Below, piece by piece: positions 1 through 64,000 of a stretch of 64,000 nt of DNA. The stretch's first letter is position 1; each line of letters opens with the position of its first letter. The notes below the pieces were generated by a model. That model saw nothing but the letters and a program-made list of their open reading frames with translations. It was not told the DNA's origin and did no database searches. A program made the translations under genes and the position numbers. The DNA comes from Maribacter zhoushanensis (GTDB taxonomy: Bacteria; Bacteroidota; Bacteroidia; Flavobacteriales; Flavobacteriaceae), in contig NZ_JARKMR010000002.1 of NCBI RefSeq assembly GCF_029350975.1, positions 620,001-684,000 on the forward strand, written 5' to 3'.

Positions 1-1083
1 CATAATCTTGCGCTGAAGTTTTTCAGCTGTATCGGCATTTTTATGAAGGTAGTTATCTAAATATTTACCAACGAAATCGTTAATATAGGTTCTTACCGTT
101 GGGAATTTACCTCCCATTTCAGTAGATCCTAATTTTGTTTTGGTCTGACTTTCAAAAACAGGCTCCATTACTTTAATGGAGATTGCGGAGATTATAGATT
201 TCCTAATATCTGAAGCATCATAAGATTTACCATAAAAATCACGAATAGTTTTCACTATAGCCTCTCTAAAAGCAGCTTGGTGCGTTCCACCATGTGTTGT
301 ATGCTGACCGTTTACAAAAGAATGATATTCTTCACTATACTGTGTTCTACTATGTGTAATGGCAACTTCAATATCATCGCCTTTTAAATGAATAACAGGA
401 TAAAGCATATCCTCAACATTGTTATTATCCTCTAGAAGATCCTTAAGTCCGTTTTCAGAATGAAATTTTTCACCATTGAAAACAATGGTCAATCCCGGAT
501 TTAGGTAAACATAGTTTTTAAGCATGCGCTCTACATACTCATTTCTATATTTGTAATTTTTGAAAATAGAATCATCTGGAATAAAAGTAACCTTAGTACC
601 TTTTCTTTTACCAGTTTCCTCAGGACCAATTTCTTTCTCTAAGTTACCAGAACTGAACTGAGCGGTTTTTAGTTGATTATCTCTTGAAGATTGTACTTCA
701 AAAAAACTAGACAATGCATTTACGGCTTTGGTACCTACACCATTTAAACCCACAGATTTTTTAAAGGCTCGGCTATCGTACTTACCACCTGTGTTCATTT
801 TAGAAACAACATCTACTACTTTGCCCAAAGGTATACCACGACCATAATCCCTAACCTTGACCACTTTATCCTTAATAGATATTTCAATGGTTTTACCGGC
901 ACCCATAACAAACTCATCAATACAGTTATCGATAACCTCTTTCAATAAAATGTAGATACCATCATCTGCTGACGAACCATCTCCTAATTTACCGATATAC
1001 ATACCAGGTCGTAATCGGATATGTTCTTTCCAATCAAGCGAGCGTATGTTATCTTCAGTATATTGAGTTGTGTCTTGAGACAT
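1..1083 (-). CDS. parE: DNA topoisomerase IV subunit B, N-terminal part
   Basis: This is the first 361 codons of the ATPase subunit of topoisomerase IV, which decatenates daughter chromosomes; the gene runs off the left edge. Translation begins [12 protein letters not shown] and shows the GHKL ATPase motifs: RIRPGMYIG near residue 23, the N-box E-V-I-D-N-C, D-Y-G-R-G-I-P, and the lid G-L-N-G-V-G. The transducer domain follows. The sequence after the start fits flavobacterial ParE better than GyrB, which usually begins with an ALEGxEHVRxRP segment. The ATG at 1083 is the first residue of the conserved N-terminus. It is divergent from cbpA across 238 bases. No frame defects are visible. Confidence 0.9.
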
Positions 1084-1271
1084 TTAAGAAAGTTTAAGAA
1101 AGTTGCGTTAAAGATAGCACCACTCAGCAAAAAATAAAACACCTATCTGTTAAAGTAATTAACAATAAATTGAAGCTTATTGTTGATAGCCATTACCATA
1201 ATCACCGTAACCTAAAAATCAATAAAGCTAAAATCTATTATAAACGAGTTACAAATTACTGACAAAAGTCA

Positions 1272-1302
1272 TTGTCGAAAAATTGTACTTTTTATACCTT
1301 TA
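1272..1302 (+). promoter_or_regulatory. Possible Bacteroidota promoter for cbpA
   Basis: TTG at 1272-1274, a 20-base spacer, then TACCTTTA at 1295-1302. This differs from the Bacteroidota -7 box TAnnTTTG at one position. It lies 20 bases before the cbpA ATG. Assigned by motif and spacing only. Confidence 0.35.
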
Positions 1303-1321
1303 AAGTAGATTTTTAATAACT

Positions 1322-2227
1322 ATGGAATTTATTGATTACTACAAAATTCTTGAAATTGACAAGAAGGCGTCACAAGCCGATATTAAAAAGGCATATAGAA
1401 AATTAGCACGTAAGCTTCATCCAGATTTAAATCCGAATGACAAAACTGCACAAGAAAAATTTCAACGTATTAATGAAGCGAATGAGGTTTTAAGTGACCC
1501 CGAAAAAAGAAAAAAATACGATCAATACGGCAAGGACTGGGAACATGCCGATGCTTTTGAAGAAGCAAAAAGAAACCAGCGCAGCTCCTCTAGCGGAAAT
1601 AGAAGAAGCAATTCTAGCGCTAGCGGATCAAATGAAGATTTTTCAGATTTCTTTGAATCAATGTTTGGTGGTGCCGGCGGAGGATTTAGCAGTGGCGGCA
1701 GACAAAGATCTAGTCAGTTTAAGGGTCAAGATTTAAATGCAACGTTAAAATTAAACCTGTTAGACATTCTTGAAGACCAAAAGCAAACTTTAGACCTAGG
1801 CTCTAAAAAAATTAGAATAACCATACCGGCAGGTGTTGAAGATGGGCAAACCATTAAAATCTCTGGATATGGAGGCGAAGGTGTAAATGGCGGACCTAAA
1901 GGAGACCTCTACCTAACCTTTGAGATTAATAACAACACCAACTTTAAAAGAGTAAAGAACGATTTGTATAAAAATGAACCTATCTCTTTATACGATGCAA
2001 TTTTAGGCAGCTCAATTGAAGTAGAAACATTGACGGGCAAAGTAAAACTAAAAGTGAAGCCTGAAACTCAAAATGACACTAAAGTAAAGCTAAAAGGAAA
2101 AGGTATGCCAGTTTACAAGAAAAAAGGGGCACACGGAGATTTATATATCACCTACAAGGTTATCACACCAACCAAGCTTTCAGAAAAAGAAAAAGAATTA
2201 TTTAAACAACTTTCAGAATTACGATAA
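1322..2227 (+). CDS. cbpA: DnaJ-family co-chaperone, CbpA type
   Basis: An Hsp40 co-chaperone that would stimulate DnaK in the cytoplasm. Residues 1-70 form a J domain with the HPD triad at 33-35. A Ser/Gly/Phe-rich linker spans about 85-130, and a DnaJ C-terminal substrate-binding domain runs from about 135 to 295. The four CxxCxGxG zinc-finger repeats of true DnaJ are absent, which gives the CbpA architecture at the usual length of about 300 residues. The next gene, one base downstream, is a CbpM-like modulator, which supports the CbpA assignment. Confidence 0.9.
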
Positions 2228-2228
2228 T

Positions 2229-2522
2229 ATGAATTCAGAAGATTACATACAAATTGAGGTATACTGCCAACAAACTCGAACTCCAATGAAATTTATAGAC
2301 GACCTTCTTGAGTTTGAAATGATTGAAGTACAGCAAATTGAAAATAAAATGTACGTAGATCCACAATATATAGTGGAGATTGAACGAATATATAGATTAC
2401 GGGAAGACCTTGGCATTAACATGGAAGGCATAGACACCTTAAACCATATGATAAAAAAAGTCAACCGATTAGAGCAAGAATTAAAACAGCTACGTGACCG
2501 GTTGACTATATACGAACATTAA
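2229..2522 (+). CDS. cbpM: Chaperone modulator CbpM-like protein
   Basis: A 97-residue protein resembling CbpM, the small MerR-HTH-like protein that binds the J domain of CbpA and inhibits its co-chaperone activity. The N-terminal half has the helix-turn-helix-like fold pattern, and the last 30 residues form a coiled coil ([14 protein letters not shown]). The ATG is one base after the cbpA stop, so the two are almost certainly co-transcribed. Its stop overlaps the end of the convergent ychF gene by four bases. The call rests on weak family similarity plus strong context. Confidence 0.8.
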
Positions 2523-3613
2523 ACGTTAAAACGGAAATGCATTACATCGCCATCTTTAACGATGTATTCTTTACCTTCTACTCTCATTTTACCGGCTTCT
2601 TTGACTTTTGCTTCACTACCAAAAGCAACATAGTCATCATAAGCAATAACTTCAGCACGAATAAATCCTTTCTCAAAATCGGTATGTATAACTCCCGCAG
2701 CTTGCGGAGCAGTTGCCCCTACAGGAATTGTCCAAGCACGAACTTCTTTAACACCAGCAGTAAAGTAAGTTTCTAAATCGAGTAATTTATAAGCTCCACG
2801 AATTAGTTTAGCAGAACCTGGTTCCTCTAAGCCTAAATCTTCCAAAAACATTTGGCGCTCATCATAAGTCTCTAGTTCTGTAATATCAGCCTCAGTACCT
2901 ACCGCCAAAAAGATAACCTCTGCATTTTCAGCTGCAACCGCTTCTTTTACTTTTTCAACATAGGCGTTACCAGAAACAGCACCATCCTCATCAACATTAC
3001 AAACATACATCACCGGTTTGTCTGTAATAAACTGAAGTGGCTTCACAAATTCTAACCTAGACTCTTCCTCTATTTCAATAGCCCTAACAGAAGTACCTGC
3101 CTCTAACCCGTTTTTCACGGCCAACAGTACAGCTTCCTCCTTTTGAGCATCTTTATTACCAGTTCTGGCAGCTCTTTTTACTTTTTCCAATTTCTTTTCT
3201 ACAGTCTCCAAATCTTTCAACTGAAGCTCCATATCTATAGTTTCCTTATCCCTAATTGGATCTACGTTACCATCAACATGAACTATATTATCATTATCAA
3301 AACAACGCAACACATGCAAAATAGCATCTGTTTCACGAATATTTCCTAAAAACTGATTTCCTAAACCTTCACCCTTACTGGCTCCTTTTACAAGACCGGC
3401 AATATCAACAATCTCTACAGTTGCAGGCAATACTCTTTCAGGGTCTACCAGTTCTTCTAACTTTTTCAATCTTGCATCCGGTACATTAACCACGCCAATG
3501 TTAGGCTCAATAGTACAGAACGGAAAGTTTGCGCTTTGCGCTTTAGCATTAGACAAACAATTAAAAAGTGTTGATTTACCTACGTTTGGCAATCCTACAA
3601 TACCTGCTTTCAT
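2519..3613 (-). CDS. ychF: Redox-regulated ATPase / ribosome-binding GTPase-like YchF
   Basis: An Obg-family P-loop protein that, unlike its relatives, prefers ATP and binds ribosomes. The P-loop G-L-P-N-V-G-K-S-T is at residues 7-15, the switch region [10 protein letters not shown] follows, and D-I-A-G-L-V is the G3 motif. A coiled-coil domain lies near 125-200 and a C-terminal TGS-type domain completes the protein. Its 364 residues match the family length. The gene is convergent with cbpM and probably monocistronic. Confidence 0.95.
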
Positions 3614-3635
3614 AATTAATCATATTTCAAGGATG

Positions 3636-3671
3636 CAAATATAGTTTTTACTTGAAGATTTTGCACTCAAA
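3636..3671 (-). promoter_or_regulatory. Putative ychF promoter
   Basis: Read on the minus strand, TATATTTG at 3643-3636 matches the TAnnTTTG -7 box exactly. TTTG lies upstream at 3671-3668 with a 24-base spacer, slightly longer than usual. It sits 23 bases before the ychF ATG. Confidence 0.4.
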
Positions 3672-3814
3672 TTTTCGTCTAACATTTATGGAAGATTTTA
3701 TAGTGATTATTTAAATATTATCCAATTAATTTAGCTGAGCGATATTTAAAATGAAGTTTTTTAACACTTTTTGTGAAATAATTCTTACTTTGGTAGCAGA
3801 ACAGATGATAATAG

Positions 3815-4393
3815 ATGGAACTTCACTCAGATGAAACAATATGGTATTTCTTTAAAAAGGGCGAAGCAAATGGCTTTAGTCTTCTTTTTAAAAAGTATTA
3901 TCCACAATTATATGTTTACGGAGTAAAGCTTAGCAACAATCAAGAATTAACAGAAGATTGCCTTCAAAATTTCTTTATTCAATTGTTCGAAAATCGAGAA
4001 AAGCAAAATTCAATCAACAATTTAAAAGCATACCTATTTGTATCCTTCAAAAGAAGATTAATAAAGCAATTGCAAAAGAGTCAAAATAACCTTCCTATTT
4101 CAGAAGCACAGCTTTTTAAATCTAATTTCACGTTTTCTGCAGAAGAAATATCCATTCACCAAGAAATACAATTCCTTTGCACCACTACCCTAGCCAACCT
4201 TATAAACAAACTATCTCCTAGGGAAAAAGAGGTTTTATACTTAAAATATTATAGTGGTATGAAAAGTTCTGACATTGCTGAAGTAATGGATATGAACTAC
4301 CAAAGTGTTTTAAATGTACTTCAAAAAGCACTAACAAAACTTCGTAAATCATCTGAAAATCAACAGATTAAAAATATTTTGAAAAAAAGTTAA
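3815..4393 (+). CDS. ECF-type RNA polymerase sigma factor
   Basis: A 192-residue group 4 sigma factor. Region 2 spans about residues 18-85 (a DCLQNFF motif and a YLFVSFKRR core-binding helix). Region 4 spans about 125-180, with L-S-P-R-E-K-E-V-L and a helix-turn-helix S-D-I-A-E-V-M-D-M-N-Y-Q-S-V. The FecR anti-sigma gene and the STN-containing TonB receptor follow directly. That is the standard Bacteroidota layout in which ligand binding at the outer membrane releases the sigma factor, which then transcribes the receptor operon. The gap to fecR is 57 bases. Confidence 0.9.
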   Translation: MELHSDETIWYFFKKGEANGFSLLFKKYYPQLYVYGVKLSNNQELTEDCLQNFFIQLFENREKQNSINNLKAYLFVSFKRRLIKQLQKSQNNLPISEAQLFKSNFTFSAEEISIHQEIQFLCTTTLANLINKLSPREKEVLYLKYYSGMKSSDIAEVMDMNYQSVLNVLQKALTKLRKSSENQQIKNILKKS

Positions 4394-4450
4394 AAAAAGT
4401 AGGGTATATTTTTAAGAATTGAATCTCTTATAAATGGAATACCATGCTAA

Positions 4451-5467
4451 ATGAACAACAAAAATAAATTCGACTTACATTATTTTTTATCTGATTCCTC
4501 ATTTGAAAATTGGGCAAAAGGTCTAAATAAAAATGATATTACCTACTGGAATAATTGGTTAAAAAATCATCCAGAACATGTAGTTACGGCAGAAAATGCC
4601 AAAGACATTATAATAGGTGTAAAATTCGATCAAAAATACCCTAGCAATGACAAGGTAAATGAAGCATTATCAAATGTTCTTCCTAAAATAAACCTTGATA
4701 TTGAAAAGAAAACAAACAAAAAGAAAAAAGGCACTTTAAATAGCACCTTTTTGACAGCTGCAGCTGCTGTAATTCTGGTTTTAATAACTTGGACAAGCTA
4801 TTCTTATCTTACAGATAATACAAACACTACACACAAGACTAATTTTGGAGAAATCATTGATTTAAAATTACCAGATGGTACTTCTGTCGTTTTAAATGGA
4901 AATTCTAAAATTTGGTATGATAATGAAAATCCACGTCTTATACATTTAAAAGGAGAGGCTTACTTTAAAGTAAAACCAATACCAAGTACAAATGCAAAGT
5001 TTTGGGTAATTACAGAAGATCTTAAGGTTGAAGTTTTAGGTACACAATTTCATGTAAATACTAGAAAACAAAAAACAAACGTAGTACTTGACGAAGGTTC
5101 TATTCATCTAGAACTTAATAATGGTGAAATTACCAAAATGATTCCCGGTGAAATAGTTTCATTTTCTAATGAAAGCAAAAAACTTACACATAAAAAAGTA
5201 GATATCGAAACTCCATATGCGCTGTGGCGAGGAGGTACCTATGCATTTAACGAAATTCCTTTAAAAGAGGTGATGTTCAACCTAGAAACCACTTATGGAT
5301 TAGAGGTTGAATATGAATTTGAGCACTTAAAAGAAATACCCATATCCGGTGGTATTCCTAATCAAAACTTAAAAATATGTATTGCCGCTATTGAAAAGGC
5401 AACGAATACAAGAATAATAAACAAAGAGAATACATTACGAATACAAGAGAACCCTATTATTAACTAA
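4451..5467 (+). CDS. FecR-family anti-sigma factor
   Basis: An inner-membrane regulator that holds the adjacent ECF sigma factor. The cytoplasmic N-terminal about 95 residues precede one membrane helix near 98-118. A FecR domain occupies about 125-230 (G-E-I-I-D-L-K-L-P-D-G-T-S-V-V-L-N). A DUF4974-type C-terminal domain at about 260-335 contacts the receptor STN domain. Its 338 residues are typical. It ends 11 bases before the receptor gene. Confidence 0.9.
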   Translation: MNNKNKFDLHYFLSDSSFENWAKGLNKNDITYWNNWLKNHPEHVVTAENAKDIIIGVKFDQKYPSNDKVNEALSNVLPKINLDIEKKTNKKKKGTLNSTFLTAAAAVILVLITWTSYSYLTDNTNTTHKTNFGEIIDLKLPDGTSVVLNGNSKIWYDNENPRLIHLKGEAYFKVKPIPSTNAKFWVITEDLKVEVLGTQFHVNTRKQKTNVVLDEGSIHLELNNGEITKMIPGEIVSFSNESKKLTHKKVDIETPYALWRGGTYAFNEIPLKEVMFNLETTYGLEVEYEFEHLKEIPISGGIPNQNLKICIAAIEKATNTRIINKENTLRIQENPIIN

Positions 5468-5478
5468 ACTATTTATTT

Positions 5479-8400
5479 ATGAGAACAAACAAACTTATAA
5501 GATTACTGCTTGCAGTAATGCTTTTTTCAAGCATTACCAGCGCGACGGCAGCTGATGAACTGAAAGAAAATGTAACTCTAAGCGAGTTTCTTAACGAAAT
5601 TAGTGCAAAACATGAGGTTTATTTTACCTACAACCCGGCACTAGTATCGTCTACCAGCTTAAACCCGGAGGAATACAAATTCCCAGTGCTAGATAAAATC
5701 ATCAACAAACTAGAACGCAAGACTAGTTTTGATTTTGAATATCTAGGTAATAAATATTATGTGGTATACCATAAAAAGACGGAAAGAGCTAAAGTTCTTA
5801 AAATCAATTCTACCACAAACGGTATTACGGCAATGACTTTGAATAAAAAAATTCAAAATAGTATTACCGGTAAAGTAACTGATGATTCTGGTATGCCATT
5901 GGCAGGTGTTAACATTGTTGAAAAAGGAACAACAAACGGTACTACTTCTGACTTCGATGGTAACTATACCATTAATGTATCGAGTGACACTAAACTTGTA
6001 TTTAGCTATATAGGATTTGCAACACAAGAAGTATCTACAGCAGGAAAAAGTACCATTAACGTACAACTATCCGAGGGTATGCAACTAGATGAATTTATCG
6101 TAGTTGGATCACGTACGGCACCTAGAAGTAATGCAGACACGCCATTACCTGTAGATGTTATTGGTGCTAAAGATTTAAGCTCAACAGGTCAAGCTACTTT
6201 TGATAAAGCATTACAGTATAAAATACCATCTTTTAATACGGTACAAACTCCTGTAAATGATGCAACATCTTTATTGGATCCATATGAAATTAGAAACATG
6301 GGACCATCTAGAACATTAATCTTAATTAATGGTAAGCGTAAGAATTTAAGTGCTTTATTATATACACAAACATCTCCTGGCCGTGGTGAAACAGGTGCTG
6401 ATATCTCAGCTATACCAACAGATGCGATTAAAAGAGTTGAAATTTTACGTGACGGTGCTTCTGCCCAATATGGTTCTGATGCTATAGCAGGTGTAATGAA
6501 CATTATCCTTAAAGATTCTCCTAATGATGGATCCGCTACAATAAGAACAGGTATTACTTCTGAAGGTGACGGTGAAATGTTCGGTGTTTCAGTAAATAAC
6601 GGATCATCTATTGGTGAAGACAAAGGTTTCATAAACTATACCGTTGATTTATCAAAAGTAAACCAAGCCAATAGACCAGGCACAGTTGATGCTGCTGGTG
6701 AAGCTGGTGATTTTGGAGCGGATATTGCTGATGTTCAAGAATTTTTATCTAGACGCCCAGATGCAGGTAATATTAATGGTTCTCCTGAAACTGCCGCAGC
6801 TAAATTCTCATTGAATTTAGGTTATGACCTAAGTGAAAACACTTCTCTTTATGGTAATGCAGCTTATGTCTACAAGGCAGTAAATAGTTTTGCAAACTAC
6901 AGAACTCCATATTGGAGAACGGTTGAGGAATATCCTTACTTGGCAGACTTTTTTCCTGGCGAAAACCCAAACAACGCAGGTGGTTATGACGGTTACTTAC
7001 CAACATTTGAAGGTTTATTAAGTGACTATAATGCTACAATAGGGTTCAAATCGACTATAAATGATTGGAATATTGATGCTAGTTTTACAACAGGTGGAAA
7101 CTTACAAACTTATAAAGTTAACAATACACACAATAGAAACATTGTATATTCTCCATCAGTATTCATAGATGCAAATGGAAATGGATCTGTTGATGATGGT
7201 GAAATTACAGAAGGATCGGAACTATATAGAGAAAACAGTCAGCAATCATTTGATCCAGGAGGAACAAGATTCTCTCACAATGTTGGAAACATTGATATTT
7301 CAAGATTATTATCTGATAAAGTAAGCATTGGTGTTGGTGCCGAGTTCAGAACCGAGACTTTTGAAATCATAGAAGGTGAATTAGCTTCTTATGATGGTGG
7401 TGGTGCAGATTCATTTGCAGGTGCTTCTCCTCAAAACTCAGGAAAGTTCAACCGTTATAACATTGGTGGATATTTAAGTTTAGATTATGATGTATCTGAT
7501 GCTTTTTTATTAAGCGGAACTATCAGAACAGAAAATTACTCTGATTTTGGTAACACATTTATTTATAAGTTCAGTTCTCGCTACAAGTTTAGTGATGCAT
7601 TTACATTAAGAGGTTCTATATCTTCAGGATTTAGAGCTCCTACCCTACACCAAATTTATACGCAAAAAGCGCAGTATAGCTTTGTACCAGGTCAAGGTAT
7701 ACAAGTTGGTGGTTTAATCAACAATGTATCTACACAAGCTAAATTATTGGGTATACCTCAATTAGATGCTGAAACATCTACAAACTTTACAGTTGGTTTT
7801 GGTGGTAAAATTTCTAAGTTTAGCTATACTTTTGATTACTATAATATTGCTGTAAAAGACAGAATTGTTTTAGGAAATGAAATTGGAGGTAGCGGAGATC
7901 CAACAAATCCGTTAGACATTCTTTTAGCAAACAACAACTTAAGTGATGTTAGTTTCTTTTCTAATGCCATTGATACAAAAACCTCTGGTGTAGATGTAGT
8001 TCTTGCATATAAAGGAATAGAAATTGGAGAAGGTAGCTTAGACTTAAATTTATCTGGTAACTATACTATACAGAATGAACTTGACGGACCTGTAAAGGAC
8101 ATTGACTTAGTTGCAAACTCTGGTCAGTCTGTAGTAAACCAAACACAAGAAGCATTGTTTTTTACTTCAAGACCTAAAACAAAATGGATTTTAGGAGCAA
8201 ATTATGAAATTAACAAATTCGGTTTCTCTTTAAACAATACGTTATTTGGTAAAACAAGCTTTTTCCAACAAGGTTTAAGTACTGATGCAAATGGTAATTT
8301 CAACCTTGGTACTGAATTTGATCCTAAAGTAGTTACTGATTTGGGTGTTAATTTTAGTGCTTCAGAGAAGTTAACGATAGCACTTAACATCAACAACTTG

Positions 8401-8595
8401 TTAAATGTATTACCTGAGTGGAATTTTGTTTCTCAGAATGCTGCAGGTGATGCTATTTTGGCTGATCCAGCACAGACACAAACACAATCTAACTTGATAA
8501 CTTTCAACCAACGTTATTCTCAAATGACGTATGATGGTTACCATTTTAGCCAACTAGGTACAATGTTCAACCTATCGTTGAATTATAAATTTTAG
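5479..8595 (+). CDS. TonB-dependent receptor with STN signalling domain
   Basis: A 1038-residue outer-membrane transporter. After a signal peptide ending near ATAA, residues about 28-95 form a secretin/TonB short N-terminal (STN) domain, which signals to FecR. A carboxypeptidase-regulatory-like domain follows at about 130-200 (I-T-G-K-V-T-D-D-S-G-M-P-L-A-G-V-N). A plug (G-P-S-R-T-L-I-L-I-N-G-K-R) and a 22-strand type barrel ending in aromatic residues (L-N-Y-K-F) complete it. No SusD gene follows, so a glycan SusCD system is not supported. The ligand is unknown. Confidence 0.9.
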   Translation: MRTNKLIRLLLAVMLFSSITSATAADELKENVTLSEFLNEISAKHEVYFTYNPALVSSTSLNPEEYKFPVLDKIINKLERKTSFDFEYLGNKYYVVYHKKTERAKVLKINSTTNGITAMTLNKKIQNSITGKVTDDSGMPLAGVNIVEKGTTNGTTSDFDGNYTINVSSDTKLVFSYIGFATQEVSTAGKSTINVQLSEGMQLDEFIVVGSRTAPRSNADTPLPVDVIGAKDLSSTGQATFDKALQYKIPSFNTVQTPVNDATSLLDPYEIRNMGPSRTLILINGKRKNLSALLYTQTSPGRGETGADISAIPTDAIKRVEILRDGASAQYGSDAIAGVMNIILKDSPNDGSATIRTGITSEGDGEMFGVSVNNGSSIGEDKGFINYTVDLSKVNQANRPGTVDAAGEAGDFGADIADVQEFLSRRPDAGNINGSPETAAAKFSLNLGYDLSENTSLYGNAAYVYKAVNSFANYRTPYWRTVEEYPYLADFFPGENPNNAGGYDGYLPTFEGLLSDYNATIGFKSTINDWNIDASFTTGGNLQTYKVNNTHNRNIVYSPSVFIDANGNGSVDDGEITEGSELYRENSQQSFDPGGTRFSHNVGNIDISRLLSDKVSIGVGAEFRTETFEIIEGELASYDGGGADSFAGASPQNSGKFNRYNIGGYLSLDYDVSDAFLLSGTIRTENYSDFGNTFIYKFSSRYKFSDAFTLRGSISSGFRAPTLHQIYTQKAQYSFVPGQGIQVGGLINNVSTQAKLLGIPQLDAETSTNFTVGFGGKISKFSYTFDYYNIAVKDRIVLGNEIGGSGDPTNPLDILLANNNLSDVSFFSNAIDTKTSGVDVVLAYKGIEIGEGSLDLNLSGNYTIQNELDGPVKDIDLVANSGQSVVNQTQEALFFTSRPKTKWILGANYEINKFGFSLNNTLFGKTSFFQQGLSTDANGNFNLGTEFDPKVVTDLGVNFSASEKLTIALNINNLLNVLPEWNFVSQNAAGDAILADPAQTQTQSNLITFNQRYSQMTYDGYHFSQLGTMFNLSLNYKF

Positions 8596-8613
8596 TTTTG
8601 ATTTAGTTTATTT

Positions 8614-8648
8614 AAAAAAAGCTACCTATTGATTTAGGTAGCTTTTTT
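8614..8648 (+). terminator. Rho-independent terminator after the TonB receptor
   Basis: The inverted repeat GCTACCTA/TAGGTAGC around a short ATTGATT loop is flanked by an A run on the left and a T run on the right. It lies 19 bases after the receptor stop. Confidence 0.8.
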
Positions 8649-8765
8649 CATTTAATATAAGTATGTTAAGTGATTTAAAATCTATTACTGCATATTTAAC
8701 ACAGAACGCTTTTAATTTCACCTACAGGAAAAGACCAATTCAAAAAAGGTCCTAATAAATACAAT

Positions 8766-9116
8766 TTACTCCGGGTGCATAAAACGTTGCTTTGCTAAAA
8801 GCACTTCTTCTGTTTCTACATTATCATCATCTGGTACACAACAATCTACCGGACAAACAGCGGCACACTGTGGTTCTTCATGAAAGCCCATACATTCTGT
8901 ACATTTATCTGGTGCTATATAATATACTTCATCACTAATAGGTTCTTGAACATCATTGGCATCAACTTCTTTACCATCTGGCAATACAACATTACCATCC
9001 AAAGAAGTACCGTCGGCATATCTCCATTCATCTGCTCCTTCATATATTGCGGTATTAGGACATTCTGGTTCACAAGCCCCACAATTAATACATTCGTCTG
9101 TTATTATAATTGCCAT
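8766..9116 (-). CDS. 2[4Fe-4S] ferredoxin
   Basis: A small soluble electron carrier of 116 residues. The first cluster motif, C-x2-C-x2-C-x3-C-P, is at residues 10-20. The second is C-x2-C-x8-C-x3-C-P followed by V-D-C-C near 73-92. The enlarged loop between cysteines two and three of the second motif, and the C-terminal extension, are typical of the Allochromatium-type (Alvin) ferredoxins. A roughly 50-residue acidic insert separates the motifs. It is transcribed divergently from the acyl-CoA reductase gene. No dedicated redox partner is encoded nearby except possibly that enzyme. Confidence 0.9.
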
Positions 9117-9134
9117 AATTTCTTCTACGTTAAA

Positions 9135-9156
9135 ATGCCCAAAAAAGAACGGGCAT
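9135..9156. repeat. Inverted repeat in the ferredoxin/LuxC-like divergent region
   Basis: ATGCCC at 9135-9140 and GGGCAT at 9151-9156 form a six-base-pair hairpin with a 10-base A-rich loop. It falls in the predicted 5' leader of the ferredoxin transcript. It could be an operator or an mRNA hairpin. Confidence 0.35.
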
Positions 9157-9159
9157 GCT

Positions 9160-9167
9160 TATTTTTG
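9160..9167 (+). promoter_or_regulatory. Possible -7 box for the LuxC-like gene
   Basis: TATTTTTG matches TAnnTTTG exactly and lies 38 bases before the ATG at 9206. No TTG is seen at the usual upstream distance. It almost abuts the opposing ferredoxin -7 box. Confidence 0.3.
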
Positions 9168-9169
9168 CA

Positions 9170-9201
9170 CAAAGGTAATTCCTAGTGAACTAGTATACAA
9201 A
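9170..9201 (-). promoter_or_regulatory. Bacteroidota promoter for the ferredoxin gene
   Basis: On the minus strand, TTTG at 9201-9198, a 20-base spacer and TACCTTTG at 9177-9170 give an exact match to the TTTG / TAnnTTTG consensus. Transcription would start near 9165, giving a leader of roughly 48 bases. Confidence 0.6.
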
Positions 9202-9205
9202 TATA

Positions 9206-10270
9206 ATGACCCATAGCAACCCTAGTATAGAAGCTTTTGTTAAACTTGGAAATTTTCTGAGAACATTTTGTGATTTAGTCACAACTAATACCATTTCTGA
9301 GCATTTAAATGACAAATGGATTGAACGATTTAAAACTGAAGCCGAAAGAGCACAACACTATAATGGGTGGTTTTCAGAAGAAAATTGTATACATGCCTTT
9401 CAGGAATGGGGCAATACGCTCACTAAAGAAAGTATAGACTATTGGTTAAGCGGTTATGATTTAGAATCCAATAAAGAAAAGACCGTAGCCTTAATAATGG
9501 CAGGCAATATTCCTTTGGTGGGTTTTCACGATCTTCTTTGTGTTTTGATCACCGGAAATAAGGCGCTGGTAAAACTATCAAGTAACGACCAAAAACTTAT
9601 ACCCTTACTTATTGATTATCTAACAGAGATAGAACCTATTTTTAATGACAGGGTAACATTCACAAAAGAAAAGCTTGAAAATTATGATGCCGTAATAGCA
9701 ACCGGCAGCAACAATACTGCAAGATATTTTGAATATTACTTTAGTAAGAAACCTAATATTATTCGTAAAAACAGAAACTCTGTAGCAGTACTTAACGGTA
9801 AAGAAACAACTGAAGAACTAACAGCTTTAGGTGAAGATATTTTTAGATATTTTGGATTGGGATGCAGAAGTGTCTCAAAAATATATATTCCAAAAGATTA
9901 CACCATAGATACATTCTTTAAAGCAATGTTTCCATATAGCGATATTATAAACCATAATAAATATGCCAACAATTACGACTACAATAAGGCTGTTTACTTG
10001 ATGAGCGAGTTTAAGATATTAGATAACGGTTTTCTTATTTTAAAGCAAGAAGAAAGTTTCGGCTCCCCTATTGCATCGTTATTTTATGAATATTATGATG
10101 ACATTTCTAGCTTAAAGTCAACTTTAAAAAATCAAGAAGATAAAATTCAATGTATTGTATCTTCTGGTTTTACTGAAGGTGAAATTTCATTTGGGAATAC
10201 TCAAAAACCATCATTAAGCGATTATGCTGATGCTATAGACACGGTTGATTTCTTGTTGAGAACATCGTAG
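9206..10270 (+). CDS. LuxC-type acyl-CoA reductase family protein
   Basis: A 354-residue member of the acyl-CoA reductase (LuxC) branch of the aldehyde dehydrogenase superfamily. These enzymes reduce acyl thioesters to aldehydes through an acyl-cysteine intermediate. The likely catalytic Cys is residue 220 in F-G-L-G-C-R-S-V-S. The nucleotide-binding part includes V-A-L-I-M-A-G-N-I-P-L-V-G and V-I-A-T-G-S-N-N-T-A-R. There are no other lux genes, so bioluminescence is not implied. It sits between a ferredoxin and serC, 70 bases before serC. The substrate is unknown; a short or special acyl-CoA is a guess. Confidence 0.85.
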   Translation: MTHSNPSIEAFVKLGNFLRTFCDLVTTNTISEHLNDKWIERFKTEAERAQHYNGWFSEENCIHAFQEWGNTLTKESIDYWLSGYDLESNKEKTVALIMAGNIPLVGFHDLLCVLITGNKALVKLSSNDQKLIPLLIDYLTEIEPIFNDRVTFTKEKLENYDAVIATGSNNTARYFEYYFSKKPNIIRKNRNSVAVLNGKETTEELTALGEDIFRYFGLGCRSVSKIYIPKDYTIDTFFKAMFPYSDIINHNKYANNYDYNKAVYLMSEFKILDNGFLILKQEESFGSPIASLFYEYYDDISSLKSTLKNQEDKIQCIVSSGFTEGEISFGNTQKPSLSDYADAIDTVDFLLRTS

Positions 10271-10340
10271 AATTAAATACTGTTACGTATAGACAAATCT
10301 TGAAAAAATCCTGACATTTGCATCCTTAATTTACACACAA

Positions 10341-11405
10341 ATGAAAAAACATAATTTTAGCGCCGGTCCTTGTATATTACCAAAAGAAGTATTGTTAAAA
10401 GCTTCTGAATCAGTTATGGACTTCAATGGTTCTGGACTTTCACTTGTAGAAATTTCACACAGAAGTAAAGATTTTGTTGCCGTGATGGAAAATGCAAGAT
10501 CTTTAGCACTTGAACTATTAGATTTAAAGGATAAAGGATATAAAGCACTATTTCTACAAGGCGGAGCCAGTCTTGAATTTTTAATGGTTGCATATAACTT
10601 ATTAGAAAAAAAAGCTGGGTATTTAAATACTGGTACCTGGAGCGATAAAGCAATTAAAGAAGCAAAATTATTTGGAGACGTAGTTGAAGTTGGATCTTCT
10701 AAAGATGAAAATTTTAAATACATTCCTAAAGGATATTCAGTACCAACTGGTTTAGATTATTTACACATTACCTCTAACAATACCATTTTTGGAACTCAAT
10801 TTAAGAAGTTTCCAAAAACAGATTGCTCGTTAGTTTGTGATATGAGTTCTGATATTTTTTCTAGAACTATGGATTTTTCTCAGTTTGATTTAATCTATGC
10901 AGGTGCACAGAAAAACATGGGTCCTGCAGGGACAACATTAGTAATTGTTAAAGAAGACATTTTAGGACAAGTTTCTAGAAAAATTCCTTCTATGCTTGAT
11001 TATCAAGTGCATATTGCAAAAGATAGCATGTTTAATACTCCGTCTGTATTTGCTGTATATACATCAATGCTTACTTTAGAATGGCTTAAAAACTTGGGTG
11101 GTATTGCCGCTATTGAAGAAGTGAATGAGAAAAAAGCTAGATTATTATATTCTGAAATAGATTTAAACCCTGTGTTCGAAGGTTTTGCAAATATTGAAGA
11201 TCGCTCTTTAATGAACGCAACCTTCAATATTACAGATGAGGTTTTAAAATCAACTTTTGACAGTATGCTAAAAGAAGCAGGGATTAATGGCTTAAACGGT
11301 CACCGCTCTGTAGGTGGTTATAGAGCTAGTATGTACAATGCCCTTTCATTAGAAAGTGTTGGCGTATTGGTTGATGTAATGAGTGAAATGGAGCGAAAAG
11401 GGTAA
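10341..11405 (+). CDS. serC: Phosphoserine aminotransferase
   Basis: A PLP enzyme converting 3-phosphohydroxypyruvate and glutamate to phosphoserine in serine synthesis; it may also serve pyridoxal phosphate synthesis. It opens with the family signature N-F-S-A-G-P. The Schiff-base lysine is in G-A-Q-K-N-M-G-P-A-G-T, and the end motif is G-H-R-S-V-G-G-Y-R-A-S-M-Y-N-A. Its 354 residues are normal. serA follows after 62 bases, giving two consecutive steps of one pathway. Confidence 0.95.
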   Translation: MKKHNFSAGPCILPKEVLLKASESVMDFNGSGLSLVEISHRSKDFVAVMENARSLALELLDLKDKGYKALFLQGGASLEFLMVAYNLLEKKAGYLNTGTWSDKAIKEAKLFGDVVEVGSSKDENFKYIPKGYSVPTGLDYLHITSNNTIFGTQFKKFPKTDCSLVCDMSSDIFSRTMDFSQFDLIYAGAQKNMGPAGTTLVIVKEDILGQVSRKIPSMLDYQVHIAKDSMFNTPSVFAVYTSMLTLEWLKNLGGIAAIEEVNEKKARLLYSEIDLNPVFEGFANIEDRSLMNATFNITDEVLKSTFDSMLKEAGINGLNGHRSVGGYRASMYNALSLESVGVLVDVMSEMERKG

Positions 11406-11467
11406 ACAAGTACATTGCAACACTTTGCAATTACAACCTACTCCACATAAAAATTTTAGAATAACAT

Positions 11468-12418
11468 ATGAAGATATTAGCAAATGATGGTATTTCTCAG
11501 AACGGTATAGCCGCATTAGAGAAATCAGGATTTGAAATTTCAACAACAACTGTTGCACAAGAACAGCTTGTCAATTATATAAACGAACATAAGATTGACG
11601 CCTTATTGGTACGTAGTGCTACTAAGGTTAGAAAAGATTTAATAGACGCCTGCCCTACCCTAAAATTAATAGGTCGCGGTGGTGTTGGCATGGACAATAT
11701 TGATGTTGATTACGCAAAGGAAAAAGGTCTACACGTTATCAACACACCTGCAGCTTCATCAGAATCTGTAGCAGAATTGGTATTTGGTCATCTTTTTGGT
11801 GGTGTACGTTTTTTATATGACGCCAATAGAAACATGCCATTAGAAGGTGATAGCAACTTTAAAGGACTTAAAAAGTCATATTCAAAAGGTACTGAACTAA
11901 GAGGAAAAACTATAGGTATTTTCGGTTTTGGAAACATTGGTCAAGCAACAGCAAAACTTGCTATTGGCGCAGGCATGAAGGTAATGTATTGTGACCCAGA
12001 AGTGGACCAAACTAGTCTTGAGCTTTCTTTTTTTGATGGTCAGAAAGTAACCTTCAATTTAAAGAATACACAGAAAGAAGATTTACTTCAACAGGCAGAT
12101 TATATTTCATTACATATTCCAGGTCAAGACAATTACGTTCTTGGTGCATCTGAATTTGCGAATATGAAAAAAGGTGTAGGTATCGTAAATGCGGCAAGAG
12201 GTGGTGTTTTAGATGAAGTTGCACTTATAGAAGCATTAGAAAATGGAACAGTCGCATTTGCAGGTTTAGACGTTTATGAATCTGAACCAAAACCAGAAAT
12301 TAAAATATTGATGCATTCCAGTATTTCTCTTTCACCACATATTGGTGCAGCCACATTAGAAGCTCAAGAGAGAATAGGCTTAGAATTAGCAGAACAAATC
12401 ATATCACTATTAAAATAG
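11468..12418 (+). CDS. serA: D-3-phosphoglycerate dehydrogenase, short form
   Basis: The first enzyme of serine biosynthesis, oxidising 3-phosphoglycerate with NAD. At 316 residues it has the substrate-binding and NAD-binding domains only. The Rossmann motif G-F-G-N-I-G-Q-A is near residue 158, the catalytic Arg is in N-A-A-R-G-G, and the His is in S-P-H-I-G-A-A-T. The C-terminal ACT domain that gives serine feedback inhibition in E. coli SerA is missing, so control must be elsewhere. Pairing with serC favours this substrate over other 2-hydroxyacids. Confidence 0.9.
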   Translation: MKILANDGISQNGIAALEKSGFEISTTTVAQEQLVNYINEHKIDALLVRSATKVRKDLIDACPTLKLIGRGGVGMDNIDVDYAKEKGLHVINTPAASSESVAELVFGHLFGGVRFLYDANRNMPLEGDSNFKGLKKSYSKGTELRGKTIGIFGFGNIGQATAKLAIGAGMKVMYCDPEVDQTSLELSFFDGQKVTFNLKNTQKEDLLQQADYISLHIPGQDNYVLGASEFANMKKGVGIVNAARGGVLDEVALIEALENGTVAFAGLDVYESEPKPEIKILMHSSISLSPHIGAATLEAQERIGLELAEQIISLLK

Positions 12419-12488
12419 CAGCTTAAAAGGCAATAATGTTGACTCTTTTTCGTATTTTACAGCATAAACATTAAATTAACTTATCACA

Positions 12489-13121
12489 ATGGCAGGATTA
12501 TTAGATTTATTAAATAGCCCAATGGGGCAACAATTAATTAGCGGAGTTGCAGGTCAAACCAATCAACCAGCAGACAAAACTGCAAACGTACTAAGTATGG
12601 CTATGCCATTAATACTTGGCGCTATGAAAAAAAATGTTTCTACCCCAGAAGGTGCCCAAGGTTTAATGAGTGCATTATCTAGTAATCATTCAGGTGGTAT
12701 TTTAGACAATTTAGGCGATCTTTTTGGCGGTGGCGTTGATGATAGCGTTATGGCAGACGGTGCAGGTATTTTGGGTCATGTATTTGGTGACAAACAACCT
12801 CAGGTAGAAAGTGCCCTTAGCTCAAAATCTGGAATAGATTCAGGATCAGTTGCACAAATTTTAAAAATAGCTGCTCCTATAGTTATGGGAATGATAGGAA
12901 AGCAAACTGCACAAAGTAACGTTAGTGACGGTACTGGCATGAATGCTCTTTTAGGTAGCATGTTAGGTGGTCAGCCACAAGAAAATCAAAGCTTAATTAC
13001 TTCTTTGTTAGATGCTGATGGTGATGGTAGCATATTAGATGACGTTGCCGGTATGGTAATGGGTGGCAATAAAAGTAGTGGCGGTATCGGAGGTCTTTTA
13101 GGAGGTCTATTCGGCAAATAA
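12489..13121 (+). CDS. DUF937 domain protein
   Basis: A 210-residue Gly- and Met-rich protein of the DUF937 (YidB-like) family. It has two related halves, each with an amphipathic helix pattern (V-L-S-M-A-M-P-L-I-L-G-A-M and I-L-K-I-A-A-P-I-V-M-G-M-I) followed by Gly-rich linkers, and ends in a Gly-Leu-rich tail. A D-A-D-G-D-G-S motif near residue 178 looks calcium-binding. No signal peptide is evident. The function of the family is unknown. It follows serA by 70 bases and is closed by a strong terminator. Confidence 0.85.
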   Translation: MAGLLDLLNSPMGQQLISGVAGQTNQPADKTANVLSMAMPLILGAMKKNVSTPEGAQGLMSALSSNHSGGILDNLGDLFGGGVDDSVMADGAGILGHVFGDKQPQVESALSSKSGIDSGSVAQILKIAAPIVMGMIGKQTAQSNVSDGTGMNALLGSMLGGQPQENQSLITSLLDADGDGSILDDVAGMVMGGNKSSGGIGGLLGGLFGK

Positions 13122-13143
13122 TCTTATAAAATTCTATTTATAC

Positions 13144-13175
13144 AACCCGCTTGCAGCTGCAAGCGGGTTTTTTTG
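13144..13175 (+). terminator. Strong Rho-independent terminator
   Basis: A perfect 26-base palindrome (AACCCGCTTGCAG and its complement) at 13144-13169 runs into seven T bases. It ends the LuxC-serC-serA-DUF937 group. Confidence 0.9.
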
Positions 13176-13188
13176 TATATTATATTCT

Positions 13189-13653
13189 ATGAAAAAGACC
13201 TATTTACTATTTCACAATTTGTTATTGCTTACTGTACTTGTATCATTTATGGTTAGTTGCGGATCTACAAAAGAATCATTAGCTATATCTAGTGATGAAG
13301 AGCAGGCCTTTAAACAAGTTCAAGGTGACACTATTACAATTTCAAGTGATAAAACTGAATACGAAATAATTATTATAGAACCAGGTTTTAATGTCTGGTT
13401 AAGCTCCATTGCAAAGCCTGAGGGATATTATTCTCAGAGTTTTCTTGAAAATAGAAATTACATCATGGTTTTAGAATGGAACAATAGAGTTTTACAACCC
13501 TCTAGATTTGACCCCAATTTATATGAACTACAAATTAATTACTCTAGCCAAATAGATTATGGATATGAAGTCAACTATAAATTATATAACTATTTCATCT
13601 ATTTTCAAAGAAAGTACAATCAACGATTAGGTCCTTTTGTACCCCGCATATAA
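13189..13653 (+). CDS. DUF6146 family lipoprotein
   Basis: A 154-residue lipoprotein. The signal peptide ends in a lipobox F-M-V-S-C at about residues 20-24. The mature part carries a conserved block (I-I-E-P-G-F-N-V-W-L, then Y-Y-S-Q-S-F-L-E-N-R-N) that I recognise as DUF6146, found in Bacteroidota. Function unknown. The ATG is 14 bases after the preceding terminator, so it starts a new unit. The next gene's promoter lies within its last codons. Confidence 0.75.
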   Translation: MKKTYLLFHNLLLLTVLVSFMVSCGSTKESLAISSDEEQAFKQVQGDTITISSDKTEYEIIIIEPGFNVWLSSIAKPEGYYSQSFLENRNYIMVLEWNNRVLQPSRFDPNLYELQINYSSQIDYGYEVNYKLYNYFIYFQRKYNQRLGPFVPRI

Positions 13654-13665
13654 AAAGTATATTTG
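13636..13665 (+). promoter_or_regulatory. Promoter for the DUF6787 gene inside the end of the DUF6146 gene
   Basis: TTTG at 13636-13639, an 18-base spacer and TATATTTG at 13658-13665 match the Bacteroidota consensus. The expected start is about a dozen bases before the ATG at 13684. A TTG codon inside the -7 box is in frame but should not be taken as the start. Confidence 0.55.
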
Positions 13666-13683
13666 CGGCATTCAATACACGTC

Positions 13684-13998
13684 ATGCAGAAATTAAAAGA
13701 GCGCTGGGGCGTAACCAGCAATTTTCAATTAACCATTATTTTTATTGTATTTGCCATAACAGGATCATCTTCTGTCTTTGTTGCGAAGCCTTTTTTAAAT
13801 TTAATTGGCTTACAACAAGGTAATTTTCCTGATGCATGGTGGGGAACAACAATTTACTGGATTTTACGAATTCTTTTGATTTTTCCATTTTATCAGATAT
13901 TATTAGTAATATATGGCTGGTTATTTGGACAATTCAAATTCTTTTGGGCTTTTGAAAAAAAAATGCTGACAAGATTAGGTTTAGGATTTCTATTCTAA
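13684..13998 (+). CDS. DUF6787 family small membrane protein
   Basis: A 104-residue integral membrane protein with two hydrophobic segments (about 18-40 and 60-85). A conserved W-G-V-T-S-N-F-Q precedes the first, and a C-terminal F-G-Q-F-K-F-F-W-A-F-E-K-K-M-L closes the second. The pattern matches DUF6787, known from Bacteroidota and of unknown function. I chose the ATG at 13684 because the in-frame TTG at 13663 is inside a promoter box. Confidence 0.75.
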   Translation: MQKLKERWGVTSNFQLTIIFIVFAITGSSSVFVAKPFLNLIGLQQGNFPDAWWGTTIYWILRILLIFPFYQILLVIYGWLFGQFKFFWAFEKKMLTRLGLGFLF

Positions 13999-14056
13999 TC
14001 ATTTTTGTTAGGTTTTATTTAACATTCAGTTCTACATCTTTTAGTACTTTAGCTCT

Positions 14057-14362
14057 GTGAAAAAATCAATATTTACATATTTTTCTGTATTTATATTGTT
14101 TTGCCTTATGTTAATTAAGGTGACTTCTTTTCACGTTTATACTCATCAAGACAGTGCAGTCGATTCAATAGAGAATTGTAGCATTTGTGATTTGGCAGTA
14201 CAGAATCACAATTCAGATTTCACCTTTGTTGCTACTTTATTACTTATTCTTTTACCAATTATAAAATTTACCGGTAAAAGTATCTCACCTTTAGTTTTAG
14301 AGGCTCCTTCAAATTATTTCAGGTATGCCATATTTGGTAGACCCCCTCCTTTCCTAGGTTAA
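14057..14362 (+). CDS. Small Cys/His-containing exported protein upstream of a metal-type receptor
   Basis: A 101-residue protein starting at GTG. It has an N-terminal signal or anchor (F-S-V-F-I-L-F-C-L-M-L), then a short segment with H-V-Y-T-H, C-S-I-C and N-H-N residues that could bind metal. A second hydrophobic helix lies at about 57-70, and the protein ends in G-R-P-P-P-F-L-G. I do not recognise a named family with certainty; it resembles small DUF2946-like proteins seen beside metal-uptake or efflux receptors. It lies 67 bases before the ZnuD-like receptor and is probably co-transcribed. A metal role is inferred. Confidence 0.6.
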   Translation: MKKSIFTYFSVFILFCLMLIKVTSFHVYTHQDSAVDSIENCSICDLAVQNHNSDFTFVATLLLILLPIIKFTGKSISPLVLEAPSNYFRYAIFGRPPPFLG

Positions 14363-14429
14363 TACCCTATCCAAAGAATATATCGATATACATTTCTACA
14401 TCGATACATATACGCGCTAAACTTATATA

Positions 14430-16823
14430 ATGAAAAATTATTTATATGTTTTCGCAATCTTTTGTAGCTCATTTATTTGCGCTCAAGATTGCCATTCAAT
14501 TTTACTAGGAGAAATAGTTGATTTCCATGACAACAGTACGTTGAGTGGTGCAACTATTAATATCACTGGTAAAAATCTTTCTACAGTTTCTAAAGAAAAT
14601 GGAAAATTTACCTTTAAAAATCTATGTGATGGAGTTATAGAATTAGAAATATCACACCCAGAGTGTACAACCAAATTTGTTACGATAACAATTAATGGCG
14701 ATACCTTTTCAGAGATTAGACTAGAACATCATTTAGAAGAGCTAAAAGAAGTGAAGGTAATTGGCGATGTACCTAAAGCTACCAATTCTGCTCAAGAAAA
14801 TGTCTTATCCGTAAAAGATATAGAACGAAATAGCGGTAATAGTTTAGGCGATGCTTTAAAGAAAATTGCAGGTGTTTCAACCTTGAATACTGGTGGAAAT
14901 ATTGTTAAACCAGTAATACAAGGTTTAAACGGTAGTAGAATCTTAATTCTAAACAATAACGTACGCATGCAGGACATGGAATGGGGAGAAGAACATGCCC
15001 CTAACGTAGATGTCAATGCTAACCAGAACATTAGCGTTATTAAAGGAGCTGCTGCAATAGAATATGGTGGCGATGCTATTGGCGGAGTAATTGTGCTAGA
15101 ACCATTACCAGTGGTTAGAACAGATTCTTTATTTGGTAAAACGCAATTAAATTTTTCATCAAATGGTCGTGGCGGTAACGTTACATCTTCGCTGACCAAA
15201 TCATACAAATCTGGGTTATACATTAAAGCCCAGGGATCTTACAAAAAATTAGGAGATTTAGAAGCACCGGATTATATACTTTCAAACACTGGTATTAATG
15301 AAAGTGGTTTATCGTTAAATATTGGAAAACGTGATTTTGAAAAAGGCTGGGATGGGTATTACTCTTACTTTAATTCAGAAATCGGTATACTGAGATCCTC
15401 ACATATTGGTAACGTAGATGATTTAATTAATGCCATCAATAGTGATGTACCTAGTATAATAAATGATTTTACTTATGATATTACCCAACCTAATCAAGAG
15501 GTAACCCATCATTTAGGAAAACTTAGCTACTATCGTAGATTTGAAGGATTTGGAAAATGGACTACTCAATATGATTTTCAACAAAACAGGAGATTTGAAT
15601 ATGATATTCGTGTAGGTGATGATGCAGACAAAGCATCGTTAGATTTAAAACTAACAACACATTCTGTTTTAACCAATATTAAATTTGATGCTAAAGAAGG
15701 TTTTGACTTCAAAGTAGGTGCATTAGGTAGATATCAAACCAACTTTGCAAATCCTGATACAGGCGTAAGAAGACTAATTCCTGATTATGATAAATATGAC
15801 TTTGGTCTTTTCGCCATCGGTAGCTATGAGATTGATAATGATTGGACTATAGATGCTGGTGCTCGTTATGACTTTAGTAGAATAGATGCTAAAAAGTTCT
15901 ATAGAGTTTCCCGTTGGGAAGAACGTGGATATGATGTAGACTTTGCCGATATCATTATTGAAGATTTAGGTACTCAATTACTAGTTAATCCTGTTTTTGA
16001 CTACCATAATTTCTCTGGCACAGCAGGATTGCATTATAATTTGAATGATAAAGATCATTTACGTTTTAATTATGCGTACTCGCAAAGGGCTCCCAATCCG
16101 TCAGAATTATTCAGTGATGGTCTACACCATTCTGCGGCACGTATAGAATTAGGAGATTTAAGAATTAAAAGTGAAACATCATCCAAACTCTCAGCATCTT
16201 TAGAAAGAAACACCATTACCTGGGGATATACTGTTGCTCCATTTCTAAACAGTATAAAAGACTTTATACTAGTTGAACCAACAGGGGTAGAATTCACAAT
16301 TAGAGGAGCTTTTCCTGTATGGTCTTATAGACAGACTGATGCCGTACTATTAGGTGTAGATGCTTCGTTATATAATAATTGGTCATCACATATAAGAACA
16401 GATCATAAATTTGCGTGGGTAAGAGGAACGGATACTGAAACAGATACGCCACTTATAAATATACCTGCTGCCAATTTCACAAATAGCATTACATATACAA
16501 ACCCTAAATGGAACAACTTTCTTGTTAGCTTAGAAAGTCAGTATGTATTTGAACAAACAAGACACCCTGATAACATTGAGGTATTTTCTCCAGAACAGCA
16601 AGAAAATGTAATATTGGACATCAATACACCACCAGATGCTTATCACCTTTTATCACTGAACACCGAAGCATCTTTTACTATAAAAAATAAAAAAGATTTA
16701 AATGTAGGTCTTAGTGCAAGCAACCTATTAAACACCAATTATCGTGATTATCTAAATCGCCAACGATATTTTGTAGACGATATGGGCAGAAATATAAGTC
16801 TGCGCCTAATTTTTAACTATTAA
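14430..16823 (+). CDS. TonB-dependent receptor, ZnuD-like
   Basis: A 797-residue outer-membrane receptor. After a signal peptide ending I-C-A-Q there is a carboxypeptidase-regulatory-like domain (about 25-110). The plug (about 120-230) carries V-I-Q-G-L-N-G-S-R-I-L-I-L and Y-G-G-D-A-I-G-G-V-I. The barrel has a G-L-H-H-S-A-A-R-I-E-L-G-D-L segment like that of zinc receptors of the ZnuD kind. No STN domain is present, so it is not a sigma-signalling receptor. Zinc or another metal is the best guess, from similarity and from the Cys/His-rich neighbour; no Zur-like site was found upstream. Confidence 0.8.
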   Translation: MKNYLYVFAIFCSSFICAQDCHSILLGEIVDFHDNSTLSGATINITGKNLSTVSKENGKFTFKNLCDGVIELEISHPECTTKFVTITINGDTFSEIRLEHHLEELKEVKVIGDVPKATNSAQENVLSVKDIERNSGNSLGDALKKIAGVSTLNTGGNIVKPVIQGLNGSRILILNNNVRMQDMEWGEEHAPNVDVNANQNISVIKGAAAIEYGGDAIGGVIVLEPLPVVRTDSLFGKTQLNFSSNGRGGNVTSSLTKSYKSGLYIKAQGSYKKLGDLEAPDYILSNTGINESGLSLNIGKRDFEKGWDGYYSYFNSEIGILRSSHIGNVDDLINAINSDVPSIINDFTYDITQPNQEVTHHLGKLSYYRRFEGFGKWTTQYDFQQNRRFEYDIRVGDDADKASLDLKLTTHSVLTNIKFDAKEGFDFKVGALGRYQTNFANPDTGVRRLIPDYDKYDFGLFAIGSYEIDNDWTIDAGARYDFSRIDAKKFYRVSRWEERGYDVDFADIIIEDLGTQLLVNPVFDYHNFSGTAGLHYNLNDKDHLRFNYAYSQRAPNPSELFSDGLHHSAARIELGDLRIKSETSSKLSASLERNTITWGYTVAPFLNSIKDFILVEPTGVEFTIRGAFPVWSYRQTDAVLLGVDASLYNNWSSHIRTDHKFAWVRGTDTETDTPLINIPAANFTNSITYTNPKWNNFLVSLESQYVFEQTRHPDNIEVFSPEQQENVILDINTPPDAYHLLSLNTEASFTIKNKKDLNVGLSASNLLNTNYRDYLNRQRYFVDDMGRNISLRLIFNY

Positions 16824-16839
16824 TAATAATTACTAACAA

Positions 16840-17412
16840 ATGAAAACAGGTACAACTATGAAAAGAAACAAAGCATTAAAAACAGTTTTAGCATTAAGCT
16901 TAATGGCAACAGTAATGACATCATGTTCTAGTGATGACGATACACCAGAAATTGTAAACGAAGAAGAAATTATCACTACAATGACAGTTACCTTAACAAG
17001 TGCTGAAGGTACAGCAACATTACAATCTCAAGATTTAGATGGAGATGGTCCAAATGCTCCTGTTATAACGGCAGACAATTTAACAGCCAATACAACATAT
17101 TCAGGAAGTATAGAATTGTTGAATGAAACTGAAACTCCAGCAGAAGATATTACTGAAGAAGTAGCTGAAGAATCTGATGAGCACCAATTTTTCTTTGGAT
17201 TGACTGGTTCTATTGCAGAAGTAACTTATTCTGATGAAGATGGAGACGGAAACCCTATAGGTCTTGAATTTGAATTAACTACTGGTGATGCAGGTTCAGG
17301 TACCGTAACTATTACATTACGTCATGAGCCAACGAAACCAAACGATGGTACTTTGGCAGATGCAGGTGGAGAAACTGACATTGCTCAAACATTTACCGTA
17401 GTAGTAGAATAA
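16840..17412 (+). CDS. Acidic lipoprotein partner of the ZnuD-like receptor
   Basis: A 190-residue lipoprotein with lipobox V-M-T-S-C and a mature sequence rich in Asp, Glu and Thr. Segments such as D-L-D-G-D-G-P-N-A-P and D-E-D-G-D-G-N-P-I-G look calcium-binding. Relatives in flavobacteria are often labelled type 1 periplasmic binding fold, but I see no such fold here; the length and beta-rich pattern suggest a small surface domain. It starts 17 bases after the receptor stop, and an alternative ATG at 16858 is equally possible. It probably helps capture the receptor's ligand at the surface (inference). Confidence 0.7.
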   Translation: MKTGTTMKRNKALKTVLALSLMATVMTSCSSDDDTPEIVNEEEIITTMTVTLTSAEGTATLQSQDLDGDGPNAPVITADNLTANTTYSGSIELLNETETPAEDITEEVAEESDEHQFFFGLTGSIAEVTYSDEDGDGNPIGLEFELTTGDAGSGTVTITLRHEPTKPNDGTLADAGGETDIAQTFTVVVE

Positions 17413-17438
17413 ATTATAACTACAGCTTATTTTAAACA

Positions 17439-17471
17439 AAAAGCCTTTGAATTTAATTCAAAGGCTTTTTT
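17439..17471. terminator. Bidirectional terminator
   Basis: AAAAGCCTTTGAAT and its complement around a short loop, with A and T runs on either side, lie between two convergent units. Confidence 0.85.
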
Positions 17472-17475
17472 ATAT

Positions 17476-17949
17476 CTATTCTTCTAGTTTATACCACTCA
17501 ACATCTGAAAGTACCGCTCTCCTACTCACTTTTTTAGGAGGATAATTCGTTACCAAATAATTAATAATAATAGCTTCGTTCTCTCCTAAATCCCACAAAT
17601 TTTGGGTTTCCTGCATCCATTTAATGGTAGATTTCCATCTTTCTCCACTCATTCTATTTTGTATAACCAATTTAGAAGAATGGCAATTGGTACAGTTCTG
17701 TATGGTCTCTGTCATTCCTGGTGCATCTATAAATCCAGTGTTTATGTGAATACCGTTTTCTATTCTATCAAAATCATTATCATCGGGTATTTGAACAATT
17801 TCTGTTTCAGGCTTGTTAGATAGATTTAAATCTTTAACAAAGTATATCAACGCAGCAGCTATAATAGCTAGAATAACACCTACTAACCAAATCTTACTAA
17901 AAAGAACTTTAACATTGTGTTTTACTTTGTCATTATTTTGCTTTTTCAT
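17476..17949 (-). CDS. Membrane-anchored cytochrome c, sulfite dehydrogenase subunit
   Basis: A 157-residue cytochrome c. One N-terminal membrane helix (I-W-L-V-G-V-I-L-A-I-I-A-A-A) anchors a periplasmic domain with a single haem motif C-T-N-C-H near residue 86. Downstream N-R-M or W-M-Q may supply the Met ligand. It begins on the base after the stop of the sulfite dehydrogenase gene, so the two are coupled. It likely accepts electrons from sulfite oxidation and passes them to the respiratory chain, like SorB/SorU-type subunits. Confidence 0.85.
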   Translation of the reverse strand: MKKQNNDKVKHNVKVLFSKIWLVGVILAIIAAALIYFVKDLNLSNKPETEIVQIPDDNDFDRIENGIHINTGFIDAPGMTETIQNCTNCHSSKLVIQNRMSGERWKSTIKWMQETQNLWDLGENEAIIINYLVTNYPPKKVSRRAVLSDVEWYKLEE

Positions 17950-19170
17950 CTAGGTGATTTTTACAGCTATTCTATGACAAGCGTTATTTAAATACCCTTT
18001 AGGATTCCATCCGGGTAGTAACATTGGCTGACCTACTCCGTTTTTATCGGTAGCTTTTGCCCAAACTTCATAATACCCTTCTTGCGGAAATGAAATAGTT
18101 GCAGAGAAATGTTGCCAAGCCAATCTATTGACAGGTTTTTCTATTGTACACGTTTTCCAAGTAGCGCCAAAATCTATAGAATATTCCATTTTAGTAACTT
18201 CTAACTCACCTGCCCAAGCATGCCCTCTAATATTTAATTTTTTTCCTTTGGATAATGTAGCACCAGATTTAGGATATGTAATTAAAGATTTAACCGGCAT
18301 TGATTCTATAATACACATATCTTCATCTGTTACTTTTTCCCCAGGGGCTACTGGTTTACAAGGCACTCTATAAGCAGTACCGGTCATTTTTGTACCATCG
18401 TGAACTATATTTCTAATGCTTATGCGTTTCAGCCATTTGCCTGAAACAGATGCTGGCCACCCACCTGCAATTACACGCAATGGATAACCGTGTGCTAAAG
18501 GAATATCTTCTCCGTTCATTTTGAAGGCTAATATAGTTTCATCTTGTAGAGCCTTAGCCATTGGTGCTCCTCTAGAAATGGGTTCCTTATTTGGGTCTCT
18601 ACTAAGATGAATATCAGCTGCATGATAACCAAAGTAAACAGCATCGTCTTTGATACCGACATCTTCTAAAACATCGCGTAGTCTAACACCTGTCCAATTG
18701 GCGCAATAAACCGCACCTATAGTCCATTGGTTTCCCTTAGCAGGCGGATCAAATTCACTTCTACCATTACCACCACATTCAAGTGTCAATTGATAAGAAT
18801 GATGTTTAAACTTTGATTTTAACTCTGCGAGTGAATATGTTTTTGTTTGTTTTACAGACTCCCCATCAATGGTAAGTGTCCAATTTTCTATATCTATTAC
18901 CTCAGGAATGAGTCCGTTATTTCTAATGAAAATAGATTTATTGGGAGTTACTTTATCATCTAAAAGGTGGGCTTGCGCCTCTATATTCCAAGGTTTGTCA
19001 TTTAAAATGACCATACCTTTATCCTTATCAAATAATTTAAAGGGATTATTATCTTGCAAGGCTACAGGTGTGTAACCTTCTGGCATTAATTCTTTAAAAA
19101 CGATATCTACTCCTAGTAAAGCTGCTAGACCACCTAAACTAGATTTTGAAACAAAACTTCTTCTCTTCAA
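17950..19170 (-). CDS. Sulfite dehydrogenase, molybdenum-cofactor subunit
   Basis: A 406-residue sulfite oxidase-family enzyme that would oxidise sulfite to sulfate in the periplasm. The N-terminus has a Tat-type signal K-R-R-S-F-V. The molybdopterin domain carries the Mo-ligand Cys132 in L-E-C-G-G-N-G-R. The C-terminal dimerisation domain is present (about 290-405, M-E-Y-S-I-D-F-G-A-T-W). The cytochrome c gene follows with no gap. No sox genes are nearby, so the role is probably detoxification, or energy gain from sulfite released from sulfated or sulfonated marine compounds (inference). Confidence 0.9.
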   Translation of the reverse strand: MKRRSFVSKSSLGGLAALLGVDIVFKELMPEGYTPVALQDNNPFKLFDKDKGMVILNDKPWNIEAQAHLLDDKVTPNKSIFIRNNGLIPEVIDIENWTLTIDGESVKQTKTYSLAELKSKFKHHSYQLTLECGGNGRSEFDPPAKGNQWTIGAVYCANWTGVRLRDVLEDVGIKDDAVYFGYHAADIHLSRDPNKEPISRGAPMAKALQDETILAFKMNGEDIPLAHGYPLRVIAGGWPASVSGKWLKRISIRNIVHDGTKMTGTAYRVPCKPVAPGEKVTDEDMCIIESMPVKSLITYPKSGATLSKGKKLNIRGHAWAGELEVTKMEYSIDFGATWKTCTIEKPVNRLAWQHFSATISFPQEGYYEVWAKATDKNGVGQPMLLPGWNPKGYLNNACHRIAVKIT

Positions 19171-19223
19171 AACGCATGGTATTTTAGATAAAGTTAAGTG
19201 ATTTTATAAAATTAAAAGTATGT

Positions 19224-19523
19224 TTAGACTTCTATTGTCTGACCTTTTTTAGCACCCTTAAAAACATAAGTATATAACCACATTAAGGTAAATGATGGTA
19301 TAACATCAAACCCTGGTATAATCTCTTCTACGAAAGTAAATATACCTGCAGCTTGACCTACCTTACCTTTGTACATACGTGTCATTAACCAAGCGGATAA
19401 TGGTGCCCAAACAATATCAGAAAATTCCCCTACAAAAGGTATAGCAAATGATAGCATACCTATACCATCAAAAAGCAAGCCCATAAAAAGCTGCTTGTAT
19501 TTTTTATCTTTTAAAATTGACAT
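19224..19523 (-). CDS. Small hypothetical membrane protein
   Basis: A 99-residue protein with three hydrophobic stretches (about 13-30, 36-46 and 75-88) and basic loops (K-D-K-K-Y-K; R-M-Y-K-G-K). No named family is recognised. A segment I-V-W-A-P-L-S-A-W-L-M-T-R-M-Y-K-G is well formed, and similar proteins occur across flavobacteria. It lies between folE and the sulfite dehydrogenase genes on the same strand, with gaps of 83 and 53 bases. Confidence 0.7.
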   Translation of the reverse strand: MSILKDKKYKQLFMGLLFDGIGMLSFAIPFVGEFSDIVWAPLSAWLMTRMYKGKVGQAAGIFTFVEEIIPGFDVIPSFTLMWLYTYVFKGAKKGQTIEV

Positions 19524-19606
19524 ATTGAAAAATTAGTTATTCTAATTAAAGAATGCAACAAAGATGCCAAATTTTAAAAATTAAATACTATGAGGTATAG
19601 AATAGA

Positions 19607-20206
19607 CTATGAAAGTTTGGCACTGATCAGTTTCAAGAATTCATTTCTAGTTTCAATCTTTTCAAACTGACCTCTAAATCCTGATGTTGTAGTTACCGAA
19701 TTTTGTTTCTGAACACCACGCATCATCATACACATGTGCGAAGCTTCAATTACAACAGCAACTCCTTTTGGTTTTAGCGTATTATTTATACACTCTAAAA
19801 TGTCATGCGTTAACCTTTCTTGCACCTGTAATCTTCTAGCAAAAACATCAACTACACGAGGTATTTTACTTAGACCAACAATCTGTCCGTTAGGTATATA
19901 TGCAATATGCGCCTTACCAAAAAATGGCAACATATGGTGCTCACATAATGAATATAGTTCAATATCTTTTATGATAACCATATCATCATAATCTTCTTTG
20001 AACATTGCCCCTTGTAGTATCTCTACAGCATCTTGTTGATATCCCTGTGTCAAGAAAAGCATTGCCTTTGCAGCACGCTCAGGAGTTTTAACCAAACCTT
20101 CTCTAGCTACATCTTCACCAATTTCGTTAATAATAGATGAATATCTGCTTTTAACTTCATCGGTAATTTCAAGATTGTACTCTTCTAAATTTTTATAAGG
20201 GGACAT
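19607..20206 (-). CDS. folE: GTP cyclohydrolase I
   Basis: Converts GTP to dihydroneopterin triphosphate, the first step of folate and pterin synthesis. The zinc ligands are visible: C-E-H-H-M-L-P-F near residue 89 and the second Cys in S-H-M-C-M-M-M-R-G. The substrate-binding Q-E-R-L-T is also present. Its 199 residues are typical of the type I enzyme. It has its own well-formed promoter upstream. Confidence 0.95.
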
Positions 20207-20247
20207 AAATTCATATTTGTGTTTAACCTAATTAATTATAGGTTGAA

Positions 20248-20276
20248 CAAATTTAATATTTTCTTCCATCATCAAA
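20248..20276 (-). promoter_or_regulatory. folE promoter
   Basis: On the minus strand, TTTG at 20276-20273, a 17-base spacer and TAAATTTG at 20255-20248 match the Bacteroidota consensus. The predicted leader is about 37 bases. Confidence 0.55.
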
Positions 20277-20440
20277 CGTAAAAATATCATAAATAGTTCA
20301 TATTGCAGCATTGCTTTATCTAATCACGTTACGTAAAGTATATTATGAAAGGAACTAAAAACAAATAACTATTTTTAGCATCATCCTTTTTCGTTAATTT
20401 TGAATTTCAATTAATCTGTACTTTAAATACACCCTACCCC

Positions 20441-21121
20441 ATGATAAAAGCTTCTAACATTCATAAATATTACGGAGAATTAGAAGTATTAAAGGGAGTT
20501 GATCTTCATATAAAAAAAGGAGAAATAGTTTCTATAGTTGGCGCTTCTGGTGCTGGTAAAACAACATTGTTACAAATATTAGGTACGTTAGATGTACAGT
20601 CTAATAGAAAGGATAGCACATTACTTATAAATGATATTGAGACAACAAATCTAAATGACAAAGATTTAGCAAAATTTAGAAATGAACATATAGGTTTCAT
20701 TTTTCAATTTCATCAGTTATTACCAGAATTTACGGCAATCGAAAATGTTTGCTTACCCGCATTCATAAAAAAAACACCAAAAGCAGATGCTGAATTACGA
20801 GCTAAAGAACTTTTAGATTTTTTAGGGCTGTCTCATCGTTATAATCACAAACCCTCAGAATTATCAGGTGGAGAACAACAACGGGTTGCAGTTGCTAGGG
20901 CTTTAATCAATAACCCATCTATTATTTTTGCTGATGAACCTAGTGGAAATCTAGACTCTGAAAGTGCTGACAACCTTCATAAATTGTTTTTTGAATTGCG
21001 AGAAAAATTTGGACAAACATTTGTAATCGTTACCCATAACAGTGAATTGGCAGAAATGGCAGATCGTAAATTAACTATGGTAGATGGTAAAATTGTAGAT
21101 AAAGAAATCATTTTAGCCTAA
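20441..21121 (+). CDS. ABC transporter ATP-binding protein, LolD-like
   Basis: A 226-residue ATPase of the LolD/MacB class. Walker A is G-A-S-G-A-G-K-T-T at about residue 35, the signature is L-S-G-G-E-Q-Q-R, Walker B is [12 protein letters not shown], and the switch is V-T-H-N. In this class the ATPase works with a LolC/E or FtsX-like permease to extract lipoproteins or drive export. No permease gene is adjacent. The next genes encode a CPBP protease and a TIGR02757 protein. Confidence 0.85.
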
Positions 21122-21130
21122 GCAATAAAT

Positions 21131-21688
21131 ATGCTACAAGAACTACTTTTATTTGCCAAGAATCCGTTTTACAAACAAGATATAACCACATCATTTTCTA
21201 ATAAATTAAACACCTTTTTTAAGTTGTTATTAATAGCATTAGGCACTAGCATGTTACTACTAATGGTTGCTAGTATAGTTGAAAATTTATTGCAACTAGA
21301 TATGGGCAAACATGCTATGGACGATTTGTTCGAAAACTATTCTGGTTTGCTAATATTTTTTTTAGCCGTCATAATTGCTCCATTTTTTGAAGAATTACTG
21401 TTTAGAGGACCTTTAGTCTTTTTTAAAAATTCTAAATTCTTTAAACCTATATTTTATCTTTTTACCATTGCCTTTGGGTTCATGCACATTAGTAACTTTG
21501 AAATGAATACTCAAGTATTATTGTTTTCACCACTATTGGTAGCACCACAAATTGGTGTTGGGTTTATCTTAGGTTTTATACGAGTTAAATATGGTCTAGT
21601 TTGGTCAATGGCCCTACATGCCTTTTATAATATGGTTTTGGTGATACCTGTACTAGTTATGCAATTTTTAGATATTTCCTTTGAATGA
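21131..21688 (+). CDS. CPBP family intramembrane glutamic endopeptidase
   Basis: A 185-residue membrane protein of the CPBP (Abi/Rce1-like) family. It has about five membrane segments and the motifs E-E-L-L-F-R-G near residue 88, F-M-H-I-S-N near 118, and H-A-F-Y-N near 166, which supply the Glu and His catalytic residues. Its stop overlaps the start of the next gene by four bases. The substrate is unknown; bacterial members process peptides or regulate membrane proteins. Confidence 0.85.
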   Translation: MLQELLLFAKNPFYKQDITTSFSNKLNTFFKLLLIALGTSMLLLMVASIVENLLQLDMGKHAMDDLFENYSGLLIFFLAVIIAPFFEELLFRGPLVFFKNSKFFKPIFYLFTIAFGFMHISNFEMNTQVLLFSPLLVAPQIGVGFILGFIRVKYGLVWSMALHAFYNMVLVIPVLVMQFLDISFE

Positions 21689-22449
21689 CAAAAAGTGAAT
21701 TAAAAGTTTTTTTAGACGAGAAGGTTGTTCAATACAACAATCCTGAATTTTTAGAAACAGACCCTATTCAAATTCCACATCTTTTTACAGCCAAAGAAGA
21801 TATTGAAATTAGTGGCTTTTTAACAGCAACTATTGCTTGGGGCAATAGAAAAAGCATCATTAATAATTCTCATAAACTTATGGAAAGAATGGGTCAAAGT
21901 CCATATGACTTCATATTAAATCATACGGATGATGATTTAGAAAAATTAGCGGGCTTTGTTCATAGAACTTTCAATGATATTGACCTAACCTATTTCATTC
22001 AAAGCCTTAAAAATATCTATAAAAATCATAATGGATTAGAGGGAGTTTTTACAACTCATCAAGCAAAGGATAGTCTACAGCCCACAATTTCCGAATTCAA
22101 GAAAATATTTTTTGAATTACCGTATGAGCAACGTACCACCAAGCATGTTTCTGACCCATTAAAAGGTTCTGCGGCAAAAAGAATAAATATGTTTTTACGG
22201 TGGATGGTAAGAGACGCATCTACAAACGTAGATTTCGGTATTTGGAAGCATATAAATGCATCAAAATTATCCTGCCCTTTAGATGTTCATTCAGGTAACG
22301 TAGCAAGAAAACTAGGTTTGCTGAAACGTAAGCAAAACGATGCCAAAGCACTTGCAGAGTTAGATAAAAATTTAAGAAAACTGGATCCGTTGGACCCAGT
22401 TAAATATGATTTTGCCTTGTTTGGATTGGGAGTATTTGAAAAGTTTTAG
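21685..22449 (+). CDS. TIGR02757 (DUF2400) family protein
   Basis: A 254-residue protein of the TIGR02757 family, conserved in Bacteroidota and spirochaetes and lacking a known function. Characteristic parts are A-T-I-A-W-G-N-R-K-S-I near residue 48, K-R-I-N-M-F-L-R-W-M-V-R near 168, and the closing D-P-V-K-Y-D-F-A-L-F-G-L-G. The helical and H-x-x-N-x-x-R-x-L-G elements resemble HhH-GPD DNA glycosylases, but catalytic residues are not evident. It is translationally coupled to the CPBP gene and overlaps the convergent peroxidase gene end by four bases. Confidence 0.85.
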   Translation: MTKSELKVFLDEKVVQYNNPEFLETDPIQIPHLFTAKEDIEISGFLTATIAWGNRKSIINNSHKLMERMGQSPYDFILNHTDDDLEKLAGFVHRTFNDIDLTYFIQSLKNIYKNHNGLEGVFTTHQAKDSLQPTISEFKKIFFELPYEQRTTKHVSDPLKGSAAKRINMFLRWMVRDASTNVDFGIWKHINASKLSCPLDVHSGNVARKLGLLKRKQNDAKALAELDKNLRKLDPLDPVKYDFALFGLGVFEKF

Positions 22450-24278
22450 TTCAGTTTTTCAAATTGCTTATCCGTCAGTGTTTTCATAAAGGCGATAATA
22501 GCCTTAGATTCTATTTCGGTTAAGTTTAAAGAATCTGAAGGTAAGGTTTGATGAGGTACATCTAACCCCATACCTAAGCCACCACCAACATTATAAAATT
22601 CCACTACTTCTTCTAAGGTTTTATATACGCCATTGTGCATATATGGTCCTGTTAAATCTGCATTACGCACTGTAGCAGTCTTAAAAAAATGTTTCTTTTC
22701 ATCTACTTGATACGGGTAATACTGCCCCCAATCATCATCTAAAACCGGATTTTCAAAACTTGCATTTTTAGGAACACCCAAATTCTCAAATTCGCTCTCC
22801 ATATATTTAGGTGGTACAGTACCATTAAAAGCCGGTGGAAAATGACATGTTGCACAAGCTGCCTTACCCATAAAAAGATTAAAACCATTAACTTCTTCTT
22901 CACTCATCGTTTCTTCTAGCCCGTTTATATTTCTATCAAATTTAGAGTCGAAAGTCGCCAAACTTCTAATATATGTAGCAATGGCGTTACGCACATTCAT
23001 GTTTGATATTTCACCATGATATAGAGAATCGAACTGTGCTTTATATTGTGGTTTTTCTTGAATTTTCTCCTCTAATTTATCTAAATCGATATGAAATTCA
23101 TTTTTATTATTGGTAACACCAACAATTTGATCTTCAAGTCCGTCTGCCCTACCATCAAAAAACAATGAACGCTGATAAACTGCATAGGTCAATGTAGGTG
23201 AATTGCGTTGTAATTCTTTGCCATTTACACCCAATGCTTTTGCATGACCATCAGTAAAAGCCTTTTCTTCAATATGACAGCTAGCGCAACTTATTGTGCC
23301 CGTACTTGATAAAGCTTTGTCATTAAACAATTGCTTACCTAATGCAATTCTTTCTTCCGTAATTTCAGGAGATTTTTGCATAGAGAACATTTTCATATTA
23401 AAAAAATTCTTATCAAATAGATTGGTAACAGTTGGGTCTAATGCTCTAGATTTACTCAATTCAATATTCCAGTCTTTAGCTGTTTTATCAACTAATTCCA
23501 ATTGATTATTGGTATGTAGCTTTATGAATGAATAGCGATCAAACTCATCAAAACTTCCTTTTTTAAGCATATCAATAGTTGTATTGATTTCAGTTTGCCA
23601 TTTGGTATACAAATCTTTACTTGCAAAAGCATCCTTATAAATGGTTATAACATTTAATATGGTTTCGTAATTATAAACAGCTTCGTTTAATGAATTTGAT
23701 AACATAGGAGAATCAAAACCAGTTATCCCTTTAGTAGCAATATTAACGACTGCATCTCTTATCATTTTTAAATGATGCCTATCTCTTTGAGTTATAAGAA
23801 TATGATTATTTCTTATAAACGGTATTCTAATTTTTAAATACTCTAAAACATCATTTAGTTCTTTATTAGAAAAGCCATTTTCATCATAAAGTAATTCTTC
23901 TAAAACCTGAAAACTTTTTGACTTTTGAATTCTTATATCTTGATGATCATCAATTTCTACTTTCAATAAATTTGGAGCGTTCATTGATATATAATTTTCG
24001 TAGTCATATGCTATTAACATAGGTTCTACCCGCTTATACCACTTCCTACTTTTTAGAAATAGACTTTTATTCTTTGACAGTGTATTTAAAGTATCTATCT
24101 GTTTCATATAGTAAGAAGTACTATCTAATGCCATAAAATACTGTTCACGAATTTGGTCATTGAACATTGATTGTTCATTCTTATTTATAGCCAAGAGTGG
24201 TTCTGTACTATCATTTTTACAAGAAAAAAGAAAACTAATAAGCCCAACAAAAATCCATTTGCAATGAAATACTCTCAT
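22446..24278 (-). CDS. Di-haem cytochrome c peroxidase with long N-terminal domain
   Basis: A 610-residue exported lipoprotein (signal ending L-F-S-C) of the bacterial di-haem peroxidase/MauG family. The two haem motifs are C-A-S-C-H near residue 331 and C-A-T-C-H near 475, and the M-H-N-G-V-Y segment matches the family C-terminus. The first about 280 residues are an additional helical domain that I cannot assign; ordinary CcpA is about 330 residues. I chose the ATG at 24278 because the in-frame TTG at 24317 falls in the upstream hairpin. It follows the PhoX-like gene on the same strand, separated by a terminator-like hairpin. Confidence 0.85.
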   Translation of the reverse strand: MRVFHCKWIFVGLISFLFSCKNDSTEPLLAINKNEQSMFNDQIREQYFMALDSTSYYMKQIDTLNTLSKNKSLFLKSRKWYKRVEPMLIAYDYENYISMNAPNLLKVEIDDHQDIRIQKSKSFQVLEELLYDENGFSNKELNDVLEYLKIRIPFIRNNHILITQRDRHHLKMIRDAVVNIATKGITGFDSPMLSNSLNEAVYNYETILNVITIYKDAFASKDLYTKWQTEINTTIDMLKKGSFDEFDRYSFIKLHTNNQLELVDKTAKDWNIELSKSRALDPTVTNLFDKNFFNMKMFSMQKSPEITEERIALGKQLFNDKALSSTGTISCASCHIEEKAFTDGHAKALGVNGKELQRNSPTLTYAVYQRSLFFDGRADGLEDQIVGVTNNKNEFHIDLDKLEEKIQEKPQYKAQFDSLYHGEISNMNVRNAIATYIRSLATFDSKFDRNINGLEETMSEEEVNGFNLFMGKAACATCHFPPAFNGTVPPKYMESEFENLGVPKNASFENPVLDDDWGQYYPYQVDEKKHFFKTATVRNADLTGPYMHNGVYKTLEEVVEFYNVGGGLGMGLDVPHQTLPSDSLNLTEIESKAIIAFMKTLTDKQFEKLN

Positions 24279-24303
24279 GTTACTTTGTAAAATTATATGA
24301 ATA

Positions 24304-24333
24304 GAAAAGGTTCCCAATTAAGGGAACCTTTTA
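24304..24333 (-). terminator. Terminator or attenuator between the PhoX-like and peroxidase genes
   Basis: AAAAGGTTCCC and GGGAACCTTTT pair across a six-base loop. Read on the minus strand it follows the PhoX-like stop at once and precedes the peroxidase ATG by 25 bases. It could end most transcripts or tune the ratio of the two. Confidence 0.65.
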
Positions 24334-24353
24334 ATTTGATTAAATAAAACTAA

Positions 24354-25967
24354 TTATCTAGGTAAGCCTGTCAACTTAAAAAGAACAGAACCTTCTAATG
24401 AAGCACTACCTTCACTAATTGCAGTTGGATCAACAAATTTAAGTCCGTCAGCCCTTACTGCAGTGTCAGGTGTAGTACTATAATTCCATCCATGTACTTG
24501 AGCACCACCAATAAAGGTTGGTTCAGATGCACCAATGATATCAGTAACATCGAATAAACCAGTAATCTCCCACATACTACTGGTATTTCCTATACCAACG
24601 CTAGATGCAAAATTTTGATTACACTCCATCACTTCAACAAAATTACCTGTGTTTAAATCTAACTGCCACAACTTCGCAAAGCCAGTAATATCAGCGTTTA
24701 AGTCAGAATAACCGTTTGGATCTTCTTGAATGTAAGCATAGTTTTCAGTTACAAGAATATTATCAGGAGAATGCATACCATCACCTTTACCACCTTCAAC
24801 ATCACCATCTACAACTACGGTAAGAACAGCGTCCGCTGTTGGGTCGTTTTCGTTCAATTCTAATTTATAGACACGACCAAAACCTGTACCTCTTAAATTA
24901 AGATCAGGGTTGTCACCGCGAATTCTACCCGTTGCATTAAAGTATATTTCTCTCTGAGCTTCAGCAGAACCTCTTCTCCAATCAATATCTTCAATTCTTT
25001 GAAAACCTATAGCGCCTAAATCAATAGCCTCTTGGTTAAGCTCATCAATAGTTCTTTCAGTAACTTCTACCCATTCTACGTCATAGGCAATATCTTCAGA
25101 CATTCCCATTTCAAATAACTGTCCGCCTTCTCCTGGTAGTGACTCCACAGGATTCTTTCCTCGTAGAACATATAATTTTCCGCCGTAAAGGTCACCTCTT
25201 TGACCTACGTACATTCCAAAATGAGCTTGAGGGTACACATTATCACTATGGTCATCTCCCATAAAAATAACTGTTTGTGAAGTGTAGGCATCCTTACCTA
25301 TTGCAACAGCGTTCTCTGTAGACCATTCTCCAAGAGCAGGCAATCTCTCTACCTCTACTCTATCTTCTTTTGATCTAAAAGGATTTACCTTATAAACACC
25401 TTTAGCATTACCGCCCCATTCTCCTCCAGAAAGATATAATGGACCAAATCCGTGTTCTTCTACCGTTATGGCAGAACCAGAACACATAGCCGTAAATGCG
25501 GTAGCTGTAGAATTAACGATGTAATCTCCTTGCAAAGGTTGAAGTTCAGAGTTTAACATTATTCTTGCAATAGAGTAATCTGCTTCTAAATTATTGATTA
25601 AAGCATAGTTACCATCTTCAGCAGGAAAAAGGGCAGCACCGTCCATATAAGATCCGTATACAAACGTAGAGTCTGACTCTAATATATCTGCAGAAGACAT
25701 TATCATGTTAAGCTCGGCAGAACCTGCAAAAGCACCTTTAAGCTCAAATAATTCATTTGGAGTTACAGAACTAGTTAATGGAATTGATTCTGCTAAAGTT
25801 AAATCTTGACCATCTTCTCCGTCAACACCATCAGCGCCATCTACACCATCAATGCCATTTGTTCCATTAATACCATCAGCACCATCTTCTCCTTCACAGC
25901 TCATTACTGCAATTCCTAGGCAAGAAAGGAAAATAGCTTTTAATAGTAAATCTTTTGATTTTTTCAT
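24354..25967 (-). CDS. PhoX-like (DUF839) lipoprotein with Gly-x-Asp/Asn repeat
   Basis: A 537-residue lipoprotein (lipobox A-V-M-S-C, Cys24). Residues 26-55 are ten triplets of Gly-x-Asp or Gly-x-Asn, a collagen-like stalk. The rest resembles the PhoX/DUF839 beta-propeller: V-E-E-H-G-F-G-P, V-I-F-M-G-D-D, G-G-K-L-Y-V-L-R-G-K, and M-H-S-P-D-N-I-L-V followed by Y-I-Q-E-D. PhoX enzymes are Ca/Fe-dependent alkaline phosphatases, but whether this one keeps the full metal site is unclear. The ATG at 25967 was preferred over a TTG two codons upstream. It pairs with the di-haem peroxidase gene. Confidence 0.7.
   Translation of the reverse strand: MKKSKDLLLKAIFLSCLGIAVMSCEGEDGADGINGTNGIDGVDGADGVDGEDGQDLTLAESIPLTSSVTPNELFELKGAFAGSAELNMIMSSADILESDSTFVYGSYMDGAALFPAEDGNYALINNLEADYSIARIMLNSELQPLQGDYIVNSTATAFTAMCSGSAITVEEHGFGPLYLSGGEWGGNAKGVYKVNPFRSKEDRVEVERLPALGEWSTENAVAIGKDAYTSQTVIFMGDDHSDNVYPQAHFGMYVGQRGDLYGGKLYVLRGKNPVESLPGEGGQLFEMGMSEDIAYDVEWVEVTERTIDELNQEAIDLGAIGFQRIEDIDWRRGSAEAQREIYFNATGRIRGDNPDLNLRGTGFGRVYKLELNENDPTADAVLTVVVDGDVEGGKGDGMHSPDNILVTENYAYIQEDPNGYSDLNADITGFAKLWQLDLNTGNFVEVMECNQNFASSVGIGNTSSMWEITGLFDVTDIIGASEPTFIGGAQVHGWNYSTTPDTAVRADGLKFVDPTAISEGSASLEGSVLFKLTGLPR
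25803..25892 (-). repeat. Ten Gly-x-Asp/Asn codon triplets
   Basis: The coding repeat encodes G-E-D, G-A-D, G-I-N, G-T-N, G-I-D, G-V-D, G-A-D, G-V-D, G-E-D, G-Q-D. Every third residue is acidic or Asn, unlike animal collagen, where Pro is common. Confidence 0.85.
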
Positions 25968-26156
25968 TATCAATATAGTTTTTAGGTTATGAATGCCAAA
26001 ACTATACAGACAAGCTTTTAGAAAGGTTTACTGAAAATTAGCAATAGATGAACAGAAGTTTATGCTTATGTTAAGATGTAAAATTAAGTTGAAATTGAAG
26101 TAATCAAAACTTGAAGGCTATGTTAATTAATTTTTAATCTACTGATTAAAAGATGC

Positions 26157-27293
26157 TTATGACACTATTCCCAAATTACCTAATGCTAACGGCTGTTCTT
26201 TACCGCCTTCTGAAATTGATTTATAAATAGCCTCAACAATAATCATATCTCTTTTTCCCATTTCACCGGGGGCTATGTTTTTAGTATTTAACAATAAATG
26301 CTTTGCAAAATCATCCATCTGCAATGCTTGTTGTTTCTTGAAAGGAAATTCTATGGTATTTCCGTTAGAAGTTCGCCCACTTATTGGTCCGTAACTATGA
26401 GCGGGATCCAGCTCAAACCAACCCTTACTACCATGAACTTTTAACCTATTACCATTTGCATTATGTGAAGTCATCATATGAGCAACCGCACCATTTGCAA
26501 ACTTAAACTGAGCGGTGATTGTTTCATCGGTATCCTTAAAATATTCTGGTCGAGTACTAAACTCTTGCGCAGAAACTGAAATAGGATTTTGTCCTGCACC
26601 ATATATACTGGTTTGTATAGCGTAAACCCCCATATTCATTAAGGCTCCTCCACCTGAAAGAGATTTGTCTAAACGCCATTGATCAGGATTTCCATTAGAA
26701 ACGTAACCAGCATCTGAAGAAACAAATAGTACATCATCAAATGTTTTCTCTTTCACATACTTTTTCACCTCATGGGTATAGGGGTCACTTTGCATTCTGT
26801 AACCAACAGCCAACTTTACACCATTCTCATTACATGCATTAATTATAGCATCGCATTCATCTACGCTTATAGCCATTGGCTTTTCACATATAACATGCTT
26901 ACCTGCCTTAGCTGCACGAATACAAAATTCGGCATGCATACTATTAGGTAGAACAACATATACCACATCAATAACATCGTTATTTACTATATCGTCAAAA
27001 TTCTCGTAATTGTATATATTCTTTTTAGGGATGTTGTATTTCTCTTTCCAAACAGATTCTTTTTCTTTTGTACCGGTTACAATACCCGCTAAATAGCAAT
27101 GATCAGTTTCTTGTAACGAAGGTGCCAATTGGTATGTACTATAACTACCTAAACCTACCAATGCAATACCCAATTTTTTATTGTTTTGCCCAGGAGTAAA
27201 CCCTTTTGCAAATGGTATGCTGCCAAGTAATGCTGTTCCTAAAAGACCCTTTGAAGTTAAACTAGTAAAAGAGCGCCTTGTTATATGTTTCAT
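26157..27293 (-). CDS. Tat-exported Gfo/Idh/MocA family oxidoreductase
   Basis: An about 378-residue NAD(P)-dependent sugar oxidoreductase similar to glucose-fructose oxidoreductase. The N-terminus has a twin-arginine signal (I-T-R-R-S-F-T-S) and a hydrophobic stretch ending S-I-P-F-A. The Rossmann motif is V-G-L-G-S-Y-S near residue 47, and C-E-K-P-M-A carries the catalytic Lys. Start taken at the ATG at 27293; the TTG four codons earlier is unnecessary. Export through Tat suggests the cofactor is bound before transport. It stands alone, 220 bases from the divergent S10 peptidase gene. Confidence 0.85.
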   Translation of the reverse strand: MKHITRRSFTSLTSKGLLGTALLGSIPFAKGFTPGQNNKKLGIALVGLGSYSTYQLAPSLQETDHCYLAGIVTGTKEKESVWKEKYNIPKKNIYNYENFDDIVNNDVIDVVYVVLPNSMHAEFCIRAAKAGKHVICEKPMAISVDECDAIINACNENGVKLAVGYRMQSDPYTHEVKKYVKEKTFDDVLFVSSDAGYVSNGNPDQWRLDKSLSGGGALMNMGVYAIQTSIYGAGQNPISVSAQEFSTRPEYFKDTDETITAQFKFANGAVAHMMTSHNANGNRLKVHGSKGWFELDPAHSYGPISGRTSNGNTIEFPFKKQQALQMDDFAKHLLLNTKNIAPGEMGKRDMIIVEAIYKSISEGGKEQPLALGNLGIVS

Positions 27294-27513
27294 ATGTATA
27301 TTCAATTCTTAAGAAAATTAAATAAAAAACATTGAAGTTCATAATTGCCAACCTCATTTTTACATTATTAATCTACACTACCATTTTATATCTTTTTCTT
27401 TATAATAATCCACATAAATGATTAATTGATATTAAAACTTCAATTAGATGTTTGAGTACATAAATATGATTGATTATTGTTATTTTCGTTAGACAACAGA
27501 ACCTTATCAAACC

Positions 27514-28998
27514 ATGAAAAAAATAGTACAATTATCAATTTGCTTGGCGGCTAGCGTTGTCATAGGGCAGTCTAGAGAATTACCTATAGACACTGTTATT
27601 ACAACACAGCATACGGCCACCATTAATGGATCAACCTTTTCGTACACGGCACAAACGGGCACGCAACCTGTATGGGATGAAAATGCAAAACCTATTGCTT
27701 CTTTACATTACACCTATTATACAAGAAATAATATCAAAGACTCAGCTGCAAGACCATTGTTGATATCCTTTAATGGCGGACCGGGATCTGGTTCTGTTTG
27801 GATGCATCTTGCATATACAGGACCAAAGGTTTTAAAAATTGACGATGAAGGTTACCCAGTACAGCCTTATGGCGTAAGTGCAAATCCGTATTCAGTTTTG
27901 GATGTTGCCGATATCGTTTACGTAAACCCTGTAAATACCGGATACAGCCGAACCATACCTGCAAGCGGTAAAGATGTTGATAGAGATAAGTTCTTCGGCA
28001 TAAATGCCGATATAAAGTATTTAGCCGAGTGGTTAAACACCTTTGTGACCAGAAACAACAAATGGCGGTCACCAAAATATATTATTGGTGAAAGTTATGG
28101 TGGCACACGTGTTATGGGACTTTCTTTAGCATTGCAGAACCAACAATGGATGTATTTGAACGGCGTAATTATGGTCTCTCCGGCAGATTATAAGGTAATT
28201 CGTAATTCAGGACCTGTGGCAGAAGCTATCAACTTACCATATTACACTGCGGCGGCATGGCATCATAATGCTTTGCCACCTGCGCTACAAAGCAAAGATT
28301 TATTGGAAATTTTACCTGAATCAGAAGCTTATACCATTGATAAATTGATGCCCGCATTAGCAAAAGGCGGTTTCTTAGATACTACTGAAAAAGACGCCAT
28401 AGCGGATAAGATGGCTTATTATTCAGGATTAGATAAAAAAGACATTTTAAATCAAAACCTAGTAGTACCAACTTCTTTCTTTTGGAAAAATTTATTAAAA
28501 GAAAAAGGTGGTTACACCGTAGGACGATTAGATTCTAGATATTTAGGTATTGATAAGCAACTAGCTGGTATGAAACCAGATTACAATTCTGAAATTACGT
28601 CTTGGCTGCATAGTTTTACACCAGCAATCAATTACTATCTACAAGAAGAATTGAACTTTAAAACCGATGTGAAATACAATCTTTTTGGTCCTGTACACCC
28701 TTGGAACAATGAAAACGATAATACAAGGGATAATTTAAGACAGGCAATGGCTCAAAACCCATATTTGAACGTTATGATTCAATCTGGTTATTATGATGGA
28801 GCAACTACGTATTTTAATGCAAAATATACCATGTGGCAAGTAGACCCAAGCGGACGAATGAAAGATAGGTTTAGCTTTAAAGGCTACCGATCAGGGCACA
28901 TGATGTATTTGAGAAGAGAAGATTTGAAAAATGCAAATGATGATATTCGTGACTTTATTAAGCGCACCATTGCCACGGATAAAAGCGCTAAATATTAA
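27514..28998 (+). CDS. Serine carboxypeptidase (peptidase S10 family)
   Basis: A 494-residue exported peptidase that removes C-terminal residues. The signal peptide ends near V-I-G-Q. The family motif F-N-G-G-P-G-S-G-S is near residue 88. The nucleophile Ser is in I-G-E-S-Y-G-G near 190, the Asp in S-G-Y-Y-D-G-A-T, and the His in S-G-H-M-M-Y near 468. The bacterial branch is shorter than yeast CPY but has all catalytic parts. It is convergent with the next gene. Confidence 0.9.
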   Translation: MKKIVQLSICLAASVVIGQSRELPIDTVITTQHTATINGSTFSYTAQTGTQPVWDENAKPIASLHYTYYTRNNIKDSAARPLLISFNGGPGSGSVWMHLAYTGPKVLKIDDEGYPVQPYGVSANPYSVLDVADIVYVNPVNTGYSRTIPASGKDVDRDKFFGINADIKYLAEWLNTFVTRNNKWRSPKYIIGESYGGTRVMGLSLALQNQQWMYLNGVIMVSPADYKVIRNSGPVAEAINLPYYTAAAWHHNALPPALQSKDLLEILPESEAYTIDKLMPALAKGGFLDTTEKDAIADKMAYYSGLDKKDILNQNLVVPTSFFWKNLLKEKGGYTVGRLDSRYLGIDKQLAGMKPDYNSEITSWLHSFTPAINYYLQEELNFKTDVKYNLFGPVHPWNNENDNTRDNLRQAMAQNPYLNVMIQSGYYDGATTYFNAKYTMWQVDPSGRMKDRFSFKGYRSGHMMYLRREDLKNANDDIRDFIKRTIATDKSAKY

Positions 28999-29012
28999 CA
29001 AGCCTTAGAAAA

Positions 29013-29459
29013 TTATTTTTCTAGAACAGTAGTAGATATTCCCAATACAAGCAATGAATTTGTTTCTGTTGGGAATTTCTTTTGAAACCCAACATCGGCA
29101 GACTTAATTGCATCTCTAAACAATTGCTCTCTTTTACGTTGCTTTTTCTTTTTAAAAATATCTATGGTAACGCCTACTGTAACACCACCTAGAACGGTAG
29201 CTAGTAAATCTTCATTACTCCATCCTCCGTATTGGTTTTGATCAATACCTTCTTTTGCCAAACCAATAAGCAAACTACCACCTACGGCACCAACAAACGT
29301 CCAAGTTCTATCTCCGTCAGAAATTTCATTTGCAATACCCGCACCAACTAATCCATAAAGATTTCCACCTAAAAAATGCAGCACTTTATCTTGCTCAAAC
29401 TGACCATAAGAACTATGCACGTAAAACAAGAAAAGAAGAAGCGCAAGTATTTGTTTCAT
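29013..29459 (-). CDS. YfiM/DUF2279-like exported small protein
   Basis: A 148-residue protein with signal peptide ending S-S-Y-G-Q. The mature part has the pattern Q-D-K-V-L-H-F-L-G-G, then G-L-A-K-E-G-I-D and N-E-D-L-L-A-T-V-L-G-G, which resembles the YfiM/DUF2279 family of small envelope proteins of unknown function. Two Gly-rich hydrophobic segments could insert in a membrane. The tail is basic (I-F-K-K-K-K-Q-R-K-R). Start placed at the ATG at 29459, seven bases after a -7 box, which implies almost no mRNA leader. Confidence 0.65.
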   Translation of the reverse strand: MKQILALLLFLFYVHSSYGQFEQDKVLHFLGGNLYGLVGAGIANEISDGDRTWTFVGAVGGSLLIGLAKEGIDQNQYGGWSNEDLLATVLGGVTVGVTIDIFKKKKQRKREQLFRDAIKSADVGFQKKFPTETNSLLVLGISTTVLEK

Positions 29460-29465
29460 ACAGGG

Positions 29466-29494
29466 CAAAGATAAAAATTCTGTTAGATGAACAA
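29466..29494 (-). promoter_or_regulatory. Promoter giving a leaderless or near-leaderless transcript
   Basis: On the minus strand, TTG at 29494-29492, an 18-base spacer and TATCTTTG at 29473-29466. The ATG at 29459 is only six bases past the box, close to where transcription should start. Confidence 0.5.
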
Positions 29495-29572
29495 CATGTA
29501 AATGGTAATACTAATAAAGGCATCTATTCTGTATGCTTATTATTTATATTATCTTAGAAAATTATATAGCTT

Positions 29573-30031
29573 ATGGATTTAAAGAATTTTATTAAAAGCC
29601 TTTCAATTTTACATTTATTACTGTTAGGTGTATTGGTCATTATTACCATTTGGGTAATTTATAAAGTAAACTCATTCAACTCTAACACTGCTATTGAGGG
29701 TATGTTATTGTATGTAGTGCCACTTTTTGCAATGGTAGGATATTTTGGAAGTCAGTGGATCTTTAAAAAAATGATTTCCAGTATTCAAATAGCAACCAAA
29801 TTAGAAGATAAATTAAGAAAATATAAGTCTGCATTACAACTTAAATATACATTTATAGAAATACCAGCTTTCATAGGTCTCTTTGCGTATAACACCTCTG
29901 GTAATGCATTACCATTGGTCATTTCAATCTGTTTAATAGCCTACTTGGCAGTACAGCGACCAAACAAAGAGCATATCATTAAAAGTATTCCTGTTACTGA
30001 AGATGAACAAGAAAAAATTCAACTAGCATAA
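29573..30031 (+). CDS. Hypothetical membrane protein
   Basis: A 152-residue membrane protein with about four hydrophobic segments (12-31, 43-60, 95-108 and 112-128) and short charged ends. The central stretch I-A-T-K-L-E-D-K-L-R-K-Y-K-S-A is basic and helical. I recognise no family. It is 10 bases upstream of the SGNH esterase gene on the same strand, so the two are probably co-transcribed. Confidence 0.75.
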   Translation: MDLKNFIKSLSILHLLLLGVLVIITIWVIYKVNSFNSNTAIEGMLLYVVPLFAMVGYFGSQWIFKKMISSIQIATKLEDKLRKYKSALQLKYTFIEIPAFIGLFAYNTSGNALPLVISICLIAYLAVQRPNKEHIIKSIPVTEDEQEKIQLA

Positions 30032-30041
30032 AAAATTTAAA

Positions 30042-30731
30042 ATGAAGAAAGTAAATGTATTAATTATATCATGTATGCTGTCATTATTAGGGTTAACTAC
30101 TATACACGCACAAGATTGGGCAGATTTAAAACATTTTAAAGAAGCGAATTCATCTGTGCCAGAATTACAGGCCAATGAGGATCGTATTGTATTTATGGGC
30201 AACTCCATTACTATAGGTTGGTTAAATAGCCGACCAGAGTTTTTTAAAGGCAAACCATACATAAACCGAGGTATTAGCGGGCAAACAACTCCACAAATGC
30301 TAATACGTTTTAGACAAGATGTCATTGAACTACATCCTAAAGTAGTAACTATTTTAGCGGGTACTAATGATATAGCCGGAAACACTGGTCCTTCCACTTT
30401 AGAGATGATTATGGATAACATAAAAGGAATGGCAGAATTGGCACATGCAAATGGTATTAAAGTCATTTTATCTTCTACGCTACCTGCATACGATTACCCA
30501 TGGAAACCAGGTTTAGAACCATCAGGTAAAATTATTGCATTAAATAAAATGATCAAAGCATATGCAGATGCTAAAGGTCATATTTATTTGGACTATTTCT
30601 CTGCTATGGTTGATGAGCGTAACGGTCTTCCAAAGAAATATGCTGCCGACGAAGTACACCCAACCGTTGAAGGTTACAAAGTGATGGAGCCTTTAGTAGA
30701 AGCTGCTATTTCAGAAGCTCTGAATAAATAA
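30042..30731 (+). CDS. SGNH/GDSL-family esterase
   Basis: A 229-residue exported hydrolase (signal ending T-I-H-A-Q). The four SGNH blocks are visible: block I F-M-G-N-S-I-T with the nucleophile Ser; block II Gly in S-G-Q-T-T; block III G-T-N-D-I-A-G-N; and block V D-E-V-H-P with Asp and His. Families of this type remove acetyl or acyl groups from sugars or lipids. The substrate cannot be told from the sequence. Confidence 0.9.
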   Translation: MKKVNVLIISCMLSLLGLTTIHAQDWADLKHFKEANSSVPELQANEDRIVFMGNSITIGWLNSRPEFFKGKPYINRGISGQTTPQMLIRFRQDVIELHPKVVTILAGTNDIAGNTGPSTLEMIMDNIKGMAELAHANGIKVILSSTLPAYDYPWKPGLEPSGKIIALNKMIKAYADAKGHIYLDYFSAMVDERNGLPKKYAADEVHPTVEGYKVMEPLVEAAISEALNK

Positions 30732-30817
30732 GATATATCAAAATATTTGAATGTAATATCTAGCTATTCATACTAGCTAAGATTTGATTATTTTTGAAAA
30801 AATTTGATTACTATAAA

Positions 30818-32368
30818 ATGAAAAAAACACTATTCCTACTGGTCGCTACGGCCATTTCTTGTAATTCTTCTCAAAAAACCGTTAAAGATGTCGCTTCTGA
30901 AGCATCAACGGCAGCATCAGAAATTACGTTTGCAGAATCTATCACAGAAACAGAATTAAAAGACCATTTGTACATTTATGCATCAGATGAGTTTGAAGGT
31001 AGAGAAACCGGTCAACCTGGTCAGAAAAAAGCAATTGCATATATAAAAGCTGAATATGAAAAATTAGGTATTCCTGCTGCTAAAACGGACGGAAACTATT
31101 TTCAAGAAGTACCGTTAGAAATTAGTAAACTTCCAAAAGGAAAACTAAGCGTAAACGGTACCGATTTTCCAATTGGTGAACACGTTTTAACTTTTACCGC
31201 TGCAAATACCACAACAGATGAAATAGTTTATGTTGGTTACGGTATTGAAGACACCAACTACTCTAGTTATAATGATATAGATGTAGCAGGAAAAATTGTT
31301 TTATTAAAATCTGGCGAGCCAAAGAAAGCAGACGGTAATTATACTATTTCCGGAACTACTGAAGCTTCTATTTGGAGCAATATGTCAGAATCAATAACAA
31401 AGAGAATACAAATTGCAGTTGACAAGGGTGCAATTGGGGTATTGTATTATGATACAGATAATTTTAGCAGATTTAAACGAAGATTTGAATCTATGAAGCA
31501 AAATAACAGTGGCAGAATGGAAGTTGTTGATAACAGCGCACCAGAATTCTATAGCCTATTCATTGACCATGAGCTAGCTAAAAGTTTACTTTCAAACATA
31601 GAAACCGATAGTGAAACCAAAGTACTTTCTAAAAAAGTAGAATTGAGCTTTGAAAGCTCTAATGATAAAATTGGATCAGAAAATGTTGCCGCAATGATCA
31701 AAGGTTCTGAAAAACCAGATGAATATTTGGTAATTTCATCTCACCTTGATCACATTGGTATTACAGGTGACGGAGAAATCAACAACGGCGCTGATGATGA
31801 TGGATCCGGTACAGTTGCCCTTTTAGAAATAGCAGAGGCATTTAAGAAAGCAGCAGATGCAGGTATGGGTCCTAAAAGGTCTATTCTATTTTTGCATGTT
31901 ACAGGTGAAGAGAAAGGATTATTAGGTTCGCAATATTACACTGACGTTGACCCTATTGTTCCACTTGGAAATACTGTAGCCAATTTAAATATTGACATGA
32001 TCGGTAGAATAGATCCTGAACGTGAAGGAGATCGTAATTATATCTATTTAATAGGTTCGGACAAGTTAAGTATTGAGCTTCACAACCTGTCTGAAGAAGT
32101 AAATAAAAAGTTCATGAATATAGAACTTGACTATACATACAACGACGAGAACGACCCTAACCGTTTCTATTACAGAAGTGATCACTACAACTTTGCCAAA
32201 AACAATATTCCTATTATATTTTATTTTAACGGCACCCATGATGATTATCACAAACCAAGTGATACGCCAGATAAAATAAACTATGACCTTTTAGAAAACA
32301 GAAGTAGATTAGTTTTCTATACCGCTTGGGAAATTGCGAATAGAGACCAAAAATTAAAAGTAGACTAA
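30818..32368 (+). CDS. M28 family metallopeptidase lipoprotein
   Basis: A 516-residue exported aminopeptidase. The signal ends in the lipobox A-I-S-C. A PA-type domain is inserted at about 130-250. The zinc site is H-L-D-H-I-G with A-D-D-D-G-S-G near 320-336, V-T-G-E-E-K-G-L near 365, a further Asp in N-I-D-M-I-G, and the closing His in H-D-D-Y-H-K-P-S-D-T. I placed the start at the ATG at 30818, because an in-frame TTG at 30794 lies inside a TATTTTTG promoter-like box. A strong terminator follows. Confidence 0.9.
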   Translation: MKKTLFLLVATAISCNSSQKTVKDVASEASTAASEITFAESITETELKDHLYIYASDEFEGRETGQPGQKKAIAYIKAEYEKLGIPAAKTDGNYFQEVPLEISKLPKGKLSVNGTDFPIGEHVLTFTAANTTTDEIVYVGYGIEDTNYSSYNDIDVAGKIVLLKSGEPKKADGNYTISGTTEASIWSNMSESITKRIQIAVDKGAIGVLYYDTDNFSRFKRRFESMKQNNSGRMEVVDNSAPEFYSLFIDHELAKSLLSNIETDSETKVLSKKVELSFESSNDKIGSENVAAMIKGSEKPDEYLVISSHLDHIGITGDGEINNGADDDGSGTVALLEIAEAFKKAADAGMGPKRSILFLHVTGEEKGLLGSQYYTDVDPIVPLGNTVANLNIDMIGRIDPEREGDRNYIYLIGSDKLSIELHNLSEEVNKKFMNIELDYTYNDENDPNRFYYRSDHYNFAKNNIPIIFYFNGTHDDYHKPSDTPDKINYDLLENRSRLVFYTAWEIANRDQKLKVD

Positions 32369-32388
32369 CTTAACTACTTTATAAATTT

Positions 32389-32423
32389 AAGAAGCCTAAT
32401 AGTTTACTATTAGGCTTCTTTTA
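32389..32423 (+). terminator. Rho-independent terminator after the M28 peptidase
   Basis: AAGAAGCCTAATAG pairs perfectly with CTATTAGGCTTCTT around a TTTA loop, followed by Ts. Confidence 0.9.
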
Positions 32424-32458
32424 TATACTTAATATCTAACAAAGAATTTTTTAAAACA

Positions 32459-32491
32459 AAAAAGTCCTGGAAATAAATCCAAGACTTTTTA
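32459..32491 (-). terminator. Terminator of the tRNA-His transcript
   Basis: On the minus strand a stem of AAAAGTC/GACTTTT plus TGGA/TCCA, with one bulge, lies 10 bases after the tRNA 3' end and leads into Ts. Confidence 0.7.
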
Positions 32492-32501
32492 TTTGCTTTA
32501 G

Positions 32502-32576
32502 GGTGGAAGACCGGGTTCGAACCGGCGACCCTCGGTACCACAAACCGATGCTCTAACCAGCTGAGCTACAACCACC
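32502..32576 (-). tRNA. tRNA-His (GTG anticodon)
   Basis: The minus-strand sequence folds as a cloverleaf. D arm GCTC/GAGC, anticodon stem TCGGT/ACCGA around TTGTGGT (anticodon GTG), T arm GCCGG/CCGGT with loop TTCGAAC. An extra 5' G opposite C73 is the histidine-tRNA identity mark. CCA is not encoded (the genomic sequence continues CCT). The acceptor stem has two adjacent U-U oppositions at pairs 5-68 and 6-67. Confidence 0.93.
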
Positions 32577-32591
32577 ATTTGTAAGCGAGTG

Positions 32592-32623
32592 CAAAGATAA
32601 TTTTTTTATACAGTTCTGACAAA
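32592..32623 (-). promoter_or_regulatory. tRNA-His promoter
   Basis: On the minus strand, TTTG at 32623-32620, a 20-base spacer and TATCTTTG at 32599-32592 match the Bacteroidota consensus exactly. The box ends 15 bases before the tRNA 5' end. Confidence 0.65.
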
Positions 32624-32733
32624 TATTAAATTGAATTTTGAAGAAATAATTTATTTTAAGAGAAGATTGTCAAAATTATTTTTAACTTGATGTTTTAAAT
32701 ATCACAACCTACTTATATTACACCTGCAACTTA

Positions 32734-34782
32734 ATGTATTCTATATCAAATTATAAGCATATTATTTTTCTCTTCGCTTTAATTTGTTTTAGCATTTCTA
32801 GTGCTGTAGCCCAAAAAGATAGTATAGAGTTTTATCATGAAAAAATTTCAAAATTAGCTAAAAGTCCTAATTTTTCTGAAAATGACTTGAAGTATATTGA
32901 TAACTTAAACCAACTCTCTTATTATCAAAGATTAATAGAGCAAGACTCCATGTTAATCAATACAGAACGAGCACTTGAACTGAGTAAGAAAAATAATTAC
33001 GTACAAGGCGAACTTGAAGCATTGGCTAATCTTGCAACATTATACCTATATACTGGTCAAACCGATAAATCTATTGACTTCTCTTTAGAAACCGTAAAAA
33101 ATCCTGAGCTAAGCAATTTTCCAAAAACAGAAATGAAAATATATAATGTTCTGGGTCAAGGATACTATTTTAAAAATGACTATCCGTCAACCTATACACA
33201 TTTCCTGCATACTCTTGCCATTGCAGAAAAGAACAGTGACCAATTTCACTTATTCAGAATGAACATGAATTTAGGCACTATTTTTAGTCGCCTAGAGGAC
33301 AGTGATGAGGCTTTAAAATACTATGCTGTAGCTTTTAAGCACGTTAAAAAATTAAATGACCCAACTAAAGAGATTATGATGCTGAGTAATATGGCATTCT
33401 TAAATATTGAATTAGGAAATTTAGAACAAGCAAAGATTGAATTGGATGAAACATTAGCACTTTTTGAAAAAAATAATCAAACTACATGGTTAGCATGGAC
33501 CTATTCTACTTTTGGTTTGTATTATTTGGCGTTAAATGATTTTGAAAATGCTTTAGTAAATTATCAAAAGGCTTTAAATATTCATGAAGGGTTCAATGAT
33601 GTAAAAGCAAAAGCAGATATTAAATACGGTTTAGCAAAATCTTATTTAGGGTTAGATAATTTAGTAAAAGCTGAGAAAATAATAAATGAAAGTGCAAAAC
33701 TATACGCATCTTCCGATTATGATAAAGGGCTTGAAAAAGCATACAGAACACTGTACAAAGTAAACAAAATTAATGGTAATGTAGCTCAATCTTTAAAATA
33801 TCTTGAATTAACGGAAAAACTTTCTAATGACAATTTTAAGAAAAAAAACAGAAGAAATTTAATGATGCTTAATGCAAAATTAAATTTTGAAAAGGAAAAA
33901 GAAGATTTAAAAGCAGAAAACGAACTAGCATTAAATGAACAACGAAAGTATGTAAAATGGTCTTTAGCTGGACTTTTTGCCTTAATGGTTATTGTATTTG
34001 TAATATTAAGAGCTAATAACCGAGAAAAGGTACTAAATAAAAAACTAGCTAACCAAGCTGAAATATTAAATAAGAACCAACTTAAACTTACCCAAATTAA
34101 TGATAATCAAGATCGTCTATTTTCTATTGTTGGTCATGATCTGAGAGGACCGATAATATCATTAAATGAAATATTAACACTTTACCTAGAAGACGCTGAA
34201 GGAAAAGAGTACTTTGAAAAATTTGCCCCTCAATTAAAAGAAGATTTAGATCAGGTACAATTTACTATGGATAATCTTTTGCATTGGGGTAAAACACAAA
34301 TGCAAGGCAACACCATTAACATAAAAAGTATTTCGGTTAAATATGAATTAGATACTATCCTACAATTATATAGAAATGAAATTAAGAAAAAGTCAATTGT
34401 AATTAATAATCAAGTTGCTATAAATCACAAGGTTTTTGCCGATTTACAGCAATTTAATATCATATTCAGAAATCTAATCAATAATGCTATTAAATTCACG
34501 CCTAACAAAGGAATGATTTCTATTTCAACCGAAATAAAAAATAAAAATTTAGTTATTCAAGTTTCAGATACTGGTGTTGGTATGACAGAGGCAGATGTAT
34601 CAAAACTATTCAGCAACACAGAAAATTTTAGTAATTACGGAACCAATTCAGAAAAAGGAACTGGATTAGGTTTAAGACTGGTTAGAGCAATGGTCATTAA
34701 AAATAATGGAGATATAATGGTTAAAAGTCAACCTAATAAAGGAAGTCAATTCATTATTGAACTACCAGCGGATAGCGCTTAA
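32734..34782 (+). CDS. TPR-containing sensor histidine kinase (first of a pair)
   Basis: A 682-residue membrane kinase. A signal peptide precedes about 350 periplasmic residues of tetratricopeptide repeats. One membrane helix lies at about 405-425. A cytoplasmic coiled coil, HisKA helix with phospho-acceptor H-D-L-R-G-P, and HATPase domain follow: N-box N-L-I-N-N-A-I-K-F, G1 D-T-G-V-G-M, G2 G-T-G-L-G-L. No receiver domain is fused and no response regulator lies nearby. The next gene is a paralogue. The TPR part probably senses a protein or peptide in the envelope (inference). Confidence 0.9.
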   Translation: MYSISNYKHIIFLFALICFSISSAVAQKDSIEFYHEKISKLAKSPNFSENDLKYIDNLNQLSYYQRLIEQDSMLINTERALELSKKNNYVQGELEALANLATLYLYTGQTDKSIDFSLETVKNPELSNFPKTEMKIYNVLGQGYYFKNDYPSTYTHFLHTLAIAEKNSDQFHLFRMNMNLGTIFSRLEDSDEALKYYAVAFKHVKKLNDPTKEIMMLSNMAFLNIELGNLEQAKIELDETLALFEKNNQTTWLAWTYSTFGLYYLALNDFENALVNYQKALNIHEGFNDVKAKADIKYGLAKSYLGLDNLVKAEKIINESAKLYASSDYDKGLEKAYRTLYKVNKINGNVAQSLKYLELTEKLSNDNFKKKNRRNLMMLNAKLNFEKEKEDLKAENELALNEQRKYVKWSLAGLFALMVIVFVILRANNREKVLNKKLANQAEILNKNQLKLTQINDNQDRLFSIVGHDLRGPIISLNEILTLYLEDAEGKEYFEKFAPQLKEDLDQVQFTMDNLLHWGKTQMQGNTINIKSISVKYELDTILQLYRNEIKKKSIVINNQVAINHKVFADLQQFNIIFRNLINNAIKFTPNKGMISISTEIKNKNLVIQVSDTGVGMTEADVSKLFSNTENFSNYGTNSEKGTGLGLRLVRAMVIKNNGDIMVKSQPNKGSQFIIELPADSA

Positions 34783-34980
34783 GATTAAGGTTATTTTCCC
34801 TTGATATTCACATAAATACCTTTAATAAATTTTGAAATATCTCAAATTCAATTGATTCATATTTTTTCTACAAAAAACTAAATCATCGATGAACTACATA
34901 TCTAGAACGTTGAAACACACAATAATTAGCATTTCACAACATTTATTACCTTCTCCCCTCTTTCTAAAGTAATTTTAGCA

Positions 34981-34996
34981 TCACACAATTGAGTGA
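34981..34996. promoter_or_regulatory. Near-perfect palindrome at the start of the second kinase gene
   Basis: TCACACAATTGAGTGA is self-complementary except for one mismatched pair and ends five bases before the ATG at 35002. It could be a dimeric repressor site or overlap the ribosome-binding region. No matching copy was seen upstream of the first kinase gene. Confidence 0.35.
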
Positions 34997-35001
34997 TGTA
35001 A

Positions 35002-37092
35002 ATGAATTCTAAAAACCACAAACCATTTTTATTAAACAACCTACTGAAACGTTGTATGGTTGTGTGTTTAATATTTACGATTGGTAAACAATCAGTCTCT
35101 GCACAAAATTCTAAAAGAGAATCGCTTCTAGAACAATTGAACGAAATTAAAAGTTCTAAAAATTTTAGTTCATTAGATACATTGTATATAAATAATCTTT
35201 TAGATATAGCAAGAGAGTATCGTTATCATAATTTAGACAGTGTAATTGTTTTAAGTAAAGAAGCTCTTGAACTTAGTAAAAAAGCCAATTATATTAATGG
35301 TGAAATTAATTCCTACCATACCTATGGTGGATATTATTCTGACAAAGGCAAAGTAAATAAAGCAATCAAAAATTTTACAACAGCATACAATCTAGCTGAT
35401 AAGCATAATAGAAGCTTTTTAAAAGTTAGATCATCTAATGATTTAGCTAAAGAGTATGGATATAAAGGTGATTACTCAAATGCATTAAAATGGTATTTAT
35501 ATACTATAGAGGTTGCAGAAAAATATGATTACAAAAATTCCATGTCAATAGTAAATGACAATATTGCCCATTTGTATAGCGAACAAAAAGATTACGAGCA
35601 GGCAATGGTTTTTCTACAAAAGTCTAAAAGTATTCATGAAGAAATAGGTAACCCAGTTTATTTAGCAGAAACTTTAAGCAATATAGCATCTACGTATGCA
35701 GAATTGAATGAATTAAATTATGCAATGTATAATGTTAATATTAGTATTGCTACGTTTGAAAAAGAAAAAATATTAGAGTGGTTAGCTTATTGTTATGAGA
35801 TAAAAGGCAAAATATATCTTAAAAAAAATAAATACAATTGGGCTGTATATTGGTACAAACAAAGCGAACTTTTACATCAAGAAATTGAAGATGACAGAGG
35901 CAAAATAGAGCTTTTAAATGGGATGACAGAAGCTTACCTTAATTTGAAAAAGGACAGTATAGCAGAAGTATATGCTATGGATGCATTTAATCTTTCTAAA
36001 AAAATTGGCATTAGGTCAGGTATTAAAACAAGTTCTCACAACCTATCAAAAATTTACAAAAAGAAGAAAGACTTTGAAAAATCATTATGGTATCATGAAC
36101 TTTATCAAGTTACCTATGAATCTCTTTCAGCAGCTAATAATGAAAAAGCATTGAACATGCTTAAAACTAGAGTTGCATATGATCAGCAGAAGCAGCAACT
36201 TATTCTTGAAAACGAGAAAGAATTGGCAAAACAAAAAATATACATTTATGTATTTATAGTTATCCTTTTCATTTTCGCCATCATTACATTTTTAATTCAT
36301 AGAAATGAACAAGAACAGAAAAAGCTAAATCAACAGTTAAGAAGTAAAAAGAATGATTTAGAAGAAAAGCAGGCGTATTTAAATGAATTAAATCAGACTA
36401 AAAACAAATTATTCTCTATCATCGGTCATGATTTAAGAGGGCCAATAGGAGCTTTTCAAGGTCTCTTAAAATTATTTAAAGAAGGTGAAATGACTAAGGA
36501 CGAATTCCTGAATTTTGTTCCTAAGTTGAAAGTTGATATTGACACTATATCTTTCACCCTAAATAATTTACTGTCATGGGGGCAAACACAAATGAATGGA
36601 TCTATTACCAAGCATGCAGTTACTAATTTAGATTCTATCGTAGAGGAGAATATGGCACTACTATCTGAAATTGCCGAAGCTAAATCAATTTCTTTAATTA
36701 ATAGAGTTGAGCCAAACTGTCAAATCTGGTCAGATCCCAACCAAATAGATATTATTATTAGAAACTTATTAAGCAACGCTTTAAAATTTACACCAAACAA
36801 TGGGCAAATAGTTATTGGCGCCATACAAAAGATTAAAACTTGCGAGATATACGTGAAGGATAATGGTATGGGTATGAGCGAAGATATTATTAACAAATTA
36901 TTTGAAAAGGACTCTAACCATACTACATACGGTACCAATAATGAAAAAGGAACTGGCCTAGGACTTTCTTTATGTAAAGAAATGGTAGAGAAAAATAATG
37001 GCAAAATATGGGTACACAGTGCCATAGGTAAAGGATCAAGCTTTTACTTTACCATACCGCGTATACAAAATAGATATAAAGAATCCGCTTAA
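35002..37092 (+). CDS. TPR-containing sensor histidine kinase (second of a pair)
   Basis: A 696-residue paralogue of the preceding gene with the same order of parts: signal peptide, TPR array, membrane helix at about 412-432, coiled coil, H-D-L-R-G-P phospho-acceptor, N-box N-L-L-S-N-A-L-K-F, G1 D-N-G-M-G-M and G2 G-T-G-L-G-L. The periplasmic repeats differ more than the kinase core, as expected if the two sense different signals. It ends in a four-base overlap with the convergent bshB1 gene. 219 bases separate the two kinases, so each may be expressed alone. Confidence 0.9.
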   Translation: MNSKNHKPFLLNNLLKRCMVVCLIFTIGKQSVSAQNSKRESLLEQLNEIKSSKNFSSLDTLYINNLLDIAREYRYHNLDSVIVLSKEALELSKKANYINGEINSYHTYGGYYSDKGKVNKAIKNFTTAYNLADKHNRSFLKVRSSNDLAKEYGYKGDYSNALKWYLYTIEVAEKYDYKNSMSIVNDNIAHLYSEQKDYEQAMVFLQKSKSIHEEIGNPVYLAETLSNIASTYAELNELNYAMYNVNISIATFEKEKILEWLAYCYEIKGKIYLKKNKYNWAVYWYKQSELLHQEIEDDRGKIELLNGMTEAYLNLKKDSIAEVYAMDAFNLSKKIGIRSGIKTSSHNLSKIYKKKKDFEKSLWYHELYQVTYESLSAANNEKALNMLKTRVAYDQQKQQLILENEKELAKQKIYIYVFIVILFIFAIITFLIHRNEQEQKKLNQQLRSKKNDLEEKQAYLNELNQTKNKLFSIIGHDLRGPIGAFQGLLKLFKEGEMTKDEFLNFVPKLKVDIDTISFTLNNLLSWGQTQMNGSITKHAVTNLDSIVEENMALLSEIAEAKSISLINRVEPNCQIWSDPNQIDIIIRNLLSNALKFTPNNGQIVIGAIQKIKTCEIYVKDNGMGMSEDIINKLFEKDSNHTTYGTNNEKGTGLGLSLCKEMVEKNNGKIWVHSAIGKGSSFYFTIPRIQNRYKESA

Positions 37093-37805
37093 ATTAAGTG
37101 ATCAAGAGAGTCTACAGCTACCATTCTTTCTACAGTAAAACCTTCGGCATAGTCAACACCCACCAGTCTACCTAAATCTTTTGCCCTGTAATGTACACTT
37201 TCAATAAAAGTCTTACTACTTATCGGCGTTTCCGGTTCATTACTATTAGGATCATGAAATTGAGAGCTATATGCCAAAATAGCATCTGTTTTGGCGTCTA
37301 TATAACTGCTAATATCAACAACAAAATCTGGAGTTATATTTTTCCATTGAATATAATGATACACCAATTTTGGTCTCCATTCTTGTTGACTCTCCTCTCC
37401 TATTTTAGTTTCAATACGTCTTAATCCACTTAAAAAACAGGCATCACTAACAAGCTTACTTCCTTTACCATGATCTATATGCCTATCATCAATTGCATTA
37501 CACAAAACCGTATTAGGTCTGTATTTGCGAATCATTTTGATAATCTCTAATTGGTGCGACTCGTCATTTATAAAAAATCCATCTCTAAATCTCAAATTTT
37601 CACGTACCCATACCCCTAAAAGCTTTCCAGCCGCAGCTGATTCTTTGTCACGTATCTCTGCAGAACCTCTTGTTCCTAATTCGCCACGAGTCAAATCAAC
37701 TATACCAACTTTTTTACCCAAAGCAATTTCTTTTGCAATGGTACCACCTGCACCAAGTTCCGCATCATCAGGATGTGCTCCAAAAACTAAAATATCTAAC
37801 TTCAT
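37089..37805 (-). CDS. bshB1: Bacillithiol biosynthesis deacetylase BshB1
   Basis: A 238-residue PIG-L/LmbE-type zinc deacetylase. It removes acetyl from GlcNAc-malate in bacillithiol synthesis. Metal-binding residues are in A-H-P-D-D-A-E-L-G near residue 11 and D-D-R-H-I-D-H-G near 105. The R-G-E-L-G-T-R-G segment is typical of BshB1 proper. It lies 25 bases after the Cys/Met PLP enzyme gene on the same strand. That neighbour is relevant because the last pathway step needs cysteine. bshA and bshC are not in the window. Confidence 0.9.
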   Translation of the reverse strand: MKLDILVFGAHPDDAELGAGGTIAKEIALGKKVGIVDLTRGELGTRGSAEIRDKESAAAGKLLGVWVRENLRFRDGFFINDESHQLEIIKMIRKYRPNTVLCNAIDDRHIDHGKGSKLVSDACFLSGLRRIETKIGEESQQEWRPKLVYHYIQWKNITPDFVVDISSYIDAKTDAILAYSSQFHDPNSNEPETPISSKTFIESVHYRAKDLGRLVGVDYAEGFTVERMVAVDSLDHLI

Positions 37806-37830
37806 ATTATACTAATTCTTATGGGTATTC

Positions 37831-38982
37831 CTATTTTATCTGTGCTATAGCCTGTAAAATATCTTGCTTTAAATCCTCCACTTCTTCAATACCTACAGAG
37901 AAACGAATTAATCCGTCCGCAATACCTTGCTCTGCCCTTACTTCTGCGCTCATTAAAGCATGCGATGTTTGTGTAGGTGAAAGAACAGTGCTCTCTACCC
38001 CTGCCAAACTCATTGAAGGTTTGATTAATTGTAAAGCTTTCTGAAATTGAGATGAATTCAAATTTGCATTCAACTCAAAAGATAACATACCGCCAAATCC
38101 TTTCATTTGCTTTTTGGCAATATCATGATCTGGGTGCGTTGGTAAACCTGGATAATATACTTTTTCTATATCCGCTAAACCATCAAGAAAATGCGCCATT
38201 GCCATTGCATTTTCATTTTGTGCCCTAACACGAATACCCATAGTCTTCATGCTTCTTTCCAGTAACCATACCGTATAATCACTTAGACTACCACCAAAGT
38301 TCTTAGCTAAATGAAAAATACGTTCCATATTCTCTGTAGTAGATGCCACGGCACCAGCACAAATATCTGAGTGGCCACCCATATACTTTGTTGCACTATG
38401 TATAACCACATCTATTCCAAAATCTACAGGGTTCTGGTTTACAGGACTGGCAAACGTATTATCAATTAAAGTAATAATTCCGTGCTTTTTAGCAATTGCG
38501 GCAACAGCCTCTAAATCTGTAATAGTAAGTAGAGGATTAGACGGGGTCTCTATATAAATAACCTTTGTATTCTCTTTAATTTGAGCCTCAAAAGCATCTG
38601 CCTGCCATCCGATGGTAAATGAATACTCAATTCCGTATTTAGAAAACTCTTCATTTACTAAATTATATGTTCCTCCATACAGCGTTTGTTGCAGAACAAC
38701 ATGATCACCGGCATTTAAAAATGCCAATAAAGCAGTGCTTACAGCTGCCATTCCACTACCAAAAATAAGAGCAGATTCCGTATGCTCTAAAGCTGCAACT
38801 TTTTTACATAAACCCTCTTGGTTAGGTGTGTTAAAGTATCTTGGGTAACGTTTTACATCTACATCCTCATAAGCATATGATGTACTCATGTACAAAGGAG
38901 ATACCGCTCCTCTATGTTGTTTATCTTCTAATTCACCCACGTGGGTACATATGGTGTTCAAGCCTTTTTTATTCGAATTCAT
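37831..38982 (-). CDS. Cystathionine gamma-synthase/lyase-type PLP enzyme
   Basis: A 383-residue Cys/Met-metabolism PLP enzyme. The PLP Lys is in S-A-T-K-Y-M-G-G-H-S-D near residue 198, and the N-terminal Y-x-R signature appears in reduced form (Y-P-R-Y). Sequence alone does not separate cystathionine gamma-synthase, gamma-lyase and methionine gamma-lyase. The start is the ATG at 38982, two codons after a possible TTG. It is co-oriented with bshB1, 25 bases away, so a link to cysteine supply for bacillithiol is plausible (inference). Confidence 0.85.
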   Translation of the reverse strand: MNSNKKGLNTICTHVGELEDKQHRGAVSPLYMSTSYAYEDVDVKRYPRYFNTPNQEGLCKKVAALEHTESALIFGSGMAAVSTALLAFLNAGDHVVLQQTLYGGTYNLVNEEFSKYGIEYSFTIGWQADAFEAQIKENTKVIYIETPSNPLLTITDLEAVAAIAKKHGIITLIDNTFASPVNQNPVDFGIDVVIHSATKYMGGHSDICAGAVASTTENMERIFHLAKNFGGSLSDYTVWLLERSMKTMGIRVRAQNENAMAMAHFLDGLADIEKVYYPGLPTHPDHDIAKKQMKGFGGMLSFELNANLNSSQFQKALQLIKPSMSLAGVESTVLSPTQTSHALMSAEVRAEQGIADGLIRFSVGIEEVEDLKQDILQAIAQIK

Positions 38983-39259
38983 GTGCAATTAATTATAGAA
39001 AATAAAGGTAAGGAATTAGAATGTAAATGAATCTTATTCAACTTAACAGATACCTTAATTCTGGATACTTTATCTATGTCTTAATATTAGTACGAACCTT
39101 TCAAAAAAAGTATCTCATGACTACCTTAAAAATTGAATACAAGTTTTAAGAAATATTGAATACTTTAAAATTTCAGCACAAAATATAAAGGCAATCCAAT
39201 TTTTGTTGATAGATTTATTCAACAAACCACAGAACATTATTTCAAGAATATTTAATAAA

Positions 39260-40531
39260 ATGAGAAAACTTTTTTACTCCGTATTACTTATCATCACCAT
39301 AATATCCTGTAAAAATCAAAAGCCGGTAGCTAAAGGCTATCAAGGTCAGGGTAAAAATGCCGTTGTTTCTACAGTATCCAAACCTGTTCAAAAACAATGG
39401 AAGGGCATTTGGACTTTTGACAATGAAACCACATTCTTTAGCAACGATTTTGAAAGCGGTCGATTAAACGGAATCACCTCTGACGGAAACAATCATTATA
39501 CAGCACTTATTACAGCAGAAAACACTCCGGTAAACGTGAGCCCGTGGTATGCTTTCAAAGTTTGGTCAAAAACACCTAAGACCATCACTATTAAAATGAC
39601 TTATCAAGATTCTAGAAGTAGATATTATCCTAAAATCAGTACTGATGGTCAAAATTTTACACCGTTAGATAGCGCCAATTTTACAGGAATAAATAAAGGA
39701 ACGGGAGATTTTGGAATAAAGGCGGTACCTGAAATCGTAGAAATTAAAATAAATAGTAGCGAAGAACCTACATACATTACTGCTCAAGAATTATATGGTT
39801 CTACTAGAGTAAAAAACTGGATTGATTCTTTATCTACCAAACCGTTTATATCTACCTATGAAATAGGAAAAAGTAGAGAAAAAAGAGCTATGAACTTGAT
39901 GGAAGTTAGCAACGGTGAACATAAAAAAGCCGTTATGGTCATTTCTAGACAACATCCTCCAGAAGTTACCGGATTCTTAGCCATGAAGTCTTTTATTGAA
40001 ACGTTAAGCGGAGACTCGCCAAAAGCCCAAAAATTTAGAGACAACTATGATTTGTTCGTAGTGCCGTTAATGAATCCTGATGGAGTAGATAATGGCAATT
40101 GGCGACACAACATGGGCGGAATAGATTTAAACAGAGATTGGCAAGATTTCAATCAGCCAGAGACAAGAAGCGTCAGAGATTTTCTTATCAAAAAAGAGTC
40201 TGAAGGATATGAATTTGTTTTTGGAGCAGATTTCCATTCCACCTGGGATGACATCTACTACCCTATAGATACCACGATTACAGGAAAAAAAGGCAAAATT
40301 GTTTTTGACTGGATTAATAATATTGCTGAAAGACTACCTCAAAAACATACCAATGTAAAGCCTTCTAAAGATATAAAACCAACCATGGTATCACGTAATT
40401 ACTTTTATGTAAATCATGGCATGCCCGCCATTGTTTTTGAATTAGGAGATAACACCCCTAGAGATTTCTTGAAAGAAAAAGGTAAAGTAGCTGCTGAAGA
40501 ATTAATGGATTTACTTGACAATCAGAATTAA
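39260..40531 (+). CDS. M14-family zinc carboxypeptidase lipoprotein
   Basis: A 423-residue lipoprotein (lipobox I-I-S-C). The N-terminal about 150 residues form a beta domain. The M14 peptidase core then shows the zinc ligands in Q-H-P-P-E-V-T-G, the substrate-binding N-P-D-G-V-D-N-G-N-W-R and N-R-D-W, the second His in D-F-H-S-T-W-D, and the Glu in V-F-E-L-G-D. The start was set at the ATG giving a clean signal peptide rather than an upstream TTG at 39203. A bidirectional terminator follows. Confidence 0.85.
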   Translation: MRKLFYSVLLIITIISCKNQKPVAKGYQGQGKNAVVSTVSKPVQKQWKGIWTFDNETTFFSNDFESGRLNGITSDGNNHYTALITAENTPVNVSPWYAFKVWSKTPKTITIKMTYQDSRSRYYPKISTDGQNFTPLDSANFTGINKGTGDFGIKAVPEIVEIKINSSEEPTYITAQELYGSTRVKNWIDSLSTKPFISTYEIGKSREKRAMNLMEVSNGEHKKAVMVISRQHPPEVTGFLAMKSFIETLSGDSPKAQKFRDNYDLFVVPLMNPDGVDNGNWRHNMGGIDLNRDWQDFNQPETRSVRDFLIKKESEGYEFVFGADFHSTWDDIYYPIDTTITGKKGKIVFDWINNIAERLPQKHTNVKPSKDIKPTMVSRNYFYVNHGMPAIVFELGDNTPRDFLKEKGKVAAEELMDLLDNQN

Positions 40532-40555
40532 ATAACTAGAGATTGTTTAAAATAG

Positions 40556-40588
40556 AAAAAGCCTCATGAAATATCCATGAGGCTTTTT
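40556..40588. terminator. Bidirectional terminator
   Basis: AAAAAGCCTCATG and CATGAGGCTTTTT pair across a seven-base loop between convergent genes. Confidence 0.9.
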
Positions 40589-40606
40589 AATATGTTGTAT
40601 TTAATA

Positions 40607-43600
40607 CTATTTGCTATAATTAACTTTATATCTCCAGTAGCTAATTCCACCCAGCACTAGTACACCAGCAACTAAGTAGTATATAAAAGTTGGCGTAATT
40701 ACCTGTGCTCCACTTGCATAACTATGCAGACCTACCAAGTAAAAGTTAACCCCAAAATAAGTCATCATAATACTACCAAAGGCAACAACACTCATAAAAT
40801 TGAATGTCCATTTACCTCTTAGTCCTGGCACTAATCGTGTGTGAATTACAAAAGCATATATCATAATAGAAACTAACGCCCAGGTCTCTTTTGGATCCCA
40901 ACCCCAGTAACGACCCCAACTTTCATTTGCCCATTGCCCACCTAAAAAGTTACCAATAGTAAGCATCACAAGTCCCGTGGTTAAAGCCAATTCATTAATT
41001 ATGGTCAATTCTTTTATATTGATTGCCATTCGCTCTTTATTTTTCTCAGTCGTCAAAATCATTAAAATCAATGAAACCAGACCCAAAATCATACCTACGG
41101 TTAACGGACCATAACTACCTACTATAACAGCAACGTGGATCATTAACCAATAACTATCTAAAACAGGTTGTAGATTGGCAATAGAAGGGTCTATCCAACT
41201 TTGGTGCGCTATCCATAAAAGCATAGAAGTTACAAAGGCTGATGCTGCAAATGTCATATCACTCTTACGCCCCAATGCCCAACCGATACCCATAGTTGCC
41301 CAAGCTACATATAAAATACTTTCATAGGCGTTACTCCAAGGTGCATGCCCAGAAATATACCAACGCATGACCAAACCGGCTGTATGCCACAAAAACAGTA
41401 GCATTATGGTTCCTTTGAAGAAATAAATTGCCACGCGCCAAATAGAACGATCTTTAAATATTTGGAATATTAACGTGAAGAACATCAACAAACCAACAAG
41501 CGCATAAAAACGATACAACCTATTGAAAATGTTCAATTTATTATAGATCACCTCAAGATCTACTTTCTGCTGTGACGGTAAAACTTCACTACCGTGATTA
41601 AGCTGATTTTGGCGAAATGCCGCTAACAATTTATCTGCAGAAGCATAATCACCACTTTGTTGAGCTTTACCCAAAGTCATTAAGTAATAAGGCATCGCAT
41701 TCTTTACAAAATTAGAATATAGTGAATCTCTAATTTCATACTGCCCTCCCCTATATTCTACGGCAGATATCCATTTGTTATTTTCATCGTCCAACAATGG
41801 AAATATCTTAACAATATCTTGCCCTAAAGCTTGATTCAAAAGACTCAATCTAATATTGGCATCTTTAAAATCTTGCTGAAATTTATTCGGATTTGTAGTA
41901 GCTGTTGCCTCGCGTAAAAAAGGCTCTAATTTGTACTGCCCTTTAGAATCAAAGAAATCTGTAGCTTTCACATATTCTTGACCAGACGGAATACCTATTA
42001 CATTTCTAATACTATCGTTCTGTGATTTTTTATCTAAAGCAATGAACTCCGTATTGTACCAAACCGCAGGATTCATCATCATTGATAATAATATCTGATC
42101 AGAGGTATATCCTAAATAAGAATCTTTTAAGCTTAACTTACGAAGCAGTTCTGATGAAAATGTATTAATTGGCTTCATACGCCCACCTTCATCCTGTATC
42201 ACTAACTTACCAAACTTATCTGCATGCTCTTTACTGACCATACTAACTTTTAGCAAAGAATCTATCTGTGCTTTAGAAGGTGCTTCTTGATGTCCTTCTT
42301 CTGGTGAATGCTGGTCTTGTGCAAAAGAAGAAAATGAGAATGCCATTAAAACGGCTATAACCCCAAACATCTTTTTCTTTTTAACTTTTAACTTATCCAA
42401 AGAATCCGCTAAATCTTTAAAACGGGTTTTCCCGAAAAACATAATTCCCATTAACCCTATGTACAATAAAAAGTAACCTATATAGGTAATCCAAGTACCC
42501 CAAAAATCATGGTTTACAGATAGCGTAGTTCCTTTTTCATCAGGATCAAAACTAGATTGAAAAAAGCGATATCCTTGATGATCCAAAACATGGTTCATAA
42601 AAATATCATAGTCAAAAGGTCGTTCATCTTCCACAGTTACTCTACTCATATATGATGAATACCCTTTTTCCGTTCCAGGATATTTTTCAGCAATAAAATC
42701 GTTTAGCTTAATTCCAAATGGTAATTCATGAACCTTAGAACCATATCTAATTGAAAAACCAAGTCCGCCAATATTAACTTTTTCACTAAAATCTGAAGGT
42801 CCTTTATTACCCAGCAATTTAATCTGTTTTGTTTCTCCGTTAGCAGTAACATCAAAGACTATGGCGTCCTGATCTACTTTAGATTTCTCGGCTTCAGGTA
42901 TTTCAACAATACCATATGAACCTTGTGTAATAGAATCGGGCAAAACAAACTGCATTCCGGCAGTATTATATAAGGAACGTAATACCAAGGGTTGTAAGCT
43001 ATCTTTTACCAACTTCCCTTGAACTTGATCAGCCATACGCATATAATCACCTTCAAATGGCGAATATATCTGATAGATAGAATCTGTCGTAAAAATATTA
43101 ATGGCGCCCTCAGTCCTATTATTTAAAGCAAACAATACATTATGGATACTAGCCACCTTACCATCTTCTAAATAGTGATCATGACGCTCACCATTACCAG
43201 CTTCAACAATTTTTAAAAATTTGGTACCATTAGCATCTGGCAACAAACCTTGTTTAGCACCTTTAATAAAGTCCACGTAAGAAATTTCAAAATCTTCCCC
43301 GTTGAAATCAGCCTTCCATGGTAAATTAGATTTTATAGCTTCAGGCGTAACAATTAAATCATCTTCTAGTACTTTTCTTCTAGCCTCTCCTTCAATTTCA
43401 CCGTCTACATAGACAGTCAAGTAAGTTTTATCAGAGTAAAATACATTTTCTGTTTTTCCTTCACGTATGGGCATCATACCTTCAAAACTGATGTAGCGTG
43501 TAACAAAAGCACCAATAATTATCAATACCCAAGATAAATGCAATACCAATACTGGCCATTTCTCTAATCTTAACAAGCGATATCTTGAAATGTTCCCTAA

Positions 43601-43786
43601 AAAGTTAATTACAAAAAACACCATGATTACTTCAAACCACCATGCATTATAGATCCAGATTCTTGCTGTCTCTGTGCTGTACCAGCTTTCTATAAAAGTA
43701 CCGAACGCCATTGCCGTAGCGAAAACGATAAATAAAATGGACATTAAACGAGTAGAAAAGAATATTTTTTTGAACATTTCCGTCAT
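40607..43786 (-). CDS. Fused ResB-CcsA cytochrome c assembly protein
   Basis: A 1059-residue system II cytochrome c synthase. The N-terminal third is ResB-like (membrane helices near 15-35, 48-68 and 80-100, then a large periplasmic domain and a fourth helix near 450). A middle part carries an internal signal-like hydrophobic stretch (V-L-M-A-F-S-F-S-S-F-A). The C-terminal third is CcsA with the haem-handling W-G-R-Y-W-G-W-D-P-K-E-T-W motif and several helices. It would export haem and attach it to CxxCH proteins such as the two cytochromes in this window. Start at the ATG at 43786; a further ATG at 43777 is possible. Confidence 0.9.
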   Translation of the reverse strand: MTEMFKKIFFSTRLMSILFIVFATAMAFGTFIESWYSTETARIWIYNAWWFEVIMVFFVINFLGNISRYRLLRLEKWPVLVLHLSWVLIIIGAFVTRYISFEGMMPIREGKTENVFYSDKTYLTVYVDGEIEGEARRKVLEDDLIVTPEAIKSNLPWKADFNGEDFEISYVDFIKGAKQGLLPDANGTKFLKIVEAGNGERHDHYLEDGKVASIHNVLFALNNRTEGAINIFTTDSIYQIYSPFEGDYMRMADQVQGKLVKDSLQPLVLRSLYNTAGMQFVLPDSITQGSYGIVEIPEAEKSKVDQDAIVFDVTANGETKQIKLLGNKGPSDFSEKVNIGGLGFSIRYGSKVHELPFGIKLNDFIAEKYPGTEKGYSSYMSRVTVEDERPFDYDIFMNHVLDHQGYRFFQSSFDPDEKGTTLSVNHDFWGTWITYIGYFLLYIGLMGIMFFGKTRFKDLADSLDKLKVKKKKMFGVIAVLMAFSFSSFAQDQHSPEEGHQEAPSKAQIDSLLKVSMVSKEHADKFGKLVIQDEGGRMKPINTFSSELLRKLSLKDSYLGYTSDQILLSMMMNPAVWYNTEFIALDKKSQNDSIRNVIGIPSGQEYVKATDFFDSKGQYKLEPFLREATATTNPNKFQQDFKDANIRLSLLNQALGQDIVKIFPLLDDENNKWISAVEYRGGQYEIRDSLYSNFVKNAMPYYLMTLGKAQQSGDYASADKLLAAFRQNQLNHGSEVLPSQQKVDLEVIYNKLNIFNRLYRFYALVGLLMFFTLIFQIFKDRSIWRVAIYFFKGTIMLLFLWHTAGLVMRWYISGHAPWSNAYESILYVAWATMGIGWALGRKSDMTFAASAFVTSMLLWIAHQSWIDPSIANLQPVLDSYWLMIHVAVIVGSYGPLTVGMILGLVSLILMILTTEKNKERMAINIKELTIINELALTTGLVMLTIGNFLGGQWANESWGRYWGWDPKETWALVSIMIYAFVIHTRLVPGLRGKWTFNFMSVVAFGSIMMTYFGVNFYLVGLHSYASGAQVITPTFIYYLVAGVLVLGGISYWRYKVNYSK

Positions 43787-43813
43787 GGAAGCAAGGAGTT
43801 GATTTTCAAGATG

Positions 43814-43821
43814 CAAAAATA
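43814..43821 (-). promoter_or_regulatory. -7 box upstream of the ResB-CcsA gene
   Basis: TATTTTTG on the minus strand matches TAnnTTTG exactly, 28 bases before the ATG. No clear TTG is found further upstream. Confidence 0.4.
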
Positions 43822-43912
43822 AGGTCTTTTCATCATTTACGGATGACTTTTACCTCTTTTAAACTTCACGGAAAGTGTTAATTTTAATACAACAAGACTT
43901 CTATAAACTTCG

Positions 43913-43920
43913 TACTTTTG
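43913..43920 (+). promoter_or_regulatory. -7 box directly before the DUF2520 gene
   Basis: TACTTTTG matches TAnnTTTG and ends five bases before the ATG at 43926. Transcription would start at or next to the start codon, suggesting a leaderless mRNA. Confidence 0.4.
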
Positions 43921-43925
43921 TTAGC

Positions 43926-44690
43926 ATGATATCAGTAGTGATAGTTGGTACCGGCAATGTAGCCCAGAATCTGTTTCATGCATTCCAAAAGTCTGCAAAT
44001 GTAACCGTAAAACAGGTAATTGGCAGAAATAAAGAACATTTAGCATTTGTACAGAACAAAGCGCTCATAAGTTCAGATTTTAAACATGAAATTACCTCAG
44101 ATGTGTATATACTTGCCATATCTGATGATGCTATTGGCAGTGTTGCGGAATACTTTAAAGATTTAGATTCTCTCTTAGTACATACTTCTGGTGCAACCCC
44201 ACTTACAGCTTTAAATTCTGTAAAAAAAGTCGGCATATTTTACCCATTGCAAACCTTTACAAAAGGTAAAATTATTTCATTTGATGATATTCCTATATGC
44301 ATAGAAGCAACCGATAAAAAAGATTTAGAGACATTAACAAAACTAGGTAAATGCATTAGTAACAATGTCGTTGAAATAGATTCTGAACAGCGAAAAACAT
44401 TACATGTAGCGGCGGTATTCGTTAATAATTTCACTAATTATATGTATACCATTGGGTCTGATATTTGTGCGGAACATAATATCGATTTCTCTTTATTAAA
44501 GCCGTTAATAAATGAAACAGCTGCAAAATTAAATACGCTAACACCTTTACAAGCACAAACGGGACCTGCTAAACGCGGAGACCAAAAAACATTACACAGT
44601 CATTTACAAATTATAAAAGACAAACATCAAAGGGAATTGTACACCCTTTTAAGCAACGCAATAAAAGAAAAACATGGAAAAGAGTTATAA
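43926..44690 (+). CDS. Rossmann-like and DUF2520 domain protein
   Basis: A 254-residue protein with an N-terminal NAD(P)-binding motif V-G-T-G-N-V-A-Q near residue 7 and a DUF2520 C-terminal domain (about 125-250). The family resembles ketopantoate or pyrroline-5-carboxylate reductases but has no proven reaction. I chose the ATG right before I-S-V-V-I-V-G, because upstream codons lie in a promoter box. Its end overlaps the next gene by 17 bases. It opens the DUF2520-KdsC-Maf-lipoprotein-MscS operon. Confidence 0.85.
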   Translation: MISVVIVGTGNVAQNLFHAFQKSANVTVKQVIGRNKEHLAFVQNKALISSDFKHEITSDVYILAISDDAIGSVAEYFKDLDSLLVHTSGATPLTALNSVKKVGIFYPLQTFTKGKIISFDDIPICIEATDKKDLETLTKLGKCISNNVVEIDSEQRKTLHVAAVFVNNFTNYMYTIGSDICAEHNIDFSLLKPLINETAAKLNTLTPLQAQTGPAKRGDQKTLHSHLQIIKDKHQRELYTLLSNAIKEKHGKEL

Positions 44691-45201
44691 AGAATATTTA
44701 AAAGACATCACCACATTTATTTTTGATGTTGATGGGGTTTTTACTGACGGAAGTCTTTTAGTTACCAGCGAAGGAGAGTTGTTACGCAAAATGAGTGTTA
44801 AAGATGGTTATGCCTTAAAAGTTGCCCTAAAAAAAGGATACAATGTATGTATTATTACAGGAGGAACTAATGAAGGTGTTCGTATTAGGCTAAAAGCTCT
44901 TGGCGTAACCGATATTTACATGGGAGCCCACTATAAGATGGATGCCTTAGAGGAATATATAGGTATTAATCATATTGAACCAGAGAACATATTGTATATG
45001 GGCGATGACATACCAGATATTCCACCAATGAAAGCAGTAGCTTTAGCCACATGTCCACAAAACGCAGTTGCCGAAGTAAAAAGTGTAAGCCAGTATATTT
45101 CTCACATTAATGGAGGCAATGGTTGTGTACGTGATGTTATAGAACAAGTATTAAAAGTACGTGGAGATTGGACCAGTCACTTTAGTGCCGCAAACGATTA
45201 A
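44674..45201 (+). CDS. kdsC: KdsC-like HAD phosphatase
   Basis: A 175-residue HAD-superfamily enzyme of the KdsC type, which dephosphorylates KDO-8-phosphate for LPS synthesis. Motif I is D-V-D-G-V-F-T-D-G, motif II I-T-G-G, and motif IV M-G-D-D-I-P-D-I. It is capless and short, like the tetrameric KdsC enzymes. The start overlaps the DUF2520 gene by 17 bases. The KDO synthase genes are not in this window, so related HAD sugar phosphatases cannot be excluded. Confidence 0.85.
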   Translation: MEKSYKEYLKDITTFIFDVDGVFTDGSLLVTSEGELLRKMSVKDGYALKVALKKGYNVCIITGGTNEGVRIRLKALGVTDIYMGAHYKMDALEEYIGINHIEPENILYMGDDIPDIPPMKAVALATCPQNAVAEVKSVSQYISHINGGNGCVRDVIEQVLKVRGDWTSHFSAAND

Positions 45202-45204
45202 TAA

Positions 45205-45792
45205 ATGTTGAAGAACAAATTAAAGGATTCCCATTTAATATTAGCATCTGGCTCTCCAAGAAGGCATCAGTTCTTTAAGGAAATGGAGCTTGACTTTGAA
45301 GTAAGAATTAAATCTGTTGATGAAATATATCCTCCTGAATTAAAAGGAGCTGAAATATCAGATTACCTGGCAAAATTAAAGGCAGAAGTATTTTTACCCG
45401 AGCTACAGTCCAACGATATTCTTATTACATCTGATACGGTTGTATGGCATAACAATGAATCTTTAGCCAAGGCAGAAGATAGCTCAGAAGCTGAAGAAAT
45501 GCTCAAAAAACTATCGGGAGATTGGCATCAAGTAATTTCATCTGTATGTTTCACCACAACTGAACGACAGATTGTACAACATTCAATTACTGAAGTTAAG
45601 TTCAAAAATTTATCGGAAGAAGAAATTCGTCATTATATAAAAGAATATCAACCGTACGATAAAGCAGGTGCATACGGCATTCAAGAATGGATCGGACTTA
45701 TAGGAATAGAAGAAATTAAAGGTTTGTATACCAACGTTGTTGGCTTACCAACACAACTTGTGTACAAAACCTTATCTCAATTGGTAACATAG
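45205..45792 (+). CDS. maf: Maf-family nucleotide pyrophosphatase
   Basis: A 195-residue nucleoside triphosphate pyrophosphatase that clears modified or non-canonical nucleotides. Typical motifs are L-A-S-G-S-P-R-R-H-Q at residue 12, S-D-T-V-V near 75, and D-K-A-G-A-Y-G-I-Q near 150, ending with N-V-V-G-L-P. It starts three bases after the phosphatase gene in the same operon. Confidence 0.92.
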   Translation: MLKNKLKDSHLILASGSPRRHQFFKEMELDFEVRIKSVDEIYPPELKGAEISDYLAKLKAEVFLPELQSNDILITSDTVVWHNNESLAKAEDSSEAEEMLKKLSGDWHQVISSVCFTTTERQIVQHSITEVKFKNLSEEEIRHYIKEYQPYDKAGAYGIQEWIGLIGIEEIKGLYTNVVGLPTQLVYKTLSQLVT

Positions 45793-45805
45793 TATATTAA
45801 AACCC

Positions 45806-46762
45806 ATGACAAGTATGAAACTATTAAAGTTAAAAACGACAGTTTACAGCATTTTCGTAGTAGCAATATTTTTGACCAGCTGCAAAGAACAAACAAATAC
45901 TAATAGCAATACTTTAGCCATGGCAAAAATTCCTTTAAATGAGGAAGTTCCTAAAAAACAGCTCTCGCAAGAGTTTAAAGATTATTGGTACAATGGCACA
46001 GCAGAAATCACCTCATATAAACTAGAACAAGCTAGATATGGTGAAATGAGAGAAGGTACAGCTGTGATGATATATGTTACCGAACCTTTTTTACCAGATG
46101 CTCAAGTAAAAGCTGATAATAGCAACAAGAGTAATATTCCTGTTTTAAAACTCAATTCTACTAAAAACTATATCACAGGTATTTACCCCTACTCTATAAT
46201 GACAAGCAGTTTTTATCCTGTACATGATAATCAACATGCTCTTAAATTATCTTTTTCATCTCAAGAATGGTGTGGTCACGTTTATGCTCAGTTGAACAAT
46301 AAAGATGATTTTGAAATCATGAGCCATTCTTATTTTGAATCTGAAGGTGACAAACAGTATCATTTGGACAAAGCGCTTCTTGAAAACGAAATATGGAACA
46401 AAGTAAGAATTGACCCTTCTGACTTACCAACAGGTGAAATCTCAATGATTCCGTCTTTAGAATTTATACGATTAACCCATAAAGAATTTAAGGCTTACAA
46501 AGCTATTACTTCATTATCTGAAGCAAATGGCACAAAGACCTATGAAATCAATTACCCAGAATTAGAACGTACATTAAAAATAAATTTTGAAGATAAATTT
46601 CCGTATTTAATAGAAAGCTGGACAGACACTTTCCATGATGGTTATGGAGCCAATAAAAAAGTACTGACTTCAAAAGCCACAAGAATTAACAGGATTACAA
46701 CACCCTATTGGCAACAAAAATCTAATAAGGATTTATCTTTACGCGATAGTTTAGGGTTATAA
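45806..46762 (+). CDS. Lipoprotein of unknown function (Maf-adjacent family)
   Basis: A 318-residue lipoprotein (lipobox F-L-T-S-C) with a beta-rich mature part, including S-S-Q-E-W-C-G-H-V-Y and E-S-W-T-D-T-F-H-D-G-Y-G. Relatives in flavobacteria are sometimes named septum formation inhibitor Maf, but that name belongs to the preceding gene; this protein has no Maf motifs. A second ATG at 45815 is a possible start. It is in the middle of the operon, two bases before the MscS gene. Confidence 0.8.
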   Translation: MTSMKLLKLKTTVYSIFVVAIFLTSCKEQTNTNSNTLAMAKIPLNEEVPKKQLSQEFKDYWYNGTAEITSYKLEQARYGEMREGTAVMIYVTEPFLPDAQVKADNSNKSNIPVLKLNSTKNYITGIYPYSIMTSSFYPVHDNQHALKLSFSSQEWCGHVYAQLNNKDDFEIMSHSYFESEGDKQYHLDKALLENEIWNKVRIDPSDLPTGEISMIPSLEFIRLTHKEFKAYKAITSLSEANGTKTYEINYPELERTLKINFEDKFPYLIESWTDTFHDGYGANKKVLTSKATRINRITTPYWQQKSNKDLSLRDSLGL

Positions 46763-46763
46763 T

Positions 46764-47342
46764 ATGAAAGAATTTATTACGGAACATAATAATGAGCTTA
46801 TCTACAGTCTCATTACTTTAATTGTTATTCTTGTATTAAAATTTTTGTTTACTACTGCTGTAAGAAAGGTTAGTAAAATAAGTGATTTCAATCCTGTTAG
46901 AACCAACCTGATAATCAAGTTTGTTAATATTGCCCTGTCCGTAATTGCCATAGTTGCACTTACATTGGTTTGGAGTGTAAATTATCAAGATTTAGGGGTA
47001 ATGCTATCCTCTGTATTTGCCGTTATTGGCGTGGCATTATTTGCACAATGGTCTATTTTAAGTAACATAACCGCAGGTGTTATTATTTTCTTTTCTTTTC
47101 CATTCAAAATTGGCAATACCATACGTATTCTGGACAAAGAATTATTAGACCCGAATAATACAGATTTGGACAAATTCGTAATTGAGGATATTAGAGCCTT
47201 TCACCTGCATTTAAGAAGAAGTAACGGTGAAATTTTGACCTACCCTAATAACCTTTTACTTCAAAAAGGGGTTATTCTAATATCTACCTATCAACAAGGT
47301 GAGTTTATAAGTGTTGAAGAACAGGAAGACCAAACCACATGA
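46764..47342 (+). CDS. Small MscS-family mechanosensitive channel
   Basis: A 192-residue protein with three membrane helices (about 12-32, 48-68 and 75-100). The last is the Gly/Ala-rich pore helix (A-V-I-G-V-A-L-F-A-Q-W-S-I-L-S-N-I). It is followed by the MscS beta domain (F-P-F-K-I-G-N-T-I-R-I). The alpha/beta C-terminal cage domain is absent, as in minimal MscS relatives. It would release solutes on osmotic downshift. It is last in the DUF2520-to-MscS operon. Confidence 0.88.
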   Translation: MKEFITEHNNELIYSLITLIVILVLKFLFTTAVRKVSKISDFNPVRTNLIIKFVNIALSVIAIVALTLVWSVNYQDLGVMLSSVFAVIGVALFAQWSILSNITAGVIIFFSFPFKIGNTIRILDKELLDPNNTDLDKFVIEDIRAFHLHLRRSNGEILTYPNNLLLQKGVILISTYQQGEFISVEEQEDQTT

Positions 47343-47391
47343 TTTTGTTAAAGAAGTTGTAAAAACAAGTATGCTTAGTACCTAATCTTAT

Positions 47392-47399
47392 TATATTTG
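47392..47399 (+). promoter_or_regulatory. -7 box before the PIG-L gene
   Basis: TATATTTG matches TAnnTTTG, 25 bases before the ATG. No upstream TTG is at the right distance. Confidence 0.35.
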
Positions 47400-47424
47400 G
47401 AATTACTACCAAAACCAACATAAA

Positions 47425-49956
47425 ATGCGTTATTTATTAGGGTTTATAACCTCTAGTCTTTTTGTACTCAGCACCCTCAAAGCCCAAAACCCTAAAAGTA
47501 GTTCTGCCACAGATATTTATCACTCCATCGAAAAACTGAATTTTCTTGGAACAGCACTTTACATTGCAGCTCACCCAGATGATGAAAACACACGTTTAAT
47601 CGCTTATTTGGCAAATGATGTCAAGGCTAGAACAGGTTATTTATCCTTAACCAGAGGTGATGGTGGACAAAATTTAATTGGACCGGAATTACGTGAGCTT
47701 TTGGGAGTATTACGAACACAAGAACTACTTGCCGCAAGACGTGTTGACGGTGGCGAACAATTTTTTAGCCGCGCAAATGATTTTGGATATTCCAAACAAC
47801 CCAGCGAAACCTTAAAAATTTGGAACAAAGAAGATATTCTTGCTGATGTTGTTAGAACTATACGCAAGTTTAAACCAGATGTTATCATAAATAGATTTGA
47901 CCATAGAACACCTGGCACTACACATGGTCATCATACATCATCGGCAATGCTCAGTTTTGACGCCTTTGACCTTGCCAAGGACACAAACGCCTTTCCAGAA
48001 CAATTATCATCAACCAGCACATGGCAGCCAAGAAGACTATTTTTTAATACCTCTTGGTGGTTTTACGGTAGTCAAGAAAAATTTAAAGCGGCGGATAAAA
48101 CTAATCTTCTGCATATGGATGTAGGCACCTACTACCCTATTTTAGGCAAGTCTAACAATGAAATTGCCTCATTGGCAAGCAGCCAACATCTTTGCCAAGG
48201 TTTTGGAAGACTAAGTTCAAGAGGTTCAGAAGATGAGTATATAGAATTACTAAAAGGCGATTTACCAAAAGACAAATCTGATCCTTTCGATGGCATAGAT
48301 ACTACTTGGAATAGAATTGATGGCGGAAAGGCAATTGGCGATATTCTTTATGATGTACAAGAAAATTTCAATTTTAAAAATCCAACGGTTCATTTACCAG
48401 AATTATTAGAAGCATATCAGTTATTGAAAAATGTTACTGATGAACATTGGAAGAATTTAAAAATAACGGAATTAACTACCATTATTTCTGCAATATCAGG
48501 ATTACACTTAGAGGCTTTTACAAAAACCTCGTTTACAAACCCTGGTCAACATGTAGATGTTCAAATTCAAGCATTGAACAGAAGTGATATTAAGGTTGAA
48601 CTAAAATCGGTATTTCTTAATGAGCAGAATACGAATATTGAAAATAGTATCTTAAAGAACAATCAATTATTAGAAAAGAAAATTGATTTAGATATTCCGG
48701 TTTCCACAAATTTCACAAGCCATTATTGGTTGATGGAAAAAGGAACTTTAGGCACATATACTGTTAAGAATACAGAATTGATAGGCAAACCAGAAACTCC
48801 AAGAGCTTTTAATGCAACATTCAATTTGACTATAAATGGAGTATCCATTCCTTTTACAAAACCGGTTGTTTACAAATATGCTAAACCAGATAAAGGAGAA
48901 ATATATCAACCTTTTGAAGTCGTACCAGAGGCTACCGCAAGCTTTACAGATAAGGTTTTAATTTTTGCTGATGCATCTCAAAAGAAAATACCAGTTACCA
49001 TCAAGGCACATAAGGACAGTATCTCTGGAACTATAGAGTTAAAATATGGTAAGGAATGGCAAGTAGATAATAAATCACAACAGTTTTCAATTGCTAAAAA
49101 AGGTGATGAACAAACCGTTTACTTTACATTGACACCACCAGCCACTGAAAATGAAAGTAGCATCTCTCCCATTATTAAATTAAACGGTAAAGAAATAACC
49201 AAAGAACTTGTAAATATTGCCTATGACCATGTACCTACCCAAACGGTACTGTTACCTTCAGAAACCAAGGTTGTGCGTTTAAATATTCAAAAAGCAGGTG
49301 AAAACATTGGTTACATAATGGGTGCAGGTGATGAAGTACCTACAAGTTTAGAACAAATTGGCTATAATGTTCAACTCATAGACCCTTCAACAATTACAGA
49401 TGAATCGCTAAAAAAATATGACGCAGTTGTTTTAGGCATTAGAGCTTATAATGTAGTAGATGAGCTAAAATTTAAGCAACGCTTTATATTAGATTATGCA
49501 AAAAATGGCGGTACGGTAATTGTTCAATACAACACAGCTAGTAGATGGGGCGCTCAATTTGAAAATATTGCTCCTTATGACCTTGAAATCTCTAGAGACC
49601 GTGTTACCAATGAAAATTCTGATGTAAAGATTATCGCAAAAGATAATTCGCTTGTACATTTTCCAAATGAAATTGACGAAAGTGATTTTAATGGTTGGGT
49701 TCAAGAAAGAGGCTTATATTTTCCTAATAAATGGAGTGAAAAATTTACACCTGTTCTAGAAATGCACGATGAAGGAGAAGAATCAACAAAAGGAAGCCTA
49801 TTAATTGCCCCATACGGAAAGGGAAACTATATTTATACCGGACTGAGCTTTTTTAGAGAATTACCAGTGGGCGTTCCTGGTGCATATAAACTGTTCTCTA
49901 ACATGCTATCCGTTGGAAAGGATAAAGTAGAAACAAAAGCCAAAATCAAAGGATGA
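47425..49956 (+). CDS. Exported PIG-L family deacetylase, multidomain
   Basis: An 843-residue secreted protein (signal ending T-L-K-A-Q). Residues about 35-280 are a PIG-L/LmbE zinc deacetylase domain with A-A-H-P-D-D-E-N-T and T-H-G-H-H-T-S-S. The middle is beta-rich. The end (about 610-830) looks like a ThuA/glutamine-amidotransferase-type fold (D-A-V-V-L-G-I-R-A-Y-N; G-G-T-V-I-V-Q-Y-N-T). Such proteins may deacetylate amino sugars outside the cell. Its stop overlaps the next small gene by four bases, and a symporter and galactokinase follow. Confidence 0.85.
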   Translation: MRYLLGFITSSLFVLSTLKAQNPKSSSATDIYHSIEKLNFLGTALYIAAHPDDENTRLIAYLANDVKARTGYLSLTRGDGGQNLIGPELRELLGVLRTQELLAARRVDGGEQFFSRANDFGYSKQPSETLKIWNKEDILADVVRTIRKFKPDVIINRFDHRTPGTTHGHHTSSAMLSFDAFDLAKDTNAFPEQLSSTSTWQPRRLFFNTSWWFYGSQEKFKAADKTNLLHMDVGTYYPILGKSNNEIASLASSQHLCQGFGRLSSRGSEDEYIELLKGDLPKDKSDPFDGIDTTWNRIDGGKAIGDILYDVQENFNFKNPTVHLPELLEAYQLLKNVTDEHWKNLKITELTTIISAISGLHLEAFTKTSFTNPGQHVDVQIQALNRSDIKVELKSVFLNEQNTNIENSILKNNQLLEKKIDLDIPVSTNFTSHYWLMEKGTLGTYTVKNTELIGKPETPRAFNATFNLTINGVSIPFTKPVVYKYAKPDKGEIYQPFEVVPEATASFTDKVLIFADASQKKIPVTIKAHKDSISGTIELKYGKEWQVDNKSQQFSIAKKGDEQTVYFTLTPPATENESSISPIIKLNGKEITKELVNIAYDHVPTQTVLLPSETKVVRLNIQKAGENIGYIMGAGDEVPTSLEQIGYNVQLIDPSTITDESLKKYDAVVLGIRAYNVVDELKFKQRFILDYAKNGGTVIVQYNTASRWGAQFENIAPYDLEISRDRVTNENSDVKIIAKDNSLVHFPNEIDESDFNGWVQERGLYFPNKWSEKFTPVLEMHDEGEESTKGSLLIAPYGKGNYIYTGLSFFRELPVGVPGAYKLFSNMLSVGKDKVETKAKIKG

Positions 49957-50066
49957 GTAAAGAACGAGATGAAAATAAAACTTGGAAAAAAGAGTATAGC
50001 ATTGTACTGGTGCTAAATCTCATATATGTTCTTATTTTCTATTATGTAATGACTTCATTCAATTAA
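49953..50066 (+). CDS. 37-residue single-helix membrane peptide
   Basis: An ATGA overlap with the PIG-L stop starts a 37-codon frame ending one base before the symporter ATG. The product has a charged N-terminus (M-S-K-E-R-D-E-N-K-T-W-K-K-E-Y) and one hydrophobic helix (S-I-V-L-V-L-N-L-I-Y-V-L-I-F-Y-Y-V). The perfect fit between two genes and the clean membrane topology support it being real. It is reminiscent of small accessory subunits of sodium:solute symporters such as the DUF4212 proteins, but shorter. No homology is claimed. Confidence 0.75.
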   Translation: MSKERDENKTWKKEYSIVLVLNLIYVLIFYYVMTSFN

Positions 50067-50067
50067 T

Positions 50068-51804
50068 ATGGAAGGATTAGATTGGATTATTCTTGCTGGC
50101 ACACTTCTTTTCATCGTTGTGTATGGAGTTTGGAAAACAAAAGGAAGTAAAAATGTAGATGACTACGTTCGTGGTGGCAGCGAATCTAAATGGTGGACTA
50201 TTGGTCTGTCGGTTATGGCCACCCAAGCCAGTGCCATTACTTTTTTATCTACTCCCGGCCAAGCATTTCATGATGGTATGGGCTTTGTTCAATTCTATTT
50301 TGGACTACCCTTGGCAATGATTATCATTTGCATGGTATTTGTTCCACTTTACCATAAAATGAAGGTTTACACCGCCTATGAATTTTTAGAAGGCAGATTT
50401 GACCTTAAAACCCGTTCTTTAGCAGCTGTCTTATTTTTAATACAAAGAGGATTAGCGGCAGGTATTACTATTTTTGCACCTTCAATTATTCTATCTGCAG
50501 TTCTTGGATGGGATTTACGCACCTTAAACATCATACTTGGTTCATTAGTGATAATATATACCGTATCTGGTGGTACTAAAGCTGTTAGCGTTACTCAAAA
50601 ACAGCAAATGTTTATTATTATGACGGGTATGTTTATCACATTCTTTTTCATATTAGGCTATTTACCATCAGATATTACCTTTAGTAAAGCAATGAAAATT
50701 GCAGGTGCCAGTAACAAATTAGAAGTTTTAAATTTTGATTTAGATACGTCAAGCAGGTATACAGTTTGGAGTGGAATTACCGGCGGACTTTTTCTGTTTT
50801 TAGCATATTTTGGCACAGACCAAAGTCAAGTGCAACGTTATCTATCCGGTAAATCTGTAAGAGAAAGTCAGCTTGGTCTAATCTTCAATGCTGTCCTGAA
50901 AATACCAATGCAATTTTTTATTCTTTTGGTAGGTGTAATGGTATTTGTATTCTATCAATACAATCCTTCACCATTAAACTTTAATCCGTCTGCAACACAA
51001 GCGGTGATGGAATCTAGTTACGCTGAAGATTATAAACTACTTCAAGAAGGTCAAATTGCTTTGGAAGCAGAAAAAAGAATAGCTCAAAATAAGTTTTCTG
51101 CTGCATTAGAAATAAAAGAATTTACTGCTGTTGAAGAGGCAAAAAAACAAATAATACGAATTAACCAAAAGGATAGCACTAATCGTATTGCAGCCAAATC
51201 ATTAATAAAACAGGCAAATGACGCTGTTGAAACCAATGATAAAGATTATGTATTTATCCACTTTATATTAAATAATTTACCCACTGGTTTAGTTGGTTTA
51301 TTATTAGCCGTTATTTTATCTGCTGCCATGTCATCAACAGCTTCAGAATTAAATGCATTGGGCACCATTACCGCATTGGACCTTTACAAGCGAAATAGAA
51401 AAACAGAAAACTTATCTGAAGAACACTATGTAAAAGCCTCAAAGTTTTTCACGTTAATTTGGGGAATAGTAGCCATATTAATAGCCTGTGTAGCAAACCT
51501 ATTTGATAATTTAATACAATTAGTGAATATCATTGGTAGTATTTTCTACGGCAATGTTTTAGGTATATTCTTAATTGCTTTTTTCTTTAAGTTTATAAAA
51601 GGAAATGCTGTTTTCTTCGCAGCAGTGGTCACACAGATTATCATATGTATTATCTATTATTACTTAATTCATATTTATCCTACCGGTCAGGAAAAGTTAG
51701 GATATCTATGGCTTAACTTTTTTGGTGCAGCTTTGGTCATCGTTATATCATTTATATTTGAAGCCTTTGACCGCATGTTAAAAAAACCATTAGCCACCAA
51801 CTAA
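50068..51804 (+). CDS. Sodium:solute symporter (SSS family)
   Basis: A 578-residue transporter with about 13-14 membrane helices. Family hallmarks include W-W-T-I-G-L-S-V-M-A-T-Q-A-S-A near residue 45, the sugar-transporter-like Y-T-V-S-G-G-T-K-A near 170, and A-M-S-S-T-A-S-E-L-N-A near 425. A hydrophilic, coiled-coil-like insert of about 80 residues (roughly 310-390) lies between two helices. The adjacent galactokinase suggests a galactose-type substrate (inference). Confidence 0.9.
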   Translation: MEGLDWIILAGTLLFIVVYGVWKTKGSKNVDDYVRGGSESKWWTIGLSVMATQASAITFLSTPGQAFHDGMGFVQFYFGLPLAMIIICMVFVPLYHKMKVYTAYEFLEGRFDLKTRSLAAVLFLIQRGLAAGITIFAPSIILSAVLGWDLRTLNIILGSLVIIYTVSGGTKAVSVTQKQQMFIIMTGMFITFFFILGYLPSDITFSKAMKIAGASNKLEVLNFDLDTSSRYTVWSGITGGLFLFLAYFGTDQSQVQRYLSGKSVRESQLGLIFNAVLKIPMQFFILLVGVMVFVFYQYNPSPLNFNPSATQAVMESSYAEDYKLLQEGQIALEAEKRIAQNKFSAALEIKEFTAVEEAKKQIIRINQKDSTNRIAAKSLIKQANDAVETNDKDYVFIHFILNNLPTGLVGLLLAVILSAAMSSTASELNALGTITALDLYKRNRKTENLSEEHYVKASKFFTLIWGIVAILIACVANLFDNLIQLVNIIGSIFYGNVLGIFLIAFFFKFIKGNAVFFAAVVTQIIICIIYYYLIHIYPTGQEKLGYLWLNFFGAALVIVISFIFEAFDRMLKKPLATN

Positions 51805-51823
51805 GAATAACACACAACTATTA

Positions 51824-52981
51824 ATGATACATAAAGAAATAGCGTCCTATTTTAAAGAAAATTATACCAATAAGCCTACAATAATAAAAGCCCCCGGAAG
51901 AATTAATCTAATTGGTGAACATACTGATTATAATGAAGGCTTAGTACTACCCGCTTCTATTGAAAAAGGCATTTATTTTGCCGTAGCAAGTAATGATAAA
52001 AACAGAATTCAAGTTGAAACCTTTTTAACTCAGCCAGAAAAAATTGTTTTTCAATTAAATGGTGAGCATAATATATTTAAATCGTTTTGGGGCAACTATT
52101 TTAAGGCAATTATAGAAATACTTGTTGAAAAAGAATATCCTCTAAAAGGAATGGATTGCGTTTTTGGCGGAGATATACCTATAGGGTCAGGACTCTCATC
52201 TTCTGCAGCATTATGCTGTGGTTTTATATATGCAATTACCAAAGTATCAGATAAGAAAATTTCAAGAGAAGATATTGCATTAATTGCACAAGAAGCAGAA
52301 CATAAAATAGGATTAAATTGTGGGTTAATGGATCAATATGCCGTTCTATTTGGCAAAAAAGGCAATGCCTTTTTCTTAGATTGCAAAGACCTTAGCCACA
52401 GTTACATTCCCATTAATTTAGAGGGTTATAGCTGGGTTTTAGTGAATTCTAACATCAAACATAATTTAGCTGTAGATTCTGAATACAATAAAAGGCGTGT
52501 TTCTTGTGAAAACATTGTAAAGCAAGTTCAAAAACATAGACCAGAAATAACATCTTTAAGAGATGTGACCTTAGAAGACCTATCTACTGTTAAAAATGAT
52601 GTGAGTGCTATTGATGCCCAACGCGCCAAGTATGTAATTGAAGAAAATAATCGTGTACGTAAAATGATGAAGGTACTAACGGATGGCGATGCAAATGCTG
52701 TTGGTGCTGTTTTAAAAGAAGGTCACTGGGCGATGTCCAAAGAGTATGAAATTACCACAAGTGAATTAGATGCACTGGTTAAAATTGGTGAAAACTTAGA
52801 TGGAGTTTTAGGTTCTAGAATGATGGGAGGCGGATTTGGTGGTTGTACCATTAATCTAATGAAAACAGAAAATCTAGATACAGGTATAAAATCTATGCTA
52901 AAACAATATAAAGAACAAACCAATATTGATGCCGAATATTACCATTTAGCAATTGATGACGGAGTTAAAATGTTCGAATAA
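51824..52981 (+). CDS. galK: Galactokinase
   Basis: A 385-residue GHMP kinase that phosphorylates galactose at C1 in the Leloir pathway. The signature G-R-I-N-L-I-G-E-H-T-D-Y-N is near residue 26, the ATP loop is I-G-S-G-L-S-S-S-A-A-L, and motif III is M-G-G-G-F-G-G-C. It starts 20 bases after the symporter, so import and first catabolic step are coupled. galT and galE are not present here. Confidence 0.95.
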   Translation: MIHKEIASYFKENYTNKPTIIKAPGRINLIGEHTDYNEGLVLPASIEKGIYFAVASNDKNRIQVETFLTQPEKIVFQLNGEHNIFKSFWGNYFKAIIEILVEKEYPLKGMDCVFGGDIPIGSGLSSSAALCCGFIYAITKVSDKKISREDIALIAQEAEHKIGLNCGLMDQYAVLFGKKGNAFFLDCKDLSHSYIPINLEGYSWVLVNSNIKHNLAVDSEYNKRRVSCENIVKQVQKHRPEITSLRDVTLEDLSTVKNDVSAIDAQRAKYVIEENNRVRKMMKVLTDGDANAVGAVLKEGHWAMSKEYEITTSELDALVKIGENLDGVLGSRMMGGGFGGCTINLMKTENLDTGIKSMLKQYKEQTNIDAEYYHLAIDDGVKMFE

Positions 52982-52998
52982 GGATTAAAAACTACCAT

Positions 52999-53036
52999 AA
53001 AAAAAAGTCCGAGTTTAATAACTCGGACTTTTTTCT
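52999..53036. terminator. Bidirectional terminator
   Basis: AAAGTCCGAGTT and AACTCGGACTTT around TAAT, flanked by A and T runs, separate galK and the convergent DUF2911 gene. Confidence 0.9.
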
Positions 53037-53052
53037 TTTATAATAATACTAA

Positions 53053-53898
53053 TTATTTAGAACTCCACTCTTTAATAGAATCATTGTTCATTTTAATATA
53101 ATCATTGTTACCAGCTGCAGTGGCACCAACTAATGATTTTTTAGCAGCTTCAATTGCTCCTTTTTTATCACCCGCTTTTGCTAAGATTAATGATTGTTGT
53201 CTTAGTTGCCAAAATGCTGGTTTTTCAGTCATGGACATAGCTTTGTCCATCCACTCTTTTGCTTTATTAATATCTTTTCCTTCGCTAGAATAGTACACTG
53301 CAGCTGCGTAGTAATCACCAGCAGATGGTCCGTTCAAAGCCTTATCAATACTACTCATTACAGTAGCATCCGTATCAACAGTAAAAGGAATTGCAACATA
53401 TGTATTTTCCCAAATGATACCAATATTAGCACCATTACTTGTTACATCATCAAAAGTGATCGTAAAAGTTTCAACAGGCATTTCAATGTTGTAGACCGGT
53501 GCAGATAACTTAGCTACTACTTTGCTTTCTTCCCAGTTACTTGGTGTACCACCACCTACGGTGTCAGTATAAATAAAAACTTCCCAATTAGAAGCTCCTG
53601 GCTTAGTAAAAATAGAATATGTTCCCGCTTTTACTTCCTTACCCGCAATAGTTACGTCAGCATCAAAAGTTACCAAGGTATAACCATTTGCCCCAGTTCT
53701 CCATAATTTATCAAAAGGTACTAAGTTACCAAACACTTTTCTACCTCTCATAGAAGGTCTAGAGTAGTCAATGCTTACTTCTGTTAAACCTACAATTTGT
53801 ATAATTTTTGCAGCCGGACTTGGTGCAGGTGTATTTATTTGTGCCTCAACAGTTAAGGAAGCAACAATTGCTAATAAAAAGAGTACTACTTTGTTCAT
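53053..53898 (-). CDS. DUF2911 domain exported protein
   Basis: A 281-residue protein with signal peptide (ending V-E-A-Q). A DUF2911 domain spans about 25-180: D-Y-S-R-P-S-M-R-G-R-K-V-F-G and D-K-L-W-R-T-G-A-N. A C-terminal part (about 200-281) resembles helical repeat or TPR sequence. DUF2911 proteins are common in Bacteroidota and have no known function. A box TAGTTTTG at 53934-53927 (minus strand) may be its promoter. Confidence 0.85.
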   Translation of the reverse strand: MNKVVLFLLAIVASLTVEAQINTPAPSPAAKIIQIVGLTEVSIDYSRPSMRGRKVFGNLVPFDKLWRTGANGYTLVTFDADVTIAGKEVKAGTYSIFTKPGASNWEVFIYTDTVGGGTPSNWEESKVVAKLSAPVYNIEMPVETFTITFDDVTSNGANIGIIWENTYVAIPFTVDTDATVMSSIDKALNGPSAGDYYAAAVYYSSEGKDINKAKEWMDKAMSMTEKPAFWQLRQQSLILAKAGDKKGAIEAAKKSLVGATAAGNNDYIKMNNDSIKEWSSK

Positions 53899-53926
53899 GA
53901 TTGTTTTACTGATTAGTTATTTCTAG

Positions 53927-53934
53927 CAAAACTA
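53927..53934 (-). promoter_or_regulatory. -7 box before the DUF2911 gene
   Basis: TAGTTTTG on the minus strand matches TAnnTTTG, 28 bases before the ATG. The nearest upstream TTG is 27 bases away, too far. Confidence 0.3.
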
Positions 53935-53975
53935 ATTATAAAGGAGGGGTAGAAATGTTAACAATTTCTTAAATA

Positions 53976-55262
53976 CTAATAAACAGCAAAAGAAGTAGCT
54001 ACTACACCATCTTCTAAAAATAAAGCCAAGTAGTAAATAGAAGATTCTAAATGATAGGATATGATTCCTTTCTTACCTATATCTCCGGTATTTTGCCATA
54101 CTTCTTTACCAGTAACGTCATAAATCACCTGTCCAAAAACTGTTTTATCAGTTGTGATAGCGTAATAATAGCGACTAGAGACATTATCTCTATATATAAT
54201 CAATTCATCTTCTTTACCGGTATTTTCAGGAAACACAGGTAATATTGGATCTTCAGGATTTTCAGATTCTTCTGGAATTTCAGGTTCAGCAGGGTTCTCA
54301 GGTTCTTCTAGGTTATCAGGAACCTCTGGCTCTTCTGGATTCTCTGGTTCCTGAGGGTTTTCAGGTTCCTCTGGTTCTGTAGGTTCTTCTTCTATAGTCG
54401 GTATCTGAAAAGAAAACAATCTTGAAGTTGACTCAATAGTAGGCGTTTGCCTAGAATAATACTCCGAAGAGAAATAGTAATTTTCTTCACTAGTCTGGGT
54501 TAATCCTTCCGCTTGAATAAAATTAAGTCCTAATGATTGTTGTATATACCCTTCAAAAACAGCATTAAAATTTAAATGCTCCACAACACCAACAAACGGA
54601 CTTAGAATAGAAGAATAACCAATTATCACTAATCTATTAGACTCCGTATCATAAGTTGCATCTGTAATTAGTCCTATATCATCTATAGCGCCTACCCTAC
54701 TTGCTACATATGTGCCCGGAAATTTTGAAAATTCATAAGCAACTGACCCTAAAGATTTCCATTGTTTGGTCAAGACCACTAAACGATCGTCAATCACAAA
54801 AAATGCTTCTGCATCCCAATCACTATTTCCAGAATTTTCGAAATCCTGTTGGTCTTCATAAGAGAAATTAATGGTTTCAGCAGACACCGTATTAGCATTT
54901 AAAAAATCTTCTTTTAAAATTCTATGAACCGCCAAATCTTTTCTAGTCCCCACATTATTGCCAAAATCACCTATATAGATATATTCATCATCTTGTGATA
55001 TAGCTTCCCAATCAATATTGGTAACGTTACTGATAATTACCCTTCTAATAATTGAAAGTGATTGTAAATCTATCTCATATAATACAGCTTCATTACCAGA
55101 ATCATTATGAGTTATTAGATTACCATTAAAATATAGTAGACCAGATGTTTCAAATACATCATCCGGTAAGTCGCCCACAGTTTGTACATTCTCTTGCGCG
55201 GCTAAAGAAAACGAGCAAATGAAAAGTAATACAGACCAAAACTGTTGAACAAAATGTCTCAT
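53976..55262 (-). CDS. Secreted beta-propeller-like protein with Pro/Glu repeat and T9SS-like end
   Basis: A 428-residue protein with signal peptide (ending S-L-A-A-Q). Residues about 25-290 show repeated beta motifs (I-T-H-N-D-S-G-N-E; Y-I-Y-I-G-D-F-G-N-N-V-G; D-W-D-A-E-A) typical of secreted propeller-like proteins. A repeat of E-x-P triplets rich in Pro, Glu and Asn follows at about 295-350. The last about 70 residues resemble a type A sorting domain of the type IX secretion system (V-I-Y-D-V-T-G-K-E-V-W; S-I-Y-Y-L-A-L). Start set at the ATG at 55262; the longer TTG start adds nothing. Function unknown. Confidence 0.75.
   Translation of the reverse strand: MRHFVQQFWSVLLFICSFSLAAQENVQTVGDLPDDVFETSGLLYFNGNLITHNDSGNEAVLYEIDLQSLSIIRRVIISNVTNIDWEAISQDDEYIYIGDFGNNVGTRKDLAVHRILKEDFLNANTVSAETINFSYEDQQDFENSGNSDWDAEAFFVIDDRLVVLTKQWKSLGSVAYEFSKFPGTYVASRVGAIDDIGLITDATYDTESNRLVIIGYSSILSPFVGVVEHLNFNAVFEGYIQQSLGLNFIQAEGLTQTSEENYYFSSEYYSRQTPTIESTSRLFSFQIPTIEEEPTEPEEPENPQEPENPEEPEVPDNLEEPENPAEPEIPEESENPEDPILPVFPENTGKEDELIIYRDNVSSRYYYAITTDKTVFGQVIYDVTGKEVWQNTGDIGKKGIISYHLESSIYYLALFLEDGVVATSFAVY
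54237..54395 (-). repeat. Coding repeat of Glu/Pro/Asn triplets
   Basis: The segment encodes alternating E-E-P, E-N-P, E-V-P and E-I-P units. It is a flexible acidic stalk between the body and the C-terminal sorting-like domain. Confidence 0.7.
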
Positions 55263-55267
55263 TGTTG

Positions 55268-55295
55268 CAAAATAAACTAGAATAAAGTTAATCAA
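55268..55295 (-). promoter_or_regulatory. Possible promoter with almost no leader
   Basis: On the minus strand, TTG at 55295-55293, a 17-base spacer and TTATTTTG at 55275-55268 (one mismatch to TAnnTTTG). The ATG at 55262 is five bases past the box. Confidence 0.3.
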
Positions 55296-55368
55296 CTGTA
55301 TTTAAGTGACCTAAATTCAATTTAATCGATAAAGTTAATTTTTAAGCTAATAACAAATCATTTTTAAA

Positions 55369-55399
55369 ATTGTTTAACTATTTTTGAATATTGTTAGAC
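55369..55399 (+). promoter_or_regulatory. Direct repeat and -7 box upstream of the photolyase operon
   Basis: ATTGTTTAAC at 55369-55378 and ATTGTTAGAC at 55390-55399 are direct repeats exactly 21 bases apart, two helical turns. A TATTTTTG box at 55379-55386 lies between them. This could be the site of a light- or stress-responsive regulator for the operon at 55434. Confidence 0.4.
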
Positions 55400-55433
55400 A
55401 TATGCTTGAAGAAGCATTTTCATTATTCTATCT

Positions 55434-55931
55434 ATGAAACTATATCAATTACATTCTAAACAAGCATTGCCCATTACCAAAGAAGTAGCATGGAAGTTTT
55501 TATCTGACCCTGCTAACCTGAAAGTAATTACTCCTGAACATATGGGTTTTAATATTTTAGATGGTGCAGATAGAGAAATGTTTCCTGGTCAAATTATTCA
55601 ATATAAGGTATCTCCTTTTCCTGGCTATACTACCAAGTGGGTAACAGAAATTACGCACGTAGACAAAGGCAATTACTTTGTTGACGAGCAAAGGTTTGGA
55701 CCTTACGCACTGTGGCACCATAAACACTTTATCAAAGAAATTGATGAAGGTGTTATTATGGAAGATATTATAGATTATAAAATCCCTTTAGGACTATTAG
55801 GTCAAATAGCACATCCTATAATTGTCAAAAAACAGCTGATGGAAATATTTAAATTTCGTGAGCAAAAATTAAAAGAACTTTTTGGTACGGTTGATTCCAT
55901 ACCAAATCAACTTCAACTTAAATCATTTTAA
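55434..55931 (+). CDS. SRPBCC-family protein of the photolyase operon
   Basis: A 165-residue START/Bet v 1-like (SRPBCC) protein, a fold with a hydrophobic ligand cavity. It shows W-K-F-L-S-D-P-A-N-L-K-V-I-T-P at about 22-36 and F-G-P-Y-A-L-W-H-H-K-H near 91. Similar proteins commonly precede photolyase genes in flavobacteria. It is followed with no gap by the SDR gene. The ligand is unknown; a flavin, quinone or carotenoid-type compound is only a guess. Confidence 0.82.
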   Translation: MKLYQLHSKQALPITKEVAWKFLSDPANLKVITPEHMGFNILDGADREMFPGQIIQYKVSPFPGYTTKWVTEITHVDKGNYFVDEQRFGPYALWHHKHFIKEIDEGVIMEDIIDYKIPLGLLGQIAHPIIVKKQLMEIFKFREQKLKELFGTVDSIPNQLQLKSF

Positions 55932-56621
55932 ATGAAAAACATATTATTAATTGGTGGCTCTCATGGTATAGGACTTTCAATAGTTAAAGAATTACAAAGC
56001 ACACATCATCTTTTTGTAGCATCTCGTTCAGAAGAAGATTTACAACATGAAAATATAACGCATATACCTTTTGATGTTACTACGGATGAACTAGATGTTT
56101 CCGTTTTACCAGAAAAACTGGATGGATTTGTGTATTGCCCTGGCAGCATAAATTTAAAACCTTTTAAAATGATGTCTTTGGACACCATAAAAGATGATAT
56201 GGAACTTAATTTCTTTTCTATGATAAAAGTGGTCAAAGAAATTATTTCAAAAATGAATGAAGGTTCAAGTATGGTCTTTTTCAGTACTATTGCGGTGGGT
56301 ACCGGAATGCCATTTCATACAAGCGTTTCTGCAGCAAAAGGTGCTATTGAAGGCTTTGCCAAATCATTGGCCGCGGAGTATGCACCAAAAGTAAGGGTTA
56401 ACGTGGTTGCTCCTTCTTTAGTTGATACACCATTGGCAAAAAGACTTTTAAACAATGATAAGAAACGGGAAATGATGAGTGAACGACACCCATTAAAAAG
56501 AGTTGGTAACGCAGAAGATATTGCCAATGCAGCTGTTTTTCTTTTAACCGAAAAAAGCACTTGGGTGACCGGGCAGATAATTGGAGTAGATGGTGGACTA
56601 TCAACTTTAAATATTAATTAA
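55932..56621 (+). CDS. Short-chain dehydrogenase/reductase lacking the catalytic Tyr
   Basis: A 229-residue SDR-fold protein. The dinucleotide loop G-G-S-H-G-I-G is at residues 8-14, and the catalytic-type Ser and Lys are in place (F-F-S-T-I-A; S-A-A-K-G). The Tyr of Y-x3-K is replaced by Val132 (V-S-A-A-K), so ordinary oxidoreduction is doubtful. The C-terminal V-T-G-Q-I-I-G-V-D-G-G is normal. It directly abuts both its neighbours, SRPBCC and photolyase. It may be a binding protein or use another acid (inference). Confidence 0.85.
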   Translation: MKNILLIGGSHGIGLSIVKELQSTHHLFVASRSEEDLQHENITHIPFDVTTDELDVSVLPEKLDGFVYCPGSINLKPFKMMSLDTIKDDMELNFFSMIKVVKEIISKMNEGSSMVFFSTIAVGTGMPFHTSVSAAKGAIEGFAKSLAAEYAPKVRVNVVAPSLVDTPLAKRLLNNDKKREMMSERHPLKRVGNAEDIANAAVFLLTEKSTWVTGQIIGVDGGLSTLNIN

Positions 56622-57932
56622 ATGTCGAAAGAAGTATCTATATTTTGGTTTAGAAGAGATTTAAGATTAGACGATAATGTTGGTTTTCTTAAAGCTTTAA
56701 AGGGAGACTACCCTGTGTTGCCTATTTTTATTTTTGACAAAGAAATTCTTTCCAAATTACCGAAAGACGATGCAAGGCTTACCTTTATTCATGAGACCTT
56801 ACAACACATGCGAACGCAGCTACAAAATGAAAATGACAGTTCATTGGCAATGTTTCATGGGAAACCATTAGATGTAATAAAAAATCTAACTGAAGAGTAT
56901 AAGGTAATGTCTATTTATACTAATAGGGACTACGAACCATATGCCAAAGAACGTGATGAAAAAATAGCTTCCTTTTTATCCAAAAAAGATATTTCTTTTA
57001 AAACATTTAAAGACCAGGTAATTTTTGAAAAATCTGAAATTGTAAAGGGAGATGGAGAACCATATGTGGTATACACACCTTATAAAAATAAGTGGCAAGA
57101 ACAATTTAATGCGGAGAATGATTTAGAAATACATTACACTAGTCAATACTTATCTAACCTTATTAAAAATTCACGTCTACCAAATTTATCATTAAGTGAT
57201 ATTGGTTTTGAGAAGTCTAAAATAGAGGTACCTGAATATGACGTAACCCCTACCCTAATAGATAATTATGAAGATACCCGTAATTTTCCCGCTAAAGAAA
57301 GCGGTACTTCAAGATTAGGACCCCATTTAAGATTTGGTAATGTATCTGTTCGTAAAATGATGAAAAAGGCTATCGCAGAAGACAATAAAGTATTCTGGAG
57401 CGAATTAATATGGCGAGAGTTTTTTATGACTATTCTATATCACTTTCCGCATACTGTAAACAATGCTTTTAGAGCCAAATATGACCGCATAGAATGGCGA
57501 AATAATGAAGACGAGTTTGAAAAATGGAAAAATGGTGAAACTGGGTATCTCTTAGTAGATGCCGGTATGCGCCAATTAAATGAAACCGGTTATATGCACA
57601 ATCGTGTTAGAATGTTGGTAGCTAGCTTTCTTTGCAAACATCTACTAATAGACTGGCGCTGGGGAGAAACCTATTTTGCTGAAAAACTTTTAGATTATGA
57701 GTTGAGCTCTAATGTTGGAAACTGGCAATGGGCTGCAGGTAGCGGTGTAGATGCTGCACCGTATTTTAGAATATTCAATCCTATGACCCAAGTAGATAAA
57801 TTTGACAAGGGTAAAAAGTATATCAAAGAATGGATTTCAGAATACGGTACAGATAAATATCCAGAAAAAATGGTGGATCATAAAATGGCTAGAGAAAGAT
57901 GTTTAGAGACCTATAAGGCAGCGGTAAGCTAA
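56622..57932 (+). CDS. phrB: Deoxyribodipyrimidine photolyase
   Basis: A 436-residue flavoprotein that uses blue light to split pyrimidine dimers in DNA. It opens with I-F-W-F-R-R-D-L-R-L-D-D-N. The FAD-binding half shows G-T-S-R-L-G-P-H-L-R-F-G, the Trp of the electron chain in D-W-R-W-G, and N-W-Q-W-A-A-G-S-G-V-D-A-A-P. These match class I CPD photolyases. It is the last gene of the SRPBCC-SDR-photolyase operon, starting on the base after the SDR stop. Light-induced expression is likely but no regulator gene is nearby. Confidence 0.93.
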   Translation: MSKEVSIFWFRRDLRLDDNVGFLKALKGDYPVLPIFIFDKEILSKLPKDDARLTFIHETLQHMRTQLQNENDSSLAMFHGKPLDVIKNLTEEYKVMSIYTNRDYEPYAKERDEKIASFLSKKDISFKTFKDQVIFEKSEIVKGDGEPYVVYTPYKNKWQEQFNAENDLEIHYTSQYLSNLIKNSRLPNLSLSDIGFEKSKIEVPEYDVTPTLIDNYEDTRNFPAKESGTSRLGPHLRFGNVSVRKMMKKAIAEDNKVFWSELIWREFFMTILYHFPHTVNNAFRAKYDRIEWRNNEDEFEKWKNGETGYLLVDAGMRQLNETGYMHNRVRMLVASFLCKHLLIDWRWGETYFAEKLLDYELSSNVGNWQWAAGSGVDAAPYFRIFNPMTQVDKFDKGKKYIKEWISEYGTDKYPEKMVDHKMARERCLETYKAAVS

Positions 57933-57935
57933 AAT

Positions 57936-58985
57936 CTACCTAGAAAGCTGACGATTTAACTCCTGTTGATTAACTACTCTTCTTTTAAGAATGTTGATAT
58001 AACGTAATGCGTCCTTATTTTCGTATTCTGTGTAAGCTTTAGTCGCAAAGTCTATAGCCGCATTAAGATTACCGTTTATTTCATTACTAATTGCCATGTT
58101 GTAATAAGCTCTACCGGCTATTTTACTTTTAGCATGGGTTAAATCGGCATTCCATAATTCTGCAGCACCATCCCAGTCACCAGCTTTTGCACGTCTATCG
58201 GCAATTTCTAAATTATCGCTTCCCTTTATGTAATAGTCTCTAGCAATCCTTATATTTTCAGGTCTAGTAAATAGGGCATAGTTTGCGCCTAATTTTGAGC
58301 TTGCACTTAAAACAGCTTCTTTTCTACCAACAACAGCTTCAAATGCTTTTACAGGATTAATTCCTTCTCCGGTAGAATACATACTATTACTAGATACATA
58401 CTCATCTATAATTCTTCTATTTACCGGGTCATAAATTCTCCACCCATTTTTTACAGCTGTATTCAATTCTATTCTATGACCTGGTACGTTTGCTTCAATT
58501 CCTAAATTATTTGGTATTTTAACTGTTGTCAATTCATAATTGGCTGCAGTATCAGTATCATAAAATTCTAAAGAAAATAATACATCAACACTGTTTTCCT
58601 TACAGATACGATCTACTATATCCCAAGAAATTTCAGATGGAAAAACACGCAGACCTTTTTCAATATCCTTTTGATTTTCAATAATCTTAACGGCATCAAA
58701 TCGGTTACCACGCTCCAATTCATATTTAAGTCCGCTAACAGCGTTCTTTGCACCTTCTTTATCTAAATTAAGTCCTTCTAAGGATAAAATCTTATCAATA
58801 TCGTCTAACACTTTATTATTTTCTGAAGCACTACTTCTATCTACTATCCCCACACTTGCAACATCATTTGGTATAGCTACTTGAGCAGGCTGGGTTATAC
58901 CCATGGTCATCCTATTGGTGGAACTACAAGCTATAATTGAAAAAAACGCAGTAGTCATCAACAATTTAGAAGCTATATTTCTCAT
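57936..58985 (-). CDS. DUF6340 family lipoprotein
   Basis: A 349-residue lipoprotein (lipobox S-I-I-A-C). The mature part has V-A-I-P-N-D-V-A-S-V-G-I-V-D-R-S near 38, D-V-L-F-S-L-E-F-Y-D near 135, and a C-terminal region with helical repeats (A-G-D-W-D-G-A-A-E-L-W). This matches DUF6340, a Bacteroidota family of unknown function, perhaps an outer-membrane assembly-type lipoprotein. It is convergent with the photolyase gene, three bases away. Confidence 0.75.
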   Translation of the reverse strand: MRNIASKLLMTTAFFSIIACSSTNRMTMGITQPAQVAIPNDVASVGIVDRSSASENNKVLDDIDKILSLEGLNLDKEGAKNAVSGLKYELERGNRFDAVKIIENQKDIEKGLRVFPSEISWDIVDRICKENSVDVLFSLEFYDTDTAANYELTTVKIPNNLGIEANVPGHRIELNTAVKNGWRIYDPVNRRIIDEYVSSNSMYSTGEGINPVKAFEAVVGRKEAVLSASSKLGANYALFTRPENIRIARDYYIKGSDNLEIADRRAKAGDWDGAAELWNADLTHAKSKIAGRAYYNMAISNEINGNLNAAIDFATKAYTEYENKDALRYINILKRRVVNQQELNRQLSR

Positions 58986-59246
58986 AAGTCGATATTTTTA
59001 AAAAAATTAAGATTTAAGTAATAACGAAAAATGAGCTATTAAATTATATAATTAATGGTTGTTGAGTGCCTAAATTTAAAAAAACAAAAAAATGACTGGT
59101 AGTTTTAAAAAAACGCCATATACTCATGACGAGCACGTTTTAACCTCAGTGAATTAAAGAATTTTATTTGGTATATTTACTAATGCTTTAACCTGATGTA
59201 TAGGCTACAATTCAGAATTAGAGCTCAAATAACCAAAACAACTATA

Positions 59247-60674
59247 ATGAAAAAAACATTTCTATTGTCACTGTGCATTTGCATGAGTGCATCGGTTTTT
59301 GCTCAAAAAATGAGCAAGGACAAAAATCTAATTATTTCTTCCGTTGAAAAACACAAAGAAGAACTTATTAAAATTAGTGATTCTATTTGGGCACTTGCAG
59401 AAACTGCATTTGATGAAACTGAATCTTCAAGAATTTTAGCAGATTATGCCGAAAAGAATGGAATGACAGTAACAAGAGGCGTTGCTGATATACCAACAGC
59501 TTTTACGGCAACTTATGGCTCTGGTAGTCCCGTAATCAGTATTTTGGGTGAGTTTGATGCCTTACCAGGTATTTCTCAAAAAACATCACCTATCAAAGAG
59601 CCATTAAAAGAAGGTGCTGCCGGTCATGGTTGTGGACATAACATGTTTGGCACAGCTAGTTTAGGATCTGCAATTGCTATTAAGGAATTAATGGACGCAG
59701 GAAAAATTAAAGGAACCGTAAAGTTTCTTGGAACACCAGCCGAAGAAAAATATTTCGCAAAAGTATGGATGGTAAAAGCCGGACTTTGGGATGATGTTGA
59801 CGTTAATGTTAGCTGGCATCCATCTGCAGGTATTGAAGCCGATGTGCAAAGCGGATTATCACTAATAGATTTCGTTGTAGAATTTTATGGTCAGGCAGCA
59901 CATGCCTCAATGGATCCATGGAATGGTCGTAGTGCCTCAGATGCTTTGGAACTGTACACAACCGGAATCAATTATTACAGAGAACACATATTACCAAGTT
60001 CAAGAATTCACTACCATATACAAGATGGTGGTCAGGTAGTAAATGTTGTACCAGATTATGCCAAGCTTTGGGTTCGTGTAAGAGACCCTAAACGTTCAAA
60101 AATGCTACCTACCTATGAGCGTGTAAAAGCAATGGCAGAAGGTGCGGCTATTATGGCAAATGTTGATTATAAAATTTCATTGGTTTCAGGTATTTACGAA
60201 ACTTTGGTAAACCGATCAGGAGGAGAAATCATGCAGAACAATCTTGAATTATTAGGTCCAATTACGTATACCGAAGAAGAAACTATATTTGGCAAAGCCA
60301 TACAAAAAGCCACAGGCAAACCTGAAGTTGGCCTAGATGGTACAGTACATCCATTAAGAGAAACATTAGAAACCCCAGGTGGCGGTTCTACAGATGTAGG
60401 AGATGTAAGCTGGAATGTCCCAAACATAAACCTAGGTGTTTCTGTAGCACCTACGGGCACTCCTTGGCATTCATGGGCAGTTGTTGCTTGTGGCGGAATG
60501 TCTATAGGACATAAAGGAATGATACATGCATCTAAAGCTATGGGTATGACCATGCTAGATTTATTTCAGAACCCTAAGTTAGTGACCAAGGTTAAAGAAG
60601 AATTTAAAACCCGCAAAGGTGATGAAGTTTACGAACCAATGATCGATGGTCCACCACCATTAGATGGAGAATAA
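59247..60674 (+). CDS. M20-family amidohydrolase
   Basis: A 475-residue exported hydrolase (signal ending S-V-F-A-Q), similar to AbgB-type amidohydrolases. The metal-site motifs G-E-F-D-A-L-P-G, G-H-G-C-G-H-N-M-F-G and G-T-P-A-E-E are present, along with the dimerisation domain (H-A-S-M-D-P-W-N-G-R-S). The C-terminal S-T-D-V-G-D-V-S-W and T-P-W-H-S-W complete the family pattern. Start set at the ATG preceding the clean signal peptide; the longer frame from 59196 has an N-terminus that does not fit. The substrate is likely an N-acyl amino acid or amidated compound. Confidence 0.85.
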   Translation: MKKTFLLSLCICMSASVFAQKMSKDKNLIISSVEKHKEELIKISDSIWALAETAFDETESSRILADYAEKNGMTVTRGVADIPTAFTATYGSGSPVISILGEFDALPGISQKTSPIKEPLKEGAAGHGCGHNMFGTASLGSAIAIKELMDAGKIKGTVKFLGTPAEEKYFAKVWMVKAGLWDDVDVNVSWHPSAGIEADVQSGLSLIDFVVEFYGQAAHASMDPWNGRSASDALELYTTGINYYREHILPSSRIHYHIQDGGQVVNVVPDYAKLWVRVRDPKRSKMLPTYERVKAMAEGAAIMANVDYKISLVSGIYETLVNRSGGEIMQNNLELLGPITYTEEETIFGKAIQKATGKPEVGLDGTVHPLRETLETPGGGSTDVGDVSWNVPNINLGVSVAPTGTPWHSWAVVACGGMSIGHKGMIHASKAMGMTMLDLFQNPKLVTKVKEEFKTRKGDEVYEPMIDGPPPLDGE

Positions 60675-60689
60675 AAGAGAATTTATAAA

Positions 60690-60722
60690 GAAGCTATCTT
60701 AACAGGTAGCTTCTTTTTTTTT
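60690..60722 (+). terminator. Terminator after the amidohydrolase
   Basis: GAAGCTATCT and AGGTAGCTTC (one G-U pair) around TAAC, then a run of ten Ts. Confidence 0.85.
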
Positions 60723-60806
60723 CAATTAACGTGAACAATCAGACCCTTAAAACAATTGGGTTGAAATTAACAATGCAGCTCATTAATTCTATGTAATTTG
60801 TTTATT

Positions 60807-61805
60807 ATGAATAACAACATAAAACAAATTTTTCAATTGGGTTTTCCGTGGCAAACGCAAAATCCTTTTTTATTCTGCGCATATCATTTAGACCATTATC
60901 CAAAAGGAAATGGAGAACTCGGTCCTGCTGATTCTTTAGAGGGAAGAAATCTAGGTAATGATTTTCAAATTAAAGACGGATACAGAATGTATCACGGATC
61001 TACAGTACCAGGATTTCCTGCACATCCGCATCGCGGATTCGAAACGATTACCATAGCAAATAAAGGATTCTGTGATCATTCAGATTCTTTAGGTGCGGCA
61101 GGTCGTTTTGGAGAAGGAGATGTACAATGGATGACCGCCGGTAGTGGCGTTCAACATTCAGAAATGTTTCCACTTATACATACAGATAAAGAAAACACTC
61201 TGGAGCTTTTTCAAATTTGGTTGAATCTACCTTCAAAAAGTAAATTCGTTGACCCTCATTTTAAAATGCTATGGAATGAAGATATTCCAGTATTGAAATT
61301 AGAAAAATCCACTGTTAAAATAATAGCTGGTAATTTTAATGATACACAAGCCTTAGAACCAGCTCCAGATTCATGGGCTGCAGATGAAGATAACAATGTA
61401 GTCATTTGGAATATAAAAATTGAACTAAAAGGGTCTATAACCCTACCAAAGGCAAATAAAGATTCAACTCGAACCATTTATTTCTATGAAGGCGATACAA
61501 TAAACGTTCTAGGTGAATCAATACCTCAAAATCATGGTATTGAAGTAGAGGCTGATTCAGAAATAATCGTTAAGGCTATTGGCAGCGAAGCAAGCATTTT
61601 GGTTTTACAAGGCAAACCCATTGATGAACCCGTGGTTAAATACGGACCGTTTGTTATGAATACCGATCAAGAATTACAAAATGCGATGAATGAATTCAGA
61701 ACAACCCAATTTGGTGGTTGGCCATGGAGGCACCCTGATCATGTGCATGAAGTCGGCAGAGGAAGATTTGCAAAATACCCTGATGGTACTTTAATTGAAA
61801 AATAA
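60807..61805 (+). CDS. Pirin family protein
   Basis: A 332-residue bicupin. The N-terminal metal site shows H-P-H-R-G-F-E-T-I (two His) and Q-W-M-T-A-G-S-G-V-Q-H-S-E-M-F (His and Glu). Some bacterial pirins are quercetinases and others act as redox sensors. The C-terminal cupin is about 170-290. The ATG at 60807 was used, since the TTG nine bases earlier is unlikely. It lies alone between two terminators. Confidence 0.9.
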   Translation: MNNNIKQIFQLGFPWQTQNPFLFCAYHLDHYPKGNGELGPADSLEGRNLGNDFQIKDGYRMYHGSTVPGFPAHPHRGFETITIANKGFCDHSDSLGAAGRFGEGDVQWMTAGSGVQHSEMFPLIHTDKENTLELFQIWLNLPSKSKFVDPHFKMLWNEDIPVLKLEKSTVKIIAGNFNDTQALEPAPDSWAADEDNNVVIWNIKIELKGSITLPKANKDSTRTIYFYEGDTINVLGESIPQNHGIEVEADSEIIVKAIGSEASILVLQGKPIDEPVVKYGPFVMNTDQELQNAMNEFRTTQFGGWPWRHPDHVHEVGRGRFAKYPDGTLIEK

Positions 61806-61828
61806 CATTAGAAAGGCTCTAAAAAGTA

Positions 61829-61870
61829 AAAACTCCATAATCATGTTTAAACCTGATTATGAAGTTTTTT
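61829..61870. terminator. Bidirectional terminator
   Basis: CATAATCA and TGATTATG within longer AAAACT/AGTTTT arms form a hairpin with A and T runs on the two sides, between convergent genes. Confidence 0.75.
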
Positions 61871-61888
61871 ATATAATTCAATAAAAAC

Positions 61889-63196
61889 TTAGACCCTAAC
61901 GATCTTAGCTCCTATTGCACGTAATCTTTCATCAATATTCTCGTAACCACGATCTATTTGCTCAATGTTATGTATCGTAGAAGTTCCCTTTGCCGATAAA
62001 GCTGCAATTAACAATGAAACACCAGCTCTAATATCTGGTGATGTCATTGTAGTAGCTTTTAAAGTGGATTTAAAATCATGACCAATTACTGTAGCCCTGT
62101 GCGGATCACAAAGAATAACCTTTGCTCCCATATCCAATAATTTATCAACGAAGAACAGACGGCTTTCAAACATCTTTTGATGAATTAAAACTTCTCCTCT
62201 AGATTGTGTAGCAACTACTAAAATGATACTTAATAGATCAGGTGTTAAACCTGGCCACGGTGCATCGGCAATGGTTAGAATAGAACCATCTATATAGTTT
62301 TGTATTTCATATCCATCAACATGGGCAGGAATATAAATATCATCACCTTTTCTTTCTAAAGTGATGCCTAACTTACCAAATACTGTTGGTATTTGACCTA
62401 AGTCATCCCAACTAACATCTTTAATGGTCAATTCACTTTTGGTCATTGCCGCCAAACCTATCCAGCTACCTATTTCAATCATATCAGGAAGCATACGGTG
62501 ATCCGTACCTCCTAATTTGTCAACTCCATCAATCACTAAAAGATTAGAACCAACCCCAGATATTTTGGCGCCCATTCTATTTAACATTTTACAAAGCTGC
62601 TGTAAATACGGTTCACAAGCCGCGTTGTAGATTGTTGTTTGACCCTCTGCCAAAACCGCCGCCATAACAATGTTCGCAGTTCCGGTTACAGAGGCTTCAT
62701 CTAATAACATGTAAGTACCTTTCAACTTATCTGCTTCAACCCCGTAAAAATATTCTTCGCGATTGTAACGGAATTTGGCACCTAGTTTAATAAAACCTTC
62801 AAAGTGTGTATCTAATCGTCTACGACCAATTTTATCGCCTCCTGGTTTAGGTATATAACCTTTACCAAAACGTGCCAATAGCGGTCCTACCAACATAATA
62901 GAACCTCTTAAGCCTCTACCATCTTGTTTAAACTGATCAGATTGTAAATATTCTAAGTTAATGTCATCTGCCTTAAAAGTATAAGAGCCTTTGCCTTTCT
63001 TTTGGATTTTTACACCAAGATCTTCTAAAAGCGCTATAAGTTTATTTACATCGACAATATCCGGAATATTGGTAATCGATACTTTTTGGTCTGTAAGTAG
63101 TACTGCGCAAAGTATTTGAAGTGCTTCGTTCTTTGCTCCTTGAGGTGTTATTTCACCAGATAACTGATGCCCTCCTTCAATTTTGAATGTCCCCAT
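61889..63196 (-). CDS. murA: UDP-N-acetylglucosamine 1-carboxyvinyltransferase with Asp at the fosfomycin-target position
   Basis: Transfers enolpyruvate to UDP-GlcNAc in the first committed step of peptidoglycan synthesis. At 435 residues it is the usual length, with the conserved G-A-K-N-E-A-L at 20-26 (catalytic Lys). The active-site loop reads K-P-G-G-D-K-I-G-R-R-R, with Asp121 where E. coli has Cys115 (G-G-C-x-I-G-A-R-P). Enzymes with Asp there are intrinsically insensitive to fosfomycin (established for other bacteria). It follows the DUF4290 gene by 16 bases in one operon. Confidence 0.95.
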   Translation of the reverse strand: MGTFKIEGGHQLSGEITPQGAKNEALQILCAVLLTDQKVSITNIPDIVDVNKLIALLEDLGVKIQKKGKGSYTFKADDINLEYLQSDQFKQDGRGLRGSIMLVGPLLARFGKGYIPKPGGDKIGRRRLDTHFEGFIKLGAKFRYNREEYFYGVEADKLKGTYMLLDEASVTGTANIVMAAVLAEGQTTIYNAACEPYLQQLCKMLNRMGAKISGVGSNLLVIDGVDKLGGTDHRMLPDMIEIGSWIGLAAMTKSELTIKDVSWDDLGQIPTVFGKLGITLERKGDDIYIPAHVDGYEIQNYIDGSILTIADAPWPGLTPDLLSIILVVATQSRGEVLIHQKMFESRLFFVDKLLDMGAKVILCDPHRATVIGHDFKSTLKATTMTSPDIRAGVSLLIAALSAKGTSTIHNIEQIDRGYENIDERLRAIGAKIVRV

Positions 63197-63212
63197 CTAG
63201 AGAAGTGGAAAT

Positions 63213-63872
63213 TTAATAGCGTTTTTTACCGCGGTTATTATTATTTCTTTGATTTTTCTTACCTGAATTATTTGAACGAGGAGATTTTGCTACTCTGTTC
63301 TTAAGGAATTGCCCGCTATCGGTTAAACTTTCGCCTTCTGCGGCTAAGTCGATACGGCCATCACTTAATTCAAACAAATGCTTAAAAATTGCTTTGTCAT
63401 CAACAACATCCTTATTCCAATTTAAGTAGCACTTTTTCATGTGATTGGCAATAGCATATTCCAAACCGGAACGCTTATCACCCTTCTCCCATTCAACGGC
63501 AACATCAATCATACGTTTAATGTTGTTTCCATAAAAACGATATTTAGGAAAGTTTTGAGGGTACTCCAAGGCATCAGGTCTTTTTCTTAAAATCTCTTTA
63601 GAGGTAATAGGAAAGGGAGAATCTACATCCAACTTAAAATCGGACATAATGAATAATTGATCCCAAAGTTTATGCTGAAAATCAGGCACATCGCGCAAAT
63701 GGGGTTGTATATTTCCCATAACGCTTATAATTGCTTGCGCAACTTTATTTCTTTCTTCACGGTCTTCAATTGATATTGCATGATTCACCATTTTTTGAAA
63801 ATGACGGCCATACTCTGGTATAATCAAATGCTCACGCTCTGTATTATATTCTAGGTTTTCTACTAATTGCAA
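63213..63872 (-). CDS. DUF4290 family protein
   Basis: A 219-residue soluble protein found next to murA across the Bacteroidota. The conserved start is E-N-L-E-Y-N-T-E-R with I-I-P-E-Y-G-R-H after it. The middle is helical, and the end is basic and Asn/Arg/Lys-rich (N-N-N-N-R-G-K-K-R-Y), suggesting nucleic-acid or polymer binding. No ATG lies before the conserved block and an in-frame stop is just upstream, so TTG at 63872 is the likely start. Function unknown. Confidence 0.88.
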   Translation of the reverse strand: MQLVENLEYNTEREHLIIPEYGRHFQKMVNHAISIEDREERNKVAQAIISVMGNIQPHLRDVPDFQHKLWDQLFIMSDFKLDVDSPFPITSKEILRKRPDALEYPQNFPKYRFYGNNIKRMIDVAVEWEKGDKRSGLEYAIANHMKKCYLNWNKDVVDDKAIFKHLFELSDGRIDLAAEGESLTDSGQFLKNRVAKSPRSNNSGKKNQRNNNNRGKKRY

Positions 63873-63953
63873 ATTGAAAATTTTAGCTTATTGTGTTTGA
63901 GAAGTATTCTTATAACGATGCCAAATTAAGAAAATTATAGATGAAATGCTATT

Positions 63954-64000
63954 TTACAGGGATATTACGCCCTCTAACTTACCTACCTCTTTATATTTTT
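63954..64000 (-). CDS. C-terminal end of a DUF493-family protein
   Basis: A frame entering from the right edge encodes K-Y-K-E-V-G-K-L-E-G-V-I-S-L and a stop at 63954. This tail matches the end I recall for flavobacterial DUF493 (YbeD-like) proteins, which usually precede DUF4290 and murA. Only about 15 codons are visible, so the assignment rests on the tail and on gene order. Confidence 0.65.
   Translation of the reverse strand, partial: KYKEVGKLEGVISL

Follow-up and report, generated by a model that had tools for sequence, protein, structure and literature searches.

The question raised by the window, the whole 64,000-nucleotide stretch of Maribacter zhoushanensis DNA that was analysed, is what a small exported protein does at the head of an operon that further encodes a TonB-dependent receptor and a lipoprotein. 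The first-pass annotation had proposed a three-gene metal-capture cassette with short gaps, and three consecutive ORFs on the + strand are confirmed at 14057-17412, separated by 67 nt (leader to receptor) and 16 nt (receptor to lipoprotein) (Table 1). For the second and third genes metal acquisition is the best reading, given the conserved operon, the ZnuD-like receptor with conserved putative zinc ligands, and the surface-export type of the lipoprotein N-terminus. In contrast, the small first gene is not supported as a capture component and, judging from its sequence, is probably a CruR-like leader (uORF) acting by translation arrest. This leader would control a ZnuD-like receptor and a surface lipoprotein in marine Bacteroidota, zinc being the most likely metal.

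Table 1. Features of the leader-headed operon, in window coordinates.
Feature	Position	Strand	Remarks
Imperfect dyad GTTAGGTTTTATTTAACA, candidate promoter element or regulator site	14007..14024	+	upstream of leader, conserved in relatives
Leader ORF (uORF)	14057..14362	+	101 aa, GTG start, N-terminal hydrophobic export segment
Codons H26 to C44, putative metal-site segment	14132..14188	+	H26, H30, C41, C44 invariant in 46 sequences
Codons of the R-P-P-P arrest-type motif	14339..14350	+	
RNA hairpin in the leader-receptor gap	14382..14405	+	compensatory changes in Maribacter/Zobellia relatives
TonB-dependent receptor, ZnuD-like	14430..16823	+	797 aa; CarboxypepD_reg-like, Plug and TonB barrel
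Surface-type lipoprotein	16840..17412	+	190 aa, Ig-like beta sandwich
Terminator-like hairpin closing the operon	17438..17470	+	

The residues pointed out earlier in the small protein fared unequally, HxxxH (H26, H30) and CxxC (C41, C44) being invariant in 46 related leaders and HN not being conserved. The decisive feature, unlisted at that stage, is a C-terminal R95-P-P-P three residues before the stop. In RPPP-type leaders only HxxxH, CxxC and PPP are invariant, and the approximately 50 residues preceding the R-x-PP motif are hypervariable. The distance from the second Cys to the Arg is 49-53 in [RK]PPP leaders and 42-48 in R[AG]PP leaders with CxxC; it is 51 in the window leader (Cys44 to Arg95, 50 residues between). 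Since the sole conserved parts, a His/Cys site and a C-terminal arrest-type motif lying a nearly fixed distance apart, have the anatomy of a nascent-chain regulator, the small gene is not regarded as a capture component. A match of the small protein to DUF2645 (27 bits vs a cut-off of 25) falls on the hydrophobic segment and was set aside because the conserved parts lie elsewhere, and the Pfam DUF2946 cut-off was not reached by the 20 leader sequences scanned (best E 0.012, 16.8 of 23.7 bits).

Among 80 related Flavobacteriaceae loci, a small exported ORF ending in [R/K]-[P/G/A]-P-P, with the motif 1-6 residues before the stop, heads the operon in all 76 that are readable, as the first gene before a TonB-dependent receptor (in L063 the receptor itself is missing). 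The motif is found in 72/72 receptor-first loci (RPPP 43, RGPP 19, RAPP 9, KPPP 1) and in all four readable loci with another arrangement, namely L094, L098 and L108, with the order leader-lipoprotein-receptor, and L063, with leader and lipoprotein only. As a control, 10 of 1339 other ORFs of 60-160 aa bear the motif, counted in a broader form; three of these are the leaders of L094, L098 and L108, six are + strand ORFs just 3' of the lipoprotein gene, which are probably second leaders, and one remains. Gene order, proposed earlier as a check, proved conserved, receptor and lipoprotein adjoining each other in 79/80 loci, of which three are reversed and four only partly visible at contig ends. 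The downstream sulfite dehydrogenase was considered as a further partner and rejected: it is encoded on the opposite strand, and fewer than half of the 80 loci have a SorB-like match within the stretch, at distances that vary.

Two leader types with little common sequence are interchangeable over the receptor, as seen on the receptor tree. CxxC is present in 46/46 type A leaders, many type B leaders having H, C, HxH and C instead, and RAPP/RGPP leaders occur in relatives over an operon of the window type. Leader type requires six changes on this tree, or four after removal of three long-branch rows, which indicates that leader types have been exchanged at least four times over one receptor. 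In other families, CxxC and R[AG]PP at CruR spacing are found before the receptor/lipoprotein operon. The phylum search covered 86 genomes, a few Flavobacteriaceae not being fetched, and alignments A4 and A5 omit some near-identical rows. Out of 49 places given by the leader profile search, those adjoining the lipoprotein gene and three weak ones (G016, G032, G085) were left unfetched, and the type B places are represented by 20. Against its own genome the type B profile gives only one match, with stops (E 0.6). At L210 an LPPP leader was missed by the script, and at L203 no leader is seen.

The ZnuD-like receptor without an STN domain, as annotated at first, is borne out by the domain matches, among which no STN domain appears, and by ZnuD being the best PDB match by sequence and by fold. 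By fold, ZnuD (Z 39.4) and the copper receptor OprC (Z 38.5) are tied within 1 Z. The plug residues E188-H189 and the barrel residue H566, from the pair H566-H567, align to D99, H100 and H499, that is, to three of the four zinc ligands of ZnuD (D99, H100, E340, H499), E340 not being placed; E188, H189 and H566 are invariant in 57 receptors. The cut-off of the NCBIfam ZnuD family NF038289 is not reached (80.7 of 950 bits), nor is that of the SusC signature TIGR04057 (13.9 of 46.2 bits), and the top NCBIfam raw score is that of the TonB-hemin subfamily, far below its cut-off (127 vs 317). Zinc is the likely ligand.

The third gene was described from the outset as an acidic calcium-motif lipoprotein, and an N-terminus VMTS/CSSDDD, of the surface-export type, is present together with two DxDGDG stretches; H115, H162, D65 and D67 are invariant, as are acidic residues. 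The role suggested for it, a partner resembling SusD, finds no support at the fold level: the protein is a small Ig-like sandwich for which the PDB offers no clear relative (a best Z of 8.2 being usual background), and no SusD family is among its listed domain matches. Weak Foldseek rows for CopC/CrdA (E about 0.1) were also obtained and are not used as evidence.

Concerning the regulatory context, the only other leader-profile match in the genome heads an ABC-2/DUF3526 and TBDR operon, which adjoins Fur-family (Zur-like), MerC and FolE genes, and leaders beside Fur-family/MerC/FolE genes are found in several genomes. Among 14 control genomes, DUF3526 has matches only in Caulobacter, whose ABC-2 znuGHI genes belong to the Zur regulon. 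When the Fur-family profile is compared with the PDB, a zinc uptake regulator scores first, the ferric uptake regulator 2w57 (4e-11) being nearly equal to the zinc ones (1e-11, 3e-11). Outside Flavobacteriaceae, the receptor/lipoprotein operon is without a leader in 41/69 loci, and the palindrome TGCAACNNNGTTGCA is found at 14/41 leaderless vs 2/28 leader-bearing operons (p=0.0098), counts in which L304 is scored leaderless though an RGPP ORF precedes its receptor and in which ten uncut loci have no receptor called beside the lipoprotein. With looser receptor calling, which turns one of these ten, L338, leader-bearing and still scores L304 as leaderless, the figures are 13/40 and 2/30 (p=0.017). 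No box is present either at 27 of the 41 leaderless operons. The TGCAACNNNGTTGCA box also lies at several Fur-family (Zur-like) promoters and is missing from L207 and L209, which are Fur-family or MerC loci. Genome-wide it is no commoner than its reversed control (4 vs 5 forward, at most one mismatch), and its weight resides in its position, not in pattern frequency. It is found at none of the 72 Flavobacteriaceae leader loci at up to two mismatches; among nine further loci of this family, L363 combines a leader with a perfect box, and at L361 the box has two mismatches. Zur or Fur sites had been suggested as a check on the cassette, and the outcome is divided: the window operon has neither a TGCAACNNNGTTGCA box nor a Fur-family neighbour, and outside the family some relatives have the box in place of the leader.

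Conserved elements are also found on both sides of the leader. The upstream dyad, also written GTTARGTTTTMTTTAACA, recurs with minor variation in the 14 relatives aligned, the window among them. A second exact copy is lacking from the genome, and the dyad is distinct from the TGCAACNNNGTTGCA box. The RNA hairpin has 96.4% of cells paired over 14 sequences vs 12-45% in slid controls; its covariation score is reached by 0/500 shuffles, but its count of pairs changed on both sides by 262/500, and one of the 8 pairs of the window copy is A-C. As the hairpin begins 19 nt past the leader stop, it is not obvious that a ribosome held at RPPP would reach it, which bears on possible SD masking by the leader.

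It appears reasonably probable that the operon serves zinc uptake at the outer membrane and is controlled through the nascent chain of its leader. Gene order, the motifs and their spacing, leader exchange, the ZnuD relationship and the link to Zur-like genes and boxes are read from sequence only, and we infer the arrest, zinc binding, direction of regulation and transport in the following scheme. By analogy with CruR, a ribosome translating the leader when zinc is scarce would stall at the C-terminal RPPP, a putative arrest motif in Bacteroidota, and would thereby sustain expression of the receptor and lipoprotein, either by blocking Rho-dependent termination or by altering mRNA structure in the 67-nt gap. 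The nascent leader, just out of the ribosome and under export, would bind zinc at His26/His30/Cys41/Cys44; the zinc-bound leader would then fold or pull, releasing the stall and switching the receptor genes off. The receptor would import zinc via its ZnuD-type site, and the surface lipoprotein would probably capture zinc or a zinc ligand for it.

Against zinc speaks the fact that the characterised leaders of this kind, CruR and CutF, answer copper, and the leader could be a CruR-type copper sensor before an OprC/CrtA-like copper importer. Such a reading also draws on the leaders with CruR spacing in other families, on the structural tie between OprC and ZnuD, and on a copper receptor family occurring with CruR, described in the available part of the literature. 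It is nevertheless unlikely considering the E-H pair of the receptor plug, comparable to D-H in ZnuD, the Fur-family-type box that some of the other families have instead of the leader, and the leaders beside Fur-family/MerC/FolE genes. Invariant His pairs, as in the leader, suit Zn(II), and we know of no copper-sensing Fur-family member, both points counting against copper. Heme, iron or a metallophore, instead of free zinc, is quite an unlikely ligand in view of ZnuD ranking first in the PDB by both sequence and fold and of the acidic-His pair in the plug, even if the best NCBIfam raw score falls to TonB-hemin, an earlier annotation made ZnuD itself a heme receptor, the same site could be reached through a bridging metallophore, and the other leader-linked receptor (L130) exceeds the siderophore receptor subfamily cut-off.

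Regarding the leader itself, it could act as a secretion monitor (SecM/ApdA-like) in which Sec pulling force releases the arrest and the metal site is a modulator or irrelevant. RAPP-like arrest motifs and export signals are common to Sec/YidC monitors in the part of that literature available, but the genes downstream encode outer-membrane receptors and ABC-2 systems, not Sec components, and the four invariant His/Cys in the leader also make a monitor very unlikely. A functional periplasmic metal chaperone or capture protein, with an incidental RPPP, would account for the export segment and the His/Cys residues; it is the most improbable reading, given R-x-PP at 1-6 residues from the stop in 72/72 loci after a hypervariable stretch, the nearly fixed distance to the Cys pair, and two leader types that replace each other with little common sequence.

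While CruR (for copper) and the occurrence of RAPP/RGPP uORFs ahead of TonB genes are already known, the zinc link, the RPPP variant and the Zur-to-leader exchange appear to be new. No nascent-peptide switch for zinc was found in the literature searched, and, according to the authors of the CruR work, riboswitches for zinc or copper have not been described. A broader proposal, which falls slightly short of an even chance, is that Bacteroidota use ribosome-based zinc control, families of exported zinc-binding arrest peptides (an H/C site with [R/K][P/G/A]PP), which would sense the metal on their way out of the cell, having repeatedly replaced, or been stacked with, Zur before outer-membrane zinc receptors and ABC-2 systems. 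If so, control would have moved from DNA to the nascent chain over an unchanged operon. A zinc-sensing arrest peptide would in itself take ribosomal metal control beyond copper and account for the regulation of ZnuD-like receptors in the many Flavobacteriaceae that lack a Zur box there. It would also give a functional label to a widespread pair of lipoprotein and receptor. Because leader types have repeatedly changed places over one receptor, natural variants are at hand for dissecting a metal-release switch.

Compared with ZnuD from Neisseria meningitidis, with which the plug D/E-H and barrel His are aligned at 17-19% identity over the fold, the window receptor has an extra N-terminal carboxypeptidase-regulatory-like domain with invariant His/Cys and a partner lipoprotein and, in the Flavobacteriaceae, a leader in place of a Zur box. 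Other leader-headed operons share a TBDR and ABC-2 (DUF3526) or an ABC-2 layout with the Caulobacter Zur regulon znuK/znuGHI (TBDR and ABC-2), homology being compared at the DUF3526 domain only; unlike it, the Bacteroidota operon is headed by a leader ORF. BtuG/SusD-type pairs likewise join a TonB receptor to a cognate surface lipoprotein, although no SusD or BtuG likeness was found in the small Ig-like sandwich of the window. Small RAPP/RGPP uORFs before TonB genes, agreeing with the window leader in position, motif class and export signal, have been listed in bulk and stated to be universal in Gram-negatives; in its available part, this survey used RAPP and RGPP, and the main text is without the words zinc and RPPP (EMBO J 2025, PMC12992588). 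In the available part of another study, efficient stalling was not seen for most RAPP-like stretches taken out of proteins of E. coli and B. subtilis (PMC10987492). The closest parallel is CruR, the DUF2946 uORF of the copper-responsive, Rho-dependent cruR-bfrG-bp2921 operon of Bordetella pertussis, where the first gene likewise encodes a small exported protein and precedes a TonB receptor, with CxxC, a C-terminal R-x-P-P three residues from the end, and a C>G stretch over the 3' half of the leader and the gap (14190-14467 in the window). CruR is recognised by 45 residues between CXXC and RAPP, constant within one or two; C93 to R139 is 46, vs 42-48 for the present R[AG]PP leaders that have CxxC, and five additional residues strongly weaken its response (PMC9426467). 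Unlike CruR, the window leader is below the DUF2946 cut-off, ends in RPPP instead of RAPP with a spacing about 5 residues longer, and has an invariant His pair. The gap is 67 nt vs 162 in the CruR operon, whose third gene is PepSY_TM where the window has the lipoprotein, and the window-type context points to zinc.

The operon is followed by a terminator-like hairpin and belongs to a Maribacter-like genome of the Flavobacteriaceae, the named relatives nearest to the window being Maribacter. The receptor harbors an N-terminal carboxypeptidase-regulatory-like domain, and no STN domain can be found among the domains listed for it. In this N-terminal domain (14430-14740, receptor residues 1-104), H33, C66, H76, C79, E99, H100, and H101 are invariant in lipoprotein-linked receptors and mostly missing from lone receptor paralogues; they may constitute a second metal site or form disulfides. 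In the neighborhood, a SorB/SorA-like sulfite dehydrogenase pair (17476-19170, opposite strand) scores under the NCBIfam cut-offs, and folE and an ABC ATPase gene lie downstream of the operon.

Positions in the window of the three consecutive operon genes
Gene	Position	Strand
Gene 1 (leader ORF)	14057-14362	+
Gene 2 (TonB-dependent receptor)	14430-16823	+
Gene 3 (lipoprotein)	16840-17412	+

The small gene is probably a leader. An ORF of 96-134 aa with a C-terminal motif (RPPP in 43 loci, RGPP in 19, RAPP in 9, KPPP in 1) located 1-6 residues from the C-terminus can be found in 72/72 receptor-first loci with enough upstream sequence, where it ends 22-230 nt 5' of the receptor; L043, L051, and L053 (cut) and L104 (receptor tail only) were unreadable and stand outside this count. 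As a control, a broader motif at most 12 residues from the end was found in 10 of 1339 other ORFs of 60-160 aa from the same loci. Checked individually, these 10 comprise the three leaders of L094, L098, and L108, where the gene order is leader-lipoprotein-receptor, six ORFs on the + strand just 3' of the lipoprotein gene, and one remaining ORF. The six small ORFs, ending in RGPP, KPPP, or RAPP (L069 6582, L070 6693, L073 6599, L088 6766, L090 6814, L105 6640), are probably second leaders for the genes that come next, like those of L063, L200, and L226. In L063 (Poritiphilus flavus, 5513-10611), from which the receptor is absent, the leader and the lipoprotein are retained with nothing of it between them; next come another leader, of the RGPP kind, and DUF3526-containing ABC-2 genes. 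Given these arrangements, the leader keeps the first place whatever comes after.

Among the 46 RPPP-type (type A) leaders, H26, H30, C41, C44, and the three prolines are invariant, and the arginine is kept in at least 90%. Among the 31 RGPP/RAPP-type (type B) leaders (L052 numbering), P24, C41, H48, H50, the arginine, and the last two prolines are invariant, and 90% or more of them keep H31 and C56. The stretch between the His/Cys site and the C-terminal motif displays no conservation, and an N-terminal hydrophobic segment is present in 46/46 type A and 31/31 type B leaders. A second one, 3' of the CxxC, is found in 17/46 type A leaders and missing from the others; by eye, the window leader has it (residues 56-72, window 14222-14272).

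A 57-receptor tree requires six changes of leader type, at least five being forced by well-supported branches, and four are left once three long-branch rows (L066, L081, L112) are removed; the sister receptors of L060 and L067 have differing leader types. The same operon is served by two kinds of leader sharing little beyond a His/Cys site and R-x-PP. Between leader and receptor, an 8-pair hairpin (window 14382-14405) has 96.4% of cells paired in 14 relatives. Nine cells are changed on both sides, a count reached by 262/500 shuffles, and the covariation score is reached by 0/500; since the sequences are related, this is support for an RNA structure rather than proof. On the 5' side of the leader, a GTTARGTTTTMTTTAACA dyad (14007-14024) is kept across Maribacter/Zobellia relatives, with no further mismatch-free copy in the window genome.

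Lipoprotein relatives are encoded on 283 genome contigs; in the best 80 of these 283, which were retained, the receptor adjoins the lipoprotein in 79, the order being reversed in three loci and four being cut by contig ends. A match can be found in 66/149 Flavobacteriaceae genomes (single-sequence search, weak hits counted in) and in 86/395 genomes sampled across the phylum (profile search). In 64/74 aligned relatives, the lipid cysteine is followed at positions +2 to +7 by three or four acidic residues, a pattern that resembles the surface lipoprotein export signal of B. fragilis, SDDDD (PMC5080379). The invariant residues include H115, H162, and many acidic ones, and a confident AlphaFold2 model (pLDDT 88) displays an Ig-like sandwich with no clear relative in the PDB. 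The lipoprotein may be a surface binder of zinc or of a ligand.

Regarding the metal, the best PDB match of the receptor is ZnuD by profile (E 2.6e-21), by single sequence (8e-16), and by Foldseek, its fold Z with ZnuD (39.4 over 589 residues) being tied with that for OprC (38.5). ZnuD binds zinc through D99, H100, E340, and H499 (PMC4557270). In HMMER alignments, taking the chain numbering as +14 by our own count, D99/H100 align to E188/H189 and H499 to H566 of the receptor, all invariant in 57/57 receptors, with no counterpart placed for E340. Lone receptors behind other leaders (23-26% identical) have D-H at the plug place without the same barrel histidine. Twenty fetched genomes (L266-L285) have an RGPP/RAPP leader away from the lipoprotein, and in all 20 it stands in front of a TonB receptor that shares 25-29% identity with that of the window; these stretches have a FolE-like hit in 15/20 and an ABC ATPase hit in 17/20, to be compared with the downstream genes of the window.

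The type A leader profile finds two places in the window genome, this operon and one more. The 37 fetched regions surrounding TonB receptors hold 375 small ORFs, of which two have a leader-type motif at their end, namely a chance-like one (57 aa) and the leader of L130, the second leader locus of the genome. The latter heads an ABC-2 ATPase, a receptor, and two permeases with DUF3526, directly 3' of a Fur-family gene, with MerC and a FolE paralogue alongside. Among 14 control genomes, DUF3526 gives a signal in Caulobacter only, and the Caulobacter Zur regulon contains the receptor znuK and the ABC-2 genes znuGHI (PMC4176598, PMC6103462). Of 31 further leader loci, 14 head DUF3526-type ABC-2 operons, and a Fur-family gene is present within the stretch of 6. 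The best match to a profile of 11 Fur-family proteins from such loci is the E. coli protein 4mtd ("Zinc uptake regulation protein"); 2o03 (zinc regulator FurB) ranks second, and the ferric regulator 2w57 scores nearly as well. In L224 (3903-4651), a Fur-family gene that has a perfect box stands next to the leader, after which a small His-rich ORF comes before any receptor.

L130 and L218 each have two copies of the box, the palindrome TGCAACNNNGTTGCA, at the Fur-family promoter, and L210, L224, and L228 have it between the Fur-family gene and the leader, all with at most two mismatches. The same search found none in L207, L209, and L216; a different search gave a one-mismatch copy 5' of the L216 leader. 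In 71 genomes from other families than Flavobacteriaceae, the receptor/lipoprotein stretch was examined; it is uncut in 69 of them, of which 28 have a leader and 41 have none. A box with at most one mismatch stands at the first gene in 14/41 leaderless operons versus 2/28 with a leader (Fisher p 0.0098), or 13/40 versus 2/30 under looser receptor calling (p 0.017), p values that are indicative only because the genomes are related; the other 27/41 leaderless operons show no box. Within Flavobacteriaceae, a box with at most two mismatches was found in 0 of 72 leader loci, and nine further loci, all with a leader, include a perfect box in L363 and a two-mismatch box in L361. A few loci carry leader and box together, which, like the boxless leaderless operons, counts against the proposed zinc reading. 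A Fur-family gene also lies in the receptor/lipoprotein stretch of L286, L287, L290, L291, and L310. In the window genome itself, the sole mismatch-free box found (L229, C12, 5411-10265) precedes by 24 nt a 103-aa His/Cys-rich ORF ending FQPPKA. After this ORF comes a large RND gene, CusA/CzcA-like as judged by eye, so that the ORF is possibly another of leader type, ahead of an efflux pump.

The sensed metal could, less probably, be copper instead of zinc, copper being what CruR, the leader used for comparison, senses. Taken together, the receptor, the second leader, the ABC-2/Fur-family loci, and the box data suggest that the leader would sense the metal of the box-linked Fur-family protein, zinc being the likeliest. 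The naming of this protein as a putative Zur draws on its context and on profile scores of modest size.

CruR from B. pertussis, which controls the receptor gene bfrG, has a CXXC at 90-93 and a RAPP at 139-142, three residues from its end; expression needs the RAPP, the copper response needs the CXXC, and lengthening the spacing by five residues makes that response weaker (PMC9426467). Its arrest was later demonstrated in vitro (PMC12992588). In the present leaders, the second Cys and the Arg are separated by a distance of 42-48 where a CxxC goes with R[AG]PP and of 49-53 in the [RK]PPP type. A C-over-G stretch in the window (14190-14467) parallels the CruR rut site, a weak indication given that the genome is AT-rich. 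As most of the tested RAPP-like stretches of E. coli and B. subtilis proteins did not stall efficiently in vitro (PMC10987492), context matters. The words "zinc" and "RPPP" are absent from the main text of PMC12992588, and a literature search that took in few subscription papers and no bioRxiv preprints returned neither a zinc-responsive nascent peptide nor this combination. The DUF2946 (Pfam) cut-off is reached by 0/20 leaders scanned; together with the CruR-like anatomy, this suggests that the window leader would work like CruR, by putative arrest and metal binding, while standing outside DUF2946 membership. RAPP/RGPP uORFs ahead of TonB genes are already known: they are described as universal in Gram-negatives, whereas those of copper-related genes are reported as not found in Bacteroidota (PMC12992588).
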